From positions 154,909 to 218,908 of the forward strand of contig NZ_JAAXPO010000004.1 of the NCBI RefSeq assembly GCF_012396485.1: a stretch of 64,000 nucleotides of DNA, read 5' to 3'. The stretch comes from Leuconostoc holzapfelii (GTDB lineage Bacteria > Bacillota > Bacilli > Lactobacillales > Lactobacillaceae). The notes under the pieces are model-generated. The model saw nothing but the letters and a program-made list of their open reading frames with translations. It did no database searches and was not told the origin of the DNA. The translations under genes and the position numbers were made by a program. Numbering within the stretch: the stretch's first letter is position 1; every line of letters begins with the position of its first letter. Shown one piece after another: positions 1 through 64,000 of this stretch.

Positions 1-520
1 TTTAATAGAAAACTATCATAAACCTAAACATCGCAAAACAAGCGCAGCATCGTCGTATATTTTTTTGTGAAATAAATAGCAATATTTAAAAAATTTAAAT
101 AAATATTTGCTTATTTGGTTAAAATGATTTTTATATTCATCTTTAATCCAGTGTCACATGCACGTTTTATAACCTTTTTATTACATAAATATTATTTCAA
201 AAGCAGTGTGATTTACTGACGAATAGTTCATTCGAAACCACATATGAGAAATCATCAGGTGCTTAAAAATTTTATTAATCTCAACCAAAATCGCCAAATA
301 AAGGCGTTTTTTTACAATAAAAGCGCATTTTTCCTAGCGCCAACCCGGCTACTCATTTAGCTTTATAGCGCCAAACATTTTCGGGCAGATTTCTGTTTAA
401 CACATAATATAGAAGAAACATGTGAAACGTCCCCAAAAATACTCACTGTTACGTTGACAAAAATTTTCATTGTGAAAAAGCAATCTTTTTGGCGACACGC
501 CAAGCACCTGTTCAAACACA
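1..520. other. AT-rich intergenic region, no gene recognised
   Basis: I see no convincing coding region here on either strand. The first 200 bases are very AT-rich and contain an imperfect inverted repeat around 68-120 (AAATAA..GCAA..ATTT pairing with AAATATTTGCTTATTT). A terminator-like hairpin sits at 292-313. The region probably holds the end of a transcription unit entering from outside the window plus spacer. Confidence 0.5.
292..313 (+). terminator. Candidate rho-independent terminator
   Basis: A short stem CGCC/GGCG with a 7-base loop is followed by a run of seven T. It would end a plus-strand transcript entering from the left edge, but no gene for it is visible. The stem is weak. Confidence 0.4.
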
Positions 521-555
521 AAAAAGCCACGATTCAATGAATCGTGGCTTTTTTT
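521..555. terminator. Bidirectional terminator after the lacI-type gene
   Basis: Stem AAAGCCACGATTC/GAATCGTGGCTTT with a 3-base loop, flanked by an A-run on the left and a T-run on the right. It works in both directions and lies just beyond the minus-strand regulator stop at 563. Confidence 0.85.
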
Positions 556-562
556 TTCTGCA

Positions 563-1546
563 TCATTTCGTGGTCGTCCCGCGGTGAAATGTGACTGGGA
601 ACATATACTGTCGCTCTTGTAAGCGTTCTGGCTGATCGATTTTAGTGAGTAGTGCTTCGACTAATGTCTTGGCCAAATCGGCAATCGGTTGCACCACCGT
701 CGATAATTCTGGGAAACTCTGTAAGATAAACGCACTCCCATCATAACCAACTACTTGGACATCTTGTGGTACAGGTAAATTCATTGTGCGCAAGGCTTCC
801 AGTACCAAGAGCGCGGTGGTATCATCGGTGGCCATAATGCCATCGGGTTGTTGTTCGGTAATGGCTTGATGGATTAACATTTTACGGAAATTCACTGTGG
901 CATCACTCGGCATCACTTGAACGATTGGCGTGAGGCCATTTTTTTGGCTCGCCGCCATGAAACCATTGGTGCGATCAACCGTCGGGTTGGTATCGTGAAT
1001 TTCGCCAGAGAACACCAATAAACGCTTAGCGCCACCCGCAATCAGGTTTTGGGCGGCCAGTTGTCCGCCCGAGAAATTATCAGAACTAACGGTTGGAATA
1101 TGTGGCCCAAAGTAGCGGTCAAGTGATACCACCGGTAAATTCAAGTCGTGATAGGCATCAATAATCATATTGTGAGACGCCGTAATCAAGCCATCCACTT
1201 GATTTGATTGGAGCATACTAATATAGGCGCGCTCTTTTTCCGGATTATCTAAACTATTGGCAATAATGACTTTATAAGACCGTTCAAATAACTCGGCCTC
1301 AATTTTTTCAAGTAATTCGGCATTAAATGGATTTTGCGTATTCGTTAAAATGACCCCAATTAACTTGGTTTTTTTCCCTGACAGCGACCGCGCGACTGAA
1401 TTGGGCTGATAATTTAATGCCTGCATCGCCGCATAAATGCGTGATTCTGTTTGCTCAGAGAAATAACCACGCTTGTTAATCACACGTGACACTGTTGTCA
1501 GCGAAACGCCGGCGCGTTCAGCCACATCTTTTAACGTATAACCCAA
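563..1546 (-). CDS. LacI/GalR-family sugar-responsive repressor
   Basis: Transcription repressor of 327 residues. The N-terminal helix-turn-helix (YTLKDVAERAGVSLTTVSRV, about residues 3-22) is followed by the hinge NSVARSLSGKKTKLIGVIL and a periplasmic-binding-protein-like effector domain with the usual VDGLITAS, GYDGS and TVVQP segments. The open frame extends upstream, but residues before the HTH look unlike protein; the TTG at 1546 preceded by GAGG is the best start and gives normal family length. It is the last gene of the operon sugar carrier - broken esterase - regulator, so it probably controls that operon and the divergent esterases through the TAACGCG(A/T)TTA sites at 3779 and 3899. 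The effector sugar is unknown. Confidence 0.9.
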   Translation of the reverse strand: MGYTLKDVAERAGVSLTTVSRVINKRGYFSEQTESRIYAAMQALNYQPNSVARSLSGKKTKLIGVILTNTQNPFNAELLEKIEAELFERSYKVIIANSLDNPEKERAYISMLQSNQVDGLITASHNMIIDAYHDLNLPVVSLDRYFGPHIPTVSSDNFSGGQLAAQNLIAGGAKRLLVFSGEIHDTNPTVDRTNGFMAASQKNGLTPIVQVMPSDATVNFRKMLIHQAITEQQPDGIMATDDTTALLVLEALRTMNLPVPQDVQVVGYDGSAFILQSFPELSTVVQPIADLAKTLVEALLTKIDQPERLQERQYMFPVTFHRGTTTK

Positions 1547-1577
1547 TTTATCGACCCTCGGTTCCGTTGACTCTTTT

Positions 1578-2354
1578 CTATTTATATAGTTTATCAAAAA
1601 ACGCCAACGTTGCGTCAAATAATAATGCCCGAGTTGGCACATCCCCCCAACTATGATCTGCACCCGGCACAACCGTCAAATCAACGGGCTGTTGATAAGC
1701 GGTCACATATTTTTGCGCATAAGCCACGGGTGCAATCGTATCAGCGGCACCATGAATAATTTTAACCGGCCCCAGATACTGCGCTGCTGTTGGGTAAATG
1801 GCAATAGTTTTGACGTCCTCAAAAAATCCTGGCCCTAACTTCATCGAATTAAAATCAAAATAACCTTGTTCTGCAACCGTGGCAATCGGCTTGCCCTGCA
1901 GGGTGTGATTGTTCACGATTTCATCTTGGAAAACGGCGGCTGGTGACCACAGGCATAAGCCACTCACCGCATCCCCGACGCGACCCGCTACCATACTGGC
2001 GGCCACACTCCCCAGACTCATGCCTAGCAATCCCACGCGTGTCTTATCCACAAAATCCAATGTCTTCACAAACGCCACTAATTGTGTGCCTTCATAGACT
2101 TCATTACTAAACGTGAAGTCGATAAAATCGCCATCACTTTCACCATGACCAGAAAAATCAAAGGCAATCGCGGCAATCCCCCGCTACGCCAATTGGCGAC
2201 TGATCTGGACAAACGAACAAAAATATTCGTCTCGCACTGCCCCGAAACCGTGAAATAGCAATACTGTCGGCACTGGACTAGTAATGCCTTCGGGCACGTA
2301 CGCTGTCCCCCGCAAAGTTAACCCATTAATGGTGGTGTTGACATATTTAATCAT
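1578..2354 (-). pseudogene. Alpha/beta hydrolase (esterase) interrupted by an in-frame TAG
   Basis: Read from the ATG at 2354 (which overlaps the carrier stop as ATGA) the frame gives a 258-residue serine esterase, but codon 57 (2186-2184) is TAG. Before it lies the oxyanion segment LLFHGFG; after it, in the same frame, come AFDFSGHGES, the nucleophile elbow GMSLGS, the acid region HGAADTIAP and the catalytic His in GADHSW. No frameshift is needed: one base substitution explains the break. A restart at the GTG near 2078 would lack the oxyanion loop and strand 1-4 region and is unlikely to be active. Intact, it would belong with the three neighbouring esterases. Sequencing error or amber suppression are the alternatives. 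Confidence 0.8.
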
Positions 2355-3718
2355 GAATTCAAGACTCCTTCATTCAATTCAGCTTGGCGCTTTGCCTGCA
2401 AATCGGCGTGCATCCTAGCACTGACTTTATCCAAACCATAAAACATAATACTGATAATACAAATGGCGTCAATGATGGCTGGGCCATAGATAAAGCAGAC
2501 GTTAATGCCCATAATCCCTGAAGCCGTTTGGGTCACATTAGGGACAAAGTGGAAACGCGCCAAAATTTCACTGTTAATGACACCGGCTAGTCCGGCACCG
2601 ATACTCGCCTCGATGGCCGAAACAGACGTCAACAACCCTTGGGCCCGGACGCCAAAGCGCCATTCGCCAAAATCGACCGTTTCTGCAGTCATCACAAACA
2701 TTAAACTCTGGGCAGCGCCAAGACCAAAGGCCGAGACAGCCACCCCAACAAGGGCCACGCCAATTGTTGCTTGTTGCGCCGCAAGGAGCAAGATACCTTG
2801 TCCAATAATCGCAATACCTAGATTACCAATCACAACGGTGCGCATTTGGAAGCGCTTAATCAAAAACGGAATGGTAATTGCGCCGATAATCATTGCCAAC
2901 GCACTGAGTGAATTGGCAATCGCTGACATACCCTCATTGTGCAACACATACTTGAAGAAGTAAACCGTTGACGAGTTCTTAACCACAACCCCAATGAAGA
3001 TAATGATGTTGGTGATAATGATCGTCCACCATGGGCCATTAGGGAGCAACGCTTTAATACTGTCGTGCAAAGGCACTGGCTTTTCTTGTGCTGGTGTGAC
3101 ATTTTCTCGGACATTGGTAAATGTGAAGACTTCGGCGATGACAAGAATCACCGCGAAAATACCCATCGCAATCGCAAAGCCCTTAGAACTACTTAAGCCA
3201 CCAAACAATGAAACCAACGGTAGAATCGCCAAACCTGAAATCAAACCACCCGTTTGCCCCAACACGTTACGGAACATGTTGGCTGAGGCACGCTCATTGG
3301 CATCAGCTGACAAGCTAGGCAAAATCGCATTGATCGCCGTACCTAAACCAGCAAAGCAGATCGTGAAAATGGCGTATGTGCCATAAGCCAGCGGCAACCG
3401 TGTGCTCGCTGGGAAAAATGCAATTGAGAATAGTAACACGGCTGAAATGGCGTAAGGCACAGCCATCCATAAGAACCAAGGCCGTACTTTACCAAAACGC
3501 GTCTGCGTCTTATCGACTAAGATGCCAAATATTGGGCCGGCAAAGGCATCAAAAATCCGGACAACTAAGAATAAAATACCGGTTGCCGCTAAACTTAAGC
3601 CAGCCACATCCGTATAGTAAAACATCAGATAGTTTGTCGCGGCGACAAACACCAAATTATTACCAAAGTCACTGAATCCATAGGCGACTTTGTTTGCAAT
3701 GGTTAACTTCTTTTCCAT
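2351..3718 (-). CDS. GPH-family sugar:cation symporter (major facilitator)
   Basis: Inner-membrane carrier of 455 residues with about 12 hydrophobic segments. The start MEKKLTIANKVAYGFSDFGN and the loop DKTQTRFGKVRPWFLW (about 70-85) are hallmarks of the glycoside-pentoside-hexuronide group (MelB, XynB/XylP type), which take up di- or oligosaccharides with Na+ or H+. It is first in an operon with an esterase remnant and a LacI repressor, and is divergent from three esterases, which suggests uptake of an acylated plant glycoside or oligosaccharide; xylosides are one guess, but the substrate cannot be read from the sequence. Its promoter (3775-3803) is canonical and overlaps an operator-like motif; a cre-like box follows at 3746. 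Confidence 0.88.
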   Translation of the reverse strand: MEKKLTIANKVAYGFSDFGNNLVFVAATNYLMFYYTDVAGLSLAATGILFLVVRIFDAFAGPIFGILVDKTQTRFGKVRPWFLWMAVPYAISAVLLFSIAFFPASTRLPLAYGTYAIFTICFAGLGTAINAILPSLSADANERASANMFRNVLGQTGGLISGLAILPLVSLFGGLSSSKGFAIAMGIFAVILVIAEVFTFTNVRENVTPAQEKPVPLHDSIKALLPNGPWWTIIITNIIIFIGVVVKNSSTVYFFKYVLHNEGMSAIANSLSALAMIIGAITIPFLIKRFQMRTVVIGNLGIAIIGQGILLLAAQQATIGVALVGVAVSAFGLGAAQSLMFVMTAETVDFGEWRFGVRAQGLLTSVSAIEASIGAGLAGVINSEILARFHFVPNVTQTASGIMGINVCFIYGPAIIDAICIISIMFYGLDKVSARMHADLQAKRQAELNEGVLNS

Positions 3719-3745
3719 TTGAGTATCCTCCTCAATAACGGGTTG

Positions 3746-3759
3746 AGAAAGCGCTTACA
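3746..3759 (-). promoter_or_regulatory. cre-like catabolite repression site
   Basis: AGAAAGCGCTTACA matches the CcpA cre consensus TGAAAGCGCTTACA except at the first two positions. It lies downstream of the carrier promoter and upstream of its start, where CcpA binding would block transcription when glucose is present. Site sequence is seen; CcpA control is inferred. Confidence 0.65.
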
Positions 3760-3774
3760 TTTTTAACCGCCTTT

Positions 3775-3803
3775 ATTATAATCGCGTTATTTTGTTGTGT
3801 CAA
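3775..3803 (-). promoter_or_regulatory. SigA promoter of the sugar-carrier operon with embedded operator
   Basis: On the minus strand TTGACA, a 17-base spacer and TATAAT: perfect consensus. The spacer carries TAACGCGATTA (3779-3789), nearly the same as the site in the divergent promoter, so a LacI-type repressor bound here would exclude RNA polymerase. Confidence 0.85.
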
Positions 3804-3884
3804 GCGTACGTCATAAACATGACACAAATTATTTTAATACACTATGATATAAAACAATTGAACTCATAATTGTATGGTTTGCGC

Positions 3885-3913
3885 TTGACATATTATCCTA
3901 ACGCGTTTACTAT
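3885..3913 (+). promoter_or_regulatory. Promoter of the esterase operon with embedded operator
   Basis: TTGACA, 17-base spacer, TACTAT. The spacer contains TAACGCGTTTA (3899-3909), matching the site in the divergent promoter. Both transcription units are therefore likely controlled by the same LacI-family protein. Confidence 0.8.
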
Positions 3914-3965
3914 GAAGTCGTATTATGAATGCGATAAACTTAACAATGATTAGGAGGTTAGTCCA

Positions 3966-4925
3966 TTGTCCACACACCCACAGTATCTTGACCCGTTTTC
4001 AGTCACTGATTTCCCTGAAGACCAGACACTTGTCCCTGGGGCCACCGTTTTAGCCGGTGACGACACACCCAAAATCCCCATGTGTTTCACTAATATTGCC
4101 TATGACGAGCAGCAACCTGACTTGCTACTGGATATTTTAGTCCCACCCGTCTACATCCCAGAAACTGGCATCAATGATCAGCGGCAATTTCCCTTAATTG
4201 TTTGGATTCAAGGCTCGGCCTTTGCCACCCAAGAAATCGGCCTGCATTTACCCCACCTCGTTGATATTGCCCAACAAGGTTATGTTGTGGCCGCCGTGGC
4301 GTATCAAGGGAGTGACAAAGGCGGCACTTTCCCGTCCACGATTCAGGACGTCAACGCCGCCATTGATTTTCTCGTCGCACACGCCAAAGACTATCATATT
4401 GATCCCGACCAAATCATCCTTTGGGGCGAATCATCAGGGGCTTACACCGCCGTCATGACGGCCGCGACCCAAAATGATACCGCCTTCTTCAGAACCACGC
4501 CTAAAAACCGCACGTTTAAAGCGGTGATTGATTTTTACGGGCCAACCCGCTTACAAGACCTAGATTTAGCGCCTTCCATTCAAGAACATCGCTCCGCTGA
4601 CAGTTGGGTGGGCGCTTATTTCGGCCACCAAACCATCGATCCCACCGCTGAGATAATGCACCAAGCCGACCCCGTCACGCATCTGCACGCTGGGCTGCCA
4701 CCGTTTTTGATTTTTCATGGCACATTAGATATGATTGTGCCTTTCCAGCAGAGTGTCATCCTCAAAAATGCACTCGATGCCGCCAACATTCCCAACCAGT
4801 TTGTCACGATGCAGGGCAGCAACCATGGCACGGATGCCTTTTGGTCACCTGCAGCCAAGACAATTGTCCTGGCATTTCTGGCTGATCACACACATAAAGC
4901 ACCGACACTTCCCGTCTCGGTTTAA
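3966..4925 (+). CDS. Alpha/beta hydrolase, carboxylesterase type
   Basis: Cytoplasmic esterase of 319 residues, no signal peptide. It has the oxyanion loop WIQGSAF (a variant of HGGG that I recall from other lactobacillar esterases), the nucleophile elbow WGESSGAY near residue 157, an acid in FHGTLDMIVPF and the catalytic His in GSNHGTDAF. The start is TTG at 3966 with a strong AGGAGG eight bases upstream. First gene of a three-esterase operon divergent from a GPH carrier, so it probably removes acyl groups (acetyl, feruloyl or similar) from an imported carbohydrate or conjugate. The true substrate is not readable. Confidence 0.85.
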   Translation: MSTHPQYLDPFSVTDFPEDQTLVPGATVLAGDDTPKIPMCFTNIAYDEQQPDLLLDILVPPVYIPETGINDQRQFPLIVWIQGSAFATQEIGLHLPHLVDIAQQGYVVAAVAYQGSDKGGTFPSTIQDVNAAIDFLVAHAKDYHIDPDQIILWGESSGAYTAVMTAATQNDTAFFRTTPKNRTFKAVIDFYGPTRLQDLDLAPSIQEHRSADSWVGAYFGHQTIDPTAEIMHQADPVTHLHAGLPPFLIFHGTLDMIVPFQQSVILKNALDAANIPNQFVTMQGSNHGTDAFWSPAAKTIVLAFLADHTHKAPTLPVSV

Positions 4926-4946
4926 TCACACCTTCTGGAGAACATT

Positions 4947-5732
4947 ATGGCTTTTATGACCTTGCACTACTTTTCAAATATGCTCAATAAAATGACCGAA
5001 GTTAACGTCATCGTGCCGGAAAAGCGCGAATCTGATGGCACGGTCGCCTATGAAAAATTGCATGCCCAACCATTAAAAACGGTCTGGCTCCTACATGGCT
5101 TATCGGGGGATGCCACCGATTGGTATCGTATGACTGGCTTAGAACGTTATGCCACAGTGAGTGGTTACGCGGTCATCATGCCGGATGTCGATCGCAGTTT
5201 TTACAATAATATGGCACACGGTCGGCGCTATTGGGACTTTATCACCCAAGAATTACCCCAGCGTTTACGCGCTTTGCTCCCACTTAGCACTGCTCGCGAA
5301 GACAATGTGGTCATGGGAAATTCGATGGGTGGTTATGGCGCCTTAAAATGGGGGTTGAACCAACCACAACATTTCAGCCGGATTGTGGCCTTATCTGCGG
5401 TGGTCGATTTGGCAGATTTCTATGACAAACGCGATATCTTTGCCATGCCTGATTTTGATTTGGTCTTTGAAGGGCAAGATATTCACGCCAAGCCCTTGTC
5501 GTTGTCTGCAGCCCTCGCCCAATTTAATGCGGCGCAATGGCCCCTAGCACTCTACACCGCTTGTGGTGAACAAGACCCACTGTATGCCCCTAACTTAGCG
5601 TTCAGTCAGCAACTACGCACAACCTTTGGCGATCGCTATACGTGGACCAGTTTACCCGGTGATCACGATTGGGATTTCTGGGATCAACAACTTGCAACCG
5701 CCTTTACTTGGCTCACCATAACGGAAGGATAA
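4947..5732 (+). CDS. EstA-like esterase (tributyrin esterase / esterase D family)
   Basis: Serine esterase of 261 residues resembling lactococcal EstA and the esterase D/S-formylglutathione hydrolase family. Visible are the oxyanion loop WLLHGLSGDATDW, the nucleophile elbow MGNSMGGYGA (Ser about 116), an acid in ACGEQDPLY and the catalytic His in LPGDHDWDFW. Family members hydrolyse short-chain acyl, acetyl or feruloyl esters in the cytoplasm. It lies 21 bases after the first esterase with a TGGAG ribosome site and four bases before the next one, so it is the middle gene of one operon. Likely co-induced with the carrier through the LacI-type regulator. Confidence 0.85.
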   Translation: MAFMTLHYFSNMLNKMTEVNVIVPEKRESDGTVAYEKLHAQPLKTVWLLHGLSGDATDWYRMTGLERYATVSGYAVIMPDVDRSFYNNMAHGRRYWDFITQELPQRLRALLPLSTAREDNVVMGNSMGGYGALKWGLNQPQHFSRIVALSAVVDLADFYDKRDIFAMPDFDLVFEGQDIHAKPLSLSAALAQFNAAQWPLALYTACGEQDPLYAPNLAFSQQLRTTFGDRYTWTSLPGDHDWDFWDQQLATAFTWLTITEG

Positions 5733-5736
5733 TACG

Positions 5737-6615
5737 ATGACACAAGAAGATTTACTTGCCCAAGCCCAAGTTTTACGCAAACGCAGTGAAGCTTACGACG
5801 TGCCTTTGCCCGAATCACGCCAAACTGGTCTCATACAATCAACAGAAACCATCAACATCGCTGACCAAGCGCCGGTTAAATTGTATATTTATGCGCCAGC
5901 TTACTTACCCAGTCAAGGCGTCATTTTAAATTTCCGCGGCTCTGGTTTTATGTATCCCTGGACACAAGGTGACTTCGCCTTTGCAAAGTCGTTGGTATTT
6001 GCCACGAACTATACGGTCATTGATGTCGACTATCCCGTGGCTCCAGAACACCCCTTCCCAGCAGCGGTTAATGCAGCCTTTAGCGCCTATGGTTATGTGC
6101 TAGAACATTTCAGTAATTTTGCCCCGCTAGGACGGCCTTTCATTGTAATGGGTCATAGTGCAGGCGGCAATTTGGCCGTGACGACCCAACTCCAAGCTAA
6201 AGCCCAAGGGATCAAACTAGCAGATAAGCTGATGCTTGATTTCCCTGTGCTTGATTTAGACACGGATCCAGAAGACAAAAACTATCCCAATGGCCAAGGG
6301 ATTGCCATTGATGAATCACGTCTCATGAATCAGTTCTATTTACAAGATGACACAGCTAAAACCCGCCATAATCCGCTGGTATCACCAATTGTGGCGACAA
6401 CAGAAGAGCTGATGGGCTTTCCGCCAACGATTATCCATACGGCTGAATTTGATAGTTTGCGTGACGAAGCTGAAACCTTTGCCCAACATCTTGTCGCTGC
6501 CTATGTGCGTGTCACCGTTGCCCGTTATCCTGAGTCTTATCATGGTTTTACTGTGGTGAAAACGCCAATTGGCGAAAAATCCTTTGCCGACTTTGTGCAT
6601 GATTTATTGGCTTAA
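5737..6615 (+). CDS. Alpha/beta hydrolase, hormone-sensitive-lipase-like
   Basis: Esterase of 292 residues. The HSL-family order is present: an oxyanion region at about 68-74, YPVAPEHPFPAA, the elbow GHSAGGN (Ser about 142), an acid in AEFDSLRDEA and the His in ESYHGF. The oxyanion motif, normally HGGG, reads FRGSG, so the His is replaced by Arg while the glycines of the loop are partly kept. Third gene of the operon, starting four bases after the previous stop with GGA upstream, and ending before a strong terminator at 6636. Substrate unknown; an acylated carbohydrate or small ester is the most reasonable guess from context. Confidence 0.82.
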   Translation: MTQEDLLAQAQVLRKRSEAYDVPLPESRQTGLIQSTETINIADQAPVKLYIYAPAYLPSQGVILNFRGSGFMYPWTQGDFAFAKSLVFATNYTVIDVDYPVAPEHPFPAAVNAAFSAYGYVLEHFSNFAPLGRPFIVMGHSAGGNLAVTTQLQAKAQGIKLADKLMLDFPVLDLDTDPEDKNYPNGQGIAIDESRLMNQFYLQDDTAKTRHNPLVSPIVATTEELMGFPPTIIHTAEFDSLRDEAETFAQHLVAAYVRVTVARYPESYHGFTVVKTPIGEKSFADFVHDLLA

Positions 6616-6635
6616 ATCACATCTACTAGGCACAT

Positions 6636-6668
6636 AAAAAGCATCAGGTTACCCCTGATGCTTTTTAT
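6636..6668. terminator. Bidirectional terminator between convergent units
   Basis: Stem AAAAAGCATCAGG/CCTGATGCTTTTT with a short loop, A-run and T-run on either side. It ends the esterase operon and also the minus-strand gene at 6685-6993. Confidence 0.88.
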
Positions 6669-6684
6669 GACTTGACGTAACGAC

Positions 6685-6993
6685 CTATTGCCATCGTTTC
6701 AAGAACCGTCGCACTGGTTGGTTAAACACAGCCGGATTCAAAACGTATTGATGCCGAATTTTTGTTGTCAACAAGCCCCCAGCTTTTAACAAGTCGGCGA
6801 CCTCCGATGGCCGAATCGGCTCATCCTTTTGATATTTCCAGGTTTTAGACTTCACGTCAATATGGATCACATAATAATTTTTATGCGGGTCCCGTGCTGA
6901 CGCATGCGCAATCCGCGTGTGTCCAGCATATTGGCCCACATCCAATTGCCGTAAAATACGTTGTTGTTTGGGCGTGAATTCGTTGATGAGCAT
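6685..6993 (-). CDS. Small conserved-looking protein of unknown function
   Basis: I do not recognise this 102-residue protein. It has no signal peptide or membrane segment, is basic and rich in Lys/Arg/His, and ends in VRRFLKRWQ. A central stretch DPHKNYYVIHIDVKSKTWKY looks like a beta-hairpin, and EPIRPSEVADLLKAGG like a helix; the N-terminal FTPKQQRILRQL looks helical. The start at 6993 is chosen for the GGGAGG eight bases upstream; a longer frame to 7050 has no ribosome site and would overlap the zwf promoter region. It is a single gene, divergent from zwf, closed by the shared terminator at 6636. Confidence 0.6.
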   Translation of the reverse strand: MLINEFTPKQQRILRQLDVGQYAGHTRIAHASARDPHKNYYVIHIDVKSKTWKYQKDEPIRPSEVADLLKAGGLLTTKIRHQYVLNPAVFNQPVRRFLKRWQ

Positions 6994-7100
6994 GTTTTCT
7001 GCCTCCCGTGTCAGTGAATCTGTTTGTGAAATTGGTACTTTTCGCCCCATTTTGCGTTATAATGGTAGATGAATTTAATTATAATATTAAGGGGAACATC

Positions 7101-8561
7101 ATGGTTTCAGAAATCAAGACGTTAGTAACATTTTTCGGTGCTACTGGTGATTTGGCAAAGCGTAAGCTTTACCCATCAGTTTTTAACCTCTTCAAGAAAG
7201 GTTACCTACAAGAACACTTTGCCATTGTTGGGACAGCACGTCAAGAGTTAACTGACGATGAATTCAAGCAACTTGTGCGCGAATCAATCGCTGACTTTAC
7301 AGAAGACAAGACGCAAGCCGAAGCATTTATTACACATTTTTCATACCGTGCCCATGACGTTACAGATGCCGCATCATATGACATCTTAAAGTCAGCGATT
7401 GAAGAAGCTTCTGAAAAGTTTGCCATTGATGGCAACCGTATCTTCTATATGTCTGTTGCCCCCCGCTTCTTTGGCACAATTGCTAAGTATTTGAAGTCAG
7501 AAGGCTTGTTGGCCACAACTGGTTATAACCGTCTGATGATTGAAAAGCCTTTTGGCACATCATATGCTACAGCTGAAGAATTGCAAAGTGACTTGGAAAA
7601 CGCCTTTGACGACGACCAATTGTTCCGTATCGATCACTACCTCGGTAAAGAAATGGTCCAAAATATTGCCGCTTTGCGTTTTGGTAACCCAATCTTTGAT
7701 GCCGCTTGGAACAAAGATTACATCAAAAACGTCCAAGTGACTTTGTCAGAAGTTTTGGGTGTTGAAGAACGTGCCGGTTACTATGACACAGCCGGCGCCT
7801 TGCTCGACATGATCCAAAACCACACGATGCAAATCGTTGGTTGGCTAGCGATGGAAAAACCTGATTCATTTACTGATAAAGACATTCGTGCCGCTAAAAA
7901 CGCAGCCTTCAATGCCTTGAAGATTTACAACGAAGAAGAAGTGAACAAGTACTTCGTGCGCGCCCAATATGGTGCCGGTGACACTGCTGACTTCAAGCCA
8001 TATCTTGAAGAAATGGATGTGCCTGCTGACTCAAAGAACAACACGTTCATCGCTGGTGAATTGCAATTTGATTTGCCTCGTTGGGAAGGGGTGCCATTCT
8101 ATGTCCGCTCAGGTAAGCGTTTGGCTGCAAAGCAAACACGCGTGGATATCGTCTTCAAAGCGGGTACTTTCAACTTTGGCACAACACAAGCAGCTCAAGA
8201 AGCTGTATTGTCAATTTTGATTGATCCTAAGGGCGGCGTTGACTTCAAGATCAACTCTAAGTCAGTTGAAGATGATTTCAACACTCGGACAATTGACCTT
8301 GGTTGGACAATTTCAGATGAAGATAAGCAAAACACACCAGAACCATACGAACGTATGATTCATGACACAATGAATGGTGATGGCTCAAACTTCGCTGACT
8401 GGAACGGCGTAGCCATCGCTTGGAAGTTCGTTGACGCGATTTCAGCTGTTTACGCCGCTGACAACGCACCACTTGAAACTTACAAGTCTGGTTCAATGGG
8501 TCCAGAAGCGGCTGATAAGCTATTGGCAAACAATGGTGACGCCTGGGTCTTCAAGGGTTAA
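7101..8561 (+). CDS. zwf: Glucose-6-phosphate 1-dehydrogenase
   Basis: Oxidises glucose 6-phosphate to 6-phosphogluconolactone, the entry step of the phosphoketolase pathway that is the main sugar route in heterofermentative lactic acid bacteria. The protein has 486 residues, the same as the well-studied Leuconostoc mesenteroides enzyme, and from memory is very similar over its whole length. Visible are the nucleotide-binding GATGDLAKRKLYP, the GTARQ region thought to allow use of both NAD and NADP, EKPFGTSY, and the substrate/catalytic motif RIDHYLGKEMVQN. The ATG at 7101 follows GGGGAAC; the frame upstream to 7008 is not needed. A TATAAT lies at 7058-7063. Codon use is biased, as expected of a highly expressed gene. 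Confidence 0.98.
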   Translation: MVSEIKTLVTFFGATGDLAKRKLYPSVFNLFKKGYLQEHFAIVGTARQELTDDEFKQLVRESIADFTEDKTQAEAFITHFSYRAHDVTDAASYDILKSAIEEASEKFAIDGNRIFYMSVAPRFFGTIAKYLKSEGLLATTGYNRLMIEKPFGTSYATAEELQSDLENAFDDDQLFRIDHYLGKEMVQNIAALRFGNPIFDAAWNKDYIKNVQVTLSEVLGVEERAGYYDTAGALLDMIQNHTMQIVGWLAMEKPDSFTDKDIRAAKNAAFNALKIYNEEEVNKYFVRAQYGAGDTADFKPYLEEMDVPADSKNNTFIAGELQFDLPRWEGVPFYVRSGKRLAAKQTRVDIVFKAGTFNFGTTQAAQEAVLSILIDPKGGVDFKINSKSVEDDFNTRTIDLGWTISDEDKQNTPEPYERMIHDTMNGDGSNFADWNGVAIAWKFVDAISAVYAADNAPLETYKSGSMGPEAADKLLANNGDAWVFKG

Positions 8562-8578
8562 ACCCCATTAAAGTAATC

Positions 8579-8610
8579 AAAAGGATGACGCTAAAGCGTC
8601 ATCCTTTTTT
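8579..8610 (+). terminator. zwf terminator
   Basis: Stem AAGGATGACGCT/AGCGTCATCCTT with a 2-base loop followed by six T, 18 bases after the zwf stop. Confidence 0.92.
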
Positions 8611-8679
8611 GCTGCTTACAGCCAATTTGGCTACTCTCTCTTGCAACCGGCCTTGTTTAATTTCTTTTCCCCTGTGCAC

Positions 8680-8708
8680 TTGACAGCGTCACGATTACTT
8701 GATATAGT
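8680..8708 (+). promoter_or_regulatory. Promoter of the zinc-type regulator operon
   Basis: TTGACA, 17-base spacer, TATAGT. The -10 overlaps the left end of the 32-base palindrome at 8704-8735, so binding of a repressor there would block polymerase. Confidence 0.85.
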
Positions 8709-8735
8709 TTACTGGTTAATTAACTAGTAAACTAT
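8704..8735 (+). promoter_or_regulatory. ZitR/AdcR-type zinc operator palindrome
   Basis: Left arm ATAGTTTACTGGTTAA and right arm TTAACTAGTAAACTAT are inverted copies with one mismatch. Each half contains a close match to the AdcR/ZitR box TTAACYRGTTAA (TTTACTGGTTAA and TTAACTAGTAAA), i.e. two abutting boxes as in zit operons. It overlaps the -10 of the operon, which predicts autorepression by the downstream MarR protein when zinc is plentiful. Confidence 0.85.
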
Positions 8736-8746
8736 CGAGGTGGCAT

Positions 8747-9187
8747 ATGTCAGAATCCAATACTATCATCAATGAACTCAACACTTTCGTCCAAACTTAC
8801 GCGGCACGTTCAGAATTTATCCGAACAACCACCGCGCAAAAAATCAACGCAACACAAGCCCATTTGCTGATGCTCTTACAGGAAGAAAACGCGACCAATG
8901 CAACGTTGGCCGATCGAATGAATTTATCTAAGCCTGCGATTACCAAAGCCGTGAAAAACCTTGTCGCACACGGCTATGTGCTTTCTTCGCCAGATGCAAG
9001 CGACAAACGTAGCGTGAACTATGCACTGACGCCAGCTGGTATCAAATTGGCACGTCAGCATGAACAGTCTCACCAAGCACTTCATCAGGCAATTGATGCG
9101 ACTATTGCAACGTTCACAGACGAACAGCAGGTCACAATTATTCACTTTCTAAAACAAATTAATCAATTAGAGGATACACCATCATGA
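8747..9187 (+). CDS. zitR: Zinc-responsive MarR-family repressor (ZitR/AdcR type)
   Basis: DNA-binding repressor of 146 residues with a MarR winged helix (ATLADRMNLSKPAITKAVKNL about 52-72, wing DASDKRSVNYALT). Glu23, His39, His105 and His109 fall where AdcR of Streptococcus has its main zinc ligands (Glu24, His42, His108, His112 from memory), so zinc sensing is well supported. Its operator at 8704-8735 overlaps its own promoter. The next gene starts inside its stop codon (ATGA-type overlap at 9184). In lactococci zitR is followed by zitS, zitQ and zitP; here only a binding-protein gene follows and the ATPase and permease are missing from the operon. Confidence 0.88.
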   Translation: MSESNTIINELNTFVQTYAARSEFIRTTTAQKINATQAHLLMLLQEENATNATLADRMNLSKPAITKAVKNLVAHGYVLSSPDASDKRSVNYALTPAGIKLARQHEQSHQALHQAIDATIATFTDEQQVTIIHFLKQINQLEDTPS

Positions 9188-10068
9188 AAAAACTTATTGC
9201 CTTAATGGCGATTATTATCATTGCTGTGGTTGGTTTTGCTGCCTTCAAAGGCAACGATACCACCAAGAAACACACGGACAAAATTAGCATTATAACCTCA
9301 ACTGACTTTTATGCCGAACTCGCGCAAACGGTGGTTGGTAGCCACGGGACAGCCAGTGCAATTATTAAAAGTGCCAATATTTCACCCGAAGACTATGAAC
9401 CGACAACGACTGTAGCCAAGAAAGTCAATGGCACAGATATTGTGATTGCCAATGGCTTGGGCTACGATGCTTGGCTCACAAAATTGGCTAAGTCGTCCCA
9501 CAATTCACAGCTCGTTGAAGTCGGTGAAAACGTCTTACACGATAAGATGGGACAAAATCCACATCTGTGGAATGACCCCGAAACAATGATCAAAACAGCC
9601 AATTACTTAGCAGACTTGTTGGCCAAAAAAGATCCCGCTCATCAAGCCGATTACAAGGCCAATGCTAAAAAATATATCGCTAGCCTCCAACCCATTACCA
9701 CTTTAGTCGCCCAACTTAAGGCAAAGGCGAATCACCAAGTGGTCGCACAAACCGAGCCAGTATTTGAATATATGTTGACGGCAATGGGTTATCAAGTCAT
9801 GGATCAAGACTTTTCTGAGGCCATCGAAGAAGGAAATGATCCTTCCCCAGCTGTGCTATCAGCCTTAAAGGACGCGATCACGTCACATAAAATTGCCTTC
9901 ATTGTTAATAATAAGCAGACCACCAGTTCAACAGTCACAAATATCATTAACTTAGCTAAAGACAATCATGTGCCCGTCATCAACGTCACAGAAACCATTC
10001 CAAATGGTGAACATTACGTCAGCTGGAAACTTGCAGAACTCAAGCAAATTCAAGCCATCGATCAATAA
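9184..10068 (+). CDS. Metal ABC transporter substrate-binding protein (ZnuA/ZitS-like, variant ligands)
   Basis: Extracellular binding protein of 294 residues of the cluster A-I metal family. The N-terminus has one long hydrophobic stretch (about 4-20) without a lipobox cysteine, so it is probably held by an uncleaved membrane anchor or released. Normal family ligands are mostly replaced: the first His motif DPHxYEP reads SPEDYEP (Glu69), NPHLWND keeps His127, the third His region reads QTEPVFEY (Glu191) and the fourth acidic position lies in VNNKQ. Metal preference may therefore differ from zinc. It is translationally coupled to the zinc-type repressor but has no transporter genes next to it and must use a permease encoded elsewhere. 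Confidence 0.82.
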   Translation: MKKLIALMAIIIIAVVGFAAFKGNDTTKKHTDKISIITSTDFYAELAQTVVGSHGTASAIIKSANISPEDYEPTTTVAKKVNGTDIVIANGLGYDAWLTKLAKSSHNSQLVEVGENVLHDKMGQNPHLWNDPETMIKTANYLADLLAKKDPAHQADYKANAKKYIASLQPITTLVAQLKAKANHQVVAQTEPVFEYMLTAMGYQVMDQDFSEAIEEGNDPSPAVLSALKDAITSHKIAFIVNNKQTTSSTVTNIINLAKDNHVPVINVTETIPNGEHYVSWKLAELKQIQAIDQ

Positions 10069-10140
10069 CATCACAACCGTGATGCGAACAACTGTTCAAA
10101 AAGTGTTATACTACCTGTGAATACAAATCTTTTGCAAAAA

Positions 10141-10178
10141 GTAACGCCCCACCAACCAAAAAACTGGTCGTGCGTTAC
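10141..10178 (+). promoter_or_regulatory. Stem-loop in the leader of the aldo/keto reductase gene
   Basis: Arms GTAACGC...ACCA and TGGT...GCGTTAC pair across a short loop, 15 bases before the ribosome site. No T-run follows, so it is not a terminator. It could be an operator or an mRNA-stabilising hairpin; no regulator is evident. Confidence 0.35.
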
Positions 10179-10205
10179 TGCTCGTTAAACATGGAGGTAA
10201 CGATG

Positions 10206-11066
10206 ATGGTACTAACAGACACTTACACTTTAGCCAATGGTGTTCAAATACCCGTGATTGGCTTTGGCACTTGGCAATCAGCAGATGGTGATGTGGCTTA
10301 CGACGCAGTTAAATGGGCACTTGCAGCTGGCTATCGTCACATTGATACCGCAGCAATTTATGGCAACGAGGCCTCTGTGGGACGTGCGATTAAAGATGCT
10401 GGTATTGCGCGTGATGAGCTATTCATCACAACTAAACTTTGGAACGATGCGCATAGTTATGAAGCAGCCCAAGCCGCCTTAGCAAAATCTTTAACAACGC
10501 TTGGTTTAGATTACGTGGATTTGTACCTCATCCATTGGCCGAATCCCGCAGCTCTGCGACAGGAAGCGCCAGAAGCATGGGAACAAGCGAACGCTGCAAC
10601 ATGGCGTGCCATGGAAGACGCTTATGCGGCTGGTCAAGTGAGAGCCATTGGTGTGTCTAATTTCCAAATACATCATTTGGAAGCCTTGGCTAAAACACAA
10701 AAAGTGGCCCCAATGGTGAACCAAAATTTTCTTAATCCATCGGATGCCCAAGCTGATCTTGTGGCCTATGATAAGGCACATCACATTCTAGATGAAGCTT
10801 ATTCGCCATTAGGTACCGGTAAGCTCATCGACTTGCCCCAAGTGGCCGATTTAGCCGCGAAGTATCACAAGTCAGTTCCACAAATTTTGATTCGTTGGTC
10901 TTTGGACAAAGGCTTTGTGCCGCTACCAAAATCAACCCACGAAGCCTACATTCAAGCTAATCTTGATGTCTTTGATTTCAGCTTGACGCCCGAAGAAGTT
11001 GCGACATTAGATACCTTACAGGGGATCAACGGGACACATTTGAACGCCGATACCGCCGATTTCTAA
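10206..11066 (+). CDS. Aldo/keto reductase (2,5-diketo-D-gluconate reductase type)
   Basis: NADPH-dependent reductase of 286 residues with a TIM-barrel fold. The four catalytic residues are in place: Asp and Tyr in DTAAIYGNE (about 46-54), Lys in FITTKLWN (about 76) and His in YLIHWPNP (about 109). The cofactor-binding end PLPKSTHEAYIQANL is typical of AKR family 5. Such enzymes reduce keto sugars, methylglyoxal or other carbonyls; the physiological substrate is not known. The ATG at 10206 is seven bases after GGAGGT; another ATG three bases earlier is possible. It is a single-gene unit closed by the terminator at 11097. Confidence 0.9.
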   Translation: MVLTDTYTLANGVQIPVIGFGTWQSADGDVAYDAVKWALAAGYRHIDTAAIYGNEASVGRAIKDAGIARDELFITTKLWNDAHSYEAAQAALAKSLTTLGLDYVDLYLIHWPNPAALRQEAPEAWEQANAATWRAMEDAYAAGQVRAIGVSNFQIHHLEALAKTQKVAPMVNQNFLNPSDAQADLVAYDKAHHILDEAYSPLGTGKLIDLPQVADLAAKYHKSVPQILIRWSLDKGFVPLPKSTHEAYIQANLDVFDFSLTPEEVATLDTLQGINGTHLNADTADF

Positions 11067-11073
11067 TCCCATT

Positions 11074-11089
11074 TGTTTCACGTGAAACA
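11074..11089. promoter_or_regulatory. parS chromosome-partition site
   Basis: TGTTTCACGTGAAACA is a perfect 16-base palindrome identical to the consensus parS bound by ParB/Spo0J. It lies between the aldo/keto reductase stop and its terminator, about 36 kb left of oriC. Confidence 0.9.
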
Positions 11090-11096
11090 AGCCAAT

Positions 11097-11133
11097 AAAA
11101 AGGCAACCGACCAATACGTCGGTTGCCTTTTTC
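11097..11133. terminator. Bidirectional terminator
   Basis: Stem AAAAAGGCAACCGAC/GTCGGTTGCCTTTTT separates the aldo/keto reductase gene from the convergent ABC permease operon. Confidence 0.9.
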
Positions 11134-11145
11134 TATTAATCTGCC

Positions 11146-11910
11146 TTAAACTGACCGTTTTTTAAAGATAAGATACGCTGCACCGTACATCATCAGCAAA
11201 TACACCACATAAGCGCTAAGCACCGTATTTTGTGAAAAATGCACGACAGCTTTATACGCGCTGCCGGGCATACCAAGCATGGCCAATCCCAAGTAAATGT
11301 TAAATGGGTTCCATTTCAAAATTGGCGCAGCATGGATGAGCATCGCAGAAATACTACTCAAAATGGGTGTCCCCACAATCATAACAACCCCAAGACCAAT
11401 GGCTGCCCCAGAACTTTTCACCAGATTTGTAATGAGCAAAACTAAGCCTGCAATGAAGAACATTTGCAATAAGGTTGCTATAAATGTCAGTCCCATCACT
11501 TGCCAGCCCGTCCCAATTGCGTTAAATGATTGATTTAAATCAAAATGTGAGACAAACAGCAACTTACCCAACATGGTCCCCAGAAAAGCTGCCACAAACA
11601 AGGCCAAGTAAACACTCAAATTCAATAATAATTTACTGGCAAAAATCATACCCCGGCTAAAACGCCGTGATAGCAGTGGTCGAATCGTCCCAAAACCAAA
11701 TTCTTGTGAAATGCTTAAAGCCGTCACAATAATTCCGGCAAGAAAGACGTAGAGGGTGCCTTGCCCAAAAGCCACCACACTCTCCCCTGAACGTTGGGTT
11801 TTAAACACGGCCATGATGGCCAACGGGAAAATGAAACTCAAGGCTAGCCAAATGTATAACCGGCTCTGTTTGACCGCTTTATAATATTCTTGTTTCATCA
11901 ATGTTAACAT
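11146..11910 (-). CDS. ABC-2 type exporter permease
   Basis: Membrane protein of 254 residues with about six hydrophobic segments, starting LMKQEYYKAVKQSRLYIWLAL like many small ABC-2 permeases. The segment QEFGFGTIRPLLSRRFSRG is the characteristic cytosolic loop that contacts the ATPase. It is translationally coupled to the ATPase gene ending at 11914; the ATG at 11910 is preferred over the GTG at 11913 because of the GGGGGA upstream. Last gene of a five-gene minus-strand operon headed by a GntR regulator. The exported molecule is unknown; similar YtrA-controlled systems respond to cell-wall antibiotics or carry hydrophobic compounds. Confidence 0.85.
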   Translation of the reverse strand: MLTLMKQEYYKAVKQSRLYIWLALSFIFPLAIMAVFKTQRSGESVVAFGQGTLYVFLAGIIVTALSISQEFGFGTIRPLLSRRFSRGMIFASKLLLNLSVYLALFVAAFLGTMLGKLLFVSHFDLNQSFNAIGTGWQVMGLTFIATLLQMFFIAGLVLLITNLVKSSGAAIGLGVVMIVGTPILSSISAMLIHAAPILKWNPFNIYLGLAMLGMPGSAYKAVVHFSQNTVLSAYVVYLLMMYGAAYLIFKKRSV

Positions 11911-11913
11911 CAC

Positions 11914-12819
11914 TTATTCCCCCTTATCATCATTGGCTAACATATCCAGTAACGACTTCTCCAAGTTGCCCGTCACAGTCTGGATCGCTGTAATGATTAG
12001 CCCTGCATCATTGAAAGCAGTGATCACTTGCTGTAGATTATCTGCACCATCAATTTCAACGTGTCCATCCGTTAGGGTTGCAGCCCACGCGCGTGACTTG
12101 GCTAAATCAAGCGCAGCACGGTTATCTGATGTATCAAATAACCAGCGCGTCTTATCATGACTGAAAAACGCCGTCATCGTGGCCGTCTCAATGATTTTAC
12201 CGTGATTAATAATCACCACATCATCGACCAACTTCTGTAATTCATCTAACAGGTGACTTGAAATCAAAAATGCCACCCCATCATCCGCCAATTCTCGAAT
12301 TAAAGCCCGTAAATCATGAACTGATTGCGGATCTAAACCATTCATCGGCTCATCTAAAATGACTAATTTAGGATTACGAATCAACGCAATGGCAATGCCT
12401 AAGCGCTGTTTCATCCCCAAAGAGAATTGCTTTGCTTTCCGCTTGCCGAAGTTGTCACCATCAATTTGTGTTTTTTTCATCAGCGTTTGAAAGTCTGCCG
12501 GTGTTTTGGTATCCATCGCATACAACTTCAAATGTTCCAACGCCGTTAAATTCGGATAAATGGCCGGATACTCAATTAAATTACCAATCTTATCCAGGGC
12601 CTGATGGTTGCTAAACGTAATGGGTTGCCCATCAAATGTAATTTGCCCTGAACTGTAACTCATCAGCCCGGTAATGGCACGCATTGTTGTGGACTTCCCT
12701 GCGCCGTTTGGCCCGATCAGCCCCACAATGTGCCCTGCTGCGACTTCAAAACTGACGTGATCCATCGCTTTTTTTCGGCCATATTGTTTACTCACATCTT
12801 TAACTTCTAATAATGCCAT
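11914..12819 (-). CDS. ABC exporter ATPase
   Basis: ATP-binding subunit of 301 residues that drives the adjacent ABC-2 permease. Walker A is GPNGAGKST (about 37-45), the Q-loop region lies near IEYPAIYP, the signature is FSLGMKQRLGIA, Walker B is KLVILDEPMNGLDP, and the switch His is in LISSHLLDEL. The C-terminal 90 residues form the regulatory extension seen in BcrA/NatA-type ATPases. It begins 27 bases after the permease gene ending at 12846, with AGGGGG upstream, and overlaps the next permease by direct coupling. It is the second of two ATPases in this operon; which permease pairs with which ATPase is inferred from adjacency. Confidence 0.9.
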   Translation of the reverse strand: MALLEVKDVSKQYGRKKAMDHVSFEVAAGHIVGLIGPNGAGKSTTMRAITGLMSYSSGQITFDGQPITFSNHQALDKIGNLIEYPAIYPNLTALEHLKLYAMDTKTPADFQTLMKKTQIDGDNFGKRKAKQFSLGMKQRLGIAIALIRNPKLVILDEPMNGLDPQSVHDLRALIRELADDGVAFLISSHLLDELQKLVDDVVIINHGKIIETATMTAFFSHDKTRWLFDTSDNRAALDLAKSRAWAATLTDGHVEIDGADNLQQVITAFNDAGLIITAIQTVTGNLEKSLLDMLANDDKGE

Positions 12820-12845
12820 CTTTTCCCCCTATCCAATCACTACAA

Positions 12846-13667
12846 CTACTTATCCCAGGTCAATTTTATCTTTGGCCTGAAGACAAAGAAAAACGTCAAT
12901 CCCGACAAAATGATCGGGACAATCATCGTGCTCACAACAACTTTAATATCTACCTGACCCACATGATTGGCCAGCGAGGTTAAATTCGTTGCCACAAAAA
13001 CAAAAATGACCACCGGCCAGCGCAGGTAACGCACCCGTACTGCCTCATCAGTTGTTTCTGCACTAATTTTCTTTGACAATGAATAACCAATACTCAACAA
13101 AACCATACTCGTCAACAATGTGACAACCATATCCGGCAACAAGTCATTGTGCCAAAGTGACGCAATCGTTTCCAGCGGCTGCACAAGGACTGCTAACGTG
13201 AAAAACAAACCGGCAACTTTCATCCAATTTGGCCCAATAATGGTGTAAATCACTGCTGTTAAACTCGCGATAAAAAAGTAACCCAAGGCAAGATTAGCAC
13301 TCGTAAGCATCAGATTTCTTAAGTCTGCTGGTTGAATGGCGAGTAATATCAAGGTATTTACGGCAAAACCTGTCACAATGGGGACCACGACCATTAAGAG
13401 GACACGGATGATAAACAACTGGCCACGTGATATTTTTTGAGTGTAAAGCCAAATATCCAATCGCCGTGACTGATCCATGAGAAGTGATATAAAGCCCACA
13501 AGCAACCACCCACCAATGAGTAATAGCCCGCTATTGACAATATATGACACCTTATTTTGCCAAAGAGACGTTCCGACTTCAAGACCCATGAGTACGACAC
13601 CCAAGATAAACGCCAAAATGAGTTGATCCTTTTTTATCAGCGCATAAAGTTTCATGGCTTGCTTCAT
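12846..13667 (-). CDS. ABC exporter membrane subunit, YtrC/D-like
   Basis: Integral membrane protein of 273 residues with roughly seven hydrophobic segments and short loops. It has no clear motif, but it starts by ATGA overlap with the preceding ATPase (13664) and has GGAGGG before its ATG at 13667, so it is its partner permease. The protein resembles the membrane components of GntR/YtrA-controlled exporters by position and topology rather than by a recognisable signature. Function is unknown beyond export with the 13664-14569 ATPase. Confidence 0.75.
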   Translation of the reverse strand: MKQAMKLYALIKKDQLILAFILGVVLMGLEVGTSLWQNKVSYIVNSGLLLIGGWLLVGFISLLMDQSRRLDIWLYTQKISRGQLFIIRVLLMVVVPIVTGFAVNTLILLAIQPADLRNLMLTSANLALGYFFIASLTAVIYTIIGPNWMKVAGLFFTLAVLVQPLETIASLWHNDLLPDMVVTLLTSMVLLSIGYSLSKKISAETTDEAVRVRYLRWPVVIFVFVATNLTSLANHVGQVDIKVVVSTMIVPIILSGLTFFFVFRPKIKLTWDK

Positions 13668-14569
13668 TTTGTTCCCTCCAATTCTTGCTGCCAAACATGG
13701 GCTTCTTCAGCAAAGCTGGCGCGAAAAACATCCTCGCTACCAATGGGGAGCTCTTCGATGAATTTGAAGTCTTGACCAGCCAATTTAATGCCGAGTGCTT
13801 CCGTAAAATCATTGAAAACAATTGTCACAACATGCCCTGTTTGGGCGATAATCGTCCCACTATCGCGCAAAAATGTCGGTAATACTTCACCAGAATAGGC
13901 TAATTGATATTTCCGAATATTTTTATTTTCTTCAATCGCAAATGTGCGATCAATCGTGTGATTTTTCAAAAGCAACACGCGATCAACTAACGTATCCAAA
14001 TCAACTAAATTGTGCGATGCGATTAATACGGTTGTTTGATGTGATGTCACTTGATTCACAATTAACTGTTTGACTTGATCGCGAATCAAAACGTCTAACC
14101 CATCGAGCGGCTCATCTAAGAACACATACTGCGCACGACTCGCAAAACTCACAATAATCATAAATAATGCGCGCATGCCTTTGGAGTAAGTCCGAATCCG
14201 CTTACTATTATTTAAACCAAAACGCTTGATTTCTGCGTCATACCACTGTTCATCAAAATTTGGATACGCCAGTTTTAAGATGGCTTTGATTTTTCTTGGC
14301 GAATAATAACGCAACCAGTTTTCCGGCATGTCAACATAAAACAATTGCTCATGTAACCGAATCGTTTTGATGTAATCTAGGCCATCTAAGCCAATACGGC
14401 CAAAGTCCGGCAATAATTCACCGGCAATCGTATCAAATAGCGTCGTCTTACCTGACCCATTCCGACCGACTAGCCCCACAATTTCACCTGTATTGAGTTC
14501 AAAACTGACATTTTTTAAGACGTCTTGCTGTTGAATCTTTTTAGAAATATTTTCAATGACTAAGGTCAT
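13664..14569 (-). CDS. ABC exporter ATPase, YtrB-like
   Basis: ATPase of 301 residues. Walker A is GRNGSGKTT (about 37-45), the Q-loop region is FYVDMPENW, the signature region TYSKGMRALF is degenerate compared with LSGGQ, Walker B is YVFLDEPLDGLDV and the switch His is in IASHNLVDLD. This pattern and the placement right after a YtrA-type GntR gene match YtrB of Bacillus. The C-terminal part (about 225-301) is an accessory domain. The start at 14569 is chosen because residues before MTLVIENISKK do not resemble the family and a GGGGAGGAGA site lies upstream; it overlaps the end of the regulator gene by 17 bases. Confidence 0.85.
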   Translation of the reverse strand: MTLVIENISKKIQQQDVLKNVSFELNTGEIVGLVGRNGSGKTTLFDTIAGELLPDFGRIGLDGLDYIKTIRLHEQLFYVDMPENWLRYYSPRKIKAILKLAYPNFDEQWYDAEIKRFGLNNSKRIRTYSKGMRALFMIIVSFASRAQYVFLDEPLDGLDVLIRDQVKQLIVNQVTSHQTTVLIASHNLVDLDTLVDRVLLLKNHTIDRTFAIEENKNIRKYQLAYSGEVLPTFLRDSGTIIAQTGHVVTIVFNDFTEALGIKLAGQDFKFIEELPIGSEDVFRASFAEEAHVWQQELEGTK

Positions 14570-14954
14570 GTCCGTGTCTCTCCTCCCCACGATCTTCGCC
14601 GTAACTGGCATCCAGCCATTGATGAAGCTGCGCGCGTGAAATAGCCGCCCGCTTCGCATCAATCACCGCTTCGGCTAATTGCTGGCGAATGCTTGCCAAT
14701 AGCCGTTCATCCGTCACAAACCCATCATTCCCCCGAATAAAGGTCCCTTTGCCTGCCACAGTTGCGATCACTTGTTGCTGCTCTAATGCTTTGTAAGCCT
14801 TTGCCACAGTATTTGGATTTAATCCCTCAATTAAAGCCATTTCTCTGACTGATGGTAATTTATCACCAATGTTTAGCACGCCAGATGCAACTTGTGATTT
14901 AATTCGCCACATGAGCTGCTCGTACAATGGTTGACTTCTCTGAATTTGTACCAT
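14553..14954 (-). CDS. GntR-family regulator, YtrA subfamily
   Basis: DNA-binding repressor of 133 residues. The GntR winged helix is complete (PLYEQLMWRIKSQVASGVLN, LPSVREMALIEGLNPNTVAKA, wing GKGTFIRG) and the C-terminal tail is short, as in YtrA regulators of ABC exporters. It is the first gene of the minus-strand operon with two ATPases and two permeases. A 28-base palindrome at 15042-15069 overlaps the operon -10 and is its probable operator. Members of this group are relieved by cell-wall active compounds, but the inducer here is unknown. Confidence 0.88.
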   Translation of the reverse strand: MVQIQRSQPLYEQLMWRIKSQVASGVLNIGDKLPSVREMALIEGLNPNTVAKAYKALEQQQVIATVAGKGTFIRGNDGFVTDERLLASIRQQLAEAVIDAKRAAISRAQLHQWLDASYGEDRGEERHGHDLSH

Positions 14955-15041
14955 TCACGTACTCCCTTTAATTTATTTGGCCGTATACCATAACGCGACG
15001 TGACATTCGTGTTTCATTTCCCCTGATACAAGCTTATCGCT

Positions 15042-15069
15042 GTACCACGTGTACTATTATACGTAGTAC
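15042..15069 (-). promoter_or_regulatory. Probable GntR/YtrA operator over the operon -10
   Basis: Arms GTACCACGTGT and ATACGTAGTAC form an inverted repeat (GTAC-N-ACGT in each arm) around a short centre. The minus-strand TATAAT (15057-15062) is inside it, with TTGACT at 15079-15084 and a 16-base spacer. The arrangement fits autorepression by the GntR gene product. Confidence 0.7.
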
Positions 15070-15215
15070 AGATATGGAAGTCAAATGCATTTTTTGCAAC
15101 AACATTGACTAATCTTACGAAATATCACCCCATATCGCTACAATGTTCGCCTTTATATGTGATAAACTATGAGTTACGAGTTTAATATTCACGTTATTGC
15201 TATTGGGGGCAAATT

Positions 15216-15776
15216 ATGAAGAGAGATTTCATCACACAAACTATTGTTTTAGTCGCTTTCTTTGCGGCGGTTACCTATGTCGCCACGAGTATTCAGGTCC
15301 CGATGCCGGCTTTAATTGGTAAACCATTTGTTCACCTTGGTAACGCCGCTGCCTTATTATCAGTCTTACTATTAGGCTATCAGCGTGGGGCATTGGCTGG
15401 TGGGATGGGGCTGGCCTTATTTGACCTAACGCATAATTATGTCCTCGATGCCCCATATTACTTCTTTGAAGTTTTTGTCGTGGGCGGTATAGCGATGTTG
15501 ACTTTTCAGGCTTTAAATTACCGTTTAAAGCCAACGACGACAAAATTAGTATTAATTGTTTTAAGCGCAATTGCTACCAAATTGGTCACGACAACTGGGC
15601 ACAACTTTGTGATGGCCTTGATCAAAGGCATGACCTTCCAACCCGCCGTGATTGCCACTTTATCCGCACTTTTCCCAACACTGATTAATTGCATCACAAC
15701 GATGCTCGTTGTTTTAGTGGTTTACCCAATTTTGGGGCAACAATTACGTACAAAGCTCTCACCAGCAAAATCATAA
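15216..15776 (+). CDS. ECF transporter S component, substrate unknown
   Basis: Membrane protein of 186 residues with about six hydrophobic segments. The signature FVHLGNAAALLSVLLLGYQR followed by GGMGLALFDLTHNY is typical of the vitamin-binding S components of group II energy-coupling-factor transporters (HmpT/DUF1393-like set). S components bind the vitamin and use the shared EcfA-A'-T module, which is not in this window. No riboswitch is obvious upstream, so the vitamin cannot be assigned. It is a single-gene unit with its own terminator at 15778. Confidence 0.85.
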   Translation: MKRDFITQTIVLVAFFAAVTYVATSIQVPMPALIGKPFVHLGNAAALLSVLLLGYQRGALAGGMGLALFDLTHNYVLDAPYYFFEVFVVGGIAMLTFQALNYRLKPTTTKLVLIVLSAIATKLVTTTGHNFVMALIKGMTFQPAVIATLSALFPTLINCITTMLVVLVVYPILGQQLRTKLSPAKS

Positions 15777-15777
15777 A

Positions 15778-15816
15778 AAAAGCAGCCAAGCGACGTGTCC
15801 GTCGTTTGGCTGCTTT
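15778..15816 (+). terminator. Terminator of the S-component gene
   Basis: Stem AGCAGCCAAGCGAC/GTCGTTTGGCTGCT (one G-T pair) with a 6-base loop directly after the stop codon. The tail is TTTG, so termination is moderate; the A-run on the other side suits the minus strand too. Confidence 0.7.
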
Positions 15817-16004
15817 GATATAAACGTCCCGCATGGTTGTGATATGCGAATTAAACTATATTTGAGAGTGAGAAGAGAAGATTGGGAGAGAGAGAATAAA
15901 AGTCGCAACTACCAATACGGGGCGTTATGAATTAATAAGTTTAAGTTGTGCTTATCAATAACTTGATTATAACGACCACAGATTAAATACAGTTTAAACA
16001 GACA

Positions 16005-16030
16005 AAAAAACAGTGCCTGAGCACTGTTTG
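16005..16030 (-). terminator. Terminator of the BMP-family gene
   Basis: Stem AAACAGTGC/GCACTGTTT with loop CTGA, followed on the minus strand by a T-run. It sits immediately after the stop at 16034. Confidence 0.85.
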
Positions 16031-16033
16031 TCA

Positions 16034-17095
16034 TTATTTAACTTCGCTTAACTTTGTTGGGACTGTAATTTTCCCATCTAAAATTTGTTGCTTTGCCGCT
16101 TGTGTTGCAGCCCAAGCATCCGCAGGCATAGAATCACGGGCAATATCAACACCCTTTTCCTTCAAGCCATACGTCACTGTTTGGCCACCAGGGAACTTGT
16201 CCTTTTGACCTTGTTCAGCGACCAATTCGATGGCGTTATCGACCCGCTTGATCGCTGATGCTAATGTGAAGTTCGCCTTCTGACCATCCTTTGTCGTATA
16301 GTCCCCATCTTGCTTTTGGTCCATGTCAACGCCAACAACCCAAACCTTCTTGTCTGCCGTTGTGTTTTCATTTTCCGCCTTCGCTTCAGAAAAGACCCCA
16401 TTACCTGTTGCGCCCGCAGCTTGGAAGATGACATCGACACCGCTTGCATACATCGCTGCAGCAATGGTCTTACCCTTTGCTGCATCCGTAAAGGTATTGG
16501 CATATTGTGACACAAACGTTGCTTTTGGATTTGTTGCCAAAACTCCAGCCTTAAAGCCAGCTTCGAATTGTTCAATCACTTCACCCTTTACACCACCAAC
16601 AAAACCGATTTTGCCAGTCTTTGAGGCCTTAGCTGCTGCGACACCAGCCAAATAAGAAGATTGCTCTGAGTGGAACATAATTGATACGGCATTTTTGTAA
16701 GGTACGGTCGCTTCGACCATGGCAAAATGCGTCTTGGGATTCGCTTTAGCCACTTGGTTCATGGCTGGGCCACCCATAAACGAAATCCCAACGACTAACT
16801 GATAATGCGCTTTAACCGCTTGTTGCAAGTTAGACTTAATTTCCGAATTATCGTTTGACACGAAATATGAATACCCATTTTCACCTTGTTTCAAGCCATT
16901 TTTTTGGCCGAAACGCTTAATCCCAGCCCAGGCTGATTGGTTGAATGACTTATCATCGACACCACCGGTACTTGTCACCAAAGCGACTGAATAAGCCGAC
17001 TTCTTCTGTGCCCCAGAATTCATTGCGACCGAAGTCCCAATACCAATAACTGCCACAGCGGCGACAAGGCCACCAATCAATGTTGAACGCTTCAT
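16034..17095 (-). CDS. BMP/PnrA-family nucleoside-binding protein
   Basis: Extracellular substrate-binding protein of 353 residues for an ABC importer of purine or pyrimidine nucleosides. The family start VALVTSTGGVDDKSFNQSAWAG, the ligand-loop GISFMGGP, GFVGGVKGEVIEQFEAGF and VIFQAAGATGNGVF are all present. Homologues are lipoproteins, but here the N-terminus (MKRSTLIGGLVAAVAVIGIG then TSVAMNSG) has a hydrophobic segment with no cysteine, so attachment would have to be by an uncleaved anchor. The permease and ATPase genes are not adjacent. Single gene between its own promoter (17171-17199) and terminator. Confidence 0.9.
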   Translation of the reverse strand: MKRSTLIGGLVAAVAVIGIGTSVAMNSGAQKKSAYSVALVTSTGGVDDKSFNQSAWAGIKRFGQKNGLKQGENGYSYFVSNDNSEIKSNLQQAVKAHYQLVVGISFMGGPAMNQVAKANPKTHFAMVEATVPYKNAVSIMFHSEQSSYLAGVAAAKASKTGKIGFVGGVKGEVIEQFEAGFKAGVLATNPKATFVSQYANTFTDAAKGKTIAAAMYASGVDVIFQAAGATGNGVFSEAKAENENTTADKKVWVVGVDMDQKQDGDYTTKDGQKANFTLASAIKRVDNAIELVAEQGQKDKFPGGQTVTYGLKEKGVDIARDSMPADAWAATQAAKQQILDGKITVPTKLSEVK

Positions 17096-17170
17096 TTAAT
17101 TTTCCTCCGACTATATATCTCTCTGTATATATAGAAATTATTCGTGTTTTGCTTAAACACACTGTCAACT

Positions 17171-17199
17171 ATCATACCAGCAAATGTTTACCAAAGCAA
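17171..17199 (-). promoter_or_regulatory. Promoter of the BMP-family gene
   Basis: Minus-strand TTGCTT, 17-base spacer, TATGAT preceded by TGG. The leader that follows contains an inverted repeat CTATATAT/ATATATAG at 17111-17134 just before the ribosome site. Confidence 0.6.
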
Positions 17200-17332
17200 C
17201 TCTGGATTTGTTTTTTTAACAATTACCGAGACAAATCATGGGTTTGACACAATTGGCATCATTTCTTTATCACATCTTGACATTGACTTAAAACCGCGCC
17301 ACATCAACATGATAAATGTGATACCTAATTGT

Positions 17333-17361
17333 TTGACTTTTCACAATAAACTGTTTATACT
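17333..17361 (+). promoter_or_regulatory. Promoter of the doxX-yagU unit
   Basis: TTGACT, 17-base spacer, TATACT, about 57 bases before the DoxX start. Confidence 0.75.
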
Positions 17362-17418
17362 TACTATTTGTAATAAACATCACGAATTTTTCGTGGCACA
17401 AAAAAGGAGATTACGGTT

Positions 17419-17934
17419 ATGATTACATGGTTACGTCATTCAAAGGTTGCAATGTGGCTTTTGACAGTGTTACGCGTTTATTTAGGATTTCAATGGGCTT
17501 CAGATGGCTTTGCCAAACTGACCGGCCCAAAGCCTTTTGATGCTTCAGGCTTGATTATGTGGGCTATCAAGCACCCCGTGACCGATCCAACAGGGGCGAA
17601 AGCTTTTCCTTGGTATGATTGGTTTTTGAATACTTTCACCAATCATGGGCATGCCACGGCAGCCTTTTCCTTCCTCGTATCTTGGGGTGAATTGCTCGTT
17701 GGTTTGGGCTTAATTTTTGGTACTTTAACCCTTGCCGCAAGCTTCTTTGCTCTCGTGATGAACTTCTCATATCTGGGTGCTGGTGTTGTTTCAGTGAATC
17801 CAACTTACATTATAATCGGCGGTATCTTGTTGATTTCTGGCTTCAATTCCGGTAAGATTGGCTTGGATCGATGGGTTACCCCATTCCTCCGCTCAAAGTT
17901 CCCTTTCTTAAATAATGATATTCAAGTTGATTAA
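17419..17934 (+). CDS. DoxX-family membrane protein
   Basis: Small integral membrane protein of 171 residues with four hydrophobic segments. RVYLGFQWASDGFAKLTGPK at the start and SWGELLVGLGLIFGTLT in the middle are the conserved DoxX segments. Family members are linked to membrane redox or thiol stress, but no reaction is established for the Firmicutes proteins. AAGGAG precedes the ATG by eight bases. It shares a transcript with the following YagU-like gene, 48 bases downstream. Confidence 0.85.
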   Translation: MITWLRHSKVAMWLLTVLRVYLGFQWASDGFAKLTGPKPFDASGLIMWAIKHPVTDPTGAKAFPWYDWFLNTFTNHGHATAAFSFLVSWGELLVGLGLIFGTLTLAASFFALVMNFSYLGAGVVSVNPTYIIIGGILLISGFNSGKIGLDRWVTPFLRSKFPFLNNDIQVD

Positions 17935-17982
17935 CACCGTGACACGACAAACAGCATAGGTTAAGCTAAGAGGAGTCGATGT

Positions 17983-18522
17983 ATGCTAACACTTCAAAAA
18001 CCACAAGCAAGTTTGGCTGAAATTATTGGTAAAAGCATCTGGTTTGGGTTGATCGCCGGCATGATTTCCGGGATGGTCAAAATTGGCTGGGAAGCCATTT
18101 TACCACCGCGAACAATCGCCCGTAATATGACCAACCCGCCACAGCACATGGCTGAACAACTTGGCTTTTCAGACAAGTTAGTTCACGCCTTCGTCTACTA
18201 CTCTCAAGACCAGAAAGTCTTCTGGTTCACGTTAATCCTGCACTTCTCATTTGCAATTACATTTGCAGTGCTCTATGTTTTTGTTTCACAGTATTGGCCA
18301 GCCATTGGCCTTTGGCAAGGTGCTGCTTATGGTATCTTTCTCTGGCTGGCTTGGCATGTTGTTTTGATGCCTGCCTTTGGTACCGTCCCAGCCCCTTGGC
18401 ATCAGCCATTTGATGAACATTTTTCAGAATTTTTCGGCCATATTGTCTGGGCTTGGTCAATTGCCGGCACGGTTTACTATCTGATTGCAAAAGACCAACA
18501 CGGCCATTTGACCAATATTTAA
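17983..18522 (+). CDS. YagU-family (DUF1440) inner membrane protein
   Basis: Membrane protein of 179 residues with four hydrophobic segments. The start SIWFGLIAGMISGMVKIGWE, the motif ILPPRTIARNMTNPPQ and the C-terminal HFSEFFGHIVWAW identify the YagU/DUF1440 family, reported in enteric bacteria to contribute to acid tolerance. AGGAG lies seven bases before the ATG. It is the second gene after DoxX and is closed by a terminator starting five bases after its stop. Confidence 0.85.
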   Translation: MLTLQKPQASLAEIIGKSIWFGLIAGMISGMVKIGWEAILPPRTIARNMTNPPQHMAEQLGFSDKLVHAFVYYSQDQKVFWFTLILHFSFAITFAVLYVFVSQYWPAIGLWQGAAYGIFLWLAWHVVLMPAFGTVPAPWHQPFDEHFSEFFGHIVWAWSIAGTVYYLIAKDQHGHLTNI

Positions 18523-18526
18523 CCTT

Positions 18527-18548
18527 AAGACCCTGTTGGGTCTTTTTT
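18527..18548 (+). terminator. Terminator after the YagU-like gene
   Basis: Stem AAGACCC/GGGTCTT, loop TGTT, six T. Confidence 0.85.
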
Positions 18549-18625
18549 ATTTTGTAAACGCCAGCTTGTCTCCCCCCGAATCGTTTTTTATCATAGAAAC
18601 AAACCCATTGAATTCGAGGCATTAT

Positions 18626-19531
18626 ATGTTATTTAAAGCACAACCGTATCACTTCATCCCAGCTACCGTGCCGCATGCTGCGCAGCTGATTCACCGCGAC
18701 ATCAGCTACGGTGGCGACCCCCGGCAACAATTAGATCTTTATTTGCCAAGTGGCCCTCAAGTACATCCTGTTATCCTTGATTTATACGGTGGTGGGTTAC
18801 TCCGTGGCCAAAAATCATCTGCTAAATTGAACCCTAGCCTGCGCTTTTTAGACGCCGGTTTTGCCGTGATTAGTATGAATTATCGCCTCAACACGAGCGA
18901 AACTAACCAATTCCCCAATCAACTCGCAGATATCAGTGCTGCTCTGCATTTTTTAGTCCGGCAAGCAGCGACCTATCACTTGGATCTTTCCCGACTCACG
19001 CTCATCGGTGAATCCAGTGGGGCCCAATTAGCCGTGCTTGCCGCAGCAAGCTTTTCAGCTGGCGTAGCCTTGGGTACATTAACAACAACAGAAGTGGCTA
19101 CGCTACCACGCATACAATCTGTTATTGCCCTTTACGGTCCTTATCAGGTCAGTGCCATGACGCAACAGTTCCAACAATTACACATCACACCAAAATTCCC
19201 AGAAACTGGCACAAGTTTAGCTTTTGAAGGGATCATGCTCAACCAGCAAGCACCCGACCGTGTCCCTGATTTGGTTAGACAAGCCAACCCCGCAACCTAT
19301 TTCACCACACTGATGCCGCCGTTATATCTCATTGCGGGCAAAAAAGACCCCGTTGTTCCTTACTTGCAAAGCGTGACACTCGCTGATTGCTATCAGTCCG
19401 CCACGCAACGTGTTGCTAAGACACTCTGGCTACCAGATGGCGTGCATGGCCCCGCAGATTACGATACGACACCTATTTTCCAACAAAAACTCGCATTTAT
19501 TACAGCATCACAAAAAAACGCAGGGCATTAA
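18626..19531 (+). CDS. Alpha/beta hydrolase (esterase)
   Basis: Cytoplasmic esterase of 301 residues of the same broad group as the 3966 gene. The oxyanion loop is LYGGGLL, the nucleophile elbow is IGESSGAQLA (Ser about 131), the acid lies in AGKKDPVVPY and the His in DGVHGPADY. The ATG at 18626 follows CGAGGC; upstream codons overlap the previous terminator and are not family-like. The gene is monocistronic. Its last codons are part of the terminator shared with the convergent HAD gene, so both proteins end NAGH. Confidence 0.83.
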   Translation: MLFKAQPYHFIPATVPHAAQLIHRDISYGGDPRQQLDLYLPSGPQVHPVILDLYGGGLLRGQKSSAKLNPSLRFLDAGFAVISMNYRLNTSETNQFPNQLADISAALHFLVRQAATYHLDLSRLTLIGESSGAQLAVLAAASFSAGVALGTLTTTEVATLPRIQSVIALYGPYQVSAMTQQFQQLHITPKFPETGTSLAFEGIMLNQQAPDRVPDLVRQANPATYFTTLMPPLYLIAGKKDPVVPYLQSVTLADCYQSATQRVAKTLWLPDGVHGPADYDTTPIFQQKLAFITASQKNAGH

Positions 19532-19546
19532 TGCCCTGCGTTTTGA
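19513..19546. terminator. Bidirectional terminator that contains both stop codons
   Basis: Perfect stem CGCAGGGCAT/ATGCCCTGCG around the loop TA, with A-run and T-run on the two sides. The plus-strand esterase TAA (19529-19531) and the minus-strand HAD TAA (19528-19530) overlap in the loop. Confidence 0.95.
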
Positions 19547-20349
19547 TTTAGTAATGCTAGGATTGTTTGACTCACGCCGTCATGATTATTGTCTGCTATC
19601 ACGGGTAAAAAGTCTCCCACTAAACTCGCGTTGGGCATCACATACGGATAGCCCACATGCATAAGCATTTCAATATCATTGCCCCCATCACCAAATGCCG
19701 CAACTTGGGCCATCTCAATCCCAAGGTGATCTGCTAATACTTGTAACCCAACTGCCTTATTGACCCCCGACGGGACAATATCAATCGCCCCCGTACCCGT
19801 CTCTGTCACATGTACTGCATTGCCTAAGGCTTGTTTTGCAGCCGTGTAAAAGCGCATTTCATCGAAATTTTCCCAATTCATCGTCACCTTGAAAATCGGT
19901 GTCTTAATTTCGCTGATATCATCAAATAAAATCATTTTTTGAAAATATTTCATATGACGATCAGCCACAAATGGCGCAAACGCACGTGGGACATAGGCGG
20001 TGTCATCTGTCGAGTACACAACACCTTGATCAGGCTGTGGCGAAAATGCTGCGACTAATGTGGCGATTTTTTGTAATGTGGCCACGGGTATCGTTCGCTC
20101 ATATAGCACTTGTCCGCTACCTGATACGACGCGTGCGCCATTATTGGTGACAAAGGCCAAATTATCTGTCAAAAAATCCGCCAATAGCCGATTAATCCGG
20201 GATTGATGGACGCCGGTTGCGATCGCAAAGGCAATGTTTTGCGCTTTTAAACGTGTCAAAACCGTCCGAAATAACGTCTTATCAAATGTCTTATCATCTG
20301 ACAAGAACGTGCCATCTAAATCTGTTGCAATCAGCTGAATATTTGCCAT
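19528..20349 (-). CDS. Cof-type HAD-superfamily phosphatase
   Basis: Phosphatase of 273 residues. Motif I is ATDLDGTFL (nucleophile Asp10), motif II ATG (about 44-46), motif III Lys is in NKAVGL and motif IV is FGDGGNDIEM; the cap between is of the C2 type. Cof-like proteins dephosphorylate sugar phosphates, FMN or PLP, and specificity cannot be predicted. The ribosome site is weak. It is convergent with the esterase at 18626 and uses the same terminator hairpin. Confidence 0.88.
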   Translation of the reverse strand: MANIQLIATDLDGTFLSDDKTFDKTLFRTVLTRLKAQNIAFAIATGVHQSRINRLLADFLTDNLAFVTNNGARVVSGSGQVLYERTIPVATLQKIATLVAAFSPQPDQGVVYSTDDTAYVPRAFAPFVADRHMKYFQKMILFDDISEIKTPIFKVTMNWENFDEMRFYTAAKQALGNAVHVTETGTGAIDIVPSGVNKAVGLQVLADHLGIEMAQVAAFGDGGNDIEMLMHVGYPYVMPNASLVGDFLPVIADNNHDGVSQTILALLNQNAGH

Positions 20350-20450
20350 AAGTTCAATATACCGCTTCTATTGGTTATTTTATGCCCTAAAAGAGATCAC
20401 GTCTGTGCTTAGTTTACCACATTAACGTGGCTGAAAATATAACTTATCTG

Positions 20451-22307
20451 TTACGCATACGTCAAAATGCGCTGCGCAATCCATGCCCCTTCTCGCAAAA
20501 TGACCGTGTTGACACCTGGTCGTGGAATGACCGTACCAAACCACGTGATACCCTCAAGCGTGATCCCATAAAGATACAAATTAGGGACAGGCTGTCCAGC
20601 ATGATCAATGACTTCAAATGTTTGCCGATCAACATTGGGTGCACCTAATGTATAAGTTGACCCGTCAGCCCGTGTACGCGTTGGCTGAACGAATAGGCCT
20701 TGTTGCCGCAGATTTTCAATAATTGGATTTTTGGCAATCGCAATGTTTGTCGCCCCTAATCGGGCTTCGACCAAGGCATTGCCAGAAAATACTTGCTGTC
20801 GTGCATCACGCGCGATAAAGTGCGCATCTTGTGTTGTGACATGAATATCAGCCGCTGTAATTTCAAAAATTCCTGCCTCAATTAATGCTAATAACTGTTC
20901 AATCCGTTCCAGTGGTGGGCCGACAGAAACCAAGACATCAAATGGCTTAAAGCGGCGTAAGAATTTTTCATATTCATCCGCATTAAAGTAATCATGTGCC
21001 ACAATGTAACGGATACGATCCCGAATATCACGCATAATATCAAACGCGCCGGCAAAGGGGGCATGCTTGTTGCCCAATCTGGCATCCGCAATGTCTGCAC
21101 GTAAATAGGTCTTAAACCAAGCCGCATAGTCAACATCCGCGGGTAAATCACGCGCTGGATTGCGAATCAAGTCAATATCAAAGACCGGTATCCCATCTAG
21201 TCCAAAGCTTTTGGCTGTTGCTGTCAAATCATCACTTGTTAATAATGCCTGTCGTAACGCCTCTGCTCGAGCATAAGGTAAACGGTTTGGCACAATTTCA
21301 AGTTGATTTAAAAGATATTTGTAGGTTAATTCTTTGACAATTAGTTTTTCAAAGTCGACATATCGTAACTGCCCACCACCAGCCGCGCGCAAGGCATCTA
21401 AGGCTGGTAACGTAAAAAATTTCGGGGTGTAGAGTTCACTTGTCGTCTTCTCATTCACGCCACGGGCATGCAGCGGGAACCCACCACGCGAACCAGCAAT
21501 CACATGTGGCTCATGGCCAGAAGGTTGATAGCGCAACTCACCATCTGCTTGACGCACAAACGCCCCGCCTTTGCCCACCGTTAACGCATATAAGTAATCA
21601 AAAAAACTTAAACCAAGGCCTCGGATGATGATGGTGTCAGAGGGCCCAAATCCCGATAAATCTGCCTCAGCAGGATGTGTGGGTGCCACATATTTGAGTT
21701 GATTTTTTTGCGCAAACATGGCAAATGCTGCTTCTTCATCAGACAGATAATCATCTGAATGCCCCAATGCCATGACAACATGGTCAGCCAGCATTTGTAC
21801 CCCATCAGTTAATGTCAGTTGAAATTTATGACCAAGGGGTGTGACGTTCACCACGGTTTGCTGGGTAAATGTTAACGTTTGATTTGGGCGAGCACGTGCT
21901 TTGAGCCAATCAAAGAACCAAGCGGCATAAATGCCCATGACGCCGCGAGAAGCAAAATCGCCCGGTGCCTTTAACCGTGCGATCTCTTGTCGATAACCAA
22001 GCGCAAAGCGATCATGGGCCGCTAAGTACGCTGGGGCTTGCGTCTCTAGCCACTGTAACAGGTTCGGCCCTGGGCAAGGTTTGCCGCCATTTTCAATCGA
22101 GTCATCATTAAACAAAGTAATTTGATCAATCACCGTGTTCATCAAGAATTGTTGATTTTGTGGGAGAAATGGATCCCACACCCGCCCCCCAATAGCGTGC
22201 GGGTCAAAAATTTGAATATCTAGCTGCGTCGCCTCTTCAGCTAGATTAATCAGCCGCTCTGCGACAGCCAAGCCACGTGGGCCGGCACCAATAATTGCAA
22301 CTTGCAT
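20451..22307 (-). CDS. FAD/NAD(P)-binding protein (NAD_binding_9 family)
   Basis: Large flavoprotein-like protein of 618 residues. A Rossmann motif VAIIGAGPRGLAVAERL begins at residue 3, followed by GGRVWDP and NQQFLMNTV; a second nucleotide-binding segment DTIIIRGLGLSFFDYL lies near 225. The C-terminus GITWFGTVIPRPGVNT matches bacterial proteins annotated as FAD/NAD(P)-binding or HcaR-like hydroxylase relatives. The reaction is not known. GGAGAA precedes the ATG. It is a single gene between the HAD gene and the two-component system. Confidence 0.82.
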   Translation of the reverse strand: MQVAIIGAGPRGLAVAERLINLAEEATQLDIQIFDPHAIGGRVWDPFLPQNQQFLMNTVIDQITLFNDDSIENGGKPCPGPNLLQWLETQAPAYLAAHDRFALGYRQEIARLKAPGDFASRGVMGIYAAWFFDWLKARARPNQTLTFTQQTVVNVTPLGHKFQLTLTDGVQMLADHVVMALGHSDDYLSDEEAAFAMFAQKNQLKYVAPTHPAEADLSGFGPSDTIIIRGLGLSFFDYLYALTVGKGGAFVRQADGELRYQPSGHEPHVIAGSRGGFPLHARGVNEKTTSELYTPKFFTLPALDALRAAGGGQLRYVDFEKLIVKELTYKYLLNQLEIVPNRLPYARAEALRQALLTSDDLTATAKSFGLDGIPVFDIDLIRNPARDLPADVDYAAWFKTYLRADIADARLGNKHAPFAGAFDIMRDIRDRIRYIVAHDYFNADEYEKFLRRFKPFDVLVSVGPPLERIEQLLALIEAGIFEITAADIHVTTQDAHFIARDARQQVFSGNALVEARLGATNIAIAKNPIIENLRQQGLFVQPTRTRADGSTYTLGAPNVDRQTFEVIDHAGQPVPNLYLYGITLEGITWFGTVIPRPGVNTVILREGAWIAQRILTYA

Positions 22308-22426
22308 GTAGTTATATTCTCCAAAGCGCTGTTTGAAAACGCATCTTACTTTATTTGTAAACTAATTTCCATTATAGTCGGTTTTACCCTTGTTTTCAAA
22401 AACGCGACTCACCTTATGTGTCTCGT

Positions 22427-23134
22427 TTAGCGCAACAACGTTTGGAGTTTTTTAAAATACTTCTTTGAATATGGCAAACGAATTTGATGTTGAAGTATCA
22501 CGGTGTGGTTTTTAACATCTAAACAGCAGATTTTATCGCGGTTCACAATATAAGCGGCGTGTATTTGAATTAACTGTTCACTTAATGCTGCCATCGCTTT
22601 CATCGTGGCACGCAAATCAATTTGTCGCTGTTGGCAATGAATCACGACGCGATGGCTCGCCCCCGCGTTGCTCGCAATATAAATAATCTCGTTAACATCG
22701 ACTGTTTCGTGGTGCCGAATACTAGGCAACGTGACCATTTCAGGCATTTTTTTGGCGTGTAGCGCGAGTTGATTCGTCGCCGCATGTAGCGCTGAACGCA
22801 AACGTGATTGAAACTGCCCATCCGCCTGTGACTTATCAATAAAATCTAACGCGGCAATTTGATACCGATAACTTGCCGCTAATAATTCTGTATGTGTGCT
22901 CACAATAATGATTGGCGACATGCTATCAAACGTCCGGATCATTTGCGCGACACTCAAACCAGCATCGGTAACGGTGTGCAAATCTAAATCCAACAAAATA
23001 ATTTTGGAATCCTCATCAGCTTGTAGCGCTGCCAAAAGCTGGGCTGGCTGATCAAACAAACGGCAGACACCAATGATTTGTTGTATTCTGCGTTGCTGTA
23101 TGGGCTGGTCTTCTAAAACATAATAATGTATCAA
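22427..23134 (-). CDS. LytTR response regulator
   Basis: Transcription regulator of 235 residues. The receiver domain (1-120) has the acidic pair ED at 8-9 and the phosphorylation site Asp49 in IILLDLDLHT; the C-terminal LytTR DNA-binding domain (about 137-235) includes HETVDVNEIIYIAS and the ending RLPYSKKYFKKL. Regulators of this AgrA/ComE type usually control bacteriocin, competence or virulence genes in response to a peptide. The ATG overlaps the kinase stop by four bases (ATGA), so the two are translated together. No peptide pheromone gene was found beside it. Confidence 0.9.
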   Translation of the reverse strand: MIHYYVLEDQPIQQRRIQQIIGVCRLFDQPAQLLAALQADEDSKIILLDLDLHTVTDAGLSVAQMIRTFDSMSPIIIVSTHTELLAASYRYQIAALDFIDKSQADGQFQSRLRSALHAATNQLALHAKKMPEMVTLPSIRHHETVDVNEIIYIASNAGASHRVVIHCQQRQIDLRATMKAMAALSEQLIQIHAAYIVNRDKICCLDVKNHTVILQHQIRLPYSKKYFKKLQTLLR

Positions 23135-24441
23135 CTCGCCACCCCAAACGTTAATTCTTGTCTCACTTGCGTTTTATCAGTGATCGTGATGAGTTCAATA
23201 TCTTGTCGTCGCGCCAAAAACTGGGCGACAAAATACAAGCCCAACCCTGCGTGATCTGCTTTTGACGAATAATTAGGTAACATCGCCTTGGTCATATCAA
23301 GTGGCTGTCTCGTGCTGTTAATAATCGCTAACTGTTCTGACTCAATGAATACCACAGAGACCAATTTTTCAGGGGTCTCCATGGCTGATTCAATGGCATT
23401 ATCAAGCAAAATGCCAAACACCCGAAAAAAATCGACATCAACCACAAATGATTTTGGGTCAAACATCTGTTGAATATCAATCGTGAAATTAACGGCATGG
23501 CGCGTGGCTTCTTGATACTTGACCAGTAGCGCACTGCGTAAGTTAACATCCGCAATGAAATGCAGTTGTAACGCTTCAACTTGTGGCAAGGCCCATTGAC
23601 TCGTCTTCACCACGGATTCATAAGCATATTGAACATCTGCCATGTTCTCATTTTGAATACCATAAGCTAAGCTCGCTAAAATATTTTTATAATCATGTCG
23701 GAAAGTACGATAGGCTAAATACTGCTTTTCAAGTTGATTGGTGTATTGCTGCGTTGCTACCAGCATGCGATCGCGCTGTTGTAATTTACAGGCCAACAGG
23801 TCATATTGATGACGCAGGATTGGTATCAAAATAATAATCAACACCACCACCAATGAGGCCGCCTCCCAGACTAGCGACCCTTGATAGGCGGTCGTTAACA
23901 TTAAGTACGCCAGGTAATCGTTTAAAAGCCGAATCACCACACTGATACTCAAAAAACAGCATAACTGTTGTCGATGTTGTTGGAAAAAGCTGGCCGTCAG
24001 CCATTCAAAATGGTATCGATAGGGTATTAAGGCTAACACCAAAGTGAGCCCACTGGCTAACAAATCACAAAAATAGGCGGTTTGTACTGGAAGTGCAAGC
24101 CAGGCTTCGAGTGCAGCGGTCACGTTAACGACCCAAGCAGCCAGCAACGTACTCAAGATGGCATCTAATAACACCACTAGCCGCCGACCGACAGCGTGCC
24201 CGCGTAATCCAACAGACATCAGGCTGAGAATCGTCAACGTCGAGGCAAAAGCGGCTTGATACGTTGTTGGTATTAACCAAACTTGGACCACGTCAATCAA
24301 AAGCAACGTCAGCGCCAAGCGCCATATCGCGCTAAAGGCCAACCGGTGCGCCCCTAATAAGGTGCCAAACCAAGCAATCGTAGCAATCGCTGATACGATC
24401 GCCTGCAACAACAGGGTGATGTTTGAAAGAATGGGTAACAT
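23131..24441 (-). CDS. HPK10-type sensor histidine kinase
   Basis: Membrane sensor of 436 residues. About six hydrophobic segments fill residues 1-210, then a coiled linker and the dimerisation helix with phospho-acceptor His249 in YRTFRHDYKNIL, followed by a GHKL ATPase domain with N-box LLDNAIESA and G-box GLGLYFVAQF. The polytopic sensor plus GHKL domain is the AgrC/ComD/PlnB plan, which senses secreted peptides. It has GGAGGCC before the ATG at 24441 and is first in the operon with the LytTR regulator. The ligand is unknown. Confidence 0.9.
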   Translation of the reverse strand: MLPILSNITLLLQAIVSAIATIAWFGTLLGAHRLAFSAIWRLALTLLLIDVVQVWLIPTTYQAAFASTLTILSLMSVGLRGHAVGRRLVVLLDAILSTLLAAWVVNVTAALEAWLALPVQTAYFCDLLASGLTLVLALIPYRYHFEWLTASFFQQHRQQLCCFLSISVVIRLLNDYLAYLMLTTAYQGSLVWEAASLVVVLIIILIPILRHQYDLLACKLQQRDRMLVATQQYTNQLEKQYLAYRTFRHDYKNILASLAYGIQNENMADVQYAYESVVKTSQWALPQVEALQLHFIADVNLRSALLVKYQEATRHAVNFTIDIQQMFDPKSFVVDVDFFRVFGILLDNAIESAMETPEKLVSVVFIESEQLAIINSTRQPLDMTKAMLPNYSSKADHAGLGLYFVAQFLARRQDIELITITDKTQVRQELTFGVAS

Positions 24442-24512
24442 AGGGGCCTCCGCGTATCGTTTAATTTTTTAATGATCAGTGGTGACTAGTCGTGCACCCT
24501 CGGTCCTCTCAT

Positions 24513-24580
24513 TCGTCAAGTTTTGACGATCACTTTAAACGATTGCGATTTTCTCACGTCCATGTCATTTTTGTCATTTT
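24513..24580 (-). promoter_or_regulatory. Repeats upstream of the kinase-regulator operon
   Basis: An inverted repeat TCGTCAA-GTT-TTGACGA (24513-24529) and, farther upstream, a tandem repeat which on the minus strand reads AAAATGACA twice (24563-24580). Repeats ahead of LytTR operons are often the regulator binding sites, so autoregulation is possible. The rest of 24442-24720 shows no gene. Confidence 0.45.
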
Positions 24581-24675
24581 ATAATAACTATAATAAAACA
24601 AAACATGTGACAAAGCAAACAACCATGACCCAAATCATCACGCGTTACCCGACCCGTCTGTAGGTCTGCTGCAAC

Positions 24676-24704
24676 AAAAAAGCGCCACGTTAACCGTAGC
24701 GCTG
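24676..24704 (-). terminator. Terminator of the YeiH-family gene
   Basis: Stem AGCGCTACG/CGTGGCGCT (one mismatch) followed on the minus strand by six T, 20 bases after the stop. Confidence 0.8.
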
Positions 24705-24726
24705 TTTGATAATTACTCACCGAACA

Positions 24727-25716
24727 TCAGAACAATATTTTAATCAAGATCACTGCTAGAACAACTTGTACGACCCCAGTGAGTAAGCCATATGCCATGA
24801 ACTTGCTGCCTGATTTCCGAATCGTTGCCACTTTAAGATTCAAGCCAATCCCAGCTAAGTTGACCACCCCAAAGAATCCGGCAATTTCATGCGCTGAGTT
24901 GGTCACGATACTTGGCAACTTCACAAAGCTCACAATCAGCAAGAATACCAAGAAAGCGATGACAAACCAAGGGATGCTAACCCCTTTTGTTTTCACTGCG
25001 GTCGTTGTATCTTTGCGCTGGGCCATCTTTGCAAATACCAGCACCACAACCGTCAACAAAATGACACGTAACATTTTAAACAACGTGGCATATGTGACAA
25101 CGGTCGGATTAATTAATGCCGCAGTACCAACCACTTGCCCAACAGATTGCACGACGCCACCAACCAAGGCCCCCAGCAACAAATTGTTTTGCCCAACTAA
25201 CATTGGGCCAACCACTGGGAGCAAAAGTAATAGCACCACGCCAGTCAAACTCACGGTTGCCACGGTTGTGCGCCGCTGATCATCAGTTGCCCCAATCGCT
25301 GGGGCGACGGCAGCAATGGCACTGGAACCGCACACCGCATTGCCGGCGCCCATTAACATCGCCGACTTATCCGAGACTTTAAACAGTCGTCCTCCCAACC
25401 AAAGGACAATCGCAATGGTTAATCCCATTTGAATTAAAATAAACAAAATCCCATGAAGCCCTAAATTCTCAATCGTCTTCAAGGTAATCGTCAATCCCAT
25501 GAGCGCAATGCCGATTTCAATCGGATATTTTTCGGCCCACTTCATCCCCGGTGCGAAATTATCATGATTTAATACCGTATTGCCAAGCACAATCCCAATC
25601 AACATCGCAATCGCTTCGGCACCCAAAAATGGTAACCAGACGGCCAAAATTTTAGCCACAACCGAGACGACGAGCGTCACAAAAATGCCCGATATCATAT
25701 TTCTTTTTATTGCCAT
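24727..25716 (-). CDS. YeiH-family (UPF0324) putative anion exporter
   Basis: Integral membrane protein of 329 residues with about ten hydrophobic segments. The motif GAGNAVCGSSAIAAVAPAIGA (about 123-143) and GVVQSVGQVVGTA identify the YeiH/UPF0324 family, proposed to export sulfate or related anions. GGGAG precedes the ATG. No regulator lies beside it; it is followed by its own terminator. A substrate cannot be assigned from sequence. Confidence 0.87.
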   Translation of the reverse strand: MAIKRNMISGIFVTLVVSVVAKILAVWLPFLGAEAIAMLIGIVLGNTVLNHDNFAPGMKWAEKYPIEIGIALMGLTITLKTIENLGLHGILFILIQMGLTIAIVLWLGGRLFKVSDKSAMLMGAGNAVCGSSAIAAVAPAIGATDDQRRTTVATVSLTGVVLLLLLPVVGPMLVGQNNLLLGALVGGVVQSVGQVVGTAALINPTVVTYATLFKMLRVILLTVVVLVFAKMAQRKDTTTAVKTKGVSIPWFVIAFLVFLLIVSFVKLPSIVTNSAHEIAGFFGVVNLAGIGLNLKVATIRKSGSKFMAYGLLTGVVQVVLAVILIKILF

Positions 25717-25757
25717 TGGTTTTCTCCCGTTTTATTCCAATCTCATAACCTTATCAA

Positions 25758-25773
25758 CGTTTCACGTGAAACA
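25758..25773. promoter_or_regulatory. parS-like site
   Basis: CGTTTCACGTGAAACA matches parS (TGTTTCACGTGAAACA) except at the first base. It lies between the YeiH gene and the dehydrogenase stop, about 21 kb left of oriC. Confidence 0.85.
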
Positions 25774-25780
25774 GCTGGGG

Positions 25781-26647
25781 TTATCCGGCAAAGGCCGCCC
25801 AGAGCTTGACAATAGCTTGGACGCCTTCATCCCCATGTGTTTGGTTTAATTGATCAAAAAGCCGTTCGGCCTGTCGCGTGCCTGGCAGATCAATTCCCAT
25901 ATCCGCTGCCGCATCGAGCGCAATTCGTAAATCTTTAAGTAAATGTTTCACATAGAAACCAGCAGTAAAATCTTCAGCTAAAACACGTGGCATGTAATGC
26001 GTTACCGACCAAGAACCTGCAGCCCCATTCCGCCAGACATTGTAGGCGTCATCAAGGTTAAGCCCGGCTGCTTGTGCATAGGCCATTGATTCTGCCATCC
26101 CAACCACAGTAGCAGCTACCCCAATGTTGTTACTCATTTTCATATGTTGGCCTTTGCCCGCAGCACCAGCTCGCACAATATTTTCACCCATCACTTGAAA
26201 AATAGGTAAAACTTGCGCATAAACTGTCAATTCACCACCCACCATAATCGACAATGTGCCATTTTTGGCGCCAATATCGCCGCCAGAAACTGGGGCATCA
26301 AGTACTGCAACGCCCAAATCACGCCCTTGTTCAGCGAGTTCTTCGGCTAGGCGCGGTGTTGAAGTCGTCATGTCGACCAAAATATCGCCTGGTTTGGCAC
26401 CAGAAAATAGGCCATCGTGACCTGTCCACACATCGATAACATCTTGCGGATAACCCACCATGGTAAACGTGATGTCCGCCGCGCGTGCAACATCAGCAGG
26501 CGTGGCTGCCCACTTTGCCCCTAGGGCAATAACTGATTCGGCTTTACCACGCGTCCGGTTGTAGACGGTCACTTCATGCTTTGCCGCTAATAAATTATTA
26601 ATGATGCCTGTCCCCATGACACCCGTCCCAACAAAACCAATTTTCAT
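25781..26647 (-). CDS. 3-Hydroxyisobutyrate dehydrogenase-family oxidoreductase
   Basis: NAD(P)-dependent beta-hydroxyacid dehydrogenase of 288 residues. The N-terminal Rossmann motif GFVGTGVMGTGIINNL, substrate loop DAPVSGGDIGAKNGTLSIMV and catalytic Lys in GQHMKMSNN are present. NRTRGKAES after strand 2 has Asn-Arg-Thr, which favours NADPH. Family members act on tartronate semialdehyde, hydroxyisobutyrate, gluconate or succinate semialdehyde; no neighbour identifies the substrate. AGGGG lies before the ATG. Probably one gene per transcript. Confidence 0.88.
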   Translation of the reverse strand: MKIGFVGTGVMGTGIINNLLAAKHEVTVYNRTRGKAESVIALGAKWAATPADVARAADITFTMVGYPQDVIDVWTGHDGLFSGAKPGDILVDMTTSTPRLAEELAEQGRDLGVAVLDAPVSGGDIGAKNGTLSIMVGGELTVYAQVLPIFQVMGENIVRAGAAGKGQHMKMSNNIGVAATVVGMAESMAYAQAAGLNLDDAYNVWRNGAAGSWSVTHYMPRVLAEDFTAGFYVKHLLKDLRIALDAAADMGIDLPGTRQAERLFDQLNQTHGDEGVQAIVKLWAAFAG

Positions 26648-26704
26648 TTAACCACCCCTGCAATCACGCGTTTAACCTATCTTCCCTATTATCAAACAGT
26701 CCGT

Positions 26705-26732
26705 AAAAAAAAACAACCATCATTTGGTTGTT
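26705..26732 (-). terminator. Terminator of the methyltransferase gene
   Basis: Stem CAACCA/TGGTTG with a 5-base loop, followed on the minus strand by at least eight T; it overlaps the last codons of the methyltransferase. Confidence 0.8.
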
Positions 26733-27454
26733 GCCTTTTCAGCGATGATCGCCACATAACTGCCTGCTTGGTACCCTCCCACTGGGACTTCGACAGCGTC
26801 ATTAGAGTATACAGGATTTTGCCGCAATGTTTGCATGTAATGCAATTTCGTTAACCCAAAACGTTCTAGGGTCGCAGTTTTTTCGGCAGTTGTTCGCCAG
26901 ATTGCTGGTTTTGTGAGGGTAACTGGATAGGGTGACTGTGGTGCGACACCAGCCAACGTTTCATCGTCATATGCCCCAGTCTGACTGGCTAATAAATAAA
27001 GCAACCCATAAGCACTTTCTTTCGGAATATCAATGATAATCAAGCGGCCATCTGGTTTTAGTGCTGGTAAACAGTTGGCCACGGCAATATCTAAATCCTG
27101 CATGTAACTAGCCGACCCGTTAAAATAAATCACATCGTACGCTGCGTCTGGTAGTTGTGCTGCTTCTGCCGTACTCACTTGAACAGACACCCCCCGCTTT
27201 TCAGCAATGGCCGCCATGTCTTTTGAGGGTTCTACCTCATCAGCGACATCAACCCCAACTTGCTTTAACGCCTGTTCAAACAAGCCGCTACCACAGCCGA
27301 TGGATAAGATTTTGTCATGTGTCCCTTGACCAATTACCGTATGCAAAAGCGCTAATTCACTCTTAAACACGCCAGCATTGGCCATAAACCATTGATCATA
27401 CGTTTGGGCATAGCCATCAAAAACCGCTTGCTGTTCAAAATTAATACTTGTCAT
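26720..27454 (-). CDS. SAM-dependent methyltransferase, class I
   Basis: Methyltransferase of 244 residues. SAM-binding motif I is ILSIGCGSGLFEQAL (about 50-64), motif II DEVEPSKDMAA, motif III DVIYFNGSASY, and a post-motif LKPDGRLIIIDIPKE follows. Start at 27454 is backed by GAGGAC. The substrate is unknown; the fold resembles UbiE/COQ5-like small-molecule methyltransferases, and a partial menaquinone set (menB, hotdog) lies far away on the other arm, but nothing ties them. Likely transcribed alone or with the downstream dehydrogenase gap of 72 bases. Confidence 0.85.
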   Translation of the reverse strand: MTSINFEQQAVFDGYAQTYDQWFMANAGVFKSELALLHTVIGQGTHDKILSIGCGSGLFEQALKQVGVDVADEVEPSKDMAAIAEKRGVSVQVSTAEAAQLPDAAYDVIYFNGSASYMQDLDIAVANCLPALKPDGRLIIIDIPKESAYGLLYLLASQTGAYDDETLAGVAPQSPYPVTLTKPAIWRTTAEKTATLERFGLTKLHYMQTLRQNPVYSNDAVEVPVGGYQAGSYVAIIAEKATTK

Positions 27455-27489
27455 ATCTTTGTCCTCTTCTATTAACTCCCCTGCGCCCC

Positions 27490-28479
27490 TTAACGCAAGA
27501 TTTCATTATCTGTATAACCGCCCTGCGTGAGTATCACCGCGTCATTAAGTGCCATTTCAACCATATTTTTAATCGCCGTATTGGTATAAAAGGCAATGTG
27601 TGGTGACAAATAAAAATTATCCAATTGCGTGAGACGTTGAATGTTGTCTGGCAAATCCTTGACCGCTTGCTTTTGGTTCATAAATTCATTTTCATTGGGC
27701 GTGACGTCAACGGCCGCCCCATATAATTGGCCGGCAGTCAAACTCGCTTCTAGTGCTGCCATATCGACAATTTCACCCCGCGCCATGTTTAACAAAATCG
27801 TCCCTGGTTGCACTTTGTCAAAAAAGGCTTGATCAGCCAAGTTGCGCGTCTCATCGTTTAGCGGGGTGTGAAAACTAATCGCATTAGCTCGCGCCAGCGC
27901 ATCGTCTAATGTCGTGTATTCTACAAAAGCCTCATTCTGCGCACGATAAACTGGATCAACCCCCAATACTTTGGCCCCCAAAGCATGCAGCATTTGCGCA
28001 AAGGCTGAGCCAATCCGGCCCACCCCAATGACCGCAACTGTCAATTGATAAATTTCACGGGCTTGCCCTCCGGCTGCCCAAGTATAATCCCCGGTAGCCA
28101 TGGCGCGATCATACTTTTTATTGTGGCGCAAAATATTGAATAGTTGCGTTAACGTATACTCGGCAATCGCCCGTGGCGAATAAGCCGCCACATTGGACAA
28201 CCGTAAGTGGTGCTTAAACGCCGCTGGGAGATCAAAAACATCATAACCCACCTGCCGCAAAGCAATTTGTTTAATGCCGTTTTCAGCCAAAACCTGGTAC
28301 ACCGGTGCCGGCATCGCAGTTGTTTGTTGCGTGCTGACCGCATCAAATTCAGCGGCTTGTGCCGCATTGTCAACAGTCAGTGGTTCTGATAAAGTCACGA
28401 CCTCGTGCCCGGTTTTAGCCATCCAATTTGCCACAAAGGGACGTTCTTCTGGTACCGCGTTATACATCAATATTTTCAT
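27490..28479 (-). CDS. D-2-hydroxyacid dehydrogenase (D-lactate dehydrogenase type)
   Basis: NADH-dependent enzyme of 329 residues that reduces 2-oxo acids to D-2-hydroxy acids. The nucleotide motif is VAVIGVGRIGSAFA (about 148-161); the catalytic Arg is in LLNMARGEIVD, the acid region is VDVTPNENEF and the His is in LSPHIAFYTN. The set LSNVAAYSPRAIAEYTL is typical of D-LDH and D-2-hydroxyisocaproate dehydrogenase. It differs enough from the remembered Leuconostoc fermentative D-LDH to be a paralogue. The ATG at 28479 follows GGAAAGG; the longer frame to 28536 lacks family similarity. Confidence 0.88.
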   Translation of the reverse strand: MKILMYNAVPEERPFVANWMAKTGHEVVTLSEPLTVDNAAQAAEFDAVSTQQTTAMPAPVYQVLAENGIKQIALRQVGYDVFDLPAAFKHHLRLSNVAAYSPRAIAEYTLTQLFNILRHNKKYDRAMATGDYTWAAGGQAREIYQLTVAVIGVGRIGSAFAQMLHALGAKVLGVDPVYRAQNEAFVEYTTLDDALARANAISFHTPLNDETRNLADQAFFDKVQPGTILLNMARGEIVDMAALEASLTAGQLYGAAVDVTPNENEFMNQKQAVKDLPDNIQRLTQLDNFYLSPHIAFYTNTAIKNMVEMALNDAVILTQGGYTDNEILR

Positions 28480-28519
28480 ATTTCCACACCTTTCCTCTGT
28501 ATCATCTTGATTGTCTGTA

Positions 28520-28552
28520 ACAGAAAAGCACGCCAAAAGCGTGCTTTTCTTA
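28520..28552 (-). terminator. tyrS terminator
   Basis: Stem AGAAAAGCACGC/GCGTGCTTTTCT with loop CAAAA; its first bases overlap the tyrS stop codon and a T-rich tail follows on the minus strand. Confidence 0.88.
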
Positions 28553-29797
28553 CTTAACTTGACCTAAGAAATACTTCTTCTTACCACGACGCACTAAAAC
28601 AAACTGCCCATCGTAATGTGCTGAAGGATCCACGTCAGCGGCCACATCGGTCACTTTTTCACCATTAATCGTGATGGCGCCATTGGTCACGTCTTCACGT
28701 GCTTGACGCTTTGAGGCTTCAACCCCACCATCAACCAAGAAATCAACCACATTCTTGGTTTCACTGGTTAAATCAAAACTAGGCACACCACCAAAGGCAT
28801 CCGCAATTTGTGCCGCAGACAAGTTGGCCACATCACCACTAAATAGTGCAGCTGATAATTGCTCTGCTGCTTCAACAGCGTCTTGGCCGTGGACAAACTT
28901 GGTCACTTCTTGTGCCAAACGGCGTTGTGCCAAACGATCACCAGGATTCGTTTCAACGGCCTTAGCCAAGGTCTCAATGTCATCCACGCTTAAGAAAGTG
29001 AAATACTTCAAGTACTTCACCACGTCGGCATCACTTTGATTCAACCAGAATTGGTAGAAAGTATAAGGCGATGTCTTCTTTGGATCCAACCAGATCGCGT
29101 TTCCTTCAGACTTGCCAAACTTCTTACCCGTTGAATCCGTCATCAAAGGAATTGTTAGCCCAAAGGCCTTCGCAGCATTCCCTTCAAGCGAATGAATCAA
29201 ATCAATCCCTGACGTAATGTTCCCCCATTGGTCAGAACCACCAATTTGCAACTTCACGTCTTCGCGGCGCCACAATTCATGAAAATCAATCCCTTGTAGC
29301 ACTTGGTAAGTAAATTCTGTAAATGAAATACCTGTTTCCAAACGTGATGCCACAACATCCTTTTTTAACATCACGTTAATTGAGAACAGCTTCCCATAAT
29401 CACGCAAAAAGTCTGTCAATGTCAATTGACCTAGCCAGTCATTGTTATTGACGATACGCGTATCATTGTCACCAAATAACTTAGTGACTTGGGCCGTAAT
29501 CCCTTTTTCATTTTCCGCCAATTGTTCAGGGGTCAAAAGTTGGCGTTCAGTTGTGGGCCGTGGATCACCAATGGCGCCTGTTGCCCCACCAACAATAATC
29601 ACTGCCTTACCACCTGCATTTTGGAAACGCTTTAACACCATGAAAGGAATTAAATGACCAAGATGCAGAGAGTCCGCCGTGGGATCTGTCCCCACATAGG
29701 CCCCTACTTTGCCATTGGCCATGGCCTCAAGGAGGCCTGCTTCGTCTGTGACTTGGTTTAACGCGCCACGCCATTTCAAATCTTCAATAAAATTCAT
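28550..29797 (-). CDS. tyrS: Tyrosyl-tRNA synthetase
   Basis: Charges tRNA-Tyr in the cytoplasm. The 415-residue class I enzyme has the HIGH-type motif LHLGH (about 46-50), the tyrosine-binding GGATGAIGDPR, the KMSKS-type KFGKSEGN (about 230-237) and a C-terminal S4 RNA-binding domain (about 345-415). The ATG at 29797 lies after GAGGGAG; an upstream ATG at 29830 overlaps the T-box terminator and is rejected. Expression is controlled by the T-box leader at 29823-30035. Confidence 0.97.
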   Translation of the reverse strand: MNFIEDLKWRGALNQVTDEAGLLEAMANGKVGAYVGTDPTADSLHLGHLIPFMVLKRFQNAGGKAVIIVGGATGAIGDPRPTTERQLLTPEQLAENEKGITAQVTKLFGDNDTRIVNNNDWLGQLTLTDFLRDYGKLFSINVMLKKDVVASRLETGISFTEFTYQVLQGIDFHELWRREDVKLQIGGSDQWGNITSGIDLIHSLEGNAAKAFGLTIPLMTDSTGKKFGKSEGNAIWLDPKKTSPYTFYQFWLNQSDADVVKYLKYFTFLSVDDIETLAKAVETNPGDRLAQRRLAQEVTKFVHGQDAVEAAEQLSAALFSGDVANLSAAQIADAFGGVPSFDLTSETKNVVDFLVDGGVEASKRQAREDVTNGAITINGEKVTDVAADVDPSAHYDGQFVLVRRGKKKYFLGQVK

Positions 29798-29822
29798 CTG
29801 TTTCTCCCTCGTTGTCATTAAA

Positions 29823-30035
29823 AATAGCAAAAACCGCCCTATATGAACTATAGGACGGTTTTAACCGTGGTACCACCTAAATTGTAAGTCATCGGACCTA
29901 CCACTTATCACGCCTTATCGCGGCATACGTCATACTGCTTCATGTTGTGTAACTCGACCACAGTAGCGGGTTAGTTCACAGCAACCACTAACTTTCTTTG
30001 ACACGCTAATCTGTATCTTTATCAACTGATGATGT
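29823..30035 (-). ncRNA. T-box riboswitch (tyrosine) leading tyrS
   Basis: On the minus strand the leader contains the T-box core TAGGTGGTACCACGG followed by a terminator stem (AACCGTCCTATA pairing with TATAGGGCGGTT, then T5). Upstream is a long stem I region with GTTAGTGG...ACTAAC and a probable UAC tyrosine specifier in CGCTACTGTGG. An extended -10 TGATATAAT lies at 30040-30048. Uncharged tRNA-Tyr should stabilise the antiterminator and allow tyrS transcription. The core and terminator are certain; the specifier position is inferred. Confidence 0.92.
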
Positions 30036-30193
30036 TTTCATTATATCAGATAATTCGTTCAATATGTGATTTTTATCAGAATCACTGACCAAGTTCATAT
30101 CACATGGTAGCAACACTCACATCATCGCCGGTTGTCAGGACTTTCTCTGGTAAAATGAGCTTATATCGCCTAAATTACTTTTTGGAGGATACG

Positions 30194-31132
30194 ATGTCAA
30201 ACCGTTTAAAAGCCATCAGCATCGGAATTATCGCAGCTTTTTTCTTTTCGATCACTTTTGTTGTCAATGAAGTCATGGCCAATGCCAAGGGCTACTGGGG
30301 TTATACTGCTGCCTTACGTTACCTTTGGATGTTACCGATGATGTTGGTGGTAAATCGTTGGTTGGGGTCCAATCTGGCACGCGTCTTATCATTTATCAAA
30401 CAAAACTTGTTAGCCTGGTTCATCTGGTCACAAGTTTGCTTTGTCTTGTTTTATTTACCCCTCAGTTGGGCCGTCAATTATCTGCCAGGTTGGCTGATTT
30501 CAGCAACTTGGCAACTCACAATCATTTTTGGGGTGTTAACGACACCATTAATCAAGGTCAAATTACCAAACGGGCAAAAACAAGCGCTCAAAATCCCATT
30601 GGCCTCCCTGCCTTGGCTGTTCGTCATTTTACTAGGTGTCTTGCTGACCGTTGCCGCGTTTCTCTACCACTTACAACATATCACGCCAATGTTACTGGCC
30701 ATTGGCGCGATCATGTTTGGTGCCGTCGCATACCCGCTTGGTAATCGTCAAATTATGGCGGTGGTCGATCCGACCATGACCGCAACTGAAAAAGTGCTTG
30801 CCATGTTACTCTGCTCTTATCCTGTGTGGCTTTTAATTGCAGGTGCGTCGTATCATCAGGTTGGTCTGCCCCATGTTGGTCAAGTAATCAACACGTTTGT
30901 TGTTGCCCTCTCTTCAGGCGTTATTGCCACCGTGCTTTTTTTTAAAGCCACCCAACTGGCTGCACACAATATGCGAGATTTAGCGGCCGTTGAAGCCACG
31001 CAATCCATGGAAGTCGTCTTTTCCGTGCTTCTCAGCTTGCTATTTCTTGGTCATGCACTCCCCACGCCAAGCCAACTTTTGGGCTTAACCCTGATGGTTG
31101 GTGGGATTATCATGCTTGCTATGCGTGAATAA
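30194..31132 (+). CDS. DMT-superfamily multidrug-efflux-type transporter
   Basis: Membrane protein of 312 residues with about ten hydrophobic segments in the EamA/EmrE-like duplicated arrangement. The start MSNRLKAISIGIIAAFFFSI and the segment DLAAVEATQSMEVVFSVLLS are like the family annotated as multidrug resistance efflux transporter (PF13536). Substrate unknown. The ATG at 30194 follows TTGGAGGAT; codons upstream to 30104 have no ribosome site. It is divergent from tyrS and followed by a terminator. Confidence 0.83.
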   Translation: MSNRLKAISIGIIAAFFFSITFVVNEVMANAKGYWGYTAALRYLWMLPMMLVVNRWLGSNLARVLSFIKQNLLAWFIWSQVCFVLFYLPLSWAVNYLPGWLISATWQLTIIFGVLTTPLIKVKLPNGQKQALKIPLASLPWLFVILLGVLLTVAAFLYHLQHITPMLLAIGAIMFGAVAYPLGNRQIMAVVDPTMTATEKVLAMLLCSYPVWLLIAGASYHQVGLPHVGQVINTFVVALSSGVIATVLFFKATQLAAHNMRDLAAVEATQSMEVVFSVLLSLLFLGHALPTPSQLLGLTLMVGGIIMLAMRE

Positions 31133-31149
31133 CGCCATACCAAAACCAA

Positions 31150-31174
31150 CTGCCTGTCAGCAGGCAGTCTTTTT
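31150..31174 (+). terminator. Terminator of the DMT transporter gene
   Basis: Stem CTGCCTG/CAGGCAG, loop TCAG, then CTTTTT. It also abuts the stop of the C39 peptidase gene on the other strand. Confidence 0.85.
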
Positions 31175-31175
31175 G

Positions 31176-31616
31176 TTAGCGTGCAGTCTCAGATGTCGGC
31201 GTAAACAACAAGGCGACCCCTGTCCAAAGACGTGCAAATGCCGTGATCCCCAGCCTAATTTGTCCAACAGAAGGATCCGGATCAGCAATGTCTAAGGTGT
31301 GTGCTGTTCGACCATAAATAACCACATAGTGATAGTCCCCAGTGAGTTGCCGCATATGGGCAATCATTGGCAGCGGTAAGTCCGGTTGTGTGAATAGTGT
31401 CTGATTAGCTTGCAGCGCTACAGTATCAAAATGCAGTGTTTTTGCCGCGGTTAATAACTGATACGCCGTTGTCCCATCAGGTCCGGTTGCCGTCATTTGG
31501 CGCAACGTTGCCAGCGGTGGACATGCCCCGTGATATGAAATCACCATCGCCAGGGCGGCAACCCCGCAGCCCATTTCATCAGCTTGGGCAATATATTGGA
31601 ATGTTTGTTGTCTCAT
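31176..31616 (-). CDS. Stand-alone C39 (double-glycine leader) peptidase
   Basis: A 146-residue protein that is only a C39 peptidase domain, with no membrane segments and no ATPase. Gln11, Cys17 (in QADEMGCGVAALAM), His96 (in GDYHYVVIYG) and Asp112 (in DIADPDPS) sit at exactly the numbers of the oxyanion Gln and catalytic triad I recall for the streptococcal ComA peptidase domain. C39 domains normally form the N-terminus of ABC exporters and cut peptide precursors after Gly-Gly. Here the gene follows, 83 bases downstream on the same strand, an XRE regulator that itself carries a Gly-Gly leader, so that protein is the likely substrate. No good ribosome site precedes the ATG at 31616. Function as a cytoplasmic maturation protease is inferred. 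Confidence 0.85.
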   Translation of the reverse strand: MRQQTFQYIAQADEMGCGVAALAMVISYHGACPPLATLRQMTATGPDGTTAYQLLTAAKTLHFDTVALQANQTLFTQPDLPLPMIAHMRQLTGDYHYVVIYGRTAHTLDIADPDPSVGQIRLGITAFARLWTGVALLFTPTSETAR

Positions 31617-31699
31617 TTTATACAGTTAATCAAATACCATATCGGCATGCTGTTTTTACCACAATCCGACTATAATAGGTTCTAGATAAGTTGCACTGA

Positions 31700-31954
31700 T
31701 TATTTTAGCATCCGGTCACAAGTGGTGTTAAACAGGGCCGCCATTTGAATAATGAGGTCAACGTCTGGCACCCGCTTGCCTTCTTCATATCGCGCAATGG
31801 TTGATGTGCAAACGTTTAATTTTTCAGCCAACGCACGGCGGCTTAATTGTGCACCCGTTCTTAACGTCAATAAGTTTTTTGGTAGCTGATGCCCACCAGT
31901 CACTTGTTTTAATTGTTCATCCGTCATTTGACGATAGTGTGTCTGATCCAACAT
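31700..31954 (-). CDS. XRE-family regulator with N-terminal double-glycine leader
   Basis: An 84-residue protein in two parts. Residues 1-21 end in DEQLKQVTGG and match a ComC/bacteriocin leader: hydrophobic residues at -15 (Tyr7), -12 (Met10), -7 (Leu15) and -4 (Val18) before Gly20-Gly21. Residues 22-84 are a complete XRE/HTH_3 domain (NLLTLRTGAQLSRRALAEKL, then NVCTSTIARYEEGKRVPD). Cutting after Gly21 would release a 63-residue DNA-binding protein starting HQLPK. The start at 31954 is set by GGAG upstream. It is divergent from a dual-HTH regulator and upstream of a free C39 peptidase. A chance N-terminal tail is the alternative, but the match at all four spaced positions argues against it. 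Confidence 0.85.
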   Translation of the reverse strand: MLDQTHYRQMTDEQLKQVTGGHQLPKNLLTLRTGAQLSRRALAEKLNVCTSTIARYEEGKRVPDVDLIIQMAALFNTTCDRMLK

Positions 31955-32010
31955 GATTTTCTCCATAGTTTCGTATGCCTACCATGACATGATATATTAG
32001 CCATTTGCCA

Positions 32011-32039
32011 ATACTATCATTGTACGAAAATCGTATCAA
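32011..32039 (-). promoter_or_regulatory. Promoter and operator of the leader-XRE/C39 unit
   Basis: Minus-strand TTGATA, 17-base spacer, TAGTAT. The palindrome TACGA-AAA-TCGTA (32023-32035) sits across the -35/spacer, and a related half-site TTTCGTA is at 31969-31975. An extended -10 for the divergent gene (TGATATATT, 31990-31998) places the palindrome just inside that transcript, so one bound protein could control both directions. Confidence 0.7.
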
Positions 32040-32056
32040 AACGCTTGGAGAAAATT

Positions 32057-32785
32057 ATGACCATTGGCAATCAAATTAAATTGTTAAGACAAGCTAAAGG
32101 GCTTACCCAACGTGATTTGGCAGATGCACTCTTCATCTCTTTTCAGGCCGTCTCCAGTTGGGAACGACAGCAAAGCCAACCTACTGCTGACATGTTAATG
32201 ACTATCATTGAAAAATATCAACTGCCCAGTGATTTTTTCATGACGCCGACCAGCATACAAAAAACCACACAAGAAAAAGAACAAATCTTGCGTGGCTTTT
32301 TGGAGAGCCTCAAGTACTGTGCACATACCCAACCCAGCTATGAAATCATTGCCCAATTTGCGAATCTCCCTTGCACAATCATCCACCAACACTTTCCAGA
32401 TTATGACGCGCTCGTGAATCAATTGATGATGTCCGTTGATGAACAAATTAAACCCATCGTTGAAACTCATCTGCTCGCACACGACGACTTAATTACGACA
32501 TTTTCAACATACATGGCACCACGCTTATATGCAGAACGGGAGAAACTTCATCTGTTATACACCCGACCTTATTTGAGAGAAACCTGGTTGCACTTTATTA
32601 AACTACGTTACCAACAACTCATTGCCCAATGCCAACCAAATCCCATCGCAACCACCTACTTGCTTGATGTCCTCATTACCTTTATTTCAGTGTGGTTGAG
32701 TGATGCGCACCCTGAACCGCTAGCGGCATTCCAACAACGTATTGCCCAACTCACACATGTGCCAATCCAATCATGGTCAAAATAA
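32057..32785 (+). CDS. Regulator with XRE and TetR-like helix-turn-helix domains
   Basis: Transcription factor of 242 residues. Residues 1-60 are an XRE domain (IKLLRQAKGLTQRDLADALF, SFQAVSSWERQQSQPT). Residues about 85-135 look like a TetR N-terminal HTH (PSYEIIAQFANLPCTIIHQH, FPDYDALVNQLM), and the rest is an all-helical C-terminal domain like TetR ligand domains. Two DNA-binding units in one chain is unusual. It is divergent from the leader-XRE/C39 genes and shares their operator region, and has a paralogue at 36177. The ATG at 32057 follows TTGGAG. A terminator follows at 32781. Confidence 0.82.
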   Translation: MTIGNQIKLLRQAKGLTQRDLADALFISFQAVSSWERQQSQPTADMLMTIIEKYQLPSDFFMTPTSIQKTTQEKEQILRGFLESLKYCAHTQPSYEIIAQFANLPCTIIHQHFPDYDALVNQLMMSVDEQIKPIVETHLLAHDDLITTFSTYMAPRLYAEREKLHLLYTRPYLRETWLHFIKLRYQQLIAQCQPNPIATTYLLDVLITFISVWLSDAHPEPLAAFQQRIAQLTHVPIQSWSK

Positions 32786-32824
32786 CCCAAAGTCCTGATA
32801 CCCTTGAACTTTGGGTTATTTTGA
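32781..32824 (+). terminator. Terminator of the dual-HTH regulator gene
   Basis: Stem AATAACCCAAAGT/ACTTTGGGTTATT with a 14-base loop, then TTTG; it starts within the last codons. Confidence 0.85.
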
Positions 32825-32884
32825 TGCGTAAACCTGTCCTGAAGTGACGCCTGTTCATTTTGGTGCCTTTTATTTTTAAACCAC

Positions 32885-33020
32885 AAAAAAACCTATACCA
32901 TTCATCACTCCCCGACTTAAAAACACATTTTAAGCTCGATGTATAGTATAGGAACCCCTAGTTTGAGTATTCTGTTTCAATACGTAACAGCCTCATCTAG
33001 TATTCTATCAAATTGCAACC
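32885..33020 (-). ncRNA. Candidate small RNA or long-stem terminator downstream of pdxT
   Basis: On the minus strand a hairpin GTATT-GAAACAG-AATAC (about 32985-32969) is followed by a three-tier stem (CCTATAC/GTATAGG outside, GATG/CATC, CTTAAAA/TTTTAAG inside) and then seven T. The last structure is a terminator for pdxST mRNA or for an independent small RNA; a possible -10 TGATAGAAT lies near 33005-33013. No ORF with a ribosome site is present in 32825-33087. Structure is seen, a separate RNA is a guess. Confidence 0.35.
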
Positions 33021-33087
33021 CGACAAAATTCAATTATTTAAGCAATTTTTTCATAAAATATATGCGTGACTTTTTATGACAATTGTG

Positions 33088-33666
33088 TTATGCGTTTGGA
33101 CTGAAAAAATCTTGTCTTTTTTCAATCAAGCGAATAAACTTTTCATGAAAACGCGTATCACCCGTCAATTCTGGGTGAAAAGCGGTCACTAAGGTATGCT
33201 CATATTGCGCCGCGATCACCTTGTCGTCATCAATAGTAGCTAAAACCGTTACCGATTCATCAACAGCTGTTAGATAAGGCGCCCGAATGAAAACGCCGTG
33301 AAAAGGCGCATCAAATCCAGCCACTGAAATTGCTTGCTCAAAACTATCTTTTTGCCGACCAAAGCCATTACGCACCACTTCTGCCTTTAGCACACCAAAT
33401 GCTTTAGGTTGGGTCAAAAGCACCAGTCCAGCACAAGTACCAAAAACTGGAAAACCGGCATGAATGAGCTTCTTTAATGGATCGAGTAGCTGTTCTTGTA
33501 CAAGTAATTTATAAATCACTGTACTCTCGCCACCAGGAATAATTATCCCATCGATTCCGGTTAAATCGCCGACTTTCTTGATTAACTTTGCTTCAACTTG
33601 GCACTGCGCTAACATGTCAACATGTTCGCTGACAGCCCCTTGTAAATTCAATACGCCAACAATCAT
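33088..33666 (-). CDS. pdxT: PLP synthase glutaminase subunit
   Basis: Hydrolyses glutamine and passes ammonia to PdxS to make pyridoxal 5'-phosphate. The 192-residue class I glutaminase has GVLNLQGAVSEH at the start, GIIIPGGEST, the nucleophile Cys in VFGTCAGLVLL (about 79) and the His/Glu pair in TAFHPELTGD. The ATG at 33666 is chosen over 33672 because AAGGGG is at proper distance. It lies 10 bases after pdxS in the same operon. Makes the organism independent of external vitamin B6. Confidence 0.96.
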   Translation of the reverse strand: MIVGVLNLQGAVSEHVDMLAQCQVEAKLIKKVGDLTGIDGIIIPGGESTVIYKLLVQEQLLDPLKKLIHAGFPVFGTCAGLVLLTQPKAFGVLKAEVVRNGFGRQKDSFEQAISVAGFDAPFHGVFIRAPYLTAVDESVTVLATIDDDKVIAAQYEHTLVTAFHPELTGDTRFHEKFIRLIEKRQDFFSPNA

Positions 33667-33676
33667 CGTCATCCCC

Positions 33677-34558
33677 TTAGACCCCGCGACTAGCCATCTT
33701 TTGGTCGTCTGACAATGTGGCCATTTCAATCCCCTTCATTGGCTTACCAATGTTTTTTGAAACTTCAGCAATCAAGGCATAATCCGTTGGGTGTGCTGTT
33801 GCGGCGACAATGGCCTTGGCAAATTTTTCAGGATTTTCTGAATGGAAGATGCCTGAACCCACAAAGACCCCATCTGCCCCAAGATTCATCATCAACGCAG
33901 CATCTGCTGGCGTTGACACACCGCCCGCAGCAAAGTTAATGACTGGCAACTTGCCGTTTTCATGGACATATTTCACGAGATCATAGGGTGCCCGCAAATC
34001 ACGCGCAATCGTCATCAATTGATTGGGTTGTGCTGCTTGGACTTGAGCAATTTGTTCGTTTACTTTTTCCATGTGGCGAACTGCTTCAATGATGTTTCCC
34101 GTGCCAGGTTCCCCCTTAGTCCGTAACATCGAGGCGCCTTCACCAATCCGGCGCAAAGCTTCACCAAGATCGCGGCAACCACACACAAATGGGACTTCAA
34201 ATGCCGTCTTATCAATGTGATAAGTGTCATCTGCTGGTGTGAGCACTTCACTTTCATCAATGTAATCGACGCCAACGGCTTCCAACACGCGCGCTTCGAC
34301 CAGATGGCCGATACGTGCTTTGGCCATCACCGGAATCGTCACGGCAGCCATAATTTGTTCAATCATGGCTGGATCTGACATCCGAGCCACGCCACCAGCA
34401 GCGCGAATATCTGATGGGACGCGTTCCAAAGCCATCACAGCGACAGCGCCGGCTGCCTCAGCAATTTTTGCTTGTTCAACGTTTGCAACATCCATAATGA
34501 CGCCGCCCTTTTGCATCTGCGCCATCCCGCGCTTAACCAATGTCGTCCCTTTTTCCAT
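33677..34558 (-). CDS. pdxS: PLP synthase subunit PdxS
   Basis: Builds pyridoxal 5'-phosphate from ribose 5-phosphate, glyceraldehyde 3-phosphate and ammonia, as a dodecamer with PdxT. The 293-residue TIM barrel has [16 protein letters not shown], the catalytic Lys in VMAKARIGH (about 80), [13 protein letters not shown], the second catalytic Lys in [11 protein letters not shown] (about 148) and [11 protein letters not shown]. Length and sequence are normal. First gene of the pdxST operon, divergent from a MocR-type regulator with inverted repeats between them. Confidence 0.97.
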
Positions 34559-34629
34559 GATTTATGCTCCTCTAATCCTTGTGATTTGAATTTCATTCTA
34601 TTTTAAGTTATGCTGAATGAACTGAGAAC

Positions 34630-34661
34630 AACCAATTGGTTTATTTTTTTACCAACCAATT
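34630..34661. promoter_or_regulatory. Probable operators between pdxS and the MocR regulator
   Basis: A perfect palindrome AACCAATTGGTT (34630-34641) is followed 24 bases later by a second AACCAATT half (34654-34661) as ACCAACCAATT. Tandem sites like this are typical of PdxR/MocR control regions between pdxS and pdxR. Confidence 0.65.
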
Positions 34662-34676
34662 TAAGAGGATCACATC

Positions 34677-36113
34677 ATGCGTTGGCAACTCCCAAACGAT
34701 AAAAAACCTGTTTATTTAAAACTCATTGGCTTAATTCTACAAGGCATTGCACAGGGTGAATTGCTGCCCGGCGAACAACTCCCACCTGAACGCCAGTTAG
34801 CACAAGAATTAGGTATTAACCGTTCCACGATTCAACGTGCCATCAATGAACTGGTGAGCCAAGGAATTTTGCTACGCCAACAAGGCAGTGGTACTTGGAT
34901 TAATTCCGGTAAATGGGGTATTTTGGCCACTCACGTCAATTGGCGCAATTATGTGACCACCAACCGTTTAAGTGACCCAGAAAGCTTCATGGTGCGCTTA
35001 CAAGCGCTGCGTCAGCAACCTGATGTCATTAACCTGGCAGATGTTCAACCGGCCAATACCCCTTTTCAAAACCTAGCATTTCCTGCCACCTCGATGCATG
35101 ACATCTTGATGCAAAAAAACGCCAACGATATGAGTGGCTCTGCGGCCTTTAAAGCCCAAATAAGGCGTCATCTTGCCCCTTATTTGGCACAAGATTTGCC
35201 CGATGAGCATTTATTAATCACTTCTGGTGCTCAACAAGCCCTCTTTTTAATTGCCCAAGGGCTCCTTTCCTATGGTGATGCCATTGCTGTAGAAGCGCCT
35301 TCTTACTTATATCAATTAGCCTTATTTCAAGTCGCTGGTATTCGTATTTTTGGTGTGCCACTCAAAGCAAACGGCGGCTTAGACTTGGCCGTGTTAGAAC
35401 AGCTCTATTATCAGCACCATTTAAAATTTGTCTTTGTCAATCCAACCAGTCAAAACCCAACGACGCGGCTTATGCCTTTAGCCGAACGCCAAGCGCTTGT
35501 TGCGCGCTGCCAACAACTTAACTTGCCAATTGTTGAAGATGACCCTTTTGGTTTCATCTTAGCAATGAGTCATAAGCAAATCCCTACCTTAAAACAACTC
35601 GCCCCTAATAACGTGATTTATATCGGCTCTCTATCAGAATTTAGTGGAGCAGACACGCGAATTGGTTGGCTGGTTGCTCCCCCAGCACTCGTTACCCATC
35701 TCTCAGAAATTCGCCGACAAATGGAGTCGGGTGTGAGTAGCTTCTCTCAATACGTGGCCACCCAGCTATTATTGCAACCCGACTTAACCACTCTTGTCAC
35801 ACATCAATTACAGCACCTTGAACAACAACGGGAACGTCTCATTAAAATATTAACCCCTTTTGAACAGCAAGGTTGGCTCACCTATCAAAAACCCACGCTT
35901 GGCAGCACCCTGTGGGTTAAAATTAGGCGCCAACGCCCCCTGACACGTAGCGATTACCAACTGTTTTTAGATCACAAGATCTTAGTGCTGCCCGACTTTT
36001 TATTTGGTAGTCATGATAACCACGTGCGCCTAAGTTATGCGCAACTACCTGAAGATGACAGCATGTTGGCCCAAAAATTGCGGGCAGTCTTGACTGAATT
36101 ACTCACCACATAA
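34677..36113 (+). CDS. MocR/PdxR-type regulator lacking the PLP lysine
   Basis: A 478-residue chimeric regulator: GntR winged helix (about 8-76: LPPERQLAQELGINRSTIQR, GSGTWI) joined to a class I aminotransferase-like domain (about 110-478). Divergent placement from pdxST and the shared repeats indicate PdxR, which senses PLP. However the segment that should read S-x-S-K before the conserved Arg reads GSLSEFSGADTRIGW, so the Schiff-base Lys is Glu321, and the EDDY motif reads EDDPFGF. Covalent PLP binding is therefore impossible in the usual way; either PLP is held non-covalently or another ligand is sensed. GAGGATC precedes the ATG. Confidence 0.85.
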   Translation: MRWQLPNDKKPVYLKLIGLILQGIAQGELLPGEQLPPERQLAQELGINRSTIQRAINELVSQGILLRQQGSGTWINSGKWGILATHVNWRNYVTTNRLSDPESFMVRLQALRQQPDVINLADVQPANTPFQNLAFPATSMHDILMQKNANDMSGSAAFKAQIRRHLAPYLAQDLPDEHLLITSGAQQALFLIAQGLLSYGDAIAVEAPSYLYQLALFQVAGIRIFGVPLKANGGLDLAVLEQLYYQHHLKFVFVNPTSQNPTTRLMPLAERQALVARCQQLNLPIVEDDPFGFILAMSHKQIPTLKQLAPNNVIYIGSLSEFSGADTRIGWLVAPPALVTHLSEIRRQMESGVSSFSQYVATQLLLQPDLTTLVTHQLQHLEQQRERLIKILTPFEQQGWLTYQKPTLGSTLWVKIRRQRPLTRSDYQLFLDHKILVLPDFLFGSHDNHVRLSYAQLPEDDSMLAQKLRAVLTELLTT

Positions 36114-36176
36114 CTAGGTTTTTGCGCTATTTTAGTGTATGATAAACGTGTTTAAAGATGAATTTTGAGGAAAAAA

Positions 36177-36917
36177 ATGGCTCTTAGTAATCAAATTAAA
36201 GCGCTTAGAAAGTCCCTTGGACTCACCCAACAAGCATTTGCTGACCAACTTTTTATTTCATATCAATCCGTTTCAAGTTGGGAACGCGAAAAAGGCCATC
36301 CCACGGCCGAAATGATGTTAACAATCATTGATACTTTTGATTTACCGTTGAATTTTTTCATGCCCAACGCGCACACGCAAGATGCCGTTGACGATGAACA
36401 ACGCATTCTTGCGGCCTTTATTAAAAGTATGACCGCTAGCGCCGTGAAGGCCCCTAGCATGTCAACGGTCGCTAACTTTGCCGGTTTACCGCAAACACAC
36501 GTCACGCATTACTTCCCAACTTTTGACGACTTAGCTTATGCCACAATCAATGCTGTTGATGATAACATCAAAGCTACAGTAGAATCGCGATTGGCCGTCA
36601 ATGATGACATTTTAGCGATATTTGTGCAAGACCTTGCGCCATTACTTTATCAAGAACACGCTGTCTTACACATTTTATATACCCGCCCTTATATTCGTGG
36701 GGTGTGGGTACAGTTCCTCAAAGCAAAATATAAGTCCCTACTGCTCAAATATCAACCTGCGGCTGCCAACGACATCCTGGGCACCGAGTATTTCATTGAA
36801 ACGCTGACCGGTTTTATTTCGGTTTGGATGAGCCAAGAAACCCCTGAACCCATCGCCGCTTATCAAAACCGTATTCAGCAATTAACGACACGAGCCATTG
36901 TCAATTGGCATGACTAA
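36177..36917 (+). CDS. Regulator with XRE and TetR-like domains, paralogue of the 32057 gene
   Basis: A 246-residue transcription factor aligned along its whole length with the product of 32057-32785. XRE domain at 1-60 (IKALRKSLGLTQQAFADQLF, SYQSVSSWEREKGHPT), TetR-like HTH near 88-135 (MSTVANFAGLPQTHVTHYFP), and the shared C-terminal LYTRPYIRG, GFISVWM and PEPIAAYQNRIQQL. It follows the MocR gene by 63 bases and has TGAGGA before its ATG. No divergent partner is present here, so it may act on the other locus or on distant targets. Terminator at 36929. Confidence 0.8.
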   Translation: MALSNQIKALRKSLGLTQQAFADQLFISYQSVSSWEREKGHPTAEMMLTIIDTFDLPLNFFMPNAHTQDAVDDEQRILAAFIKSMTASAVKAPSMSTVANFAGLPQTHVTHYFPTFDDLAYATINAVDDNIKATVESRLAVNDDILAIFVQDLAPLLYQEHAVLHILYTRPYIRGVWVQFLKAKYKSLLLKYQPAAANDILGTEYFIETLTGFISVWMSQETPEPIAAYQNRIQQLTTRAIVNWHD

Positions 36918-36928
36918 CCATCTATTCA

Positions 36929-36964
36929 TACGCAAGGCAATCTATGATGCGCCTTGCGTATTTT
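36929..36964 (+). terminator. Terminator of the second dual-HTH gene
   Basis: Stem ATACGCAAGGC/GCCTTGCGTAT with a 12-base loop, then TTTT. Confidence 0.85.
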
Positions 36965-37201
36965 AGTAGCTCAAAAATGTCTGCTTGCACAGGCGTTCTC
37001 CTAAACTTGGTCCCATCACTTTTTATTAACATCAGTCACCTGTGTAGCCAATCACTGATTTGAGTCGCCAGACAGCGGAGGATACTGGCTGGCTAGGAAA
37101 AACGCGCCCCGGGTGAATTCGTCACACACACTAGCCGACCATTGGGTTGCATATCAGGCAGAAAAGCGTGGTTTTATTGGGAAAATACCTCGAATTGACA
37201 A
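36965..37201. other. Intergenic region with no recognised gene
   Basis: No ORF with a ribosome site is visible. The stretch is less AT-rich than other spacers and has a small stem GCCAG/CTGGC near 37071-37093. I compared it by eye with RNase P RNA, tmRNA, SRP RNA and 6S RNA landmarks and found none. Confidence 0.4.
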
Positions 37202-37229
37202 TTGACGCGTCTGTGGACTCTGGTACAAT
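37202..37229 (+). promoter_or_regulatory. Promoter of pspC with a structured leader
   Basis: TTGACG, 16-base spacer, TACAAT. The leader of about 160 bases has hairpins CATCATG/CATGATG (37277-37296) and TGCAAG/CTTGCA (37298-37322), flanked by two copies of GGCAGC...ATTGGCG (about 37247 and 37333). Confidence 0.6.
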
Positions 37230-37397
37230 TAAAGTGTATTAACCACTGGCAGCAACTGAGATTGGCGCTAAAACCATCATGAAAATACATGATGATGCAA
37301 GTCGATGACGTGAGCTTGCATTTTCAGTTTGGCAGCCATTGGCGACTACATTGCTGAAATTGGGCAGCATCTGATCAAATCAAAAGGAGCATATAAC

Positions 37398-37652
37398 ATG
37401 TCAAAAAAGAAACAATTAACGCGTTCTCGTTCTAACCGTATCCTCGGCGGTGTCCTTGGTGGTGTGGCTGAATATTTCGGTTGGGATGTGACATTTACGC
37501 GCATCATCTATGTCCTCATCTCTTTGATGGCTTTCCCTGGTATTATTTTCTACCTCTTGGCTTGGATCATCATCCCAGAGGAGCCACGTCAAACACACTA
37601 CCAAACTTTTGACACAGATCCAAGACGTGACGTGACACCAGACGACGAATAA
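37398..37652 (+). CDS. PspC-domain membrane protein
   Basis: An 84-residue protein with the PspC domain: basic start LTRSRSNRILGGVLGGVAEY, then a hydrophobic hairpin RIIYVLISLMAFPGIIFYLL and the motif AWIIIPEEP. Such small PspC/YvlC-like proteins respond to membrane or cell-envelope stress in Firmicutes. The ATG at 37398 follows AAAGGAG; the longer frame from 37329 runs through the hairpin leader and is rejected. Monocistronic, terminator at 37754. Confidence 0.88.
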   Translation: MSKKKQLTRSRSNRILGGVLGGVAEYFGWDVTFTRIIYVLISLMAFPGIIFYLLAWIIIPEEPRQTHYQTFDTDPRRDVTPDDE

Positions 37653-37753
37653 TCGTTTTGTGAGTAAAAAGCATTCGTCTCGTATCATGAAGTATCCCGT
37701 TAACAAAGGCGTAAATACTGCAAAGTGACGCTTTCGCAATGTTTATTGCTCAC

Positions 37754-37790
37754 GAAAAGCCAGCTGACCATGATCAGCTGGCTTTTTTTG
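37754..37790. terminator. Bidirectional terminator between pspC and gyrA
   Basis: Stem AAAGCCAGCTGA/TCAGCTGGCTTT with a short loop and T7 on the plus side, A-run on the other. Confidence 0.88.
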
Positions 37791-37805
37791 TTTGCCTTAT
37801 TTAGC

Positions 37806-40337
37806 TTACGCGTCTGAATCCTCAGTTGCGTGTTCATCATTTTCGGCTACTTGTGTTGGTTGTACAACTACGTCTTCTGTTTCACGTGAAACATCTTCAT
37901 CGACTTCGTGTTCAACTTTCGCCAATGTGGCGACCTTAGCGCCATCTTCTAAGCGCATCAGACGGACACCAAGCGTCGCACGGCCCGTTTGACTGACTGA
38001 GGCTGCTGTAAAGCGAATCATCACCCCTTGTGTCGTTGTGACCATAATATCTTCGTCACCATGCACAATCGTCATGCCTGCCAACACGCCGTTTTTATCG
38101 GTAATATTGGCCGTTTTAATGCCTTTACCGCCGCGACCCTTAATTGGGTATTCACGCGCAGGAGTTTGCTTCCCATAACCCTTTTCAGTAATCACCAAGA
38201 CGTGGTCCGCATCGCTGACAACATCAGCGCCAATGACCAAGTCATTTTCACGTAAACGCAAGCCGCGAACACCCGCTGCTGAACGGCCCATAATGCGGAC
38301 GTCTGCTTCAGCAAAGCGAACAGAATAACCTTCTTGCGTAGCAATCAAGATACTTTGTGTCCCATCGGTAATTTGTACAGACAAGACTTCGTCATCATCA
38401 CGTAGCGTCAAGGCTTTCAGACCATTTGTCCGAATATTGGCAAATTCACTCACCGCAGTTCGCTTAACGACACCTAAACGTGTCACAAAGAACAAATAGT
38501 CTTGGCGATCAGCTGCTTCACCGCGCACATTGATGACCGTTTGAATTTTTTCATCACCTTCAAAATGCAACAGGTTCACAACCGGAATCCCTTTGGCTTG
38601 CCGACCATATTCAGGCACTTCATAGCCTTTCATTCGGTAAACTTTGCCTTTGTTGGTAAAGAAGAGCAACGTGTCATGTGTTGATGTGGCAACCATTTGG
38701 TCCACAAAGTCTTCGTCATTGACATTCATGCCTTGCACACCACGACCACCACGATTTTGCGCTTTAAACTCTGCCTGTGGCACACGTTTAATATACCCGT
38801 TACGCGTCAGCGTCACAATGACATCTTCTTCTTCAATCAGATCTTCATCTTCTAAATTGGTTACATCGCCGACTTGTAACTCTGTGCGCCGTTCATCGCC
38901 AAACTTAGTTTGGATTTCAAGTAGTTCATCATAGATTAATTGATCAACACGTTCTTGATGTGCCAAAATGTCCTTTAAATCAGCAATGAGTTCAACTAAT
39001 TTCTGATACTCGTCTTCAATTTTGTCACGTTCCAGACCAGTCAGACGAACCAAACGCATATCCAAAATCGCTTGCGCTTGCTTATCTGATAAGGCATAAC
39101 CATCAATTAAACGCGTCTTGGCTTCTTCAGAAGTTGCTGATGACCGAATAATGTTGATAATGGCATCAATATGGTCTAATGCAATGCGTAATCCTTCAAG
39201 AATATGCGCCCGCGCTTGCGCCTTTTGTAAGTCAAAGGCTGTTCGACGTCGAATCACTTCGCGTTGATGTGTGAGATAAGCTACCAAAATAGCTTTCAAG
39301 CTCATCGTTTGTGGCTTACCACCATTAATTGCTAACATGTTGAAACTAAAGTTCGTTTGTAGCAACGTTTCTTTGTACAAATTATTTAAAATGACGCTGG
39401 CTGACGCATCCCGACGTACATCAATTGAAATCCGTAACCCATCACGGTCAGACTCGTCACGGATACCCGTAATGCCTTCGATCCGCTTATCACGTGCCAA
39501 TTCGGAAATCCGTTCAATCAAACGTGCCTTGTTAACGGCATAAGGTAACTCCGTGACAATAATTTGTTCTTTGCCGGTCTTGGTTTGTTCAATATCTACT
39601 TTCGCCCGTACGGTTACACGCCCTCGGCCTGTTTCATAAGCACGACGGATGCCCGACTTGCCCATCACAATACCACCGGTTGGGAAATCTGGTCCTGGCA
39701 GGGCTTCCATTAGTTCTGTAGTCGTGGCTGCTGGGTTATTCATCAAAATATGTAACGCAGAAATGACTTCGCCCAAGTTATGCGTTGGAATATTTGTGGC
39801 CATCCCAACCGCAATACCAGTTGCCCCGTTCACCAAAAGATTGGGGAAGCGGGCCGGCAGCACTTCTGGTTCACGTTCTTCACCATCATAGTTGGGAACG
39901 AAGTTAACCGTGTCTTTATTTAAATCACGGACCATTTCCATAGCCACTTTTGACAAACGGGCTTCGGTATAACGCATCGCCGCAGCGCCGTCGCCATCGA
40001 CCGAACCAAAGTTACCATGGCCATCGACTAACATGTGACGATATGAAAACGGTTGCGCCATGCGCACCATGGATTCATAAATCGCTGAATCACCGTGCGG
40101 ATGGTACTTACCCATGACATCCCCGACAATACGGGCTGATTTTTTATGGGGTTTATCTGGCGTGTTGCCTTGCTCAATCATTGAATACAAGATACGACGA
40201 TGAACCGGCTTCATGCCATCTCGGACATCAGGCAAGGCACGCGCCACAATAACTGACATGGCGTATGACAAGAATGATGTTTTCATTTGTTCCGACAAGT
40301 TCGCATTACGAATACGCGTGTCGTTTTGTTCAGACAT
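37806..40337 (-). CDS. gyrA: DNA gyrase subunit A
   Basis: DNA-breaking subunit of gyrase, 843 residues. The quinolone-determining region [19 protein letters not shown] keeps the sensitive-type Ser and Glu; the active-site Tyr is in [11 protein letters not shown]; the GyrA box [10 protein letters not shown] (QRRGGRG-type) begins the C-terminal beta-pinwheel, needed for negative supercoiling. The C-terminal tail is acidic. A perfect parS site (37878-37893) lies inside the coding region and encodes DVSRET of the tail. The gene follows gyrB by 61 bases; AAGGAG precedes the ATG. Confidence 0.98.
37878..37893. promoter_or_regulatory. parS site inside gyrA
   Basis: TGTTTCACGTGAAACA, identical to consensus, within the last 30 codons of gyrA, about 9 kb left of oriC. 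Confidence 0.9.
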
Positions 40338-40398
40338 GGGTTACTCCTTGTAAAGTTACGCTGAAATCGGCTGCGGCATGCCGCCACCATCCCCAGCA

Positions 40399-43542
<3,144 letters not shown>

Positions 43543-43561
<19 letters not shown>

Positions 43562-44004
43562 GAACCCGGTCCTTTTGGCCCGTTCCCACGTTGGCCTGGT
43601 TTTGATCGCCCAAAGCCACCCGCCCGCGTGCGCGATTGCTTACGCAATTCGGCAAAGCGCGCTTCTTTACGCGCCTTAGCCACAGCTGCTTTTTGGGCTT
43701 TGATGCGATCGTCACGAACCGTTTTTTTAGCGGCCAGTGCGCGTGCATCCTTTGTTTGCTGTGCTTGCGCAATTAAGGCTTCAGCATCATCAGCCAACGC
43801 AATCAGGTAGGTTTCACCTGCAACGATGACCTCATCATGGTCATATAATTTCTTCCCCCGACGATTTTCCAATTCACCGTTGAGTTGGACTGGATAATCC
43901 ATCAGATAATACTTGGCCTGACCGCCAGAAGAAATAATATTTTCTTCTTTAAGGAGTTGTGTGAGTGTGATGTATTCAGTTGTGATTTCTATCGTTTTCG
44001 TCAT
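43543..44004 (-). CDS. yaaA: S4-domain protein YaaA/YlxR-like origin gene with long basic tail
   Basis: RNA-binding protein of 153 residues between dnaN and recF. Residues 1-72 are the S4 domain typical of this position ([41 protein letters not shown]). Homologues end near residue 75; here 80 further residues follow, first an Ala/Lys/Arg-rich probable helix ([20 protein letters not shown]), then a Gly/Arg/Pro-rich basic tail ([17 protein letters not shown]). The tail likely binds RNA or DNA. The ATG at 44004 follows AGAGGT. It starts a new transcript after the dnaN terminator. Confidence 0.88.
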
Positions 44005-44049
44005 ATCGGTTACCTCTGTATTATACCATTTTTCCCCCACTAATTCTTT

Positions 44050-44094
44050 AAAAAACGGCCTAAAATCGTTTTTGAGCGATTTTAGGCCGTTTTA
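44050..44094 (-). terminator. Terminator between dnaN and the S4 gene
   Basis: Stem AACGGCCTAAAATCG/CGATTTTAGGCCGTT with loop of eight, T-run on the minus strand. It separates dnaA-dnaN from the S4-recF-gyrB-gyrA transcript. Confidence 0.9.
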
Positions 44095-44144
44095 AGGCTA
44101 AGTGTTTAAATGGTCCGAATTTAATTTAAAACGCGTATGACGAA

Positions 44145-45278
44145 TTAAAAGGTCCGAACAGGGGTAATGAGTTGCAATTGTTTGTTATCCACTTCACCTG
44201 CTGGTGTCAAAGTAAATGGCCGCAAGTTACTTGTAAATTTCAAGTCGACGGGCTTGCCATTAAAGACCCGCAACGCATCTCGTACATAGTCAGGGTTAAA
44301 TGAAATTTCTAAGTTTTCCCCCTCAACAGCAGTTGTTGGCAACGCCTCTTGCACTTGGCCAACCTCTTGTGAGGTCCCAGTAAGCGTTACGACACCGTCT
44401 TTCAGGGTTAATTGCACGACGTTATTGCGACTTTCATGACTCAACAAGCTGGCACGATTAATTGCCCCAAGTAACGTGTTGGCATCAATCGTCAACTGGG
44501 TTGTGCTTTCGGTTGGAATCAAGCGGTCAGTTTCTGGGTAGTTGCCTTCCAGTAAGCGTGAATAGAATGTTGTGTGGCCCAAATCAAAGACCGCTTGGTT
44601 TTTAGCAAGCTTAATTTCTACACGATCTTGCCCTTCTAACAAGCTTTGCAACTCATTAAATGACTTTGCTGGCATAATCACATCCGCCTGCACTTGAGCA
44701 TCTGTGCCAGTCAACGTGACGATTCGCTGTGATAGTCGGTGCGAATCTGTTGTCACTGCTTTCACATCATTGCCGTTTAAGGCCAAATGAATCCCTGTCA
44801 AAATTGGGCGACTCTCTTGTGTTGAAGCTGAAATTTTTGTTTGCGAAATGATATCAACCAATTGGGCTGCCGACACACTTAGACTTTGCACATCATCCAT
44901 TTCTGGCAACTGCGGATAATTACGCACGTCTTGCCCGTTAATGGTAAAGGCAGATGCGCCAGAAGTAATGCTAGCACGGAGACCATCAACAGCCAAAGTC
45001 AATTCGTCAGCAGGCAGATTTTTAACAATATTAGCAAAGAAGGTTGCGGGTAAAGTAATCCCGCCCGTTGAAGCAATGACCAGTTGGGCGCTGGTATCTG
45101 ATTGTTCAATGCGGGTCTCAATGGAAATATCACTGTTTGAACCCGTTAAAATCAATTCGTCTTGTGACAAAACAATTTTGATATTCGTCAAGATCGGAAT
45201 TGTCGTCCGAGACGAAATAGCACGAGAAACATCATTAAGTGATTTGATAAAGGCTTGGCGATTAATTGAAAATTGCAT
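44145..45278 (-). CDS. dnaN: DNA polymerase III sliding clamp (beta subunit)
   Basis: Ring-shaped processivity clamp, 377 residues in three similar domains. Start MQFSINRQAFIKSLNDVSRA, middle ISASTQESRPILTGIHLAL and end KPVDLKFTSNLRPFTLTP are conserved; the usual C-terminal MPMR-type strand reads LQLITPVRTF. It follows dnaA by 190 bases, with AGGAG before the ATG, and is cut off from the next genes by a terminator. Confidence 0.98.
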   Translation of the reverse strand: MQFSINRQAFIKSLNDVSRAISSRTTIPILTNIKIVLSQDELILTGSNSDISIETRIEQSDTSAQLVIASTGGITLPATFFANIVKNLPADELTLAVDGLRASITSGASAFTINGQDVRNYPQLPEMDDVQSLSVSAAQLVDIISQTKISASTQESRPILTGIHLALNGNDVKAVTTDSHRLSQRIVTLTGTDAQVQADVIMPAKSFNELQSLLEGQDRVEIKLAKNQAVFDLGHTTFYSRLLEGNYPETDRLIPTESTTQLTIDANTLLGAINRASLLSHESRNNVVQLTLKDGVVTLTGTSQEVGQVQEALPTTAVEGENLEISFNPDYVRDALRVFNGKPVDLKFTSNLRPFTLTPAGEVDNKQLQLITPVRTF

Positions 45279-45468
45279 CTTTTTACTCCTAATTTTTGGA
45301 CCCCATTGGGGTTAGGCTTTTTAAAATAGTTTAAATAAAAGATCTAGTAGTAATAATAAGGGGTGTTAAAGTTGTGGAAAACGCAGTGTGGGTAACTGCT
45401 GTCTGAAAAAAACTTGTTCACAACGCTGTGGGAAAACTCACCCACTTGTCCGTGATTATCCACACACG
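45279..45468 (-). promoter_or_regulatory. dnaA-dnaN spacer with DnaA boxes
   Basis: Contains a perfect DnaA box TTATCCACA at 45456-45464 just after the dnaA stop, and looser ones (TGTGGAAAA near 45374). In Firmicutes such boxes form the second part of a bipartite oriC or help autoregulation. Confidence 0.7.
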
Positions 45469-46815
45469 TTATTTCCCGTTTTTTATCTCATCCGTGAGTG
45501 CATCCAACATTTCTTTGGTGCGGGCATCTGATTCGGCCTTTTCAGTGATCTTATTAGTTGCATGTAAGACAGATGAATGGTCTCGGCCGCCAAAAGCACG
45601 ACCAATATCGGGTAGACTTTCGTTAGTCAAAGTACGAGTCAGATACATGGCAACATGTCGCGCAGTGACCAAATCCTTTTTCCGACTCGTACTTTTTAAG
45701 TCGTCGATTGTTTGCATATAATAGTCAGCCACGACTTGTTGAATCCGCTCAACAGTGATTTTGAAACCTTGGTTAATATTTAAATCCCCAAGAATTTGTT
45801 GCGCAGTTTCTTTAGTCGCTGGCTTATTGCGGAAGCGTAGCATGGCTTCAAACCGGTGGAATGTCCCTTCCAATGTTCGAATATTGGAGTCAATCTTATC
45901 AGCGATTAATTCCAAAACGTCATTTGGAATCGCGAGATTATCCGTTTCAGCCAAATTTTTTAAAATGGCCACACGCGTTGGTAAATCCGGTTTTTGAATA
46001 TCCATTGAAATCCCAGCTTCAAAGCGTGAAGTCAGGCGAGATTGCAAGTCCACGATTTCCGTTGGTAATTTATCCGACGTCATGATGATCTGCTTGCCAG
46101 TTTTTGTGAGGACGTTAAAGGTGTTAAAGAACTCCTCTTGCACTTTTTCCTTCCCCGACCAAAACTGGATATCATCAATTAATAAGAGATCAACGGTACG
46201 GTATTCTTTTTTAAAAGCGGCGGTAGCCCCTTCGCCTGCGCGCAATGATTCAGTAAAATCATTTAAAAAGTCTTCTGCTGTGGCGTATTTAATGCGGGCT
46301 GAGGGCGTCGTTTTTGAGTAGGCATTCCCGATGGCTTGCATTAAGTGGGTTTTTCCTAAGCCAACCCCGCCATAAATTAAGTATGGATTATAGACGCGAC
46401 CGGGGTCTTCAGCCACGGCACGGGCGATGGCATAGGCATTTTCATTCCCTGCGCCGACCACAAATTTATCAAAGGTAAAATTTTCATTGAGATCAGATTC
46501 TCTGGTAAATGTGAGGTTTTCAGTTTGGATGGGCGTTGACTTCGGTAACGTTTCTGCCACACGAAGTTCCGGTTTAATAAAGCCCTCGGCAATTTCCATG
46601 GCATATTGGACAAAGCTCATTGCATAAGATTTGTTCCAATTGTCAATAATGTCGGTGCTTTCATCTGCCGGGACTTCCAAAATAATCCGTGATTCTGTTA
46701 ACGTAATGGGCGCCAGTGGCTCGATATAGGTGTCAAAAGAAACAGGGCCAATTTCTTGATAGAATTTGGCTTTGACCTGATTCCAAAGCTCCTCTTTTGT
46801 AATGGGTTTTGTCAC
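45469..46815 (-). CDS. dnaA: Replication initiator DnaA
   Basis: AAA+ protein of 448 residues that opens oriC. Domain I starts ELWNQVKAKFYQEIGPVSFD; domain III has Walker A YGGVGLGKTHLMQ, Walker B LLLIDDIQFW and the Arg-finger region LTSRFEAGIS; domain IV ends with the signature GRAFGGRDHSSVLHA. The start is GTG at 46815 preceded by GGAGAG; the frame runs further upstream to 47028 but that part lies in oriC. Followed by dnaN. Confidence 0.98.
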   Translation of the reverse strand: MTKPITKEELWNQVKAKFYQEIGPVSFDTYIEPLAPITLTESRIILEVPADESTDIIDNWNKSYAMSFVQYAMEIAEGFIKPELRVAETLPKSTPIQTENLTFTRESDLNENFTFDKFVVGAGNENAYAIARAVAEDPGRVYNPYLIYGGVGLGKTHLMQAIGNAYSKTTPSARIKYATAEDFLNDFTESLRAGEGATAAFKKEYRTVDLLLIDDIQFWSGKEKVQEEFFNTFNVLTKTGKQIIMTSDKLPTEIVDLQSRLTSRFEAGISMDIQKPDLPTRVAILKNLAETDNLAIPNDVLELIADKIDSNIRTLEGTFHRFEAMLRFRNKPATKETAQQILGDLNINQGFKITVERIQQVVADYYMQTIDDLKSTSRKKDLVTARHVAMYLTRTLTNESLPDIGRAFGGRDHSSVLHATNKITEKAESDARTKEMLDALTDEIKNGK

Positions 46816-46859
46816 GAAAATCTCTCCTATTATTCGACACAATGCCAAAATAACGACAA

Positions 46860-47300
46860 ATGGGTCATTTGTCGTCGTGTGCCGATCAACTTTTCTATAT
46901 AAAGAAGAAGTAGCAAAATTAATTATAACAGTAAGAAATTGAGTTTTCCACAAGCAAAAGACAATTTTATCGGCTTTCAACAGGTGTGGACAAAAGAAAC
47001 CCTGAGATGTGGATATTAGAACGAACAAATGTGCGAGTTATCCACAAACAAACAACGTTGTGCACACTTGAAAGTGAGCAAGGACAATATTTGAGGTTTG
47101 TTATAAACATTATCCACAGTTTTACAATCCCAAGTTGTGGATATGTGGATAACTTGTGAACAGCCCTGTGTTTAATATTTTCAGAAACCTTGATCTTACA
47201 CAGGCTGGTAACGTGTTTTGGACAAAGTTGTGAATTATAAAGAAAAGTTTAAGCACGTTTAAAAATCGCCTGAATTTCGCTGGCGCTTTTGCTATAATTA
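46860..47300. other. Chromosomal replication origin oriC
   Basis: The spacer upstream of dnaA carries a cluster of DnaA boxes: perfect TTATCCACA at 47038-47046 and 47110-47118 and its complement at 47144-47152; near matches at 46944-46952 (TTTTCCACA), 46985-46993 (TGTGGACAA), 47008-47016 and 47136-47144 (TGTGGATAT). AT-rich stretches at 46905-46935 and 47230-47265 are candidate unwinding elements. Gene orientation switches here, as expected for an origin. Confidence 0.93.
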
Positions 47301-47305
47301 AGCGT
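47287..47305 (+). promoter_or_regulatory. Extended -10 promoter giving a leaderless mRNA
   Basis: TTGCTATAAT (TG-N-TATAAT, -10 at 47293-47298) lies so close to the ATG at 47306 that transcription would begin at or within a base or two of the start codon. No ribosome site exists in between, and no -35 is seen. Confidence 0.65.
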
Positions 47306-47839
47306 ATGATTGTACTTTTTAACAAACCCTATAATGTGTTGACTAAATTCACCGATGCCGACGGCCGACCGACGTTGGCGGATTATATCGATATCCCACG
47401 TGTCTATGCAGCAGGCCGTTTAGATATGGATAGCGAGGGGTTATTGCTATTAACAGACAGCGGGACGCTTAACCATGCACTCACTGATCCGGAAAATAAA
47501 GCCTATAAGACTTATGTTGTGCAAGTTGATGGGATTCCGACGAAGGCACAGTTAAAGCAACTTGAAAACGGGGTTGAATTAAAGGATGGGTGGACGCTAC
47601 CGGCAAAAGTGAAGCGCATTCCGTATCCAAAGTGGCTATGGCCACGGGAAAATCCCATTCGTGTTCGGAAAAACCAACCGACCAGCTTTATTCAATTAAA
47701 AATCAAAGAAGGTCGTAATCGGCAGGTACGCCGCATGACTGCAGCGGTCGGGATTCCGACGCTGCGGCTAATCCGGACGCACATTGGCGACTATCATTTG
47801 GCTGATTTAAAGCCAGGAGCGTATCGCGTGATCAAATAA
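47306..47839 (+). CDS. Pseudouridine synthase, RsuA/RluE type
   Basis: Short RNA pseudouridine synthase of 177 residues without an S4 domain, like E. coli RluE. The start VLFNKPYNVLTKFTD, the catalytic motif AGRLDMDSEGLLLLT (Asp about 42), KTYVVQVDG and the C-terminal IKEGRNRQVRRM are diagnostic. It modifies a uridine in 23S (or 16S) rRNA; which one cannot be told. First gene right of oriC, apparently translated from a leaderless transcript. Confidence 0.9.
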   Translation: MIVLFNKPYNVLTKFTDADGRPTLADYIDIPRVYAAGRLDMDSEGLLLLTDSGTLNHALTDPENKAYKTYVVQVDGIPTKAQLKQLENGVELKDGWTLPAKVKRIPYPKWLWPRENPIRVRKNQPTSFIQLKIKEGRNRQVRRMTAAVGIPTLRLIRTHIGDYHLADLKPGAYRVIK

Positions 47840-47922
47840 TTGCGCTTTTATTTTTATCGTACAAAAGACGATGAAACCGTTATAATATTTAAGAGATAAA
47901 CAAAAATAGATGAGGTGAAACC

Positions 47923-48639
47923 ATGGGACGTAAGTGGGAAAACATTAAAATGAAGAAGGCGCAGACCGATGGGGCTGCGGCGAAAGTTAACAGTAAATAC
48001 GGGATTGAAATTTACGCAGCTGCTAAGCAAGGTAGCAGTGTGGATCCAGAAGCAAACTCAACCTTGAAGTTTGTCATTGAACGGGCCAAGCAAGCCCAAG
48101 TACCAAAGCACGTTATCGAGCGTGCCTTAGAGAAGGCCAAGGGTTCAGGGGATGAAACCTTTATTGAAGGGCGTTACGAAGGCTTTGGACCCAATGGGTC
48201 ATTGATTATTGTGGATACGTTAACGTCTAATGTTAACCGGACGGCAACGAATGTACGGACAGCCTTTAATAAAAATGGTGGAACATACGGTGCTGCAGGT
48301 TCTGTCAGTTACTTATTTGATGAAACAGGGGTTATTGTATTTGAAGGCAGCGATGCTGATGCCATATTGGAAACACTCCTTGATGCGGAAGTGGATGTCC
48401 GCGATGCTGAACAACAAGATGAACAAGTTGTAGTCTATACGGAACCAGCTGATTTGCACAAAGCTATTGAAGCGTTACGTCAAAGCGGTGTAACCGAATT
48501 TTCAACCACGGAAATTACGATGCTACCGCAAGCTGAAGTGACACTTGAAGGGGACGATTTGACAACCTTTGAAAAGCTCGTTGACGCGCTAGAATCAGAT
48601 GATGATGTCCAAAAGGTGCACCACAACGTTGCACTCTAA
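47923..48639 (+). CDS. YebC/PmpR-family protein (YeeI/YeeN type)
   Basis: A 238-residue protein of the YebC family. [55 protein letters not shown] and [20 protein letters not shown] are conserved. Members were described as DNA-binding regulators and more recently as ribosome-associated factors easing translation of proline stretches. The start follows GAGGTG. It is monocistronic and closed by a terminator. Confidence 0.93.
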
Positions 48640-48640
48640 G

Positions 48641-48668
48641 AAAAAAGCCGACAGGGGTCGGCTTTTTG
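48641..48668 (+). terminator. Terminator of the YebC-family gene
   Basis: Stem AAAAAGCCGAC/GTCGGCTTTTT directly after the stop. Confidence 0.88.
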
Positions 48669-48669
48669 A

Positions 48670-48698
48670 TTGTTTTCAACCGCAAGATAGCGTACAAT
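48670..48698 (+). promoter_or_regulatory. rpmH promoter
   Basis: TTGTTT, 17-base spacer, TACAAT, about 140 bases before rpmH. The leader between is AT-rich. Confidence 0.65.
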
Positions 48699-48837
48699 GG
48701 TAGTATTGGATTTATTCACAAGATATTCGGCGATTGATTTACGCGGATACGCTTGCTTATCGATATGATCCATGTTATGATTAAAATCGAATTGCAAAGT
48801 TTTTGCAGGTAAAAATCGCGAATGGAGGTGAACACAC

Positions 48838-48972
48838 ATGAAGCGTACATACCAACCAAAGAAGCGCCATCGTGAACGCGTACACGGATTCCGTAAGCGT
48901 ATGAGCACGAGCAACGGTCGTAAAGTTTTGGCTCGCCGTCGTGCAAAGGGCCGCAAGGTTCTATCAGCCTAA
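48838..48972 (+). CDS. rpmH: 50S ribosomal protein L34
   Basis: A 44-residue, highly basic ribosomal protein ([20 protein letters not shown] to the end GRKVLSA), identical in layout to all bacterial L34. It binds 23S rRNA in the large subunit. GGAGGTG precedes the ATG by eight bases. It is the conserved right neighbour of oriC and is followed 120 bases later by rnpA. Confidence 0.98.
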
Positions 48973-49092
48973 CAAGGTCGCTGCTATGCAGTGGCTTTTT
49001 TATTTTTTAAAAGCGTGAGGTACTGCTAGGGTGGGCCAGCATCGCAATGCGGCCAAAACCGCGTACATATCCCTCAAGAGAGACCAAATCTA

Positions 49093-49440
49093 ATGAGAAA
49101 AACTTTCCGAATAAAAAAACCGGCTGAATTTCAAACGGTCTTTAATAAGCACCAATCGGTTGCAAATAAATACTTTATTCTTTACCAACTGCGTAAACCG
49201 AGTCAGAAACATTTTCGGTTAGGCTTGTCAGTCAGCAAAAAGGTGGGGAAGGCGCACGATCGTGTGTGGGTGAAACGCCGGATTCGTCAAAGTATTTTAG
49301 AATTAAAACCACGCTTACCTCAAGAACTAGACTTACTGATTATTGCACGACCAGCGGCTGCAAAGCAAAGCCAGAAATTCATTAAAGAACAAGTGACGCA
49401 CGTGCTAAAACTAGCCAATATTTTGAAAGTAGAAGACTGA
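49093..49440 (+). CDS. rnpA: Ribonuclease P protein component
   Basis: Basic protein of 115 residues that joins the RNase P RNA to mature tRNA 5' ends. The FRIKKPAEFQTVFNKHQSVA start and the RNR-type motif KKVGKAHDRVWVKRRIRQSI are characteristic. Its stop overlaps the yidC start (TGATG-type coupling). The RNA subunit gene is not in this window. Confidence 0.96.
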   Translation: MRKTFRIKKPAEFQTVFNKHQSVANKYFILYQLRKPSQKHFRLGLSVSKKVGKAHDRVWVKRRIRQSILELKPRLPQELDLLIIARPAAAKQSQKFIKEQVTHVLKLANILKVED

Positions 49441-50279
49441 TGAAACGTTTTGAAAATATTCTTAAAAGGATTGGTCCGTTACCAATCGTTCTTGCTGTTG
49501 TTGCTTTAGTTATTATTATCATTGCCAGTGCATCGTTCCACGGTCACGTTACGTCACATGGGTTGTGGGGCGCCATCGTGGCAGCCTTTACCTCAGCCAT
49601 TCTTGGCTCATCTGCTTGGTTTGGCAATAGTTATGGTATGGGGATTGTTGTCTTTACCATTTTAATTCGTTTTTTGATTTTACCGTTGATGGTTTATCAA
49701 ATCCAATCTATGATGAAGATGCAGTTGGTGCAACCAGCCTTAAAGGCGTTGCAAGCCAAGTACCCTGGAAAGGATACTGAAAGTCGCCAGCTAATGATGG
49801 CTGAACAGCAAGCCTTGTATAAGGAAGCTGGCATCAACCCATTTGCTTCGATGTTACCCCTAATTGTGCAAATGCCAGTGTTGATCGCTTTGTACCAAGC
49901 GATTTACACGTCACCAGTACTCAAGTCAGGCAAGTTCTTGTGGCTTCAATTGGGTAGTCACGATCCATATTACATTTTGCCAGTGCTAGCAGCTGTCTTT
50001 ACTTTTGCATCATCATGGTTGTCAATGCAATCGACACCGGAGCAAAATGGCATGACACGGGCCATGCCATATATTTTCCCAGTGGTGATTTTCTTCTCAG
50101 CGATGGCAGTGCCAAGCGCGTTGTCACTGTACTGGGTGGTGGGAAACGTCTTCCAGACGATTCAAACATTCATGTTACAAAATCCCTTTAAAATTCGTCG
50201 TGAACGTGAAATGGCGGCACAAAAAGCGCGGGACTTAGAACGTAAAATTAAAAAAGCCAAGCGTAGTAATCGACGCTAA
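49440..50279 (+). CDS. yidC: Membrane protein insertase YidC/OxaA without lipobox
   Basis: Inserts proteins into the cell membrane. The 279-residue protein has an N-terminal signal-like segment, then the five-TM core with YGMGIVVFTILIRFLILPLM, LPLIVQMPVLIALYQAIYTS and the conserved hydrophilic-groove Arg in the first core helix. Gram-positive homologues are lipoproteins with Cys near residue 20-25; here the segment is LALVIIIIASASFHGHV with no Cys. The C-terminal tail is strongly basic (KARDLERKIKKAKRSNRR), good for ribosome contact. Translationally coupled to rnpA. Confidence 0.95.
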   Translation: MKRFENILKRIGPLPIVLAVVALVIIIIASASFHGHVTSHGLWGAIVAAFTSAILGSSAWFGNSYGMGIVVFTILIRFLILPLMVYQIQSMMKMQLVQPALKALQAKYPGKDTESRQLMMAEQQALYKEAGINPFASMLPLIVQMPVLIALYQAIYTSPVLKSGKFLWLQLGSHDPYYILPVLAAVFTFASSWLSMQSTPEQNGMTRAMPYIFPVVIFFSAMAVPSALSLYWVVGNVFQTIQTFMLQNPFKIRREREMAAQKARDLERKIKKAKRSNRR

Positions 50280-50289
50280 GCATCACATG

Positions 50290-50321
50290 CAACGTATTTC
50301 TCTTGAGAAATACGTTTTTTT
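50290..50321 (+). terminator. Terminator of rpmH-rnpA-yidC
   Basis: Stem ACGTATTTCTC/GAGAAATACGT, loop TT, T7. Confidence 0.92.
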
Positions 50322-50414
50322 GTGCAGTAGTGCAGGCATTACAGTCGCGATAAAAACTGTTATAATAAATACAATTAGCCAATTACGGGATTACCGTGTC
50401 GGTGATTGAATTTA

Positions 50415-50891
50415 ATGAAAGTAGCAAAAACTGTCATGGCACCAGACACAGCTTTGTCTTCAAAAACCGTGCACTTGCGGGCGATGCGCCCGCAAGACCT
50501 GCCGAGCGTTGCTAAAATTTACCTGACGACCCGCCAAGCATTTTTTCCGTGGGTGAAAGCGCCACAATTTGCCGATTTTGAACGTGTTAGTGTTGGTGAG
50601 CGCATTCAAGTTGCGGTGGTTGACCAAGAGATTGTTGGTTTTGCCGCGTTATCTGAATGGGATAGTTTTTTGCATTTGCTTTTTGTCAAAGTTGGTTGGC
50701 AAAGCCAAGGTATCGGTGGGCAACTGCTGGCCTGGGCGCAAGCGAGTGCGCAGCAACCGTTGGAATTAAAGGTCGTACAAGCCAATGTTGCGGCGCAGCG
50801 TTTTTATGAACGTGCTGGCTTTCGCGTGGTAGCTCGTGATGCGACTGCGCAACCTCAAAATGTAACTTATAGAGATGATCGAAACTGTTAA
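50415..50891 (+). CDS. GNAT-family N-acetyltransferase
   Basis: Acetyl-CoA-dependent acetyltransferase of about 158 residues. VHLRAMRPQDLPSVAKIYLT opens the fold; the acetyl-CoA loop is FVKVGWQSQGIGGQLLAWAQ (Q/RxxGxG) and the C-terminal NVAAQRFYERAGFRVV is the usual motif B. The substrate is unknown. No strong ribosome site marks the start; ATG at 50415 and TTG at 50406 are both possible. It overlaps the next gene by 17 bases, so the GNAT, CorA-like and xpt genes form one operon. Confidence 0.85.
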   Translation: MKVAKTVMAPDTALSSKTVHLRAMRPQDLPSVAKIYLTTRQAFFPWVKAPQFADFERVSVGERIQVAVVDQEIVGFAALSEWDSFLHLLFVKVGWQSQGIGGQLLAWAQASAQQPLELKVVQANVAAQRFYERAGFRVVARDATAQPQNVTYRDDRNC

Positions 50892-51798
50892 AAAATTTAA
50901 CCACTTTACGTGGTACCATATATCGAACTTGACACCCGAAGATAACCAAACCTTGGTTGCTGAGCATCAATTAACGCATGAAATGATTGGCTATGCGGTC
51001 GACCATAATGAAGCGGTACGCATGGAATATGATACGGCCGCACAAGAAGCCTTGATGGTGATTGATGTGATTTCTTATCACAATGAACTAGTTGAAACGC
51101 GTCCCATTGGAATATTGTTTGCGCACGGGGATTTATACACTTTCTCGCACACGGTGACGGATTATGTACAAGCGGTATTTCTAGCACCGCAAAACCGTCA
51201 GGAACGTGCTGCGGACACAGCTATTAGCGCCATTGATTTTGTCATGACTGGGTTGTATTCACTTATGACGCGTTATGTTGAGCAAATCACTGACATTAAT
51301 CGCAGGCGACGTGTCATCCAATCCCAATTAGGTCACCAAAAACGCACGACGAAGCAAATGAATGAGCTACTGCGACTGCAAACGCAAATGATTTATATTC
51401 AAAATTCGCTCGCAAATAATCAAGTCATGTTGGACACGTTTAAACATGATTATCAAGACACACTGGCTAATTTTGAAGTCGAACATGTGGATGATGTGCG
51501 TGTCGAAATTGGGCAGGCGGAACACATGGCCAATTTGGCAATGGCGGTGATTGATTCTGTGTCGGATGCGTATGGCAACTTGAGTAATCGTGATTTGGAA
51601 TGGACAATGAAGGTCTTAACGGTTTATTCAATTGTGCTGACGATTCCAACGATTGTTAGTGGTTTTTATGGTGAAAACGTCAAATGGCTGCCATTTGCCA
51701 ATACTCAGGACAGTTGGTGGATTTCCATCGTGATTACGCTGGTCTTAATGGGCGTGGTGAGTCTATTGTTAGCATTGAGCGGTTTTTTCAGAAAATAA
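50875..51798 (+). CDS. CorA-family divalent cation channel with GEN in place of GMN
   Basis: Membrane protein of 307 residues: a cytosolic alpha/beta domain, long coiled-coil helices (about 120-230) and two C-terminal membrane segments. The loop between these should read YGMN, the Mg2+ selectivity signature; here it is GFYGENVKWLPFA, with Met replaced by Glu. This could alter selectivity or gating (ZntB-like proteins also deviate) or the protein may be a diverged paralogue. The ATG lies inside the end of the GNAT gene. Followed by xpt. Confidence 0.85.
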   Translation: MIETVKKFNHFTWYHISNLTPEDNQTLVAEHQLTHEMIGYAVDHNEAVRMEYDTAAQEALMVIDVISYHNELVETRPIGILFAHGDLYTFSHTVTDYVQAVFLAPQNRQERAADTAISAIDFVMTGLYSLMTRYVEQITDINRRRRVIQSQLGHQKRTTKQMNELLRLQTQMIYIQNSLANNQVMLDTFKHDYQDTLANFEVEHVDDVRVEIGQAEHMANLAMAVIDSVSDAYGNLSNRDLEWTMKVLTVYSIVLTIPTIVSGFYGENVKWLPFANTQDSWWISIVITLVLMGVVSLLLALSGFFRK

Positions 51799-51807
51799 GG
51801 ATAACGC

Positions 51808-52380
51808 ATGAAACAGTTAGAAGAACGCATTAAAAAAGACGGTCGCGTCCTTGGCGATGACATTTTGAAAGTCGATGCTTTTTTGAATCATCAAATTGAC
51901 CCCGACTTGCTACTGGCAATTGGGGCGGGCTTTGCCAAACAATTTCAAGATGAACGGATTGATAAGATTTTGACGGTGGAATCATCAGGTATTGCGCCAG
52001 CTGTGTTTGCTGGTTTAGCGTTACATGTGCCGGTGGTTTTTGCTCGCAAAAACAAGTCACTTACGTTACCAGACGGGGTGTGGACCGCTGATGTTTATTC
52101 GTATACGAAACAGACAACCAATCACGTGATGATTGATCAGCGCTTCCTGGGGGCCGGGGAGCGCGTGTTAATTATTGATGATTTCTTAGCGAACGGACAA
52201 GCGGTAGTTGGTTTGCTGGATATTATCGATCAAGCGCAAGCTGTCGCGGTGGGGGCTGGGATTGTGATTGAAAAGTCATTCCAAAAAGGCCGACAATTAC
52301 TCGATGCACGTGGGTTGCCGGTGGTGAGTTTAGCCCGCATTAAAGCCTTCCGAGATGGCCAGGTTGAATTTGAATCATAA
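51808..52380 (+). CDS. xpt: Xanthine phosphoribosyltransferase
   Basis: Purine-salvage enzyme of 190 residues making XMP from xanthine and PRPP. The PRPP loop is VLIIDDFLANGQAVVGL (about 126-142); VESSGIAPA, FARKNKSLTL and the C-terminal SLARIKAF fit Xpt. In many Firmicutes it is followed by a xanthine permease under a purine riboswitch; neither is present. It is the last gene of the GNAT-CorA-xpt operon, AAGGA upstream, closed by parS and a terminator. Confidence 0.95.
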   Translation: MKQLEERIKKDGRVLGDDILKVDAFLNHQIDPDLLLAIGAGFAKQFQDERIDKILTVESSGIAPAVFAGLALHVPVVFARKNKSLTLPDGVWTADVYSYTKQTTNHVMIDQRFLGAGERVLIIDDFLANGQAVVGLLDIIDQAQAVAVGAGIVIEKSFQKGRQLLDARGLPVVSLARIKAFRDGQVEFES

Positions 52381-52383
52381 GGA

Positions 52384-52399
52384 TGTTTCACGTGAAACA
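52384..52399. promoter_or_regulatory. parS site right of oriC
   Basis: TGTTTCACGTGAAACA, identical to consensus, four bases after the xpt stop and about 5 kb right of oriC. Confidence 0.9.
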
Positions 52400-52430
52400 A
52401 AAAACGCATAGCTTGGCCTATGCGTTTTTT
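52400..52430 (+). terminator. xpt terminator
   Basis: Stem AAAACGCATAG/CTATGCGTTTT with a short loop and T6, directly abutting the parS palindrome. Confidence 0.88.
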
Positions 52431-52452
52431 AAATCATATGCGGGAAAAAGCG

Positions 52453-53748
52453 ATGAGAAATTTTGAATTTGGGCGATTAGTGGCCCGTTATGGCGAACAG
52501 ACGGCTGTTGTGTCTGATCAACAGGCGTATAGCTATCACAGGCTGGTTGATCTGGCACAAACAGTGCGCCAACAAGCGCACTGGCAGGCGCGCTATGTGG
52601 TTTTGGTGGCGCAACCTGACGTGACGTTTATCACGCAATTTTTAGCGATCCATTTGGCGGGTCGCATCCCCGTCATTGTCAACAAAGCCGATGTGGCACA
52701 AATCCCGCAGTTATTAGCCCCGATTGCAGGCGCGTGGCAATGGTTGACGGACCAAGACCAACCCGTCACATCAACAACAAACCTGAATCCTCGCGGGTTA
52801 CTCTTTTTAGGGTTGACCTCTGGGACAACGGGCCAACCAAAAGTTTATCAACGTGATTGGTCATCCTGGCGTGTGGGTTTTGACCAATGCCAAATGGTCT
52901 TTAATATGGCAGCGATTGCCGGGGTGATGACGACCAGCCCACTGGGTACGTCGCTCGGATTACATACGTTGCTGCTGAGTCTTTATTTAGGGAAGACTTT
53001 TTATTGTTTTCAACGCGGCCAATCACTAACGTTACCGCAACCCACTCAGGTCTTTACTGTCCCAACTTATTTAGCCAAAGGGCATGATGCCTGGGCCGCT
53101 GCGCCAGGTATCATGAGTGTCGTAACTTGCGGTGGCGAATTGTCTGCCGAACTAGTGCAGGCTTGGCATCGACAACACCCGCAACACCAGTTATACGAAT
53201 TATATGGTACCTCAGAAACAAGTTTAGTCGCGTGGCAGGCCCTAACACGTGGAAAACAGCCACAACAAGTCGGCCATCTTTTCCCCCAGGTGCAGGCGGC
53301 CATTATGCCAGACAATCAACAGCTGGTAGTCCGAAGTCCTTACTTATTTGCGGGCTATTTGGGTGATGCCGCGGCAGTTCATCAGGTGATGACCGACGAT
53401 GTGGCACGTCTGGACGGGGATGGTTTGATGATTTTGTCGCGGGCGAGTGACGTGATGAACCATGGTGGTAATAAAATTTATCCGAGTGAAATTGAGCAAA
53501 TCTTGCAACCCATGGTGACAACCTGTGTGGTGTTTGGCGTACCGGATGCAGTTTATGGTGAAAACATCGTCGCCTTACTTGTGACCACAACCTCGATTAT
53601 AACGATTAAAGCCGTTTTGCAGGCACACTTACCAACCTATAAGCTACCCAGTCAGTATCTGGTCGTGGCCGACATCCCCAAGACCCCGCAAGGCAAAGTC
53701 TCTCGGGCGCAGTTAGCGGCGCAATATCAAGCAGGAAAATGGTCATGA
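52453..53748 (+). CDS. AMP-forming acyl-CoA synthetase (MenE/fatty-acid ligase-like)
   Basis: Adenylating enzyme of 431 residues that activates a carboxylic acid with ATP and CoA. P-loop motif LTSGTTGQPKV (about 125), A5 motif YGTSETS, LDGDGLMILSRASD, hinge NKIYPSEIEQIL and the C-terminal catalytic Lys in KTPQGKVSR are present. It is short for a ligase and its N-terminal domain is trimmed. The thiolase gene starts inside its stop (ATGA), and a TetR regulator follows, so the pair probably handles a short or medium acyl-CoA. An earlier ATG at 52438 is possible; neither has a strong ribosome site. Confidence 0.87.
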   Translation: MRNFEFGRLVARYGEQTAVVSDQQAYSYHRLVDLAQTVRQQAHWQARYVVLVAQPDVTFITQFLAIHLAGRIPVIVNKADVAQIPQLLAPIAGAWQWLTDQDQPVTSTTNLNPRGLLFLGLTSGTTGQPKVYQRDWSSWRVGFDQCQMVFNMAAIAGVMTTSPLGTSLGLHTLLLSLYLGKTFYCFQRGQSLTLPQPTQVFTVPTYLAKGHDAWAAAPGIMSVVTCGGELSAELVQAWHRQHPQHQLYELYGTSETSLVAWQALTRGKQPQQVGHLFPQVQAAIMPDNQQLVVRSPYLFAGYLGDAAAVHQVMTDDVARLDGDGLMILSRASDVMNHGGNKIYPSEIEQILQPMVTTCVVFGVPDAVYGENIVALLVTTTSIITIKAVLQAHLPTYKLPSQYLVVADIPKTPQGKVSRAQLAAQYQAGKWS

Positions 53749-54893
53749 CAAGCAACCAACCAAAAGTGAGTATCGTCAGCGCTAAGCGCTTACCCATTGG
53801 CAAAATCAATGGTCATTTTGCCAAAGTTTCACCAGAAACTTTAATCACACAGCTCGTGCAACAACAATTTGAGACGATCCCGACGTTAACGCTATCAGCA
53901 ATTGATCAGGTGGTGTTAGGGAACGTGACGAATCTGGGCGGAAATCTCGCCCGGCGCTGTGCCTTAGCTGCCGGCGTGCCGGTGACAACACCGGCAGCGA
54001 CTGTGGACGCCCAGTGTGCTTCTGGGTTAGTGGCAATGGTCACTGGGGCACAAGCCATTATCACTGAAACGGCAGACGTCGTGTTGGCGGGTGGCGTTGA
54101 AAGTACGTCATCAGCTAATCGGGTCCTGTCACCAGGCACAGATCAACTGATGTCACGTTTCCCCATGGCCCCGCCCGGCCAACTTGATTTAGATATGGGG
54201 GTGGTGGCTGAAAATATGAGTGCCCGCTATCAAGTATCTCGCAAAGCCCAAGATGCCTATGCGTATCACAGCCATCAGAAGGCGAAAATGGCGTTTGCCA
54301 CGGGAAAAATTCAAGTTGAAATACACCCGTTTCATGATCAAGCTGGGGACATCGTGCAAGATCAGTGCCCACGCTTTGACACGACGTTAGCCAAATTGGC
54401 ACAATTGCAACCAGCATTTCAAGCAAACGGTGTCGTGACGGCGGGTAACAGTTGCCCAATTAATGACGGGGCGGCGACCATGGTGTTGAAAAAATACCAG
54501 GCTGGTGAAGCCGTGCAGGGGTATTATTTAGGACAAGCCACCGTGGGCTTATCACCAGAAACCTTCCTACTTGGACCAATTGCAGCCACTAAAAAGTTGC
54601 TGGCACAACACCACCTCACCATGGCAGACATTGCAGTTGTTGAACTTAATGAGGCCTTTGCGGTGCAAAGTATTTTATGTCAGGCAGCGCTTGGGATCAC
54701 GGATGCCCAACTCAATCCGTTGGGCGGCGCTTTAGCTTATGGGCATCCGTATGGAGCCACCGGTGGTATTCTCATTGCCCGTTTGCTCAATAGTTTAAAT
54801 CGGATCCCTGAGCCGGCATTAGGCATTGCGACCTTATGTGTTGCTGGTGGGATGGGCATGAGTGTCTTAGTTGGTAATCAGCACTGGGCGTAA
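53745..54893 (+). CDS. Acetyl-CoA acetyltransferase (thiolase)
   Basis: Thiolase of 382 residues that condenses two acetyl-CoA or splits a 3-ketoacyl-CoA. The acyl Cys is in DAQCASGLVAM (about 86), NEAFAVQS carries the family Asn-Glu, the His is in YGHPYGATGG and the second Cys in LCVAGGMGM. It is coupled to the ligase gene by a 4-base overlap. Acetoacetyl-CoA for the mevalonate pathway is one likely use; degradation of an activated acid is another. Convergent with the TetR gene, three bases apart. Confidence 0.93.
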   Translation: MTSNQPKVSIVSAKRLPIGKINGHFAKVSPETLITQLVQQQFETIPTLTLSAIDQVVLGNVTNLGGNLARRCALAAGVPVTTPAATVDAQCASGLVAMVTGAQAIITETADVVLAGGVESTSSANRVLSPGTDQLMSRFPMAPPGQLDLDMGVVAENMSARYQVSRKAQDAYAYHSHQKAKMAFATGKIQVEIHPFHDQAGDIVQDQCPRFDTTLAKLAQLQPAFQANGVVTAGNSCPINDGAATMVLKKYQAGEAVQGYYLGQATVGLSPETFLLGPIAATKKLLAQHHLTMADIAVVELNEAFAVQSILCQAALGITDAQLNPLGGALAYGHPYGATGGILIARLLNSLNRIPEPALGIATLCVAGGMGMSVLVGNQHWA

Positions 54894-54896
54894 CGC

Positions 54897-55442
54897 TTAG
54901 AATTTACGGAGCAACGCATAGATATGTTGCTCGAGGGTTGTGGCCGAAATGGCTAATGCTTGCGTGACAAAATCCATCACCAGCCCCATGATCCCAGACA
55001 CAATAAAATTGATTTCAAGCTTATCGGGGATGTTATTGGGTAAGGTTGACTCAAGCGCACAGGCTTTTTGAATAAAGGCGGCTTTCACTTGTTGGAAGAC
55101 AACGGCGCCGATTGTTGGTTGTCGCAATAAGACGGCGACAGTGTCTTGTTGGGTGTCGATGTAGGTGACCAGCTGATGGCTCAAAGCTTTGAGGATGGCG
55201 TGGTTGTCGGTCGTGGTTGGATAGTTTTGACTGAAAATTTGGGTCATGTCACGAATTAAGCCGGCCACAATCTGGTCATGTAAATCGTAAATATCGCGGT
55301 AATGGTGATAAAAAGTCCCGCGGTTAATATCAGCGGTGGCAGCTAATTGCGCCACGGTGATTTTATCGAGCGGTTGTTGTGCTAATAAATGAATAAAAAC
55401 TTGTTTAATTTGGGCTTGTGTTTTAATTTGTCGACGATCCAT
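54897..55442 (-). CDS. TetR-family regulator (DhaS-like)
   Basis: Repressor of 181 residues. The N-terminal HTH KITVAQLAATADINRGTFYHHYRDIYDLHD is classic TetR (given here in part: NRGTFYHHY at about 45-53), and the C-terminal helical domain is of the TetR_C_8/DhaS sort common in lactobacilli. The ATG at 55442 follows GAGGAAC; frames further upstream are rejected. The palindrome at 55484-55504 is its likely operator. It faces the ligase-thiolase operon and may control it or itself. Confidence 0.87.
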   Translation of the reverse strand: MDRRQIKTQAQIKQVFIHLLAQQPLDKITVAQLAATADINRGTFYHHYRDIYDLHDQIVAGLIRDMTQIFSQNYPTTTDNHAILKALSHQLVTYIDTQQDTVAVLLRQPTIGAVVFQQVKAAFIQKACALESTLPNNIPDKLEINFIVSGIMGLVMDFVTQALAISATTLEQHIYALLRKF

Positions 55443-55483
55443 AACCTGTTGTTCCTCAATTGGTTTCGTGATGTGTGATAAGC

Positions 55484-55504
55484 AACACATCTACAAGATG
55501 TGTT
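55484..55504. promoter_or_regulatory. Probable TetR operator
   Basis: AACACATC-tacaa-GATGTGTT, a perfect 8-base inverted repeat with a 5-base centre, 42 bases before the TetR start and upstream of the divergent GNAT gene. Confidence 0.7.
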
Positions 55505-55576
55505 TATTGTAACATGCCACCGGACACGATAGACTGGGGGTAAGCTATTATCAAACCACGAACAAAGGAGCAAAGC

Positions 55577-56206
55577 ATGCATTTTAGATTAGCAGTCGTG
55601 CCTGAAATTAACCATTTATCCGCGTTAGTCGCAGAAGCCTTCAATCACTATGATTTGTACCAGCAAACAATTGGGCAAACATTTTTAAAAACCGCAGATT
55701 ATCAACGCTTTATTCTGCAATTACATGCGGTGCACATTGCGGTGAATGTCCACCTTAAAAAAGTTTTTGTTGTTGAAGCGCAACAACAAATTGTGTCGGT
55801 TGTCATTTTGGACTCACCGCAATTACCTACGCCAAGTATTTGGCAGTATTTGAAGCATGGTGGCTTAAAGTTATTGCCCTACGTGTTGAAGCATCAACTC
55901 GGGCGATTTTTAAAGATGCTAGAAGTAGCGGAAAAAGTGCCCCAACAAGATCAGTTAGCGAATTGGCATATCAATATGTTAGCGGTGAATCCGGCACATC
56001 AAGGCCAACACATTGGCTCAAAAACACTGACGCAGTATATTTTGCCGTATGTCAAGCAACACGGTGGCCAACAGGTCTCGTTGATTACCAATACGGCACG
56101 CAACGTCGCGTTTTACCAAAAAAATGCTTTTCAAGTCATTGATGAGCGGTGGTTGGCATTTCAATCAACGCAAATTAAATCCTGGGCATTAGTGCGACAA
56201 CTTTAA
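55577..56206 (+). CDS. GNAT-family N-acetyltransferase
   Basis: A 209-residue acetyltransferase resembling a group of about 200-residue GNAT proteins in which the acetyl-CoA motif is late: NMLAVNPAHQGQHIGSKTL (about 139-157) followed by SLITNTARNVAFYQKNAF. The long N-terminal half is variable. AAAGGAG precedes the ATG. Divergent from the TetR gene with the palindrome between, so it may be the TetR target. Substrate unknown. Confidence 0.82.
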   Translation: MHFRLAVVPEINHLSALVAEAFNHYDLYQQTIGQTFLKTADYQRFILQLHAVHIAVNVHLKKVFVVEAQQQIVSVVILDSPQLPTPSIWQYLKHGGLKLLPYVLKHQLGRFLKMLEVAEKVPQQDQLANWHINMLAVNPAHQGQHIGSKTLTQYILPYVKQHGGQQVSLITNTARNVAFYQKNAFQVIDERWLAFQSTQIKSWALVRQL

Positions 56207-56213
56207 AACAATA

Positions 56214-56256
56214 AACAAAACAGACACGTCGCAATTTTGCAACGTGTCTGTTTTGT
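56214..56256 (+). terminator. Terminator before asp1
   Basis: Stem CAAAACAGACACGT/ACGTGTCTGTTTTG with a 12-base loop that itself pairs (CGCAATTTTGC), then TTCTT. It separates the GNAT gene from the asp cluster. Confidence 0.88.
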
Positions 56257-56361
56257 TCTTGTGCCAAGTTAATTGGTATAATATGAACAATGATTATTTT
56301 CTTGAGTTGGCGTCGTTGTGCTTGTTGGCACATTAGTTGGACTTGAGAAAGGAGAGCGCTT

Positions 56362-57846
56362 GTGACGATACATATTATTCCAGAATGGCATGACAATGCG
56401 ATGCGGGTCCCTGAATTTGATGATAGCTTGCATCAAACCCAACTTTTCTTGTCCCAAGGACAAGATGTTATTTTGACGATTATTGATTTTCTTCCTAATT
56501 TAAATCAAGTCATGTTAAAAAATAACCTGACAGCCGCGGATGTTTGGTCGGTGTATGATGTGTTGCAACGGGTTCGGCTCACAGATGATCGACCTGTGGC
56601 GATCACGGATTTTACTTGGCCACAGCAGGCACAGTTTATCTATTTACCCGATCGTATTTTAGTGCAAGTGGAGGACGTGCAGTATGCCACGGTGTGGCTA
56701 GACCAAGAATGGCAGGCACGTATTGTGGCCATTGATCTCTGGTCTGCCGCGGGCCGGACGCAACAGTTATTAGTTGATTATCGTGGCTTTATCTCGCGGG
56801 TGACGACATTTGATACGCAAGGTGAAGTAGTCCGCCGTGATTATTTGACCCCAAGTGGGGCCGTGGCCGTGCAAGAAACGGGTGATTCGGGTGCCGTCAC
56901 CACGCAACAAGTGTGGACGACGCAGACCCATTTTAAAAACATGGCCGAACTTGTAGCGGTCGCCCTCAGCCAACATTTGGCATCCATGCCAGCAACTGAT
57001 TATATCATCATGGCGCAAAGTCAACGGGCGACGTTCTTGGTGAATCAAGTTGCGCCACAGCAGCCAGTGATTTTAAGTTATCAAAGCCAACGTACGGATC
57101 CGCAACTAGCACAAGCGCTATTGTTACATATTTCTGGGACAGTGGCTTACGCGGTGACGGATACGCAAGCCCAATACGACAAAATCGTGGCTCAACTGGC
57201 CAATCCTGACGAACTCGCGGTGATTCCGCCTTATCCCGTGATAGCAACAATGCAGCCATCAGCACAACAGCCAGTCGTTTTGATTTATTGGGTGGCTCCG
57301 AGTTTAGAACAAGCTGATTTTGAAGCGGTGCAAGCTGCGATGATTAGCCAACCGGAAGCCATTGTCTTTATCGAAACAGAGCAAGAGCATACGGCATTTG
57401 ACGCATTAATTCGTGAGGCCAGTCAAACGGCTACCAATGAACACGGCTTGGTCGATCGTGCCAGCCAAGAGGCTTATCAGGGCCGCTTCCAGTTTTTACC
57501 ACCGCAAAGTGAAGCGAAGCGTTTGCAATACATGTCGACGGCACGCGTTTTGCTGGATCTCGGGTCAGCCCCAGATCAATTTATGCAGGCCGCCGCGCTA
57601 ACTTATGGGGTGCCACAGATTAATCAGACGGCTACGCCGTATGTTTTACCTGAAAAAAATGGGCAAATTGTGACGGATCAACTGTCACTTGTGGTGGCTT
57701 TACAGCATTACTTGCTCGCACCACAACCTAATCAGTTGGTCCGTGAAACGGCGCATGAGCTAGCCCAGGCACATAGCGATGAATATCTATGGATTAAATG
57801 GCAACAAGTCTTTAATAAAATTAAGCAGCAGCGCGCATCTTCGTAA
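56362..57846 (+). CDS. asp1: Accessory Sec system protein Asp1
   Basis: Cytoplasmic protein of 494 residues of the aSec pathway that exports serine-rich-repeat glycoprotein adhesins. The start IHIIPEWHDNAMRVPEFDDS, the pattern VWSVYDVLQ, the central DYRGFISRVT and the C-terminal GVPQINQTATPYV fit Asp1, a glycosyltransferase-B-like fold without enzyme activity that forms a complex with Asp2 and Asp3. Start is GTG at 56362 seven bases after AGGAG. Asp1 usually lies between secY2 and asp2; here no secY2 is upstream. First gene of an asp1-asp2-asp3 operon. Confidence 0.85.
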   Translation: MTIHIIPEWHDNAMRVPEFDDSLHQTQLFLSQGQDVILTIIDFLPNLNQVMLKNNLTAADVWSVYDVLQRVRLTDDRPVAITDFTWPQQAQFIYLPDRILVQVEDVQYATVWLDQEWQARIVAIDLWSAAGRTQQLLVDYRGFISRVTTFDTQGEVVRRDYLTPSGAVAVQETGDSGAVTTQQVWTTQTHFKNMAELVAVALSQHLASMPATDYIIMAQSQRATFLVNQVAPQQPVILSYQSQRTDPQLAQALLLHISGTVAYAVTDTQAQYDKIVAQLANPDELAVIPPYPVIATMQPSAQQPVVLIYWVAPSLEQADFEAVQAAMISQPEAIVFIETEQEHTAFDALIREASQTATNEHGLVDRASQEAYQGRFQFLPPQSEAKRLQYMSTARVLLDLGSAPDQFMQAAALTYGVPQINQTATPYVLPEKNGQIVTDQLSLVVALQHYLLAPQPNQLVRETAHELAQAHSDEYLWIKWQQVFNKIKQQRASS

Positions 57847-57869
57847 TGCGGGCGCACAAGGTAGGATAG

Positions 57870-59396
57870 ATGGCAGATATTTCAGTACTTCAAATTGGTG
57901 CTACGGACTGGACACCTCAAATAAAGACCACAAAAATTGATTGGCAATATACCACGATTTTGGATTTACCCACGCGCTTAGCGCTGCAAAAAGATCCATA
58001 TATTTTGGAGCAAACCTACGTGGTGTTGACCGATAATACGTTGGAAAGTCTTTTGCTATCTAGCCAGATTAGTGATTGGCCAGCACTGCGGACGTTGTAT
58101 TTTGCCCAAAATATTACCCCAGAATTTCAAGCCGTATTAGACGAACGGCGCGCCTTTCGACTACCAGACCAGACACCCAGTGCTGTCGCGGCACGTATTC
58201 TGACGGACTTTCAATTTGAGCAAATTGGTTTTCCCACGCGCTTTAGTGAGACCCAATTTGTACCGATGCCACCCCAAGGCACGCATTTTGAACGGCAAGG
58301 GCGTTTTTCAGCGCAATTTCATGGTGATTTTGGGCCCAAATGGCAACAAATTGGTGTGTTAAAAACATTTGCGACCGATTTTTCGGCGACGACCGAAAAC
58401 GTCGTCTGGTTAGATTATGAACAAAGTGGGACGGCCGAAGTACAGTTGCAATTTGTTTTTTATCGCGACGGTCAGATTCAAACGCGACAAACTATTACGG
58501 GGGAAGCGTTGCGGCAGCTGACCACGGTGGATGGTTTGCAAGATTATCAAGATTATCAGATTTTGGTGGCTGCGCGTGGCCGTGGTGAATTAGATTTGCA
58601 TGTGTTACATCAACGACGCTCACGTCACGGTTTTGGGGTGCTCATGCCAGGGGATGATTGGCAGTTAACAGCTGAGAATGAAGAAATTTTGAGTTATTTT
58701 AACCCCGGCGACCGGAAAGCGCCATTGATTGTCAATTTTTCAGGCATTCGGTTACATGTGGACGGCTTTGAGATGCGTGGGCCACTGCGCGAATTAGGGA
58801 CACCACATTTATTGTTTGCTGACATGAGAACACAAGGTGGTGCTTTTCAAATTGGAACAGAGCGCTATGAGGCCACGATTATTGCCACGATTCGGCGTGC
58901 CATGGCAACTTTGGATTTGAAACCAGAGGATGTGATTCTAACTGGGTATTCGATGGGGAGTTTTCCGGCGATGTATTATGCTGCTGACATTAAACCACAC
59001 GCGGTGGTGGCGGCTAAACCAATTGTTAATTTGGGGACATTGACCGCCAGTTCAGATTTCCCCCACGGCTACAATCAAGACTGGACATTAGATGTGCGGC
59101 GTTATTTGGCCGGTCGCATGTCACCCGACGATACGGCACCGTTAAACAGAATCTTTTGGGAACATATTCAAAATGTCGATTGGGGCAAGATTCAAGTCGC
59201 ACTATTATCAATGACAGATGATGAGTACGATGGGCAAAGTTTGTCAGAACTACTGGCGTTTTTCCAGTCGCGGGATACGCCGTTAAATCACCAACAAGAG
59301 CAAGGCAATCATACAGCCAAGATACCCGAGATGGTCCAGTTTATGATGACGAACTTGAAACAATTACGCGACGATATGCGACGGGAAGGACAATAA
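57870..59396 (+). CDS. asp2: Accessory Sec system protein Asp2, acetyltransferase-type
   Basis: A 508-residue protein with a C-terminal alpha/beta-hydrolase domain that O-acetylates glycans on SRR adhesins and helps export in streptococci. The nucleophile elbow LTGYSMGSFPAMYY puts Ser361 next to the published Streptococcus gordonii Ser362; Glu452 (in MTDDEYDG) and His481 (in QGNHTA) match the rest of that triad by position. The N-terminal half (1-260) is the beta-rich part. It lies 23 bases after asp1 and five before asp3. The enzyme should be active; its SRR substrate is not encoded in this window. Confidence 0.9.
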   Translation: MADISVLQIGATDWTPQIKTTKIDWQYTTILDLPTRLALQKDPYILEQTYVVLTDNTLESLLLSSQISDWPALRTLYFAQNITPEFQAVLDERRAFRLPDQTPSAVAARILTDFQFEQIGFPTRFSETQFVPMPPQGTHFERQGRFSAQFHGDFGPKWQQIGVLKTFATDFSATTENVVWLDYEQSGTAEVQLQFVFYRDGQIQTRQTITGEALRQLTTVDGLQDYQDYQILVAARGRGELDLHVLHQRRSRHGFGVLMPGDDWQLTAENEEILSYFNPGDRKAPLIVNFSGIRLHVDGFEMRGPLRELGTPHLLFADMRTQGGAFQIGTERYEATIIATIRRAMATLDLKPEDVILTGYSMGSFPAMYYAADIKPHAVVAAKPIVNLGTLTASSDFPHGYNQDWTLDVRRYLAGRMSPDDTAPLNRIFWEHIQNVDWGKIQVALLSMTDDEYDGQSLSELLAFFQSRDTPLNHQQEQGNHTAKIPEMVQFMMTNLKQLRDDMRREGQ

Positions 59397-59401
59397 AACA
59401 T

Positions 59402-60445
59402 ATGCAATATCAAATTTATTGGACGCCACAAACGCAGTTATTGGAACTCCAGGGCGCAACGGTTGATTTTCGCGCTGTGGATGCCGTATTTTATGAACAT
59501 TATTTTCTACCAAGTGGGCAGGCGATTGTAGTCTGGCATTCAAAGCATCATTATACGCAGCAGCAAAAAATTTCGGACTTACCGCAATTAACACCGGGGA
59601 AAACCTATACAATCACGCGACATATCGAAAATAGTGAGCGTATGTTTGCTTATTTAGTTGTGACTTTTTATGATCAACAGCACCAAATTTTGCTGACGAA
59701 CAGTCAAAACCATGCCGAAATAACGGTGACCGTGCCTGAGAATTATGATTTTTACACGATTGCCGTGCATGCTGCAGGGGCGGGGCATTTTATTTTCCAA
59801 GATGTGATGATTCAACCCACGACACAGGGCGTCTTACGCGCAAATGATGCCGAAATTGCCCCACGTCTGTACAGTGATCTTCAGATACCGGCAACTTTGA
59901 CCTCAAAAACACTACGAGTGGTGTTTTCAGAACCAGAACGTGGCGTGACGGATTATGCCTCAGCGTGGATACATGAGACACAGCAAGCCGTGCAATATAT
60001 TGCTAGCAGTTTACCTGATGCGGCGTTTTATCGCCAACATGAGGACGCAACGATTCTAAGTATTAAATCAGCGCGTAAACAAGCACATGCCCGGCATCTT
60101 GAGTTTGTTGGGTATGGGCCAATCTCAAGTTATGCTGCGCTGTACTATCAAAGCCAGTTTAAGGGGAGTGCTGCGGTGATTAGTGAAGATGTGAACCTTG
60201 CACCGTCGCCCACCTTAAAAATCGCGCGCACCGTTGATAAGGTGGGTTATTTAGGACACCCAATCGCGCCTAATCATGACATCCCGGTGTTGCTGCCACA
60301 TCCTGCGACTGAACGGCTGGACGGCTTGCACTACGATACCCCCACGCCAGAAGAAGTCCGACGGCAGGCAGCTTATGATGCGGCACATCCGCAAAAACGT
60401 GGTCTGACACAATTTTTCACGAAAAATAAAAAAACCACGCCATAG
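59402..60445 (+). CDS. asp3: Accessory Sec system protein Asp3 with Asp2-like C-terminal extension
   Basis: A 347-residue protein. Residues 1-140 form the Asp3 core, a beta-sandwich that looks carbohydrate-binding (KTYTITRHIENSERMFAYLV, EITVTVPENYDFYTIAVH). Streptococcal Asp3, as I remember it, is close to this core length; here about 200 residues follow. Residues 168-270 echo the Asp2 hydrolase: VVFSE for VNFSG, ATILSIKSARKQAHARHLEF for the helix before the elbow, and GYGPISSYAALYY (237-249) for GYSMGSFPAMYY, with the nucleophile Ser replaced by Gly. The extension is thus probably a dead Asp2-type domain, perhaps for complex formation. The C-terminal tail is basic. Confidence 0.85.
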   Translation: MQYQIYWTPQTQLLELQGATVDFRAVDAVFYEHYFLPSGQAIVVWHSKHHYTQQQKISDLPQLTPGKTYTITRHIENSERMFAYLVVTFYDQQHQILLTNSQNHAEITVTVPENYDFYTIAVHAAGAGHFIFQDVMIQPTTQGVLRANDAEIAPRLYSDLQIPATLTSKTLRVVFSEPERGVTDYASAWIHETQQAVQYIASSLPDAAFYRQHEDATILSIKSARKQAHARHLEFVGYGPISSYAALYYQSQFKGSAAVISEDVNLAPSPTLKIARTVDKVGYLGHPIAPNHDIPVLLPHPATERLDGLHYDTPTPEEVRRQAAYDAAHPQKRGLTQFFTKNKKTTP

Positions 60446-60452
60446 GCGTGTT
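60434..60452. terminator. Short hairpin between asp3 and the thioesterase gene
   Basis: Stem CACGCC/GGCGTG, loop ATA, with A-rich left side; it contains the end of asp3 and abuts the stop at 60451. A modest bidirectional terminator. Confidence 0.55.
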
Positions 60453-60825
60453 AAACAGATCGTGTTTGCGTTGTGAGGGTAACGGTGCTGGTACTTGTCA
60501 GCGTGTTGGTCTGACTTTCATGAATGCTAACGGACCAAACTTGAATGCGGTGCCCGACGGTGATTGGGGTGGCAGTGGCGACTAATTCACCGTGTGTAAC
60601 CGGGGCAAGATGATGCGTTTCAATCCCCACACCTACCGCCACTTGTCCATCAGGCAAAGCGGCATTGGCACCTTGTGATGCTGCGGTTTCTGCTAATAGT
60701 GCATTAATGCCACCATGCACCAGACCGTAAGGTTGTAAGAGCTGCTCACTAACTGTGACCGTTACCACCATCTTTTTTGCTGATAAGACGGTGGTTTTTA
60801 AACCTAAAAGTTCTATAATGTTCAT
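60451..60825 (-). CDS. Hotdog-fold acyl-CoA thioesterase
   Basis: Thioesterase of 124 residues of the PaaI/YdiI group. The motif YGLVHGGINALLAETAAS (about 33-50) carries the catalytic Gly-Gly and Glu of the hotdog family; GIETHHLAPVTHGELVATA follows. YdiI/MenI enzymes hydrolyse 1,4-dihydroxy-2-naphthoyl-CoA, and the divergent neighbour is menB, which makes that compound, so MenI is a reasonable guess. The ribosome site AAGGGG is a little far from the ATG at 60825. Confidence 0.83.
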   Translation of the reverse strand: MNIIELLGLKTTVLSAKKMVVTVTVSEQLLQPYGLVHGGINALLAETAASQGANAALPDGQVAVGVGIETHHLAPVTHGELVATATPITVGHRIQVWSVSIHESQTNTLTSTSTVTLTTQTRSV

Positions 60826-60861
60826 AGGACTAAAATCCCCTTTCTGAATGGAGTATAACAT

Positions 60862-61695
60862 ATGACAACTTGGCACGCCGTAAAAGCGTACAACGAAATT
60901 TTATTTGAAACCAATGCTGACGGGAAAAACCCTGGGCAAGTGGCAAAAATCACGATGAATGATGTCAGCACGCATAATGCCTTTACGCCTGGCATGGTAG
61001 CTGAAATGATTGAAGCCTTCACGATTGCGCGTGATGATGCGCGCATTGGGGTCATTATTATGACCGGTGCAGGCGATGAAGCTTTTTCTTCTGGTGGGAA
61101 CCAGAAAGTGCGGGGCAATGGGGGGTATGTCGGTGGTGACGGTATTCCACGTTTGAATGTCTTAGATTTGCAACGGCTGATGCGGATTATTCCAAAGCCA
61201 ATCATTGCCATGGTAAAGGGCTGGTCAGTTGGTGGTGGTAATGTTTTGCAACTAGTGGCTGATTTAACCGTGGCGGCTGATAATGCCAAGTTTGGACAAA
61301 CTGGTCCAATGGTTGGGTCCTTTGATGCAGGTTATGGCTCAGGCTATCTTGCTCGTGTGATTGGCCACAAGCGGGCAAAGGAAGTTTGGTTCTTAAACCA
61401 CTTCTATACAGCACAAGAAGCCTATGACATGAATTGGATTAACAAGGTGGTGCCACTGGCTGAAGTTGAAGCGGCAACGATGGCTTGGGCGGATGAACTC
61501 CTCACCAAGTCTCCAACTGCTTTGCGCTTCATTAAGGCGGCGATGAATGCTGATACTGATGGTCTGGCTGGCTTGCAACAATTTGCTGGCGATGCGACCA
61601 TGTTGTATTATACGTCTGACGAAGCCAAAGAAGGACGTGATGCTTTTAAAGAAAAGCGGACACCAGATTTTGATCAATATCCTAAGTTCCCCTAA
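60862..61695 (+). CDS. menB: 1,4-Dihydroxy-2-naphthoyl-CoA synthase
   Basis: Crotonase-family ring-closing enzyme of menaquinone synthesis, 277 residues. [60 protein letters not shown] and the C-terminal [18 protein letters not shown] are signature MenB segments; length is typical. GGAG precedes the ATG. Other men genes are absent nearby apart from the possible thioesterase and a MenE-like ligase 8 kb away, so the pathway is dispersed or incomplete. Confidence 0.95.
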
Positions 61696-61720
61696 AACGC
61701 CGTTGGCGTTTTTTTTATTC
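61693..61720 (+). terminator. menB terminator
   Basis: Stem AAACGCC/GGCGTTT, loop GTT, long T-run, just after the stop. Confidence 0.85.
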
Positions 61721-61800
61721 GCCAAATAATGAGTTTGAAATGATAAAAGTTTGACAAAAACTCTCATTTAATGGAAAATAATCAATAAGAGGATACCATT

Positions 61801-62592
61801 ATGAAACTCAAAATCGCCATCGCACAAATGGCTATCGCTTTGGGTCAACCAGAAGTGAATCAAGCCACGGTTAAAAAATATGCGCAACAAGCTGCTGCTG
61901 CTGAGGTAGACGTGCTGGTTTTACCTGAGATGTGGTCAACGGGCTATGCCTTTGAACAACTCACAACCATAGCGGATCAAGGGGGCGCCAGGTCGCAAGG
62001 CTTCTTATCAGAAATTGCGCGGCAGTATCAGCTCAATATTGTGGGTGGCTCTGTCGCCACCCAACAAGGCACATCGTATTACAACACCATGTATGTTGTA
62101 GATGATCAAGGACAACGTGTGAGCAGTTATCACAAAGCGCATCTTTTTGGTCTAATGGCTGAAGAACAATATCTGGCTGCTGGCGAACAAATCAATACAT
62201 TTACATTGGCGGGTGTTCCTGCGGCTGGTGTGATTTGTTATGATATTCGCTTTCCGGAGTGGCTCCGAACGATGATGGCGCAGGGGCCACAGCAGATATT
62301 GTATGTGGTGGCAGAGTGGCCTATTCAACGGATTGCGCAATGGCAGATTCTATTACAAGCTCGCGCAATTGAAAACCAAACATTTGTTGTGGCTGCTAAC
62401 CGAGTAGGACATGATGCGAATAATCAATTTGGCGGTCGGTCACTGGTGATTGATCCGTTAGGGCAAATTATCCAACAAGCCGACGATAACAATGAAGCCT
62501 TACTCGTGGTGACAATTGATACAGCAGATGAACAAGCCGTACGTGGGCAAATACCAGTATTTCATGATCGCAGACCAGCATTATATGATTAG
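61801..62592 (+). CDS. Carbon-nitrogen hydrolase, omega-amidase type
   Basis: Nitrilase-fold amidase of 263 residues. The catalytic triad is in LPEMWSTGY (Glu43), YHKAHLFG (Lys about 106) and GVICYDIRFPEW (Cys about 143). Together with the aminotransferase nine bases downstream it matches the MtnU/MtnE-like pair: the transaminase makes 2-oxoglutaramate from glutamine and the amidase hydrolyses it, pulling methionine-salvage or 2-oxo-acid amination forward. AGAGGA precedes the ATG. Confidence 0.88.
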   Translation: MKLKIAIAQMAIALGQPEVNQATVKKYAQQAAAAEVDVLVLPEMWSTGYAFEQLTTIADQGGARSQGFLSEIARQYQLNIVGGSVATQQGTSYYNTMYVVDDQGQRVSSYHKAHLFGLMAEEQYLAAGEQINTFTLAGVPAAGVICYDIRFPEWLRTMMAQGPQQILYVVAEWPIQRIAQWQILLQARAIENQTFVVAANRVGHDANNQFGGRSLVIDPLGQIIQQADDNNEALLVVTIDTADEQAVRGQIPVFHDRRPALYD

Positions 62593-62600
62593 GAGACACT

Positions 62601-63797
62601 ATGCATTTTGAACAATCAGATTTACTCAAGGCCCTACCCAAACAGTTTTTCGCGTCATTGGTCGCTAAAGTCAATGCTAAAATTGCTGCCGGCGATGATG
62701 TGATTAACTTAGGACAAGGCAACCCTGATTTGCCAACACCAGAATATATTGTTACGGCAATGCAGCAGGCAACGGCAGTGGCTGGTGATCATCAATACTC
62801 AGCATTTCGCGGTGAAATGCGGTTTAAAGTCGCGATTGCGCAATTTTATTTAGACACTTATGGTGTGACGCTAGATCCAGCAACCGAAATCGCGGTTTTA
62901 GCAGGAAGTAAAATTGGGTTAGTTGAATTGCCATGGGCATTAATGAATCCCGGTGATACGTTGTTGCTACCTAATCCAGGGTATCCGGATTATTGGTCTG
63001 GGGCAGCTTTAGGTCGTGTCCGGGTCGAAGAAGTCCGACTAATGCAAGAAAATGATTTTTTGATTGATTACACCCGTATTCCTGAAGCGGTGGCACAAGC
63101 CGCCAAGTTGTTGTATATGAATTACCCCAATAACCCAACAGGTGCGATTGCTACGCATGAATTCTATGACCAGACCGTCGCCTTCGCTCAACAGCATCAA
63201 GTCGGTGTCGTCTCGGATTTTGCTTATGGTGCGATTGGGTTTGATGGGCATCAACCACTATCCTTTATGCAAACACCTGGTGCAAAAGCTGTCGGGATTG
63301 AGACCTACACATTTTCTAAAACATTTAATATGGCTGGCTGGCGAGTGGGGTTTGCCGTAGGAAATGCGGATATGATTGAAGCGATTAACTTAATCCAAGA
63401 CCATCTCTTTGTATCACTCTTCCCAGCAGTGCAAGATGCGGCAATTGCGGCATTGCAGCAATATCACACGAACGGTGCGGTGGCACAATTAGTGGCAGTC
63501 TATCAACAAAGGCGAGATGCATTTGTCAAAGCTGTTCGTGCCTATAATTGGGAACCTTACGTCCCTAAGGGGGCATTCTATGTCCTCATGCCAGTACCAA
63601 AAGGGTTTACCTCAGCAACTTTTGCTGAGATGTTGTTAACATCAGCCAATGTGGCAGTGGCTGATGCCTCAGGGTTTGGAGATGCCGGAGAAGGTTATAT
63701 CCGTGTTAGCTTGACCACTGATGAAGCACGTTTAGTGGAAGCGGCAAGAAGAATAGGCGCGTTGCCGGTATTTCAATCGGGGCATGCGTCATCATAA
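62601..63797 (+). CDS. PLP-dependent aminotransferase (methionine/glutamine transaminase-like)
   Basis: Class I aminotransferase of 398 residues. LGQGNPDLPTPEYI at the start, the substrate strand YMNYPNNPTGA, the cofactor Asp in VVSDFAYGAIGFDG, the PLP Lys in TYTFSKTFNMAGWRVG (about 241) and the C-terminal Arg in GYIRVSL are all intact. Pairing with an omega-amidase suggests a glutamine transaminase such as MtnE; other Mtn genes are not here. AGGAGA lies before the ATG. Last gene of the pair, with a terminator at 63806. Confidence 0.9.
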   Translation: MHFEQSDLLKALPKQFFASLVAKVNAKIAAGDDVINLGQGNPDLPTPEYIVTAMQQATAVAGDHQYSAFRGEMRFKVAIAQFYLDTYGVTLDPATEIAVLAGSKIGLVELPWALMNPGDTLLLPNPGYPDYWSGAALGRVRVEEVRLMQENDFLIDYTRIPEAVAQAAKLLYMNYPNNPTGAIATHEFYDQTVAFAQQHQVGVVSDFAYGAIGFDGHQPLSFMQTPGAKAVGIETYTFSKTFNMAGWRVGFAVGNADMIEAINLIQDHLFVSLFPAVQDAAIAALQQYHTNGAVAQLVAVYQQRRDAFVKAVRAYNWEPYVPKGAFYVLMPVPKGFTSATFAEMLLTSANVAVADASGFGDAGEGYIRVSLTTDEARLVEAARRIGALPVFQSGHASS

Positions 63798-63805
63798 AAA
63801 GGCGA

Positions 63806-63856
63806 TTAACTGGGCATTTTGTGTATGCGTTTACACGAATTGTCCAGTTATTTTAA
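63806..63856 (+). terminator. Terminator after the aminotransferase gene
   Basis: Long stem: outer TAACTGG/CCAGTTA and inner GTGT/ACAC around a short loop, followed by TTTT. Confidence 0.75.
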
Positions 63857-63875
63857 AATAGAAGACAAAAAAGGG

Positions 63876-63904
63876 TTGACTGAGGGGAAGAAAGGCGGTA
63901 TATT
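63876..63904 (+). promoter_or_regulatory. Strong promoter reading out of the window
   Basis: TTGACT, 17-base spacer, TATATT. A second TTGACA lies at 63982-63987 close to the edge, so tandem promoters are possible, as ahead of rRNA operons. The transcribed gene is outside the window; no coding region is seen in 63798-64000. Confidence 0.6.
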
Positions 63905-64000
63905 AGTATATGTTCTAACGGCGGCGCAAAAGCAAGGCATAACTTGAAGGAGCGATTCGTAAGAGTTGCGTAAAGAAGTAGTTGACAAGTGATTAGCAAC

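Follow-up and report, generated by a model that had tools for sequence, protein, structure and literature searches.

A small XRE regulator with a conserved, C39-type double-glycine leader at its N-terminus (GG-XRE) is likely a substrate of C39 proteases. As we judge it, C39 proteases probably cut GG-XRE and thereby couple the control of bacteriocin genes to the capacity for processing or export, a minimal peptidase-regulator pair being kept in the clade to which the window belongs (the window is the whole 64-kb stretch of DNA analysed here). We lean slightly towards the wider reading that bacteria possess a class of transcription factors processed by the bacteriocin machine, in which C39, free or within an exporter, would set expression as a read-out of export capacity, and of which the window would hold the minimal two-gene form. 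Secreted peptides are the known carriers of double-glycine leaders. A regulator tagged with such a secretion leader and cut by C39 would likely be a new kind of genetic switch; the earlier note was aware of no described system of this sort, and within the open-licence text available no transcription factor with a double-glycine leader was found.

Table 1 Features of the GG-XRE/C39 locus (positions in the window).
Feature	Position	Strand	Details
Terminator-like hairpin after the C39 gene	31148..31169	-	Sequence scan
Stand-alone C39 cysteine peptidase	31176..31616	-	146 residues; PF03412 117.7 bits (cut-off 22), E = 4e-34
GG-XRE, XRE regulator with N-terminal double-glycine leader	31700..31954	-	84 aa; Pfam HTH_3 38.3 bits (cut-off 23)
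Helix-turn-helix part	31700..31891	-	63 residues + stop; five-helix XRE domain complete in the model
Leader MLDQTHYRQMTDEQLKQVTGG	31892..31954	-	Codons 1-21; predicted cut between Gly21 and His22
Candidate GG-XRE promoter, TTGATA - 17 - TAGTAT	32011..32039	-	9/12 consensus matches
Inverted repeat TACGAAAATCGTA, candidate operator in the promoter spacer	32023..32035	.	Intergenic alignment
Divergent XRE regulator	32057..32785	+	242 residues; neighbours GG-XRE

As outlined in Table 1, the window's GG-XRE comprises 84 residues. An alternative in-frame ATG lies upstream at 31966, but since it overlaps the ribosome-binding sequence ATGGAGAAAATCATG that serves the ATG at 31954, the latter is the better start. 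Translation of this frame confirmed the proposed 21-residue leader, in which the terminal GG is preceded by hydrophobic residues at all four spaced positions of a double-glycine leader (Val at -4, Leu at -7, Met at -12 and Tyr at -15). Furthermore, the NCBI profile bacteriocin_sig (TIGR01847) matches residues 8-21 with 15.9 bits against a curated cut-off of 15.7, and a six-frame scan of the whole source genome (G000, 1.76 Mb in 18 contigs) gave two matches at E <= 10, of which the GG-XRE leader was the better; at E <= 1 the profile matches 8 of 23 GG-XRE family members. A search of the same genome with PF10439 returned nothing at E <= 1. The protein is not a class II bacteriocin precursor, whose cargo is small, secreted and antibacterial; its cargo is an HTH_3 domain, assigned by Pfam above the cut-off (E = 1e-9) and with the five-helix fold of XRE proteins in the AlphaFold model. 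This model (24 sequences, mean pLDDT 86.8, leader 69-77) places the HTH helices at residues 24-34, 39-46, 50-58, 65-74 and 79-83 and a predicted leader helix at residues 12-17, corresponding to positions -10 to -5. According to the available part of PMC6959990, leaders bound to PCAT1 and LahT form a helix at -10 to -4.

The C39 gene starts 83 bp downstream of GG-XRE on the same minus strand, and no clear ribosome-binding site was found before it. The description of its product as a bare C39 peptidase proved correct, the Pfam match being strong (Table 1) and Gln11, Cys17, His96 and Asp112 all being present. These catalytic Gln, Cys, His and Asp residues are invariant in 15/15 aligned C39 domains, five of which are free. 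PCAT/AMS exporters carry C39 fused to membrane and ATP-binding domains, the exporter-borne relatives having frames of 717-726 aa; the window's frame stops at residue 146, where the domain ends. By sequence the window peptidase is thus a Peptidase C39 member outside PCAT. Its model (pLDDT 90.7) was matched by Foldseek to the ComA peptidase (5xe8/3k8u) with TM 0.88-0.89 and an rmsd of 1.3 A, and to the leader-bound LahT domain (6mpz) with TM 0.84-0.85. Counted by offset from the catalytic Cys, the groove residues A55 and I59 of PCAT1, named as such in the accessible portion of PMC6959990, would correspond to A51 and L55. On the Pfam assignment of the neighbour to C39 peptidases, a reading of the two genes as a toxin-antitoxin pair appears unlikely.

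Within the source genome the free C39 is the sole full-length C39; a second match is partial (20 bits), and a C39 exporter was not found. The one other GG peptide of this genome is a salivaricin-like precursor, so that the peptidase has at least one further candidate substrate. This lantibiotic precursor lies outside the window (contig C11, L129:6534-9672) accompanied by what looks like a piece of LanM and by an ABC pair, and a 481-bp stretch of the region shares 87-93% identity with four plasmids of Streptococcus (three of S. salivarius, one of S. equinus). Since neither a full LanM nor a LanT was seen in the 16 kb read around it, the region looks like a partial, recently acquired cluster. 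The peptidase itself is not intact in every strain, because two of the eight clusters of C39 proteins look broken: in P0048, which comprises 15 contigs, the frame is lost before the catalytic His, and P0046 carries an internal deletion. A further cluster, P0047, is cut short.

Conservation of the leader was analysed among homologues. A search of 5.8 billion proteins gave four close matches and a profile search 39, part of which are leaderless; the leader-bearing matches, where the source is named, come from Leuconostoc species and one Latilactobacillus sakei. A named homologue of the window's regulator, 87% identical, is from Leuconostoc lactis. In the 25-member alignment two sequences share 87% and 83% identity with the window protein and the other 22 share 27-42%. 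Position -1 is Gly in 25/25 leaders and -2 is Gly in 20 (Ala in four, Cys in one). Ile or Val occupies -4 in 25/25, Leu, Met or Ile -7 in 25/25, and Leu, Ile or Met -12 in 24/25; -15 is hydrophobic throughout (Phe or Tyr in 22, Cys or Ile in three), and at -5 and -11 a hydrophobic residue occurs in 0/25. Positions of the -4, -7, -12 and -15 type are those reported for substrate binding by PCATs in the available parts of PMC7018657 and PMC6959990. The complete motif is satisfied by 24/25 leaders as opposed to a mean of 0.009 (maximum 1) after residue shuffling of each leader, which rules out a chance origin of the pattern, although kinship among the 25 means that they are not independent cases in this comparison. 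Evidently, the expected conservation of GG and the spaced hydrophobic residues holds even in the distant members.

Several sequences were left out of the 25: the near-duplicates P0003, P0007, P0009 and P0016 and the L. fallax genome copy (near P0020); the 5'-truncated P0006, P0027 and P0028; P0030 (L. citreum) and P0031, which have a Gly-Ser ending and no clear start at the leader; the G222 member with its shorter leader; the leaderless P0032, P0035-P0039 and P0041; and the HTH-deleted P0033, P0034 and P0040. The last three are 63-residue proteins that keep the leader region with a Cys-Gly end and have partly lost the HTH by internal deletion. The four Ala-Gly leaders may be cut poorly. One Ala-Gly member belongs to a plasmid-borne exporter operon, in which the annotation shows just a short ATP-binding piece, next to a transposase, for the exporter. 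In a tree calculated from the HTH part (50 rows, 62 columns; 25 control rows, the empty NO_L124 being dropped) five changes of the leader label were needed, four to five in bootstraps, but a constraint holding the GG rows together was not rejected (p-AU 0.227), so that the leader may have arisen once or several times.

The family members found, as recognised by sequence, come from Leuconostoc and from a small number of other Lactobacillaceae. Thirteen GG-XRE genes occur in 9 of 19 Leuconostoc genomes, another three belong to further genera of this family (G025, G365, G222), and a plasmid of L. mesenteroides and one of Latilactobacillus curvatus each carry one; as leaders were read at 30 loci of the 397 genomes sampled from the family, the member count is a lower bound. 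A scan of genome contigs with a closer alignment yielded five loci. Among the best matches of each genome (at most 13 candidates), samples of 395 genomes from the order and 398 from the phylum contained none above 70 bits outside Lactobacillaceae; one match outside the order (G900) reached 69.9 bits and has no leader at its likely start. Leaderless XRE relatives (72-80 bits) of one other genus occupy a single housekeeping-type locus in 5/5 loci read, and neither C39 nor a GG peptide was seen in about 9 kb at any of the five. Their flanking genes we take to be thioredoxin-reductase-like and phosphoglucomutase-like.

Outside the window's clade most GG-XRE genes are found next to genes of bacteriocin-type GG peptides. 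A separate GG peptide lies within 1.5 kb at 13/15 of these loci as compared to 1/42 control XRE loci (p = 6e-10), and the difference persists against 39 distinct control loci (1/39, p = 1e-9), which allows for the duplicate pairs L066/L102, L076/L103 and L077/L104, several other controls being close relatives. Both misses have non-standard leaders visible by eye (Ser at -7 in L037, a Gly-Ser end in L095), the sole control match (L112) is unlike a real leader, and the three GG matches counted at L080 are GG-XRE itself and two separate peptides. For example, GG-XRE of L. gelidum (L028) directly follows an exporter and its accessory gene, overlapping the latter by 8 bp, and is followed by two GG peptide genes, while the second copy of this species stands at the head of another pair of GG peptide genes. 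The L. mesenteroides plasmid (L095) shows an 8-bp overlap of GG-XRE with the end of the accessory gene as well. One strand of G365 (L079) carries in succession the genes of an exporter, its accessory protein (two ORFs), GG-XRE and a GG peptide, and a two-component system is present at the L. curvatus plasmid locus. At L047 (8225-8461, G008) we noticed a 78-residue ORF in which the start of a C39 domain is joined to a tail resembling the end of the P0024 GG-XRE; it is likely an internal deletion scar of an exporter-regulator operon.

The link to C39 could also be followed across genomes. A C39 match above the cut-off was detected in 9/9 Leuconostoc genomes with GG-XRE versus 4/10 others (p = 0.008; 13 of 19 genomes in all), and full-length C39 alone gave 8/9 versus 3/10 (p = 0.015), so that the expected co-occurrence held. 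The proposal of a stand-alone peptidase beside the regulator stood for the window's clade (3/3 species); elsewhere it did not, as those C39 domains that do occur in the bacteriocin-type loci form the N-terminal part of an ABC exporter. Leuconostoc inhae (G007), with two GG-XRE genes, gave a single C39 match, a fragment of 97 residues. C39 exporters were found without GG-XRE in three Leuconostoc genomes (G012, G017, G018).

In the window's clade the order of divergent regulator, GG-XRE and C39, together with the flanking genes, is identical in two related species and hence in 3/3 in total. Exporter and bacteriocins are absent near GG-XRE in all three; no GG peptide gene lies within 1.5 kb in any of them (0/3), and none that is believable was seen in the 64-kb window. 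For the three species pairs dN/dS amounts to 0.09, 0.06 and 0.10 for GG-XRE and to 0.19, 0.22 and 0.18 for C39, figures which are rough because dS is above 1 for both genes in the two more distant pairs; the leader taken alone gave 0.11-0.24 from very few sites. The C39 domain is under purifying selection in these three species.

With respect to these results the following course of events can be envisaged. C39 would dock the GG-XRE leader in the groove that it uses for bacteriocin precursors, and in the window the neighbouring peptidase would cut after Gly21 and free the 63-residue DNA-binding domain. With just 2-4 residues between the cut site and helix 1, the cut may be sterically hard. In bacteriocin loci, where the peptidase is the exporter's own domain, precursors and GG-XRE would consequently compete for it, and the share of GG-XRE that is cut would tell the bacteriocin genes how much processing or export capacity is free. 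As for the window's clade, the soluble peptidase alone would remain, encoded beside the regulator, after exporter and bacteriocins had gone from the locus. Retention of the cutting domain by itself, up to the C39 boundary, argues against export as the sole purpose; it suggests that what has been conserved is leader removal rather than export, and that GG-XRE acts on DNA in its trimmed form. Trimmed GG-XRE might activate or repress, the sign being a guess. If this scheme is true, the role of C39 proteases extends from secretion to gene control, there is a simple explanation of how producers of bacteriocins adjust the synthesis of precursors to their export, and the window's clade offers a small two-gene proteolytic switch.

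The intergenic region upstream of GG-XRE contains a candidate promoter and operator (Table 1). The promoter call is weak alone, because five such sites occur in the region versus 3.8 expected in shuffles; in a three-species alignment the -10 element is identical and the -35 element differs by one base in both relatives. An inverted repeat within this candidate promoter makes autoregulation of GG-XRE plausible. One arm of the repeat is imperfect in both related species (TACGAAGATCGCA). A shared operator across Leuconostoc was considered and discarded, as no common palindrome was present upstream of ten GG-XRE genes. At one locus (L081 in G008, upstream of 9959) a perfect 20-bp palindrome, GTACAACATTTATGTTGTAC, precedes the GG-XRE gene and is a good operator candidate. 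The divergent regulator has a paralogue at 36180-36917 (both about 245 residues, 44% identical), which is located after a MocR-like gene and near pdx-like genes. Relatives of the divergent regulator (42-43% identical) occur at five Leuconostoc GG-XRE loci (L028 as a fragment, L031, L033, L037, L047). We rejected it as part of the conserved module, as these relatives are nearer to the 36180 copy (48-51%) than to the neighbour of GG-XRE (42-43%).

Four other explanations have to be weighed. GG-XRE might be a regulator depleted by export, for which the flagellar anti-sigma factor FlgM is the model: the exporter would cut it as cargo and pump the DNA-binding part out, so that GG-XRE would vanish when the exporter runs. 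The position of the gene among those for exporter, accessory protein and GG peptides fits this idea, as does a size close to that of the PCAT1 substrate CtA. However, the leader persists in 3/3 species of the clade although a search of the window's genome found no C39 exporter, and a folded domain is predicted as the cargo; we regard export depletion as unlikely. Slightly lower still we place docking without cutting, in which the leader would tether GG-XRE to a free or exporter-borne C39, hidden from the DNA until bacteriocin precursors displace it. It would account for leader-binding positions that are more constant than the -2 Gly (20/25), but not readily for catalytic residues that are invariant in all 15 C39 domains, the five free ones included, nor for the retention of the -1 Gly in 25/25.

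We think it improbable that the pair in the window's clade is a relic of a lost bacteriocin locus, in which C39 no longer matters. The broken clusters P0046 and P0048, the faster evolution of C39 relative to GG-XRE and the lack of GG peptides within 1.5 kb in 3/3 species and of believable ones in the window would agree with decay; a C39 dN/dS of about 0.2, catalytic residues intact in three species, the stop at the domain end and the constant gene order in 3/3 species would not. Finally, a short N-terminal extension is nothing exceptional for a small XRE protein, and a loose leader match was found in 1/35 readable controls, upstream of that control's probable start, but that the GG ending merely reflects a chance feature of the XRE N-terminal helix, unrelated to C39, is hardly credible given the motif count (24/25 versus 0.009 expected), the bacteriocin-type context and the TIGR01847 score above its curated cut-off.

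The preferred reading, a GG-tagged regulator that would be trimmed by C39, can be compared with several known systems. The pair ImmR/ImmA of ICEBs1 likewise consists of a small XRE regulator and an adjacent protease gene, an order kept in 3/3 species in the window's clade, and positions 24-84 of the GG-XRE family profile match the ImmR DNA-binding domain (7t8i). In the available part of PMC8960796 ImmA is a metallopeptidase that cuts and thereby inactivates the repressor ImmR within its C-terminal part, at F95-M96. The window's protease, in contrast, is not an ImmA/IrrE metallopeptidase but a C39 cysteine peptidase, and it is predicted to remove an N-terminal, secretion-type leader. HetC of Nostoc resembles the present case in that a PCAT is linked to gene regulation during cell differentiation; the accessible text of PMC10986499 reports no GG-leader gene near hetC and gives the HetC substrate as unknown. 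The PCAT/AMS exporters ComA, PCAT1 and LahT share with the window the peptidase domain (TM 0.84-0.90, best of each) and the leader pattern, and the layout of GG-XRE (21+63 residues) is similar to that of the PCAT1 substrate CtA (24+66 residues, as stated in the part of PMC6959990 available). They differ in that the cargo of GG-XRE is a DNA-binding domain and the window's peptidase has no transporter. Closest in context are the class II bacteriocin loci of Leuconostoc and Latilactobacillus, in which relatives of GG-XRE stand beside GG peptides, accessory protein and exporter, and sometimes a two-component system; the GG peptides of these loci are small and predicted to be secreted, whereas GG-XRE is a transcription factor that bears the same kind of tag.
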